Assembly (NCBI GenBank): GCA_943704525.1
Contig: CALSCQ010002277.1
Span: 1 to 22,715, forward strand
Direction: 5' to 3'
Length of the DNA stretch: 22,715 nt
DNA from: Pigoraptor vietnamica
Taxonomy: Eukaryota; Opisthokonta; Filasterea
This document shows positions 1 through 22,715 of the stretch, in pieces; the stretch's first letter is position 1, and every line of letters starts with the position of its first letter. Below the pieces are notes generated by a model. That model made no database searches. It was not told the origin of the DNA and was given only the letters and a program-made list of their open reading frames with translations. The translations under genes were made by a program, and so were the position numbers.

Positions 1-33
1 CGCACACACACACACGCACACACACACACACGT

Positions 34-117
<84 letters not shown>

Positions 118-235
118 ACACCGGCCCACCGACACACACTGGCAAGCACACGCACACTCTTATGATCGACATTTCAAAACTCACACACACGCAATCGCAC
201 GCACACACGTGCACGCGCACACACACACACACATA
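1..235. repeat. CA-rich microsatellite block
   Basis: An almost pure (CA)n run occupies roughly positions 1-120, followed by shorter CA runs at about 181-235. Rare G or T interruptions (CGCA, CATA) suggest an old tract. It lies upstream of the first gene of the window. The open frames across it (Thr-His repeats) are artefacts of the repeat. Confidence 0.95.
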
Positions 236-413
236 CTGTTTCTCTCTTCGTCTCACTTGGAGTCGTTGGGCCCGGTTGCTTCCACCCCTATGACTGCGCC
301 ACGAACTGGGCCGGCTCTTCGTCTCCGCTCACCCACAGCAAACACCTAATAGCATATACCCGCCCTACGAATTAGTTTGCAGAGATCCTTCTCACGATTA
401 CATTTGCTGACAT
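236..413 (+). other. spacer upstream of beta-helix gene
   Basis: Sequence between the CA block and the candidate ATG at 414. An acceptor-like TTTGCAG occurs near 376-382, so an unseen upstream exon could splice into the frame that continues past 414. I see no TATA-like box or other clear promoter element. Confidence 0.4.
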
Positions 414-3156
414 ATGCGCATCCCTCACATTGCGCTCAAATGGACGTTCGCAGTGGTTGTTGTCGAAACCCCATCCCACGAATCATGGCTCTTGGCCGTG
501 TCCCACCTCGTCGACGGCGACACGCTGCTTGTCCGCGCTGGCATATACGACGCGACGCCGTATGAGCTTCCGTACGACGTGGGCACAATCGTACTCTTGG
601 GCGCTCCCACCGGCAACAGTAGCGATGGCACGTTGCCTGTGTTTCGCTGTGTCGATGCAGCAAGCGGCGAACAGACCACCGGCGTCGTCGCTAAAGGGCA
701 AAACAGTTCGTCGCTTGTCGAGCCTCCCACCCTCACGGTCAGCGGTGTGAGAGTGGAGGGATGCAGCGTCGGTGTCCATCTGTCTGCCGGGGCTCGCCTC
801 GCTCTCAACAGCTCGGAACTTGCGGGTACGCCGATTGTGCGGTCAACACGCCGTGTTGCTGGTTATCTATTGGCAACGCGTTGTCGCTGTTTTGGATTGC
901 CACACGTCGTGTTGGTATGGGGACGCTCGTTTTTCTACAGATATCGTTCGTTGGCCACTTATAACAGCGCGTGTTAATTTGTAATGACGCGAATTGATGT
1001 ATGAATGTTGTGTCCCTTCCGTCTGTATTCGCGCAGGCAACTCGATGGCCGCTGTTGTCGAGGCGGCGTGTGCGCTGCAACTCAACGACGTGCTCATCGA
1101 TGGTGAGAGACAGTGCGTGGGATTACGTGTTAATGGCGCTTCTTCCTCCAGCTGTAACTGCGCATTACTCCGTTGTAACTGTCCGTTAAACATTTCTCCG
1201 TTGGTCTTTTCTCAACGGTAGCACTCGTCCATTAAGTTTTGCATCATTAGTAACACGCTCTGTCTCTGTTACAGGGCTCGGTCGTTGGACGGACGCGCTG
1301 GCAGTCATTGACGTGTCTGGCGACGGCGCTGACCTTTTCCTCCACAACGTCACTCTTCGAGGTAGTGACATCCGCACGTCGTTCGGCCGTTTCCGCTGTC
1401 CTTTGGACCTTCGATCCCTTTGTGTGCGCTAACGTCGCAACTTACAACCCGCAGACTCGAGTGCTATGTATATCGTAAGCGTGTCTGGCTCTGCAACGGC
1501 GCGTGTGAACGACGTACGGGTGACAAATTCGTGGGCGCATCTCGCCGTCTTTCTTGCCAGCGGCTCGTCGTCGGCGACGCTATCCGAGGTCGTGTTGGAA
1601 GGTAAGGTGACTTTGCGTGATGGATTTTGTTAAGTGTGTGGGTGATGGTGCGCATGCGTGTGCGTGATTGAGTGCGTGTGCTCCGCTGTCTCGAGTGTTC
1701 TCCTGGCATCAATACATTTATTGGGATGCAGGTGGCGGAACGAGAGGTGGAACGAGCGCCGCATTCTTTGACGTGGGAGGCGGTGCGCACGTGAATGCGA
1801 CTGCCGTTACGATTCGGGGAGCGGAGGCGTCGCAGCTTGCTCTCGTTCACAGTCAAGCCGTGTTCTCTGTTGACGGCTGCTCTCTGCAGAGCGTCCGGCC
1901 GAATTCAACGGGTGGGTGAGGTGTGAAAGTTGTACGACCGGCTACTGTCAAAGGAGTGTGTCTGTGAGTGCAAGTGACTGACGGCTTCTTATATATTCAA
2001 TTGCTTTTTGCAGGCATTCTCGGTGCGATGTTCGAAGTGCGCGATGCAATTCTCACTGTCAATGATCTCGACATGGAGGGTGAGTGGCCCGCGAGCTGTG
2101 TCATACTCTGAGGGTTAACGGTATGGATGTGGTTTAGTGTGCATGTGTTGGGTGTGTGTGTGCCGGTGTGTGTGTGCTTGTGCTCGCGTGGGTATGCGCG
2201 CGCGTGTATCAGTATGTGTGTATATGTGTTTGTGCGCGTGTGTGATGTGCGTCTGCTGTATACTTGCAATTGAGTGCGCGTGTCCATGTGTGTATGTGCA
2301 GTGTACTGTGTGTGTGTGTGCCAGTGACACATGCCCAATCTACCGCAGACGTGGCTTTTTCGAATGGCATATTGGACGCATCGGGCTCCTCACAGACCAT
2401 CTTCTCCAACCTAATGCTCGACGGTGCGAACGCTCGTATCGGCTCTCTGTCTCTGTCGTCATGTGTTACCCTGTCCAGCATACTGAGCCGGTGCTACGCT
2501 CGTTAATGGCACCCGCACACGGCACTGTTTGCCAATTCGGCCGATCGTGAAGCGTCCAACACAACGAGGCACTTGCGAGGCTTCTGCTAATTGGATTGTT
2601 TGCCCCCTGCTCACGTGCGGTTCTTCATTGTCTTCGTGACTTCAGGGGACCGCGTCGGCTACTACCTCCAGGAGACCGTCACCGTGATGTTTGCAGTGCG
2701 CAATAACGCGGCGCTCGGAATCGTAAACTTCACGGTTCAATGTACGCTTTCTGTATTGTTTTGCTTTATTTTATATTTTCGTTTAGTGCGATGCATTCGG
2801 AGCCCTAGGCCTGCCTGTTTTTCGGTCACCGAATCGTCGTAATTAGTACTGTTTTGCCTTCGTTGTGGCATTTGCGCACGTGACCAATGGCCCGGAAATC
2901 TCGCAGATTGGAATATGTTGCGCACGGTGGTGGCATCCGACGACAGCTCTCAAGTTATCATCCAGTCCTTCACTCTCCGAGCAGGCGAGTGCTCACGTGC
3001 GAGCATTGACACCCTGTTCCTTTCGTCAAGGGCCGCAAAGCTAAATGTAAACACGGCGTGCAGTGACCCACTACGACTCCTCGTTCGCCGTCGATCCCAT
3101 TCTGTTGCAATCGTGGAAAGACACGTTTCTCTCTGTCACCAATATGACCATTTTGG
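414..3156 (+). CDS. right-handed beta-helix (pectin-lyase-like) protein, multi-exon, 3' end unresolved
   Basis: Predicted exons are 414-825, 1037-1102, 1275-1361, 1455-1601, 1732-1911, 2014-2079, 2349-2423, 2646-2741, 2907-2984 and 3064-3156. Together they give 433 codons with no stop and consistent phase. The first exon carries VDGDTLLVRAGIYDA (about residues 32-46), the usual opening coil of pectin-lyase-fold proteins (compare GDTVLVxPGTY). Later exons carry short beta-strand/turn repeats ending in patterns such as NDVLIDG, HNVTLRG, SEVVLEG, NDLDMEG and VTNMTILG, each followed by an intron. Every internal exon is a multiple of three and begins and ends in phase 1. The start at 414 gives a hydrophobic stretch (IALKWTFAVVVV) that might be a signal sequence, but an upstream exon is possible. 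Several N-x-S/T sites fit a secreted or surface protein. The fold is inferred; no catalytic residues of a polysaccharide lyase can be recognised. The ninth exon needs a GC donor at 2985 to keep the phase. Confidence 0.74.
2137..2332 (+). repeat. intronic TG-rich tract
   Basis: TG-rich imperfect repeat inside the beta-helix intron 2080-2348. It reads UG in the sense strand of the gene and begins about 60 bases after the donor GTGAGT. Confidence 0.9.
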
Positions 3157-4103
3157 GTGCGTGCGCCGAGTCCGCTTTGCCTGCGCGTAGGGGTATATGG
3201 GTGTGTGTGTGTGTGTGTGTGCACGTGTGTGTGTGTGTGCGTGTGTGTGTGTGCGTGCGTGCGATGCGCGTGTGTTTGTGTGTTTGTGTGTGTGTGCGCA
3301 CATAAGATATGCATGCATGTGCGTTTGTGTGTGTGCGCCTACGTGCATGATACCCAACCTTTCCCAAACACGCAATGAGCCGCAAACACTGAGATCAGTG
3401 TCAGCCTCACAATCAACAGAAAACGCACTTCGACGCCCATTTGGACGTCGCACGAACACGCGGCGCGTTGATCGCGTGACATCAACGGCGAATAGCGTTC
3501 CCACACGTGCGGGAAATACAAGACAGTAGTCGCACGTTCTGCGTGGCTCAAATACGCCCGAGTGACTGTTGACCGGACGAGTGATGCGCCACTCCTACTT
3601 GTCTAAAATAGGCGGGCGGCGTAAATTATGCAGTAGCCTGAAGAGGCTCCAAGTGCGTACGAGTTGGACTCGGCGGCTGAGCATCTGCCGTAAGCGCCCG
3701 TGTTCCCTGTTCGGCTTTCATCTCTTTCCTACCGTTACACATAATGGCGTTGGGGCAGGCCGAATCAATACTGACAGACAGCCTTACCACATTTGATAGG
3801 ACAACAATCGATGTCTTTGTCCCCGTAACGGCGTGCACTCTTGCTTGAGTCCTGCTATACGTAGCGTCGCCATGCGGACGGATTCTGGCAGTGGACCTCT
3901 GCGTACCCTTGTGAGGGTCGAAGCACAGGCTGGAAGTAACTACAACAGATCGTTTGTACAGTAGTGAGGTGTTCCACCCTGCCGTCCCGTGCCGCTTGTT
4001 CGGCTCGCCGTTTTCTCAAGGTAATTGCAGTCCCGGCGTCCCCCAAACAGCCATACCATCCATAAAGAAGGACTACACGATACAGAGCACACACTGTATT
4101 GCC
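3157..4103. other. unresolved 3' part of beta-helix gene and convergent spacer
   Basis: After the donor GTGCGT at 3157 comes a sense TG tract (about 3199-3345), then about 750 bases with no confident exon. Acceptor-like CAGs occur near 3399, 3419, 3526, 3632 and 3758. The only phase-1 reading with plausible composition is 3527-3607, ending ARVTVDRTSDAPLLLV before a TAA, which could be a terminal exon. A second plausible short frame, beginning at an ATG near 3744, ends TTIDVFVPVTACTLA. Neither is strong enough to call. The convergent RRP9 stop codon is at 4104; I see no AATAAA on the minus strand just beyond it. Confidence 0.5.
3199..3345 (+). repeat. TG-rich microsatellite after beta-helix exon 10
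   Basis: A TG/CG-rich tract with near-pure (TG)n pieces, starting about 40 bases downstream of the donor at 3157. Orientation is UG in the sense strand. Confidence 0.9.
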
Positions 4104-4329
4104 TCAGTCGTCCTCGCTCTCGCTCTCCCCCGCCTGGGGTTCCAACGAGACCAAATAGAGCCGGTTTTTCGACCCCTCGGCGCGACTCCACCGGCCGAGT
4201 CGGTGTTCTTGACCGACGGCGGCGATGAGAAGGCGCCCGTTCTTCGCAAAGGCCAGGCCGTTCACGAACCCGGGCTGTGAAGAGAGGGAGCAAGCACTTA
4301 GCAACGAGATTCTACAGAAATAAAGAGAG

Positions 4330-4362
<33 letters not shown>

Positions 4363-4664
4363 AGGCGGCGAATGTGCCGAATGGCCCACGGAGCGGCTTG
4401 CGTCTCGTTGCCAGGGCACTCCGTTGTGACCGATCACCCTGATCTGCGCACTCACCAGCTGAATGGTGTGCATGAGAGATAGGCCCTTGAAGCCCTCGTC
4501 GCAACGCCACAAGCACACGCGCCCGTCAGACGAACCTATTAAGGGGTAAGAGAGATACGGTCGTGTAAACGCACACACACTTTCGTCTGCGAAGGCGTTT
4601 GTAATAACCACCACTGCTTCGGCAAAGGGGACGAGGAGTTGCCGTTGTGAAAACACACACACAC

Positions 4665-4734
<70 letters not shown>

Positions 4735-5324
4735 ACACACACACCACACACACCCCGTTGCGATCCATAAAGAAAAAAACGCCTCTCTCACAATACTAGT
4801 AACAGCGCCACTCACCGGACGCGACGAGGTCCGTGAAGCGAAGGCTCGCGACGGACGAGACCCACGTGCGCTCGGCATGTGCCTCTTCAGAGTGGCGCGC
4901 GGTGGCAACCGGCTTCTTTCGCAGCGCACTCCACACGCACACATTCCTGACAGAACACGACGCACAAGGAGAGTTAATGAAGAAATTCGAAGACAAGGGA
5001 TGTGAGCGTAATGGCATATGTTTGGTGAACCGGGAAATAGGAGCAGCGGAACGAAGAACGTAACGAGAAATAAGGAGGAAAGTAGAAAGTGAATATGTGC
5101 ATGGTTGTGGCCAACCCACCCGTCCTCTCCGCCGGTTACAAAGTGCTCTTCGTTGATGTATTTTACGCAATCGATAGAGCCCGTGTGGCCTGTTAACAAC
5201 AGGACAAGCTCAAATTAGACCGAGCACACGAGCGTGCAATTCCACGCACGGACGCACACACACACACACAAACACACACACACAGGACATCAAAACACAC
5301 GACACATAGTAAGCCTTACCCCCC

Positions 5325-5393
<69 letters not shown>

Positions 5394-7507
5394 CAACACG
5401 CAAACACAAATTAAACACGATTCACTGGCGTGCCTCACCGTGGAACACAAGCTGCGACTCCTCCGGAATTTTCCATATCCTCGTGCTGCAGTCGCGACCA
5501 CCCGCCGTCACCGCCCTCTCACGAAGCAAGCTGTCAATTGCGCTCACACCGTCCTGGTGGCCAAACCTACGCACAACACCGGCGTGAGTCTTAGGCTCAC
5601 ACGCATGAATGTAACGCACTGTCGAGACGAATGCACATGCACCCCACCACACACACACACACGCACCCACACCCACACACATACACCCACACAAACGGGA
5701 CATCCTCCTACACGCACACACGTACACACGCCAATCCACCCACAGGGTCTCCACATAGGCCATCTCGTCCACATTCCAGATCTTGACCGTCCTGTCCTGT
5801 CCCGCGCTGAACAGCGTGTGCGTCATGCGCCGAAAGGCAACCCCGTTGACAGGGCCGCGGTGTCCCTTGAACACCTTGGCCACTTTCTTCTCCGCAAAGT
5901 CCCACACGATAACGAGCGCGTCACGTGCCCCCGTCGCCACGAAGCGCCCGTCACTGCTCACAGCGATCGCGAGCACGTGATCCGTGTGCCCGGGGTGTCG
6001 CCCGGCCGTCTCTTTCCTACCCCCCGGGAACACGTGCACCTTCCTCCCCGTCGACAAGTCCCACTGAATAACGGACGCGTCCTTCGAGCCAGTGTACGCA
6101 AAGCGATCGTCGTCAGACACGCACACGCACGTGAGAGGCAGCTTGTGCCCGTTCCCGCACTGCGATACTGTCGCGCCGGCGTCAACGTATCGGTGTGCGA
6201 CGCGATTGTGGATGCGGCCGCTGCGCTCCATCACGTCTTGCTGAAGTCTGCATGTGTGTATGTAAGCGTATGTAGTGTGAGTACGCATGAGAGAGTGAGT
6301 GCGTGCGTGTGAGGCTAATTATATGGTGTGCGAACACCAAAACAGAGCACTCACACCACTTCACCACAAGCAGCGACGTACAAGCCGCCCTCGTCCACAC
6401 ATACAGCCGCCCTCGTCCACACACACGCACTCCAGTGAAGCAAACGAAGCGACGCCACATCACAAGCGCGAATTCCCGTTTCAAGTCGTGCGCACCCACC
6501 TGTGTGCGATCGCATCTCTGTCGATTTCCGCGTCGGAATTTTCCTCCGCCTCGTGCTGTTCCAGCTGCTGAATGTACTGCTTCGCCAACCTCACGCGCTG
6601 CGGTCCAGGTGTGTGCATGTGTGTTCGTGCGTTATGAGTGAGTATGAGTTAATGAGTTTGGGAGATCCGACAGGCGTACACTCAGGAAGACAGCAAATTA
6701 AAGAAGATGCATAAGTCGGGGGCACATACACGAGGAGAGAATACATAAGGGACCAAGGAGGCACAACACGAGGAGAGAATACATAAGGGACCAAGGAGAC
6801 ACAACACGAGGAGAGAATACATAAGGGACCAAGGAGGCACAACACGAGGAGAGAATACATAAGGGACGAAGGAGGCACAACACGAGGAGAGAATACATAA
6901 GGGACCAAGGAGGCACAACACGAGGAGAGAATACATAAGGGACCAAGGAGGCACAACACGAGGAGAGAATACATAAGGGACCAAGGAGGCAACACAATAC
7001 CTTCTCCGCAGCGTCCTCTTCCTCAGACGCGTCGCTCTCTTCGCTCTCCTCCATACGCTTGTTGTCATCGTCACTAAGAGGTAGACGGAATTGAATTAGC
7101 ACTCAAAAGAAAGACCAACACGCACGCAGCACACACATACACACGCACGCGCGCACATACACATGAACACACACGCATGCAAACACGCACATACACAACA
7201 ACCCACCGACCCACCGACCCACAAAGACCCACCGCCCCCAATCCCACACAACACCCATATCGGCACATATGCACCCAACGCACCTCAGCAACGGCCCATC
7301 GTCCTCCTCTTCATCTTTTCGCATCTTTTTCGCGGATGGCCCCTTGCCCTTGCCCTTACTCTCCGCAGCATTCGGTCGCTTTCCGCCCTTGCCGCGCGAG
7401 TCCCTTCCCTTCGTTTTGTTCTCGCGATCCACATCGCCGCGCTTTCGCTTCACGTTGCGCCCGTTGGCGCCACCGCCCGCAACGGGCATAAAGAACGGGT
7501 CGTTCAT
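4104..7507 (-). CDS. RRP9: RRP9 / U3-55K, WD40 protein of the U3 snoRNP
   Basis: RRP9 binds the box B/C motif of U3 snoRNA and acts in the nucleolus in 18S pre-rRNA processing. Nine exons join with perfect phase (minus strand, 5' to 3'): 7507-7284, 7073-7001, 6597-6500, 6247-5744, 5566-5439, 5189-5120, 4946-4816, 4535-4456 and 4274-4104, giving 492 aa (human is about 475). The N-terminus is Lys/Arg-rich (nuclear/nucleolar signal), then an acidic stretch, then RLAKQYIQQLE, a family hallmark. Seven WD repeats follow from about residue 160, including GHTDHVLAIAVSSDGRF, GQDRTVKIWNV, YVETLFGHQDGVSAID, WKIPEESQLVFHGHTGS and TWVSSVASL. The C-terminus has AAVGQEHRLGRW, typical of RRP9, and an acidic ESESEDD tail. 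The ATG at 7507 is the first in frame. All eight introns are short and most carry sense UG repeats. The gene is divergent from the HMG-box gene. Confidence 0.95.
4335..4362 (+). repeat. uninterrupted G28 homopolymer in last RRP9 intron
   Basis: Twenty-eight consecutive G on the plus strand lie within the RRP9 intron 4275-4455. In the RRP9 transcript this is a C28 tract ending about 60 bases before the 3' splice site. The DNA G-strand could form a G-quadruplex or triplex. The exact length may be affected by sequencing or assembly error. Confidence 0.9.
4652..4754 (-). repeat. (TG)n in sense of RRP9 intron
   Basis: CA repeat on the plus strand, so UG in the RRP9 transcript, within intron 4536-4815. 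It begins about 60 bases downstream of the donor at 4815. Confidence 0.95.
5254..5400 (-). repeat. (TG)n in sense of RRP9 intron
   Basis: Two CA runs on the plus strand (about 5256-5284 and a pure run at about 5329-5391), UG in the RRP9 transcript. They lie in intron 5190-5438, the longer one about 47 bases from the donor. Confidence 0.95.
5645..5725 (-). repeat. short TG-rich tract in RRP9 intron
   Basis: Imperfect CA/CCCA repeats on the plus strand, UG-rich in the RRP9 sense, within intron 5567-5743. Confidence 0.85.
6731..6996 (-). repeat. 38-bp minisatellite, seven copies, in RRP9 intron
   Basis: Seven head-to-tail copies of a 38-bp unit start at 6731, 6769, 6807, 6845, 6883, 6921 and 6959, with only one or two substitutions per copy (for example GGAGAC for GGAGGC, GGACGAA for GGACCAA). 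The array lies in RRP9 intron 6598-7000 and stops about four bases from the donor (GTATTG at 7000 reading down). The sense strand is CU-rich. Because 38 is not a multiple of three, all three minus frames stay open and repeat Leu-Val-Pro-Tyr-Val-Phe-Ser-Pro; these are not proteins. Confidence 0.95.
7125..7215 (-). repeat. TG-rich tract in first RRP9 intron
   Basis: CA-rich imperfect repeats on the plus strand, UG-rich in the RRP9 sense, within intron 7074-7283. Confidence 0.85.
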
Positions 7508-7990
7508 GTCGACACTGTCCAAGCACTCTTGGATGCGCAAGTTGCCGAAAGATGCTGTTTGCTGTCGTTCTCTTATGAAAGACAGGTCAGCCGAGTGGTT
7601 GCACGTGTTGGGGCCTTAGCGGAGGGGGCACTCGATGAATTGAAACTGTGTCACCAATTCATACCAATTGTCCGAGACAAGTTCAAATAAAAGTGGCGGA
7701 CAGAGAGTAACATGGGCTGTTTTGCTTTCCTCGATTTTAAAAAAATTTAGGACCTCTACCGTCTCAGCATGAGTACCCCTGCGTTCTCAGTGACTATAAT
7801 CTAAGCTTTCGACATATCTCTCTCTCGGCGTATCGCTGCGTTTGTGTGCAACCGACGTTCCCTTGTCGAAAAAATGGGGAGTTTGGATACGCTTCCCTCC
7901 GAGCTTATCGTGGTGGACATGTGCTTCGATCAGCCGACAAGCGCGCGCTCGCCCACACATGCAGTCCATTTCTCTCTCTTTTGACCTCAG
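7508..7990. promoter_or_regulatory. divergent spacer between RRP9 and HMG-box gene
   Basis: Between the RRP9 ATG (7507, minus) and the first firm exon of the HMG gene (7991, plus). It must hold both promoters and the missing 5' exon of the HMG gene. A short A-rich run lies at about 7738-7748, and ATGs on the plus strand at 7769 and 7874. I see no clear TATA box. A bidirectional promoter is inferred from position only. Confidence 0.45.
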
Positions 7991-8406
7991 AACGCATCTA
8001 CCGCCTACGGGCAGAGTACAACCGCAAGTGCATTCGCGATGCCGCGTTTCGCGAACAAGTTGCGGCGATCATTCCCTCCAATCGGCTCGTGCTTGTGTAT
8101 TGGGACGCGCCGCGCCAGCCGGTGTCGGCGTTCTTTCTCTATCTCAACGACATTCGGCCCGAGATTCGAAGGGAATTTCCCGACATTTCCATGACCGATG
8201 TCGTGAAAATGATCGCAGAAAGGTGGAAGGCGCTCTCGGACGAGGGGCGGGCGCCGTTTTTCGAGAGCGAGGCGGCCCTCAAAGCCCGTTACGACGCAGA
8301 GCTGGCCGAGTACAATGCGCTCGAAGCATTCAAAGCCACCGACGGCGTCTGCATGCGCTGGGTTAGTGTTAACGAGGAGGAGGAGGAAGAGGAGGGTGAT
8401 GAATGA
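7991..8406 (+). CDS. HMG-box protein with acidic tail (5' exon unresolved)
   Basis: HMG boxes bend DNA by minor-groove binding and act in chromatin or transcription. The box spans about 8110-8319, starting PRQPVSAFFLYLNDIRPEIR and containing SMTDVVKMIAERWKALSD and the usual aromatic/basic helix-3 residues. It is preceded by a helical stretch (ERIYRLRAEYNRKC) and ends in seven consecutive Glu plus GDE, like the acidic tail of HMGB proteins. A strong acceptor (pyrimidine tract then CAG at 7988-7990) opens this exon and needs a phase-1 donor upstream. The frame is also open back to about 7846 but has no ATG there. The ATG at 7874 lies in another frame and reads MGSLDTLPSELIVVDM, resembling an F-box start, but I cannot find a good donor of the right phase to join it. 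The domain call is firm; the N-terminus is not. Confidence 0.82.
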
Positions 8407-8831
8407 TCGGGTTCGTTTTGCTGCGACGCAAAGTTGGTCGCAGTCGGCGGCGTCATTTTCGTCAGCGGCCTAACCGGGCAAAAGCCATTGAGTGTAAGTG
8501 TGCGGCATGCCGTTCTGCCGTGGTGCGGTGCGTGTCGGTTGGGTGTGCCGGCGGGGTCTCGGCAGGCACTGTAGGCATGTAGTGCACGGATTGCGTGTGC
8601 CGTCCCGCGGCAGCTGTTATTGTCGAGTCATTCGTTAGCGATAATCTCATTGCGCACGCCCGACACGCAGTGGATGCGAACGCACCGGCTACTGAGCCCC
8701 AGCCCAGTGGCCCGAACTGAACCTACGGTCCGTCGTCGCCATCCCATAATGTCCGATGGCCTTCCCCTGCAACCGCAAGTGTCTCGCTTCGCAGATACAC
8801 TGTACCATGTATGAAGCCATGCATTCATTAG
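8407..8831 (+). other. 3' flank of HMG-box gene
   Basis: Non-coding by appearance. It presumably holds the 3' UTR of the HMG-box gene. I see no repeat, no clear polyadenylation signal and no convincing ORF on either strand. Confidence 0.5.
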
Positions 8832-9240
8832 CACGTGTTAACACTGTGATACCAAGTGTGAGCGCGTGTGAGTGCCCAGTTCCACGTGTTTAAATTACTC
8901 GGATTCACATCTGATTTACACATCCATTCATACGCTGTAAAACCACACATTTCCACGTGTCAACACTGTATTTCCAGTGTTAACACTGTAAAACCAACGT
9001 TTTAGCACTGTATTTCCACGTGTTAAACACGCATTTCCACGTGTTAACACTGTATTTCCACGTGTAATAAACACGCATTTCCACGTGTTAACACTGTATT
9101 TCCACGTGTAATAAACACGCATTTCCACGTTTTAACACTGTATTTCCACGTGTTAAACACGCATTTCCACGTGTTAAACACGCATTTCCACGTGTTAAAC
9201 ACGCATTTCCACGTGTTAAACACGCGTGTTTAAACACGTC
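8832..9240. repeat. minisatellite of 21-23 bp units carrying CACGTG E-boxes
   Basis: Tandem units of the form TTTCCACGTGTTAA(A)CAC(TG/GC). Exact CACGTG palindromes begin at 8832, 8883, 8954, 9017, 9038, 9059, 9082, 9103, 9147, 9168, 9189 and 9210, and a degenerate CACGTT at 9126. From 9017 onward the spacing is 21, 21, 23, 21, 23, 21, 21, 21 and 21. Many units also contain the palindrome GTTAAC, and the array ends in GTGTTTAAACAC near 9226-9237. The left part (8832-9000) is more diverged. It sits about 600 bases upstream of the NERD gene start. Confidence 0.95.
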
Positions 9241-9837
9241 AACAGGTGTTCAACAGCCGGGACGGAAGAAGGTTGTCGCCGCAACTCGGCGAAACGTGAC
9301 TGCAGTGTACGGTTGTACTTACGCCGGCGGTCGTAGTCCGCGCACGCGATAGACGCAGTCGTTGCGCAGTGGGAGAAGCTGAAGCGACTGCTGGCCGTTG
9401 CGCGTCGACCCGTTTCTTTTCGCCTTGGAGTTACTATCACTGCCAGCGGGTGGCGTCTTTAGTCGATCGCACGAAATCCCCAACAGGCTACTTTGCCTCT
9501 GCCGCGCATTGTGTGCGTGCGCATGTGCCAGCGAGTAAATTATGGGTGCTTTCCTGCTTTTGTTTTCTGTTGTAGCGGTTGTGTGTGTGTGCCGTATGGG
9601 GAGGGGGAGGAGTGCCAAAATTTTTGGTAGCCGGCGGATTGACACATGCCCGGCGATATGGATTATGCCATTCACTTGCGCTCGTAACCTGTCAATTCCT
9701 TTCACTCTCAGCTTCAAATAGTTGTTGCGTGCTGGTGTGCGGCACGTGCATGTGCGGCGATCGCGAGCGTGCTTGCGTGCCATTCTCTCTGGCCACGTTT
9801 GGAGAGGAGGCCAACCGCGCGATTTGACCCTCAGACC
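9241..9837 (+). promoter_or_regulatory. upstream region of NERD-domain gene
   Basis: No coding exon is apparent. It presumably contains the promoter and 5' UTR of the gene starting at 9838. It is moderately TG-rich in places, with a short purine run at about 9600-9612. No TATA-like element stands out. Confidence 0.4.
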
Positions 9838-11330
9838 ATGGCAACATTCGGCGAGCGCATGCGCCACGTGGACCTCGCTGCAAAGCCGTCCGAACATTCC
9901 GAACGCCCCGAAGTGCGCGCCGGTCGCGACGCCGAGATAAAGTTCGCGGAGAAGCTGCTCGAACTGCGCGGGGTCGACGAAGACAATGTACGGTGCGGTG
10001 TGCGCGTGCCGCGGAAATACACCGATGCCGTGCCTGGATGTAAGGGTCGGTGGGTTACTGTTTCCGTTCCCTTTGTTTGGAATCGCATTCGTCTTTGGCG
10101 ATGTGCGCATGTGATGCGCGTGCGCTGCGTGCATGCCGATGTGTGCCTGTTGTTGTGCACGTGTGCGTGCGCGTGTGCGTGTGACTTTTTTGACTGCCAT
10201 CTATTTCCACTCTTGTACTTCTTCTAATGCATTATTGCGCGCGTTGTCTCTGTGTCTCTCGCACGCAGCGAAGTTGACGACTGTACTTCGTTTTCTAATA
10301 CATTGTGTGCTTTGTCTCTCTCTCTCGCACGCAGCGAAATTGACGTCGTCATTGTCACCGTTAACGGAATCGCCGTTATCGAAATCAAAAACTGGAGCGG
10401 CTCGATAGAACTTCCGGGCGACGGCACTCTCCGGCAGACTCGGCGCAACGGAGACGTCGCAGTGCACGACGACCCCATACAAGGGACGCGCGCGAAGGCG
10501 AAGGCGCTGTGCCTCTTTCTCGCATCGAAGAACGTGCGCGTGGCGGAGAGCGACGTCGCCGTGCGTGTGGCGTTCGTCAACAGCCGCCTGGAGATCCCAA
10601 AGGCCGTGCGTGCATTGCAGGAAGTGATACCCCCCGAGAAGGTAGCCGAGTACATTTCCTCGCACCAGCGCGGGATCTCTTCGTATCTGTTTGGGTGGAT
10701 GCTGCCGACGTTTCTCGGCGGTCACAAGCTGAGTGCGGAAACGGTGAAGGCGGCGGAGGAGGCCATCGCGACGCTGCCGACGTGGGACGTGCTCGAGCTC
10801 AACGGAGGACGGAAGGCAGTGGGTGACTTCAGGGAAATGGAGGGGTGCGCGCTAGCAAGGTGTGTGGCTTTGTGGCGGCATGATGCTCAGTTGTGTATTG
10901 TGCCCACAATCGCCCTGGCGCACGCACGCACGCGACATACACCGCGCACTCCAACGTGCTCTTGAAAGCGCGCTCAATGGTCCTTGGTACGCTGCACGCG
11001 CAACATTACATCGCACACGCGCACGCGCACGGCGCGACATTTCTTCTCTCCGTAACGCGGCTGTTGCACGCGTCAATCTCAAGCGCACTTACATGCAGGC
11101 GCGATGTCTCCAAGGTGTCCTTCGAGCACAGCCGCAGCCGCTTCCTCGGCACTATCAAGGCCGTGTTTGGCGTCGACGCCCACGTGACCGCCCGCATGAA
11201 GCTGCGAAAGGGGGGTCATCGCCACGAGGACCTCCCCGTCACAGCGGCGATTGTGTTTCAGGAGTGCTCGAGCGCGGAAGTGACGCGCTTTTCGGTCAAC
11301 GATGCAGTGAGGCTGGAGCTCAGCGTGTGA
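9838..11330 (+). CDS. NERD (nuclease-related) domain protein
   Basis: Three exons, 9838-10049, 10335-10844 and 11099-11330, give 317 aa in continuous phase. The ATG sits in ACCATGG, a perfect Kozak context. The NERD domain runs from about residue 28 (RAGRDAEIKFAEKLLELR) through REIDVVIVTVNGIAVIEIKNWSG (about 71-93). Asp74 and the Glu87-x-Lys89 pair match the D...ExK pattern of the PD-(D/E)xK nuclease-like core, so the catalytic set looks intact, though activity is unproven for most NERD proteins. The middle (about residues 120-240) is helical, and the C-terminal exon is beta-rich with FQECSSAEVTRFSVNDAVRLEL. NERD domains are commonest in bacteria and plasmids, so a eukaryotic multi-exon copy is notable. 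The second donor could be 10845 (GTGCGC) or 10860 (GTGTGT); both keep frame. The first intron ends in a duplicated acceptor. Confidence 0.88.
10215..10346 (+). repeat. tandem duplication of a 3' splice-site region (66-bp period)
   Basis: Two copies of a segment running TGTACTTC...CTAAT-CATT...pyrimidine tract...CGCACGCAGCGAAxTTGACG, about 10215-10280 and 10281-10346. Each has its own CTAAT branch-point-like motif, polypyrimidine tract and CAG; the AGs end at 10268 and 10334, exactly 66 bases apart. The downstream copy is the acceptor that gives an intact NERD domain. Confidence 0.9.
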
Positions 11331-11547
11331 GGGCGAACCAGTGGGGTTACGGTGAGTAACAATGAGTGCTGAGCAGCCGTACAGTGTAAAAGATGGTTTT
11401 TATGAGCTTGAAATATGGCATTCTCGACGTATCCAGTACGCTCTGCCGCATGATGCACGCACGCACGCACGCGCCGCCACCCACGCACACAGCGCAGCTA
11501 TACATTGTTGTCCCTTGTCGCACTGTCTCCTCATTTTCTCCAACGCT
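11331..11547. other. convergent spacer
   Basis: Short region between the stop codons of the NERD gene (plus) and the PPxY membrane protein (minus). It includes a (GCAC)n patch at about 11456-11473. Both 3' UTRs must lie here or overlap. Confidence 0.5.
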
Positions 11548-12066
11548 TCACAGGGGAATGGAAACGAACGTCTCCGAGATCCGCGGCGCCACCGGAGCAG
11601 CCGATGGGACGCTCGCACTGCGCTCCGCTGTGGCGATCACGACGCGACCCGGCACCAATTCGCCGACGGGCGCGAACGCGGCATACGGCGGCGGCGCCTC
11701 GCCAAGCGCGCTGTACGAAGGCGGCAGTTCGCTGTCACGCTTCGGGGACTGAAACGCAATGACGGTAATGGGACGTCCACTTCCGCTGAGGAAGGGGTAG
11801 CGGGGCACGTGGGCGATGTCGGACGTCCCAAAGAACACGGGCTCGTCGTCGTCGTCCGTCTCCTCGAAGCGATTGCCAAAGTTGCGGTGGCGCGCAAAGT
11901 GGAGCGTGGCCTCGTCATCGCCGTCGTTGAGGCCCTTCTCGGGGTCGTCGCCGAAGCACGTGCAGCCGCAGCAGTCGTGGAAGAAGACGCTGAGTATCGC
12001 TTGGACAACGTAGATGCCAACGACGATGCCGATGGCCACGGCAATGTAAATCAGATAGCTCTCCAT
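11548..12066 (-). CDS. single-pass membrane protein with two PPxY motifs
   Basis: A 172-aa protein in one exon, ATG at 12066. A transmembrane helix covers about residues 4-28 (LIYIAVAIGIVVGIYVVQAI) with almost nothing before it, so it should act as a signal anchor. It is followed by a cysteine cluster HDCCGCTCFGDD (Cys32, 33, 35, 37), a plausible palmitoylation site. The rest is hydrophilic, with an acidic stretch (TDDDDE, 70-75) and two PPxY motifs, PPSY (115-118) and PPPY (125-128). PPxY motifs bind WW domains, notably of NEDD4-type ubiquitin ligases, so an adaptor role in membrane-protein ubiquitination or sorting, as in NDFIP- or WBP1/shisa-like proteins, is possible. No homologue is recognised outright. 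The larger plus-strand open frame over the same DNA is a GC-rich shadow. Confidence 0.75.
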   Translation of the reverse strand: MESYLIYIAVAIGIVVGIYVVQAILSVFFHDCCGCTCFGDDPEKGLNDGDDEATLHFARHRNFGNRFEETDDDDEPVFFGTSDIAHVPRYPFLSGSGRPITVIAFQSPKRDSELPPSYSALGEAPPPYAAFAPVGELVPGRVVIATAERSASVPSAAPVAPRISETFVSIPL

Positions 12067-12886
12067 CCCCTTGTGCCTCTCGCGCACTGTTGCCCTTTCG
12101 TCCCTCGCACTGCTTTGCGCTTTCGCGATCGTTTGTCGGGGACTCTCAATAGACGAAGGGTAGCACGCGTACGTGCGCGCGCCCACTCGAGCTGGTGCTT
12201 CCTCGGTTAGTCACTTTTGGCTGTGAAGTGGAGTAACGCTCTCTTCGTGTGGAATGGGTAACACAAAAGCACACTCAGTGGCACAAGGCCGACGTGAATC
12301 ATGACGCAATGAAGCATGCAATGGCATCGATGAAGAGGGGACGGGATGTCCCCCCCACTGCCCGTCTGTGTGGGTGTGTGTGTGCGTGTGCGCGCGCTCG
12401 TTTCCATGTACGGCAAAGTCTCTTCCCATTTGCGCGGACACAGTTCTTGTTGGGAGCACACGTGCATCCTATTTTGGGCGAGCATGCCAACTCCGTCTAT
12501 TTTTATATTCTTCGGTGTCGCTATTATACCTAATAAAGGCACAGTAATCGTAATTATACTAATAAGGCACCTTATGAATTTTCGAGAGTGTAACAATCCC
12601 AAACTTGGCATCTGGACACGGCATGGTGTGGTCTGACGTGGCCAAATCCGACGTTTCCGTGCTCAAAATCCCCAACCGATCAAGTTATCTCAGGCCGTTT
12701 TTTTGTCTGTTATGTGCGTTTGAGGTGTGGTTTGTATGTGTATCTGGGGGCAATGCACTACACTCAGTAATGGGTGTTGGGTCGCGTGTGTGGGGTGATA
12801 TTTGTGCCGTCTGATTGTGTGTTATCGCAACAATGCCTGCGCAATAGTGTCTCCGCTGTGCGGACACACGTGCGCGAGCCGTCATC
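12067..12886. promoter_or_regulatory. divergent spacer between PPxY protein and VTT gene, with AT-rich patch
   Basis: The spacer should contain both promoters. It includes a short TG-rich stretch at about 12363-12392 and a distinctly AT-rich patch at about 12490-12600. The open frames in it lack convincing ATG starts and protein-like composition. The VTT start at 12887 is preceded by TCATC. Confidence 0.5.
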
Positions 12887-13106
12887 ATGGCCGCTGCGAC
12901 CCCATCGCGCCTACAACGGCGGCCTTCCCTTCATCCCGGCGAGACTCTGACGGGCGCTCGTGAGCAGTCGAACACTGCGTGGAAGACGTTTTGGCGTGTG
13001 TTGCCCGTCAGCATCGTGATCGCCGTTGGGTTGGCTGCGCGATGGTACGACGTTGGAGCGCACCTCACTTTCCGTGGGTATCTTCAACTGCGTTGGAAGT
13101 TGACAG

Positions 13107-13203
<97 letters not shown>

Positions 13204-13694
13204 TGTATGTGTGTGTGCGTGCGTGCGGATGGATTTATGTGTGCGTATGCCTAAGTGTGTTTGGTACCGTGTGCATGCTTGGTTTGCGCATATGTATTGT
13301 CGCCCCTTCGTCATCGTCGTATTGGGGGGTCTCTGTCTATTCTTCCCTCACATTCGTAATCCCATTGTGCCCAAACAGACAATCTCAAGGTCCAGCGGCG
13401 AATTCTCGTCGCAACGGCCGAGGAGCGCTATGTCCTGGCACCGCTGTTGTACGTGAGCGCTTACGTTCTCATGGTCGCATGTTCGATGCCCGGCGCCACA
13501 GTCTTCACGCTCGCGGGCGGTGTCCTTTTTCCTCAACCACTTGCGACCCTCGCCGCTGTGTTTGTGAGTTTCATGATGGTCTTATCTTTCTTTGCATTTG
13601 CTGGCGCATTGCATTGGGGATTGTACACGGCCCTCCCCAACAACACACACACACACACACAGACACAGACAAACACACACACAACACACAACAC

Positions 13695-13775
<81 letters not shown>

Positions 13776-14485
13776 AGCACCGACCCGATACATTCGCGTA
13801 GACAACTCTCTCACTGCCTTCCCGCCTGCAGAGCGCAAGCACGGGCGCGTCCATCCTCTTTCTCACCGCTCGAAGTGCGTTTGGTGCGTCCCTGCGGCGT
13901 CGCGTGGAGGCATTCCCCGGCGTTTCGCGCCTCCAGAGGACCCTCTCCGGCAAGCACGCACTCCTGTCGATGATGCTCGTGCGCCTCATCCCCGTCTTCC
14001 CCTTCTGGTTCGTCAACGTCGGCGCGTCCATACTCGGCGTGTCCTTCGTCACGTTCGCGACGGCGACGTTTGTTGGCATATTGCCCGGCAGTTTTCTCTA
14101 CACAGAAGTTGGCCGAAATCTCGGCGTGCTGCTTGAAGAACACGGGGACGACCACACGGGCGACCTCCCTTTCTTCCTCTACAGCGCCGTTGCGTCTGGG
14201 GCCATGAACCTGCCGATCGGTATCATGGTTTCGTGGGTCGCGGTGTTGCTGACGCTGAGGTTCACCGGTGTGATATCGGACGGTGTCCCGACGAAGCCGC
14301 TCGGTACGGCGGCGTTGAGCGGGGACGTGAACGGGCACGCGCCGGCAATTGCGGATGAGACGACGCCAACGTCGAACGGCGACATGCACACGACGGAGAC
14401 AAGAAGGCATTCGACGAGGAAAGCCAAAGGGACTGCGAGCGCTTTTTTCACCAAAGGGGACAAGCGGTCGCCCTCCGTGCGATAG
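12887..14485 (+). CDS. VTT-domain (TVP38/TMEM64-type, SNARE-associated Golgi family) membrane protein
   Basis: Three exons, 12887-13073, 13379-13563 and 13832-14485, give 341 aa in phase. Proteins of the DedA/VTT family are polytopic; eukaryotic TVP38/TMEM64 members work in Golgi/ER membranes, and relatives (TMEM41B, VMP1) are scramblases. A first membrane segment lies at about 37-51. The VTT domain follows: ACSMPGATVFTLAGGVLF (96-113), STGASILFLTARSAFG (127-142), MMLVRLIPVFPFWFVNVGAS (171-190) and TFVGILPGSFLYTEVG (203-218). The R-x-x-P-V-F-P-F and GxxPGSFLY motifs are typical of TVP38/TMEM64. A final membrane segment is at about 249-266. The tail is long, Ser/Thr-rich and basic at the end (RRHSTRKAKG), presumably cytosolic. 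Intron 1 holds a (TG)46 tract and intron 2 a (CA)36 tract. Confidence 0.9.
13108..13200 (+). repeat. (TG)n microsatellite in VTT intron 1
   Basis: Pure (TG)46 of about 93 bases, 34 bases downstream of the donor GTGGGT at 13074. Sense orientation is UG. Confidence 0.97.
13642..13770 (+). repeat. (CA)n microsatellite in VTT intron 2
   Basis: An interrupted CA region from 13642, then a pure (CA)36 run at 13699-13770. Sense orientation is CA, opposite to the other intronic repeats in the window and complementary to the tract in intron 1. Confidence 0.97.
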
Positions 14486-14839
14486 AAAATGTGATGCGTG
14501 CACGCATGCGTGTGTCTACGACCTTGTGTCCGACGCAGTGTGTCTGCGTGCATCCGTGTGTCTCAGTCTGTGTGCACGTGCGGGTGCTATGAAATGCGTG
14601 CGTGGCTGCGTGCGTTGAGGAATGAATGCGCATTATTTTGATGCTACGAATCCTCCGCCGACTTAGGCAAACACAGTCACTCGACAAAGACACACATCTA
14701 CGCGCATCGAACCGTTTGCGTCACTGCTCAAGTTTAAACGCAGCACTTCATTTCCTTATGTACAACATGTGTCTGGGCGCCCTCCCCAAAAATCAACGGC
14801 ACGCACTACACGTTCGCCTCACAAACTCACAACGAGCGC
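14486..14839. other. convergent spacer
   Basis: It lies between the stop codons of the VTT gene (plus) and the STAND NTPase gene (minus). It contains scattered TGCG repeats at about 14490-14615 and nothing I can recognise as a gene or clear polyadenylation signal. Confidence 0.5.
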
Positions 14840-17800
14840 TCACTGCAGCGTAAACAGGAACGGCGAATCGGCAGCGTTCGGCGGCGGCCCCTGCGACGTC
14901 GTCGGAGTCAGCGTCGTCGCAGCAGGCGGTGGCATCATCTCGTTGTTCGCTCCCATCATCGTGCCTCCAGGAGTCGGCCAAGGCTGGAAGAACAGCCACT
15001 TGCGCGCCGTCTCGGTGAGGCCGTGCGCCGAGCCGAGGTGCCTGTCGCACATGCCGTACGCGCTCTCAAACGTCGCGCGCGCCTGCGGGTATCGCCCCAT
15101 GATGTACTGCATGGCGGCCAGATTACTCAGCGTCGCCGCAACGCGCTCCCACTCGCGACGGACGGCAGGGTCGCCGCCGAGCGACGTCGCGGCTCCGGCG
15201 TCGTACGCGCCGGCACCGATCATTGCACCCGACCGAGACACAAGCGCATTGCCGCCAACGCCCGACGCAACGCGCTGCACGGGCACGACGGCGGCATCCC
15301 CGCCACGCGCAGCGACCTGCGCACCGAAAGCCTCGTACGCACGCTCGACGGTCCAGCCGAGCAGCCGCAACGCCTTCTCGTAGCACTCGGCGGCGCGCTC
15401 GTAGTCGCCGACGTCTTCGTTGATCATCGCGAGGCTGTTGATGTTCGAGAGGAGCGCGAGGACAGAGTCCGGCCCCGCAGACGCGTACCCGCGCATCTCC
15501 TGCACGCGAATGGCGGCGTCGTACGCGTGGAGGGCGAGCTTCGAATGCCCCAGGTAGTCCAGCACCCACGCCGACGCCTGCTGTCCGTGCTCGTCCGCGC
15601 GCGCGGAGGGGCTTGCGAGCACCCTGTTGAAGAAAAACTGCGCCGCGGCAGCCTCGGACGGGCACACCGCCTTGCATACGCGCAAGAGTTCCTGCCGAGA
15701 GTTCGCAAACAGCTGCTTGATGATCGCGAGGTCGCTGACGTACTCGTAGCCGCCGGGGAGCGGACGAGGTTCGGACAGCGCCCAGCGCAAGTCTTTCGCG
15801 GCATCGACGGCATCCATACGCGTCGCAGCTTCCTTCAGCACAGTCGAATAGTGCGCAGAAAGTTGCTGGCGCACAGTCGACGTCAGCAGGGGCGGCGACG
15901 TGGGGCCTGTCAGGGACGACCGCCGGCGTTCCAAGGCCGTGGCCGACTTGCCCATCGGTGGGATATCGCCGGGACGGGGCAGCGACGACCCGGACGTCGA
16001 CGTGAGCGAGCGGTTCATGTCATGCGCGTTGAGTGCCGCCGCACGCATGCACCGCCCAGAGAACATGAGGCGACCGCCGGGTCCCGGGATCACGTGCAGC
16101 CCGATAGCGACCATCGCAGTCGACCACGCCTCTTGCGACATGCCAAGCACGGCGCGCGCCTCGTCCTCGGAAATCCCCCGCCGCGCGCTCGCAATGCAAG
16201 CGGCGACGTTGAGGTACGTCGAGAGATCCGACGCGCGGACGGCCGTCGACAGCGCCGAGAAGGACGCGAGGCACTGAATGGCCTCGTGGCTCGACGTCAG
16301 CGTCGACGCGACGCCGCTGAATGTGGCCATGCTGGCCGCCGAGAGCTGTCCACTGCCCGAGCTCCCGTTCTTGTCGACGAGAGCGTGACGCTGGGCGCTG
16401 CCGTTGGGCGTTCCCGCGGTATTCGCGGAAGCGCACGCGTCGAAAATGTCCGCTAGAGACGGCGCGGCGCTTCCCGCCATCTTCGGGGGCGCCAGCCCGC
16501 CTGTTACGCTCCCACCGGCGGAAGACGGGCCCGAGGCGTCCCCAGAGGCTAATCCCGCGCCGAATTCCTTCGTCGCATTCGCCAACGAAGAGTCGCTGCC
16601 GAATACCGACGTCGCGCTCTCGTGGCGCACAAACGCGGGCACGACGGCGGCCGGCAGCGGCCACGTGCCGCACGCCGCGGGGGCCTTGCGGCGGCAGTAG
16701 AGAAGCGCCTCGATGAAGAGGGGACTCTCCGAGTAGCGCTGCTCCGAGATGCTGCGAAGTTCCGCGTCCGTGAGCGGCGGAAGGCCGAGACGCGCCGCGA
16801 TGGCCCGCGCGATGCTCTTGCGTGAGCCGGCGTCGAGCGTCCCGAGCGCAACACGCCGCAGTCCGCGCGCGAGGCGCATCCACGGCTCGCACGCGCCCTT
16901 GGGCGACGTCGTGAGGAGGATGCGCGCAAACGACAGTGCCTCGTGGGGGAGGTACCGCGGCAGCATCGAAGAGGCGGTGGAGAGAGGCATGGCCACGCTG
17001 TGAATGCTCGTCCTCGACGACGTCCTGAGCTCTCCCAGCACGTCGTCCCCGCCGCCCGCAGTCACCGCCACGGCGCTGGCGTTGATCGTGACGCTGTTCT
17101 GGCCGTCCACGAGGCTCGATCCACCCGCGCCGCTCGCAATGCCGCTCCCAAGGCGACGTGCAGTCGACACGCTACTCTTCGAGGACACGCGCAGGCCCGC
17201 CGTGCCGGCGTCGTCCGCGGCGAGGAGGTCAAAATCGTCAATCACGATGCACACGTTGATGCGGCGCTTGTGGGCTGCGAGGATGAGCTTTCCCGCACGC
17301 GCGAGAAGGCGCTCCAGGCCCGACTCGGCCGCCTGTTCGTCAAAGGGCGCGTTCAGTGTGGTCGAGAGCGCGCGGCAGAGTCGCACGAGCATGTTGGATG
17401 CCAGCAGGCTCTCTGGTGTGCAGCCGGCGTAGTGGTAAAACACAAACTGGTCCCACTCGACAATCGGTTGCAGGCGGGGCGAGTTCGATGACACAGAGAC
17501 CGACCGCAGCGCACGCGCGCCGGCGCTGTCGAAGAGCGACCCCCTTCGGACCGTCGTGTTCTGCACGGCGCCGTCGTTCGAGACTGCCCACGGGTACTCA
17601 CGCCGTATCCAGCACGCGGCGAGCGACGACTTGCCCATGCCCTCGGCGCCGCACGCAATCACGGGGCCAAGGCCGTCCGGCGATTCCGCGAATTCAGAGT
17701 CGATGCGTTCCAGTAGCGACCGCATGCGACTGTCTCCCACGGGCACGTTCTGCGCCTTGACGCGCATGAACGCACGGTGGGGGTCTCCGAGCACGATGGG

Positions 17801-19183
17801 CGGGGGGAAGGGCGCGGTCATTGACGACGTGGCCGTCTCGACGCCATTGGGGCCGTGGCTCGATTGCGATGCATACAACATGGGAAGAGGCGCTTCCACA
17901 AACTGCCGTGCTCCCGAGGACGTCGACCCTCGGCGGTCAGAGTTGATCGAGCCTCTCCGATCCGACGACGAAAGGGAACCGCGCCGATCCGACGACACGG
18001 AACCGCGACGCGTTTCGTACGAGGACGTCGACGGGCGGCGGTCCGATGTGAGCGAGTTTCTGCGATCGATCGACGTGAGCGACGCCGTAATCAACGCGCG
18101 ACGCTCCGCCGACGTGAGCGATCCGCTCCGCTCGCCGCCCTGAAACGAGTTGTCCAGACTCGGACCGTCGTGCGGAATGCCGCTGTCGACGGCCGGGAGT
18201 GCGAGCGCAAACGCCATGCGCAACAGGCGGCAGAGCTCCTCCGCGCACGTGCCAGGGCCAGAGTATTCGAAGGCGGCCGAGCACTTGCGAGACCCGTCGA
18301 GCGCGCGCTCCTCGGTAGGCAGCGTGGCGGCGGTCGCGCGCGCAATGTTCTGCAGCGACTTCTTCATCTCCTTGGCGCAGTGCGCGCACTCGGCGTCATC
18401 GCAATCGCGGCCGTTCGGACAGCTGCGCCGGTACGCGAGACGCGACACGGGCAAGCCTTCGGCGACGTCCGCGGCCTCTTCTTTGTTCTCCGGGGCGGCC
18501 CCCTCACCACTAGGAGACACGGCCACCACCGGCACCGCCAGCTTCTTCTTCGCCGCAGACGCCGCACGTTCCGGCGCACCATTGCGCTCGTAGAAGAGCA
18601 GCGCAGGAGTGTCCTTTGCGACCGTTCGCGCGAAATGGCGCTCGACGGCGCCCACACCAAAGACGCCGCCGGTGAGCACCGGCCGCATGTTCGGAAAATC
18701 CCGCCACAGTTGATTCACGTGCGACGACACGCCGCCGACGTGGTCGTTGTGTTCACTCGACGCCTCGAGCTGAAGGAGGGCCTTGACTCTCTCCTCCGGC
18801 GACGCCCCGCACACGCCCACAAACACGTCGCAGGCCTCGATCTCGCGTAATCGGAGAGCGATTGCACGCGCCACAGAGCACGTTTTCGGGTCGATCTTGT
18901 CGAAAACGACAAACGACGCGTCCACGCCGCACCTCTCCGAGAGATACTTGCGCAACTCGGGCAAGTACTTTGTGACGAGGAGAGAGCGCGCTGCGTCGTC
19001 CGAAGACACCGAGACGTAGATGCGCACGCACCGACCCGCGGTGCTGTTGCGAAGCGCATTCACGAGGCTAGCGAGCACGTCCGGGCTCGCCGATGCCGCA
19101 AGAGAGGACGACGGCGCGCCATCCGGAGCGCCCACTCGGTCCCGCACCGGCCGTGCGGAGACCCGCGACACACGGCACCCCAT
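14840..19183 (-). CDS. STAND NTPase with DUF4062-like N-terminus and C-terminal TPRs (NPHP3/TTC41/TEP1 class)
   Basis: One uninterrupted 1447-aa frame. The N-terminus MGCRVS fits N-myristoylation (Gly2, Ser6) plus palmitoylation (Cys3); human NPHP3 is likewise N-myristoylated for ciliary targeting. Residues 52-125 (VRIYVSVSSDDAARSLLVTK ... ACDVFVGVCG) resemble DUF4062. A Cys cluster lies at 255-269. A Ser/Arg-rich linker (350-425) holds repeated RRxS motifs. The P-loop is GAEGMGKSS (512-520), Walker B VCIVIDDFD (644-652), and a sensor-like strand ARILLTTS (753-760). SPLFIEALLYCRRK (820-833) and RRGISEDEARAVLGMSQEAW (1001-1020) match the lid and winged-helix parts of DUF4062/NACHT-type STANDs. 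TPR-like repeats occupy 1203-1275 and 1347-1384. STAND proteins are switch-like scaffolds. Which of NPHP3, TTC41 or TEP1 is closest cannot be decided by eye. Low-complexity Ser/Gly/Ala inserts separate the domains. Confidence 0.87.
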   Translation of the reverse strand: MGCRVSRVSARPVRDRVGAPDGAPSSSLAASASPDVLASLVNALRNSTAGRCVRIYVSVSSDDAARSLLVTKYLPELRKYLSERCGVDASFVVFDKIDPKTCSVARAIALRLREIEACDVFVGVCGASPEERVKALLQLEASSEHNDHVGGVSSHVNQLWRDFPNMRPVLTGGVFGVGAVERHFARTVAKDTPALLFYERNGAPERAASAAKKKLAVPVVAVSPSGEGAAPENKEEAADVAEGLPVSRLAYRRSCPNGRDCDDAECAHCAKEMKKSLQNIARATAATLPTEERALDGSRKCSAAFEYSGPGTCAEELCRLLRMAFALALPAVDSGIPHDGPSLDNSFQGGERSGSLTSAERRALITASLTSIDRRNSLTSDRRPSTSSYETRRGSVSSDRRGSLSSSDRRGSINSDRRGSTSSGARQFVEAPLPMLYASQSSHGPNGVETATSSMTAPFPPPIVLGDPHRAFMRVKAQNVPVGDSRMRSLLERIDSEFAESPDGLGPVIACGAEGMGKSSLAACWIRREYPWAVSNDGAVQNTTVRRGSLFDSAGARALRSVSVSSNSPRLQPIVEWDQFVFYHYAGCTPESLLASNMLVRLCRALSTTLNAPFDEQAAESGLERLLARAGKLILAAHKRRINVCIVIDDFDLLAADDAGTAGLRVSSKSSVSTARRLGSGIASGAGGSSLVDGQNSVTINASAVAVTAGGGDDVLGELRTSSRTSIHSVAMPLSTASSMLPRYLPHEALSFARILLTTSPKGACEPWMRLARGLRRVALGTLDAGSRKSIARAIAARLGLPPLTDAELRSISEQRYSESPLFIEALLYCRRKAPAACGTWPLPAAVVPAFVRHESATSVFGSDSSLANATKEFGAGLASGDASGPSSAGGSVTGGLAPPKMAGSAAPSLADIFDACASANTAGTPNGSAQRHALVDKNGSSGSGQLSAASMATFSGVASTLTSSHEAIQCLASFSALSTAVRASDLSTYLNVAACIASARRGISEDEARAVLGMSQEAWSTAMVAIGLHVIPGPGGRLMFSGRCMRAAALNAHDMNRSLTSTSGSSLPRPGDIPPMGKSATALERRRSSLTGPTSPPLLTSTVRQQLSAHYSTVLKEAATRMDAVDAAKDLRWALSEPRPLPGGYEYVSDLAIIKQLFANSRQELLRVCKAVCPSEAAAAQFFFNRVLASPSARADEHGQQASAWVLDYLGHSKLALHAYDAAIRVQEMRGYASAGPDSVLALLSNINSLAMINEDVGDYERAAECYEKALRLLGWTVERAYEAFGAQVAARGGDAAVVPVQRVASGVGGNALVSRSGAMIGAGAYDAGAATSLGGDPAVRREWERVAATLSNLAAMQYIMGRYPQARATFESAYGMCDRHLGSAHGLTETARKWLFFQPWPTPGGTMMGANNEMMPPPAATTLTPTTSQGPPPNAADSPFLFTLQ

Positions 19184-19730
19184 TTGTTTGCGCGGGGAAA
19201 GACGCGCTCACGGTATCACCTCACCCCCAAGGGGTTCAGCGCCGCAAGCTGACCCCCTTTGTCACACAGGGCGAGCCATGCAACGGAGAAATAATAATAA
19301 TGTGACGGAAAAACGATGAAGAAAGGCCCGCAGAGCACGGTTGCCCGAGAGATGCGCAAGGGACCGATAAAGCAGACGACAGCGACGTCGGGTCAAAAAG
19401 AGTGAGAGGCTAACGCTGGAAAAAATAGCGGCAGCGACACAGCGCCGGGCAATTAGTGGCGCGCTCGATTGTGCACGCGCAAACACCGGCGTGACGTATT
19501 GGACGAGTACGGTCCCGATGGGAACACACGCCACACACACATCACACCCAGAACGAAGAGGGAGAATTACAAGACGATTAACAACCTCGACAACGGCGTT
19601 TGCAGCCGATAGAACGACACGCGTGAACAACAAAAAGTGTGACGAGGCGAGAGAAGAACGGGGACAGGGACGGCTTGCCGGGCGCACACGTCGGGTCTAT
19701 TCCCTCCATGGATGGCAACGGCGGAAACAA

Positions 19731-20130
19731 ATCGTAATTAATTAAGTACATTGTTCGCTATGTCGGAAACAAAATGAATGCACATCGGAAAATATCCCGG
19801 TTACCCCGAGGGTCCTTTTAGTAGTGTTCGGGCAGTATTCGTTTCGATAGTTTAGCATATAAAAATGAGTGAAGCGGAGTGAAAATAATTGTACTTAATG
19901 AACAGCTTCGGGGTTTAAGTGGTGTTCCATACGTGCGAGAAAAGCCCGCTTTTACCTAAAATGGTATAAGGGTTGGGTTAGGTTATCAAAAGAGGATTAA
20001 TGTTTCATAATAAACCTGTAATAGGAATATTTGGGACTATTAGTTCGGTATTAGTCTTTAAAAATTCTTTTCGGCCAAATTTGTAAATTGTGGAATTCAA
20101 TGATACTATAAATATGCAGTCTATGTGTTT
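19731..20130. other. AT-rich island of unlike composition
   Basis: About 400 bases much richer in A+T than the flanking genes, with TTAATTAA, CATATAAAAATG, AATAATTGTACTTAATG and ACTATAAATATG. A minus-strand frame reads LNSTIYKFGRKEFLKTNTEL but belongs to nothing I recognise. It could be a promoter/matrix region, an old insertion or a nuclear copy of organelle DNA; there are no obvious terminal repeats. Confidence 0.6.
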
Positions 20131-20142
20131 TGGTGTTGACCA

Positions 20143-20215
20143 CACACACGACCGCGCACGCAACGCACACGCACACGCACACACGCACACACACACACGC
20201 ACACACACAGAGTGT
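20143..20215 (+). repeat. CA-rich microsatellite
   Basis: Imperfect CA/CGCA repeats about 230 bases upstream of the DNAJC13 start, at the right edge of the AT-rich island. Confidence 0.9.
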
Positions 20216-20443
20216 GCGCGCACGCACTGACTGCGCGACAACAGCCGAATCGTTGCGCAGTGCACGCACTCGCAGAGTCTCACACAGACTGGCTGTGGTC
20301 GTCATCACTCACACGGATTCTGCCGAAGGGCTTGCAATGGTCCCGCCTCCGCATTCATTCCGTCAGACTTGGGATTCGTGAGCACAGAGCACGCCGCCCG
20401 TGAGAGAGCGTCCACGTGCGGCGTGGATTGAGGGGAGTGGAAG

Positions 20444-20699
20444 ATGTCGGTTCCGGCAGACTTCGTCCCCCTCTACAGCTACTATGTGACCAAGCACTCG
20501 TGGCGCGGCAAGTACAAGCGCATCTTCACGGTGGGCAATACGGGCATCCAGACGCTGGACCCAAAGAACTGGGAGAGCACAAACTACTGGCCCTACGGCG
20601 AGGAGATTGGAGATATTACTCCCGGGAAGAATAGCAACGAGTTTATTGTCCTCATCAAGAAGGGTGAGTGTGTTGTGCGCGTGGATGCAACCGCCATTG

Positions 20700-20765
<66 letters not shown>

Positions 20766-20820
20766 TGTGTATGTCTGTGTCTGTGTGTGTGTTTGTGTGT
20801 GTGTATGTGTGTGGTGTGTA

Positions 20821-20865
<45 letters not shown>

Positions 20866-21108
20866 TGTGAATTCATCTCGAGTGTGGCAGTGTATGTCGT
20901 GGGTCGTTGTAAGAGTTCTCTTTGCTGCAGCGGCGACGCATCTGACAATGTCGTTGTGTATGCAGGCAAGAAGAAGCAGGAGTTTTCCACGGACTTCCGC
21001 GACCAGCTTCTCACGGACGCGCAGCGCTTTCGCCATCTGTTCACGAATGGCAAGAAGGGCTCGTGCAATAAGTGCGTGCGAGATATGTATTTGTGCCGTG
21101 TGCGCAAA

Positions 21109-21139
<31 letters not shown>

Positions 21140-22597
21140 GCGTGTGCGTGTGTGTGTGCGTGTGTGTGTGTGTGTGTGCGTGTGCGTGTGCGTGTGTGTG
21201 TGTGCGTGTGTGTGTGTGTCTGTGTGTGTGTGTGTGGCGCGCGTTAGTGCATGTCCGAGGTGTGCGTAATGCAGCAGCGTGCCAGTGTGTATTTCACTGA
21301 CGTGCACGAAAGAGTGTGCGAAGTGGCCCGCGCGTAGGAGGCGCCGTGTGCGCATGTCTTTCTCCGCTCAAAAAGCCCTTCTCACTTGATTATTCAGGGG
21401 CAATTTCTCGTGCACCAAGTTGAGCTGGAACGACAAGCGCATTCACACGATCCTCTCGCCCGCCCCCTACGGCATCGAGCAGTACAGTCCGGGCGGCGAC
21501 CGCGTCGTCGGCTTCTACGATTACCGCAACATTGACGCCATCACGCCGGTGACGGACGTGCCTGGGGCGATTGTTATCAACTGTATCCGCACTCGCAATG
21601 CCTACATTGGAATTTGCACGCTTGTGTATGCGGTACTCATGTGCGTACGTACGGCCGCATGTGTTTGAGTGGAAGGCGTAATGGGAGAGGGTCATGCGTG
21701 TGTGTGCGTGCACGTGACTTGTACCTGTCCCGCACGCTGTGTTTTTTTAGACGCCTTAACCACCACCCCTGTGTAACAGATGGCGGATCCGGACGCCTCC
21801 ACTTCTTCGTCCTCGAGAAGCGCGACGAGTTTGTCCGCGCCGTTTCCGACGCCGCCGCTGCGTTTATTGGCTTCCACTTGGGCCTCAGCAAGAAGACGAC
21901 CACCGCCGAGGAATTCCGTCGGAACCGCTTCGGAAAACATTCCGACGACGACTCAATCACGTCCATGTCCGAATTTACGGTCAACAAGCTCACGCCGCGG
22001 TCGCTCGAGCCCGTCCCGCGCCTGTTTTGCCTCAGCGAGGTCTGCCTCATCGAGCGCGACCCGGCGACCTACAACATTGTGTGTGTGCGCCCGCTCGTTG
22101 AGATCTACGCGGTGATTCGCAGCCAGACGGACGTGCAGAAGTTCACGATCGAGTACAAGAACGGCGTCATCAGGTGCGTTGTCGCTGTGTTGCACAGACA
22201 GCCCGGCTTTCGTGTCTGCACGGTGTCGTGGTCATTCCGTGTGAATGTATGTCGCTTTAAGCGCGTCCATGTAATGTTACAAGCGTTGTTCGAATATAGC
22301 CTCTCGTGACGTCTCGTGTCCCGCAGGCACTATCTCTCCATCGATCGCGACGGCCTCCTCGCGACCCTGATCGACGCCGTGCGCAGCAGTGGAAACCGCG
22401 ACTGCTGCCTCAAGATGGTCGACACGCAGCGCGGCCTTCGCGCGGGCCCTCTAAACATTGCCGTTCCCGAGGAAATCGAGGCGCTGTGCCTCAAGACGAT
22501 CGGCGGACAGGTCGAGGGCAACGGCGGGATGACGTTTGAGCAGGCCGTGCACGCGTTCAACACGAACGTCGACTACAGCGGACTGCACCACGCCGAG
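20444..22597 (+). CDS. DNAJC13: DNAJC13 / RME-8, N-terminal part (gene runs off the right edge)
   Basis: RME-8 is a large endosomal J-domain protein that works with Hsc70, the WASH complex and retromer in recycling; its N-terminal region is known to bind PI(3)P. Five exons, 20444-20663, 20966-21071, 21398-21582, 21780-22173 and 22327-22597, join in phase to 392 codons. Family hallmarks: YYVTKHSWRGKYKRIFTVG (13-31), YWPYGEEIGDI (48-58), YDYRNID (149-155), YGGSGRLHFFVLEKRDEF (171-188), FGKHSDDDSITSMSEF (221-236), ERDPATYNI (262-270), and DAVRSSGNRDCCLKM (318-332) near the end of exon 5. The J domain and HEAT-like repeats would lie beyond the window. The last donor (GTGGGG at 22598) is weak, but a stop at 22607 means splicing must occur near there. 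The ATG at 20444 is the first in frame and close to the family start. Introns 1, 2 and the last carry TG repeats in sense. Confidence 0.96.
20699..20864 (+). repeat. (TG)n in DNAJC13 intron 1
   Basis: Two near-pure TG runs separated by TATGTCTGTGTC-like interruptions, within intron 20664-20965. The tract starts about 35 bases from the donor and reads UG in sense. Confidence 0.97.
21108..21236 (+). repeat. (TG)n/(CGTG)n in DNAJC13 intron 2
   Basis: TG repeat with regular CGTG interruptions, within intron 21072-21397, about 36 bases from the donor GTGCGT. UG in sense. Confidence 0.97.
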
Positions 22598-22669
22598 GTG
22601 GGGGGGTAGAATGAGGCGCGGTTCATTCTGATTTCGTTGTCTTGTGTCTTTTGTCTTGTGTGGGTTGTC

Positions 22670-22699
22670 TGGTTGTGTGTGTGTGTGTGTGTGTGTGGT
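22670..22699 (+). repeat. TG repeat in DNAJC13 intron 5
   Basis: Short (TG)n about 75 bases after the predicted donor at 22598, at the right edge of the window. Sense UG again. Confidence 0.85.
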
Positions 22700-22715
22700 G
22701 GTTGGGCGCGGGGGG

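Follow-up and report, generated by a model that had tools for sequence, protein, structure and literature searches.

Locus and Array Architecture

The window, which is the whole 22,715-bp stretch analyzed here and constitutes one complete contig (C943) of the searched assembly (32.5 Mb, 1395 contigs), carries a tandem array of CACGTG-bearing units in the intergene between two protein-coding genes. The HMG-box and NERD-domain identities given to these neighbors in the earlier note are both confirmed by Pfam. The features of the locus are as follows.

7990..8406, + strand: last open stretch of the HMG-box gene up to its stop (8406); Pfam HMG_box, 2.8e-20
8832..8953, no strand: degenerate 5′ fringe, not part of the regular array, with a clear unit at 8832, scattered fragments, and CACGTG at 8832 and 8883
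8954..9240, no strand: tandem array (minisatellite) of 13 units of 20–23 bp, the last merging into the 3′ end; delimited by TRF, unit cutting, and alignment
9017..9209, no strand: best-kept core, whose nine units run B A B′ A B′ A B B B, with CACGTT in unit six
9211..9239, no strand: near-perfect inverted repeat ACGTGTTAAACACG / CGTGTTTAAACACGT with one unpaired base, at the 3′ end of the array
9838..10851, + strand: NERD-domain gene with a proposed ATG at 9838 and a proposed intron before ~10318, ending where the searched stretch ends; Pfam NERD, 1.2e-10 in 10318–10851

The intergene from the HMG-box stop to the proposed NERD ATG (8407–9837) measures 1431 bp, and the array ends ~600 bp before that ATG. 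Positions 9838–10062 gave no Pfam match, and an Rfam scan of the window returned no match at the gathering threshold. A coding repeat was considered and rejected, as stops occur in all six frames across 8932–9243, with the most open frame (minus strand, frame 0) containing two stops in 104 codons.

Exact CACGTG sites begin at 8832, 8883, 8954, 9017, 9038, 9059, 9082, 9103, 9147, 9168, 9189, and 9210, which bears out the twelve sites previously claimed for this region (8832–9215). First-order Markov simulations of the window (n = 300) never placed more than five sites within any 409 bp, so the clustering is not a product of chance; it follows from tandem repetition, with regular units beginning at 8954. 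The window as a whole contains 41 CACGTG sites (shuffle mean 22.4), 29 of which lie outside the array. TRF reports a period of 21 bp (13.6 copies, 8936–9225, 80% match) and a higher-scoring alternative period of 42 bp (6.6 copies, 86% match), and both place the array among minisatellites, that is, head-to-tail units of ~10–100 bp. Of the 11 start-to-start spacings between sites (51, 71, 63, 21, 21, 23, 21, 44, 21, 21, and 21), six equal 21 bp. Cutting at CCA from 8832 yields 18 segments, 12 with CACGTG, and cutting from 8954 yields 13 units, 10 with CACGTG; these figures replace an earlier tally of 12 in 13 units from 8832.

Two unit types make up the array, A (CACGTGTTAACACTGTATTTC) and B (CACGTGTTAAACACGCATTTC), together with two copies of a 23-bp form, B′, that corresponds to B with a two-base insertion. 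The order of units in the core agrees with the secondary period of 42 bp. Upstream of the core lie four older units (8832, 8954, 8975, and 8995) and fragments. The contrast between TTAACACTG and TTAAACACGC can be read as a single linked difference between unit types (a one-base insertion, a one-base deletion, and a substitution) as opposed to many independent changes.

Conservation and Helical Phase of CACGTG

Selection for binding would be expected to preserve CACGTG above the surrounding bases of the unit. In a column test of 13 of the 18 segments, aligned with hand-placed gaps and with inserted columns uncounted, CACGTG collected three minority letters per six-column window, a measure that is low in power because homogenization of tandem repeats can hide or mimic selection. 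Three of 21 windows scored lower (CCACGT with one, TAACAC and TTAACA with two each), and ACGTGT, GTGTTA, and TCCACG tied at three. The segments at 8853, 8877, 8883, 8944, and 9210 were omitted as too degenerate or truncated, those at 8883 and 9210 containing CACGTG. Every unit of the core retains ATTTC and CAC unchanged (9/9), and CACGTG is lost in one of them. The earlier note had claimed that CACGTG is better conserved than its neighbors and had named beforehand a lack of such excess as grounds for abandoning the idea; the column test finds no excess.

By the criterion of the earlier note, an enhancer composed of repeated sites would also be expected to hold them in one helical phase. With a helical repeat of 10.5 bp, the sites from 9017 onward, nine in all, fall at 0, 0, 0, 69, 69, 137, 137, 137, and 137 degrees, since the first 23-bp unit shifts the sites after it by 69 degrees and the second brings the shift to 137 degrees. 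The proposal that successive sites face the same side of the helix consequently holds within runs and fails across the array, where the phase drifts by ~137 degrees from end to end.

CACGTG Words and bHLH Factors in the Genome

Counts of CACGTG and its flanked forms were compared with reversed control words, which preserve base content but not dinucleotides. CACGTG occurs 30,140 times against 19,933 for GTGCAC (1.51-fold). Among flanked forms, TCACGTGA stands out with 2891 occurrences against 491 (5.9-fold); the survey also covered GCACGTGC (4225 versus 3734), CCACGTGG (887 versus 562), and ACACGTGT (738 versus 1183). The flank type of the array, CCACGTGT, occurs 1727 times on both strands against 1197 (1.44-fold); it is not specially enriched and resembles CACGTG overall. 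Eleven of the 12 array sites are CCACGTGT and one is GCACGTGT; none is TCACGTGA, and a search for TCACGTGA across the whole window found none. The array thus lacks the form most over-used relative to its control.

A separate observation concerns TCACGTGA itself. Pairs of this word within 30 bp number 95 genome-wide against one for the control word and ~8 expected (~12-fold over chance). Among the 50 pairs listed of the 95, 12 are spaced exactly 10 bp start to start (loci L052–L063), forming a sharp peak with a binomial P of ~5e-8 for one given spacing, a value to be multiplied by 31 because the spacing was picked post hoc. Comparison of the 12 loci through their 300-bp flanks showed no similarity from one locus to another (blastn, E 1e-3), so the pairs do not look like one repeat family. 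Ten open stretches from eight of the 12 loci were searched with Pfam, with three matches over the cut-off (kinase, ubiquitin-like, and SNAPC1), a patatin match below it, and none for the other six. The 10-bp pairs may represent real cis-regulatory grammar with helical spacing, and TCACGTGA pairs may be a major paired E-box element in this organism; a literature search did not find TCACGTGA in a filasterean or protist context. As the window is devoid of TCACGTGA, this signal does not involve the array.

Cognate factors for CACGTG are encoded in the genome. A profile search for the HLH family gave 24 matches, all 24 over the cut-off. Twelve loci were fetched and eight were readable in frame, all eight with the His-Glu-Arg basic pattern that marks CACGTG binders. 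One of the domains is Myc-like (L027, 1501–1656; best PDB match “Myc proto-oncogene protein”, 2.7e-19), and another is closest to BMAL1/ARNT, then to MITF and USF. The Myc-like domain suggests that the organism is related to animals. Judged by their predicted basic regions, these proteins could possibly bind the array.

These data bear on the idea that the array is a homotypic E-box enhancer, in which CACGTG would recruit Myc/Max-, USF-, or MLX-type dimers and drive the NERD gene (or the HMG-box gene). The bHLH repertoire, the intergenic position upstream of the NERD gene, and the genome-wide excess of homotypic CACGTG and TCACGTGA clusters over the control word are all consistent with it, but the unexceptional conservation of CACGTG, the drifting helical phase, and flanks other than the over-used TCACGTGA make it unlikely. 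The same three results undercut the arguments put forward earlier for an amplified enhancer or boundary. A more specific version, in which a young and still-changing E-box cluster tunes the NERD gene through dimers of the Myc network, has a slim chance of being correct; if true, it would show slippage enlarging an enhancer in nature, in an organism that is probably a unicellular relative of animals.

Folding and Inverted Repeats

Type B units contain an odd-centered palindrome, CGTGTTAAACACG, and short hairpins result for both of those tested (energies −4.1 and −4.6 kcal/mol, z-scores −2.90 and −4.04), whereas the type A unit tested folds no better than shuffles (z 0.28). Positions 9000–9250, treated as single-stranded DNA, have a folding energy of −51.6 kcal/mol, where shuffles average −30.3 (z −6.40). 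The inverted repeat at the 3′ end lies within another single-stranded fold (9205–9245, −8.3 kcal/mol, z −3.17). A search for ungapped inverted repeats recovered two pairs, 8962–9001 and 8975–8986 with 9041–9052; the repeat at 9211–9239, with its unpaired base, is absent from that search.

Palindromic units could in principle act as insulating or stalling hairpins or cruciforms, and the fold of 9000–9250 and of the two type B units would fit such a boundary or structural element. Set against this are the type A unit tested and the fact that repeats of palindromic units fold well automatically, and this explanation is very improbable.

Genomic Distribution of the Unit and of CACGTG Clusters

A dispersed repeat or satellite would place the unit at many loci, an outcome that the earlier note had listed as telling against its reading. 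Searching the assembly with the 409-bp array found a single locus (very common words were skipped, and collapsed copies are possible), and the 14-mer TTTCCACGTGTTAA, with at most one mismatch, gave nine matches in the array and two elsewhere, against nine for its reversed control. Beyond this genome, a Levilactobacillus brevis plasmid matches the array (L013, 6001–6097; 80% over 97 bp) and carries four iteron-like copies of CCACGTTTAAAAACACATTT(T), 21 bp apart, just before the replication initiation gene of the circular plasmid. A relation to these plasmid repeats was rejected, the likeness being attributed to convergence of short repeats, probably by chance. That the array is a piece of some mobile or dispersed element, for which the plasmid match would be the argument, is accordingly almost certainly wrong, given its single locus, the scarcity of the 14-mer elsewhere, and the judgment of convergence.

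Clusters of three CACGTG with 12–24 bp spacers were found at 31 loci (45 matches), the present array included, versus seven loci (nine matches) for GTGCAC. Classified by spacer likeness and partly by eye, 14 of the CACGTG loci are tandem and 17 are not, compared with five and two for GTGCAC. A likeness threshold of 0.75 alone would give 11 tandem and 20 dispersed loci; the three counted as tandem by eye below it are the present array (C943, 0.73), C400 (0.72), and C595 (0.60), with TRF supporting C943 and C595. Against the density-scaled control, tandem loci are in slight excess (14 versus 7.6 expected, P 0.02) and non-tandem clusters in larger excess (P 0.0008), where both P values treat the small control counts (five and two) as exact and rest on classes assigned partly by eye.

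Ten further loci picked as tandem-looking all proved to contain a TRF array with CACGTG (10/10), with unrelated units and best or shortest periods of 11 (22), 19, 20, 21, 22, 24, 27 (56), and 30 bp. From this spread, 21 bp is not a favored period. One array elsewhere in the genome (L017, 1000–1650) is longer than the present one, with a 30-bp unit repeated 21 times, a 90-bp higher order, and eight CACGTG. The window also contains a second minisatellite (6721–6991; 38 bp, 7.1 copies, 97% matches) without CACGTG.

Minisatellites were also sought without regard to the motif. An evenly spread 40-kb sample yielded no array of at least three copies that passed a filter dropping units of only C/A, T/G, C/A/G, or T/G/C, which leaves some TG-rich arrays of that sample (14 to 72 bp) uncounted. 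When 37.8 kb surrounding 12 of the bHLH matches were screened, seven rows passed the filter and were taken to represent three separate arrays poor in CA/TG-like units (L023 at 2509, L025 at 993, and L028 at 2734), one of them with a 21-bp unit in 7.3 copies. None of the three contains CACGTG.

Origin of the Array

The array is best explained as an ordinary intergenic minisatellite whose unit contains CACGTG by chance, a reading to which we assign a probability of roughly 85%. The earlier note had offered this as one of its options, a plain minisatellite with an incidental E-box in its unit, and it gains support from the finding that CACGTG is not the best-kept hexamer across the 13 aligned units. 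The single locus, the other arrays of the genome with CACGTG in unrelated units or with none, the folding of the type B units, and the modest enrichment of the CCACGTGT flank type likewise speak for it. Two observations count against it: tandem CACGTG loci (14 of 31, or 11 by threshold) exceed the density-scaled control, and the array occupies an intergene upstream of a gene, a possible place for an enhancer.

Slippage combined with unequal exchange appears to be the simplest account of the structure. A 21-bp unit would have been copied 21 or 42 bp at a time, through slippage during replication or through unequal exchange, and this, judging from the unit order, would produce both the two interspersed unit types and the run of identical B units. 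A hairpin formed by the palindrome CGTGTTAAACACG of the B unit may have aided slippage. CACGTG would merely be part of what was duplicated, and CACGTG-binding transcription factors may touch the array, with no selection for binding found here.

As a minisatellite, the array is of little importance in itself; its value lies in the caution that striking motif arrays can arise by repeat growth alone. Genome-wide motif counts that include flanks and control words help separate repeat growth from motif signal, and in this case they led to a better E-box signal elsewhere, namely, the TCACGTGA pairs 10 bp apart.

Comparison with Known Systems

The other minisatellites of the genome (L017, L032–L036, L040, and L041, and 6721–6991 of the window) resemble the array in having units of 19–38 bp in three to ~21 copies, several with CACGTG. 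They differ in their unrelated units and in their match of 84–100%, compared with 80% (period 21) or 86% (period 42) in the present array. Outside this genome, a minisatellite of the IGH locus reportedly binds a bHLH-ZIP protein, and its function is said to have been studied experimentally; an E-box lies within the unit in both cases, while sequence and organism differ.

A human precedent is the hTERT minisatellite VNTR2-1st, which contains a canonical MYC-family CACGTG site in many of its repeats (PMC2915984). The likeness extends to a minisatellite with CACGTG in its repeats; the unit and the place are unrelated, and VNTR2-1st belongs to a human gene. A CACGTG-bearing minisatellite is thus a known kind of element.
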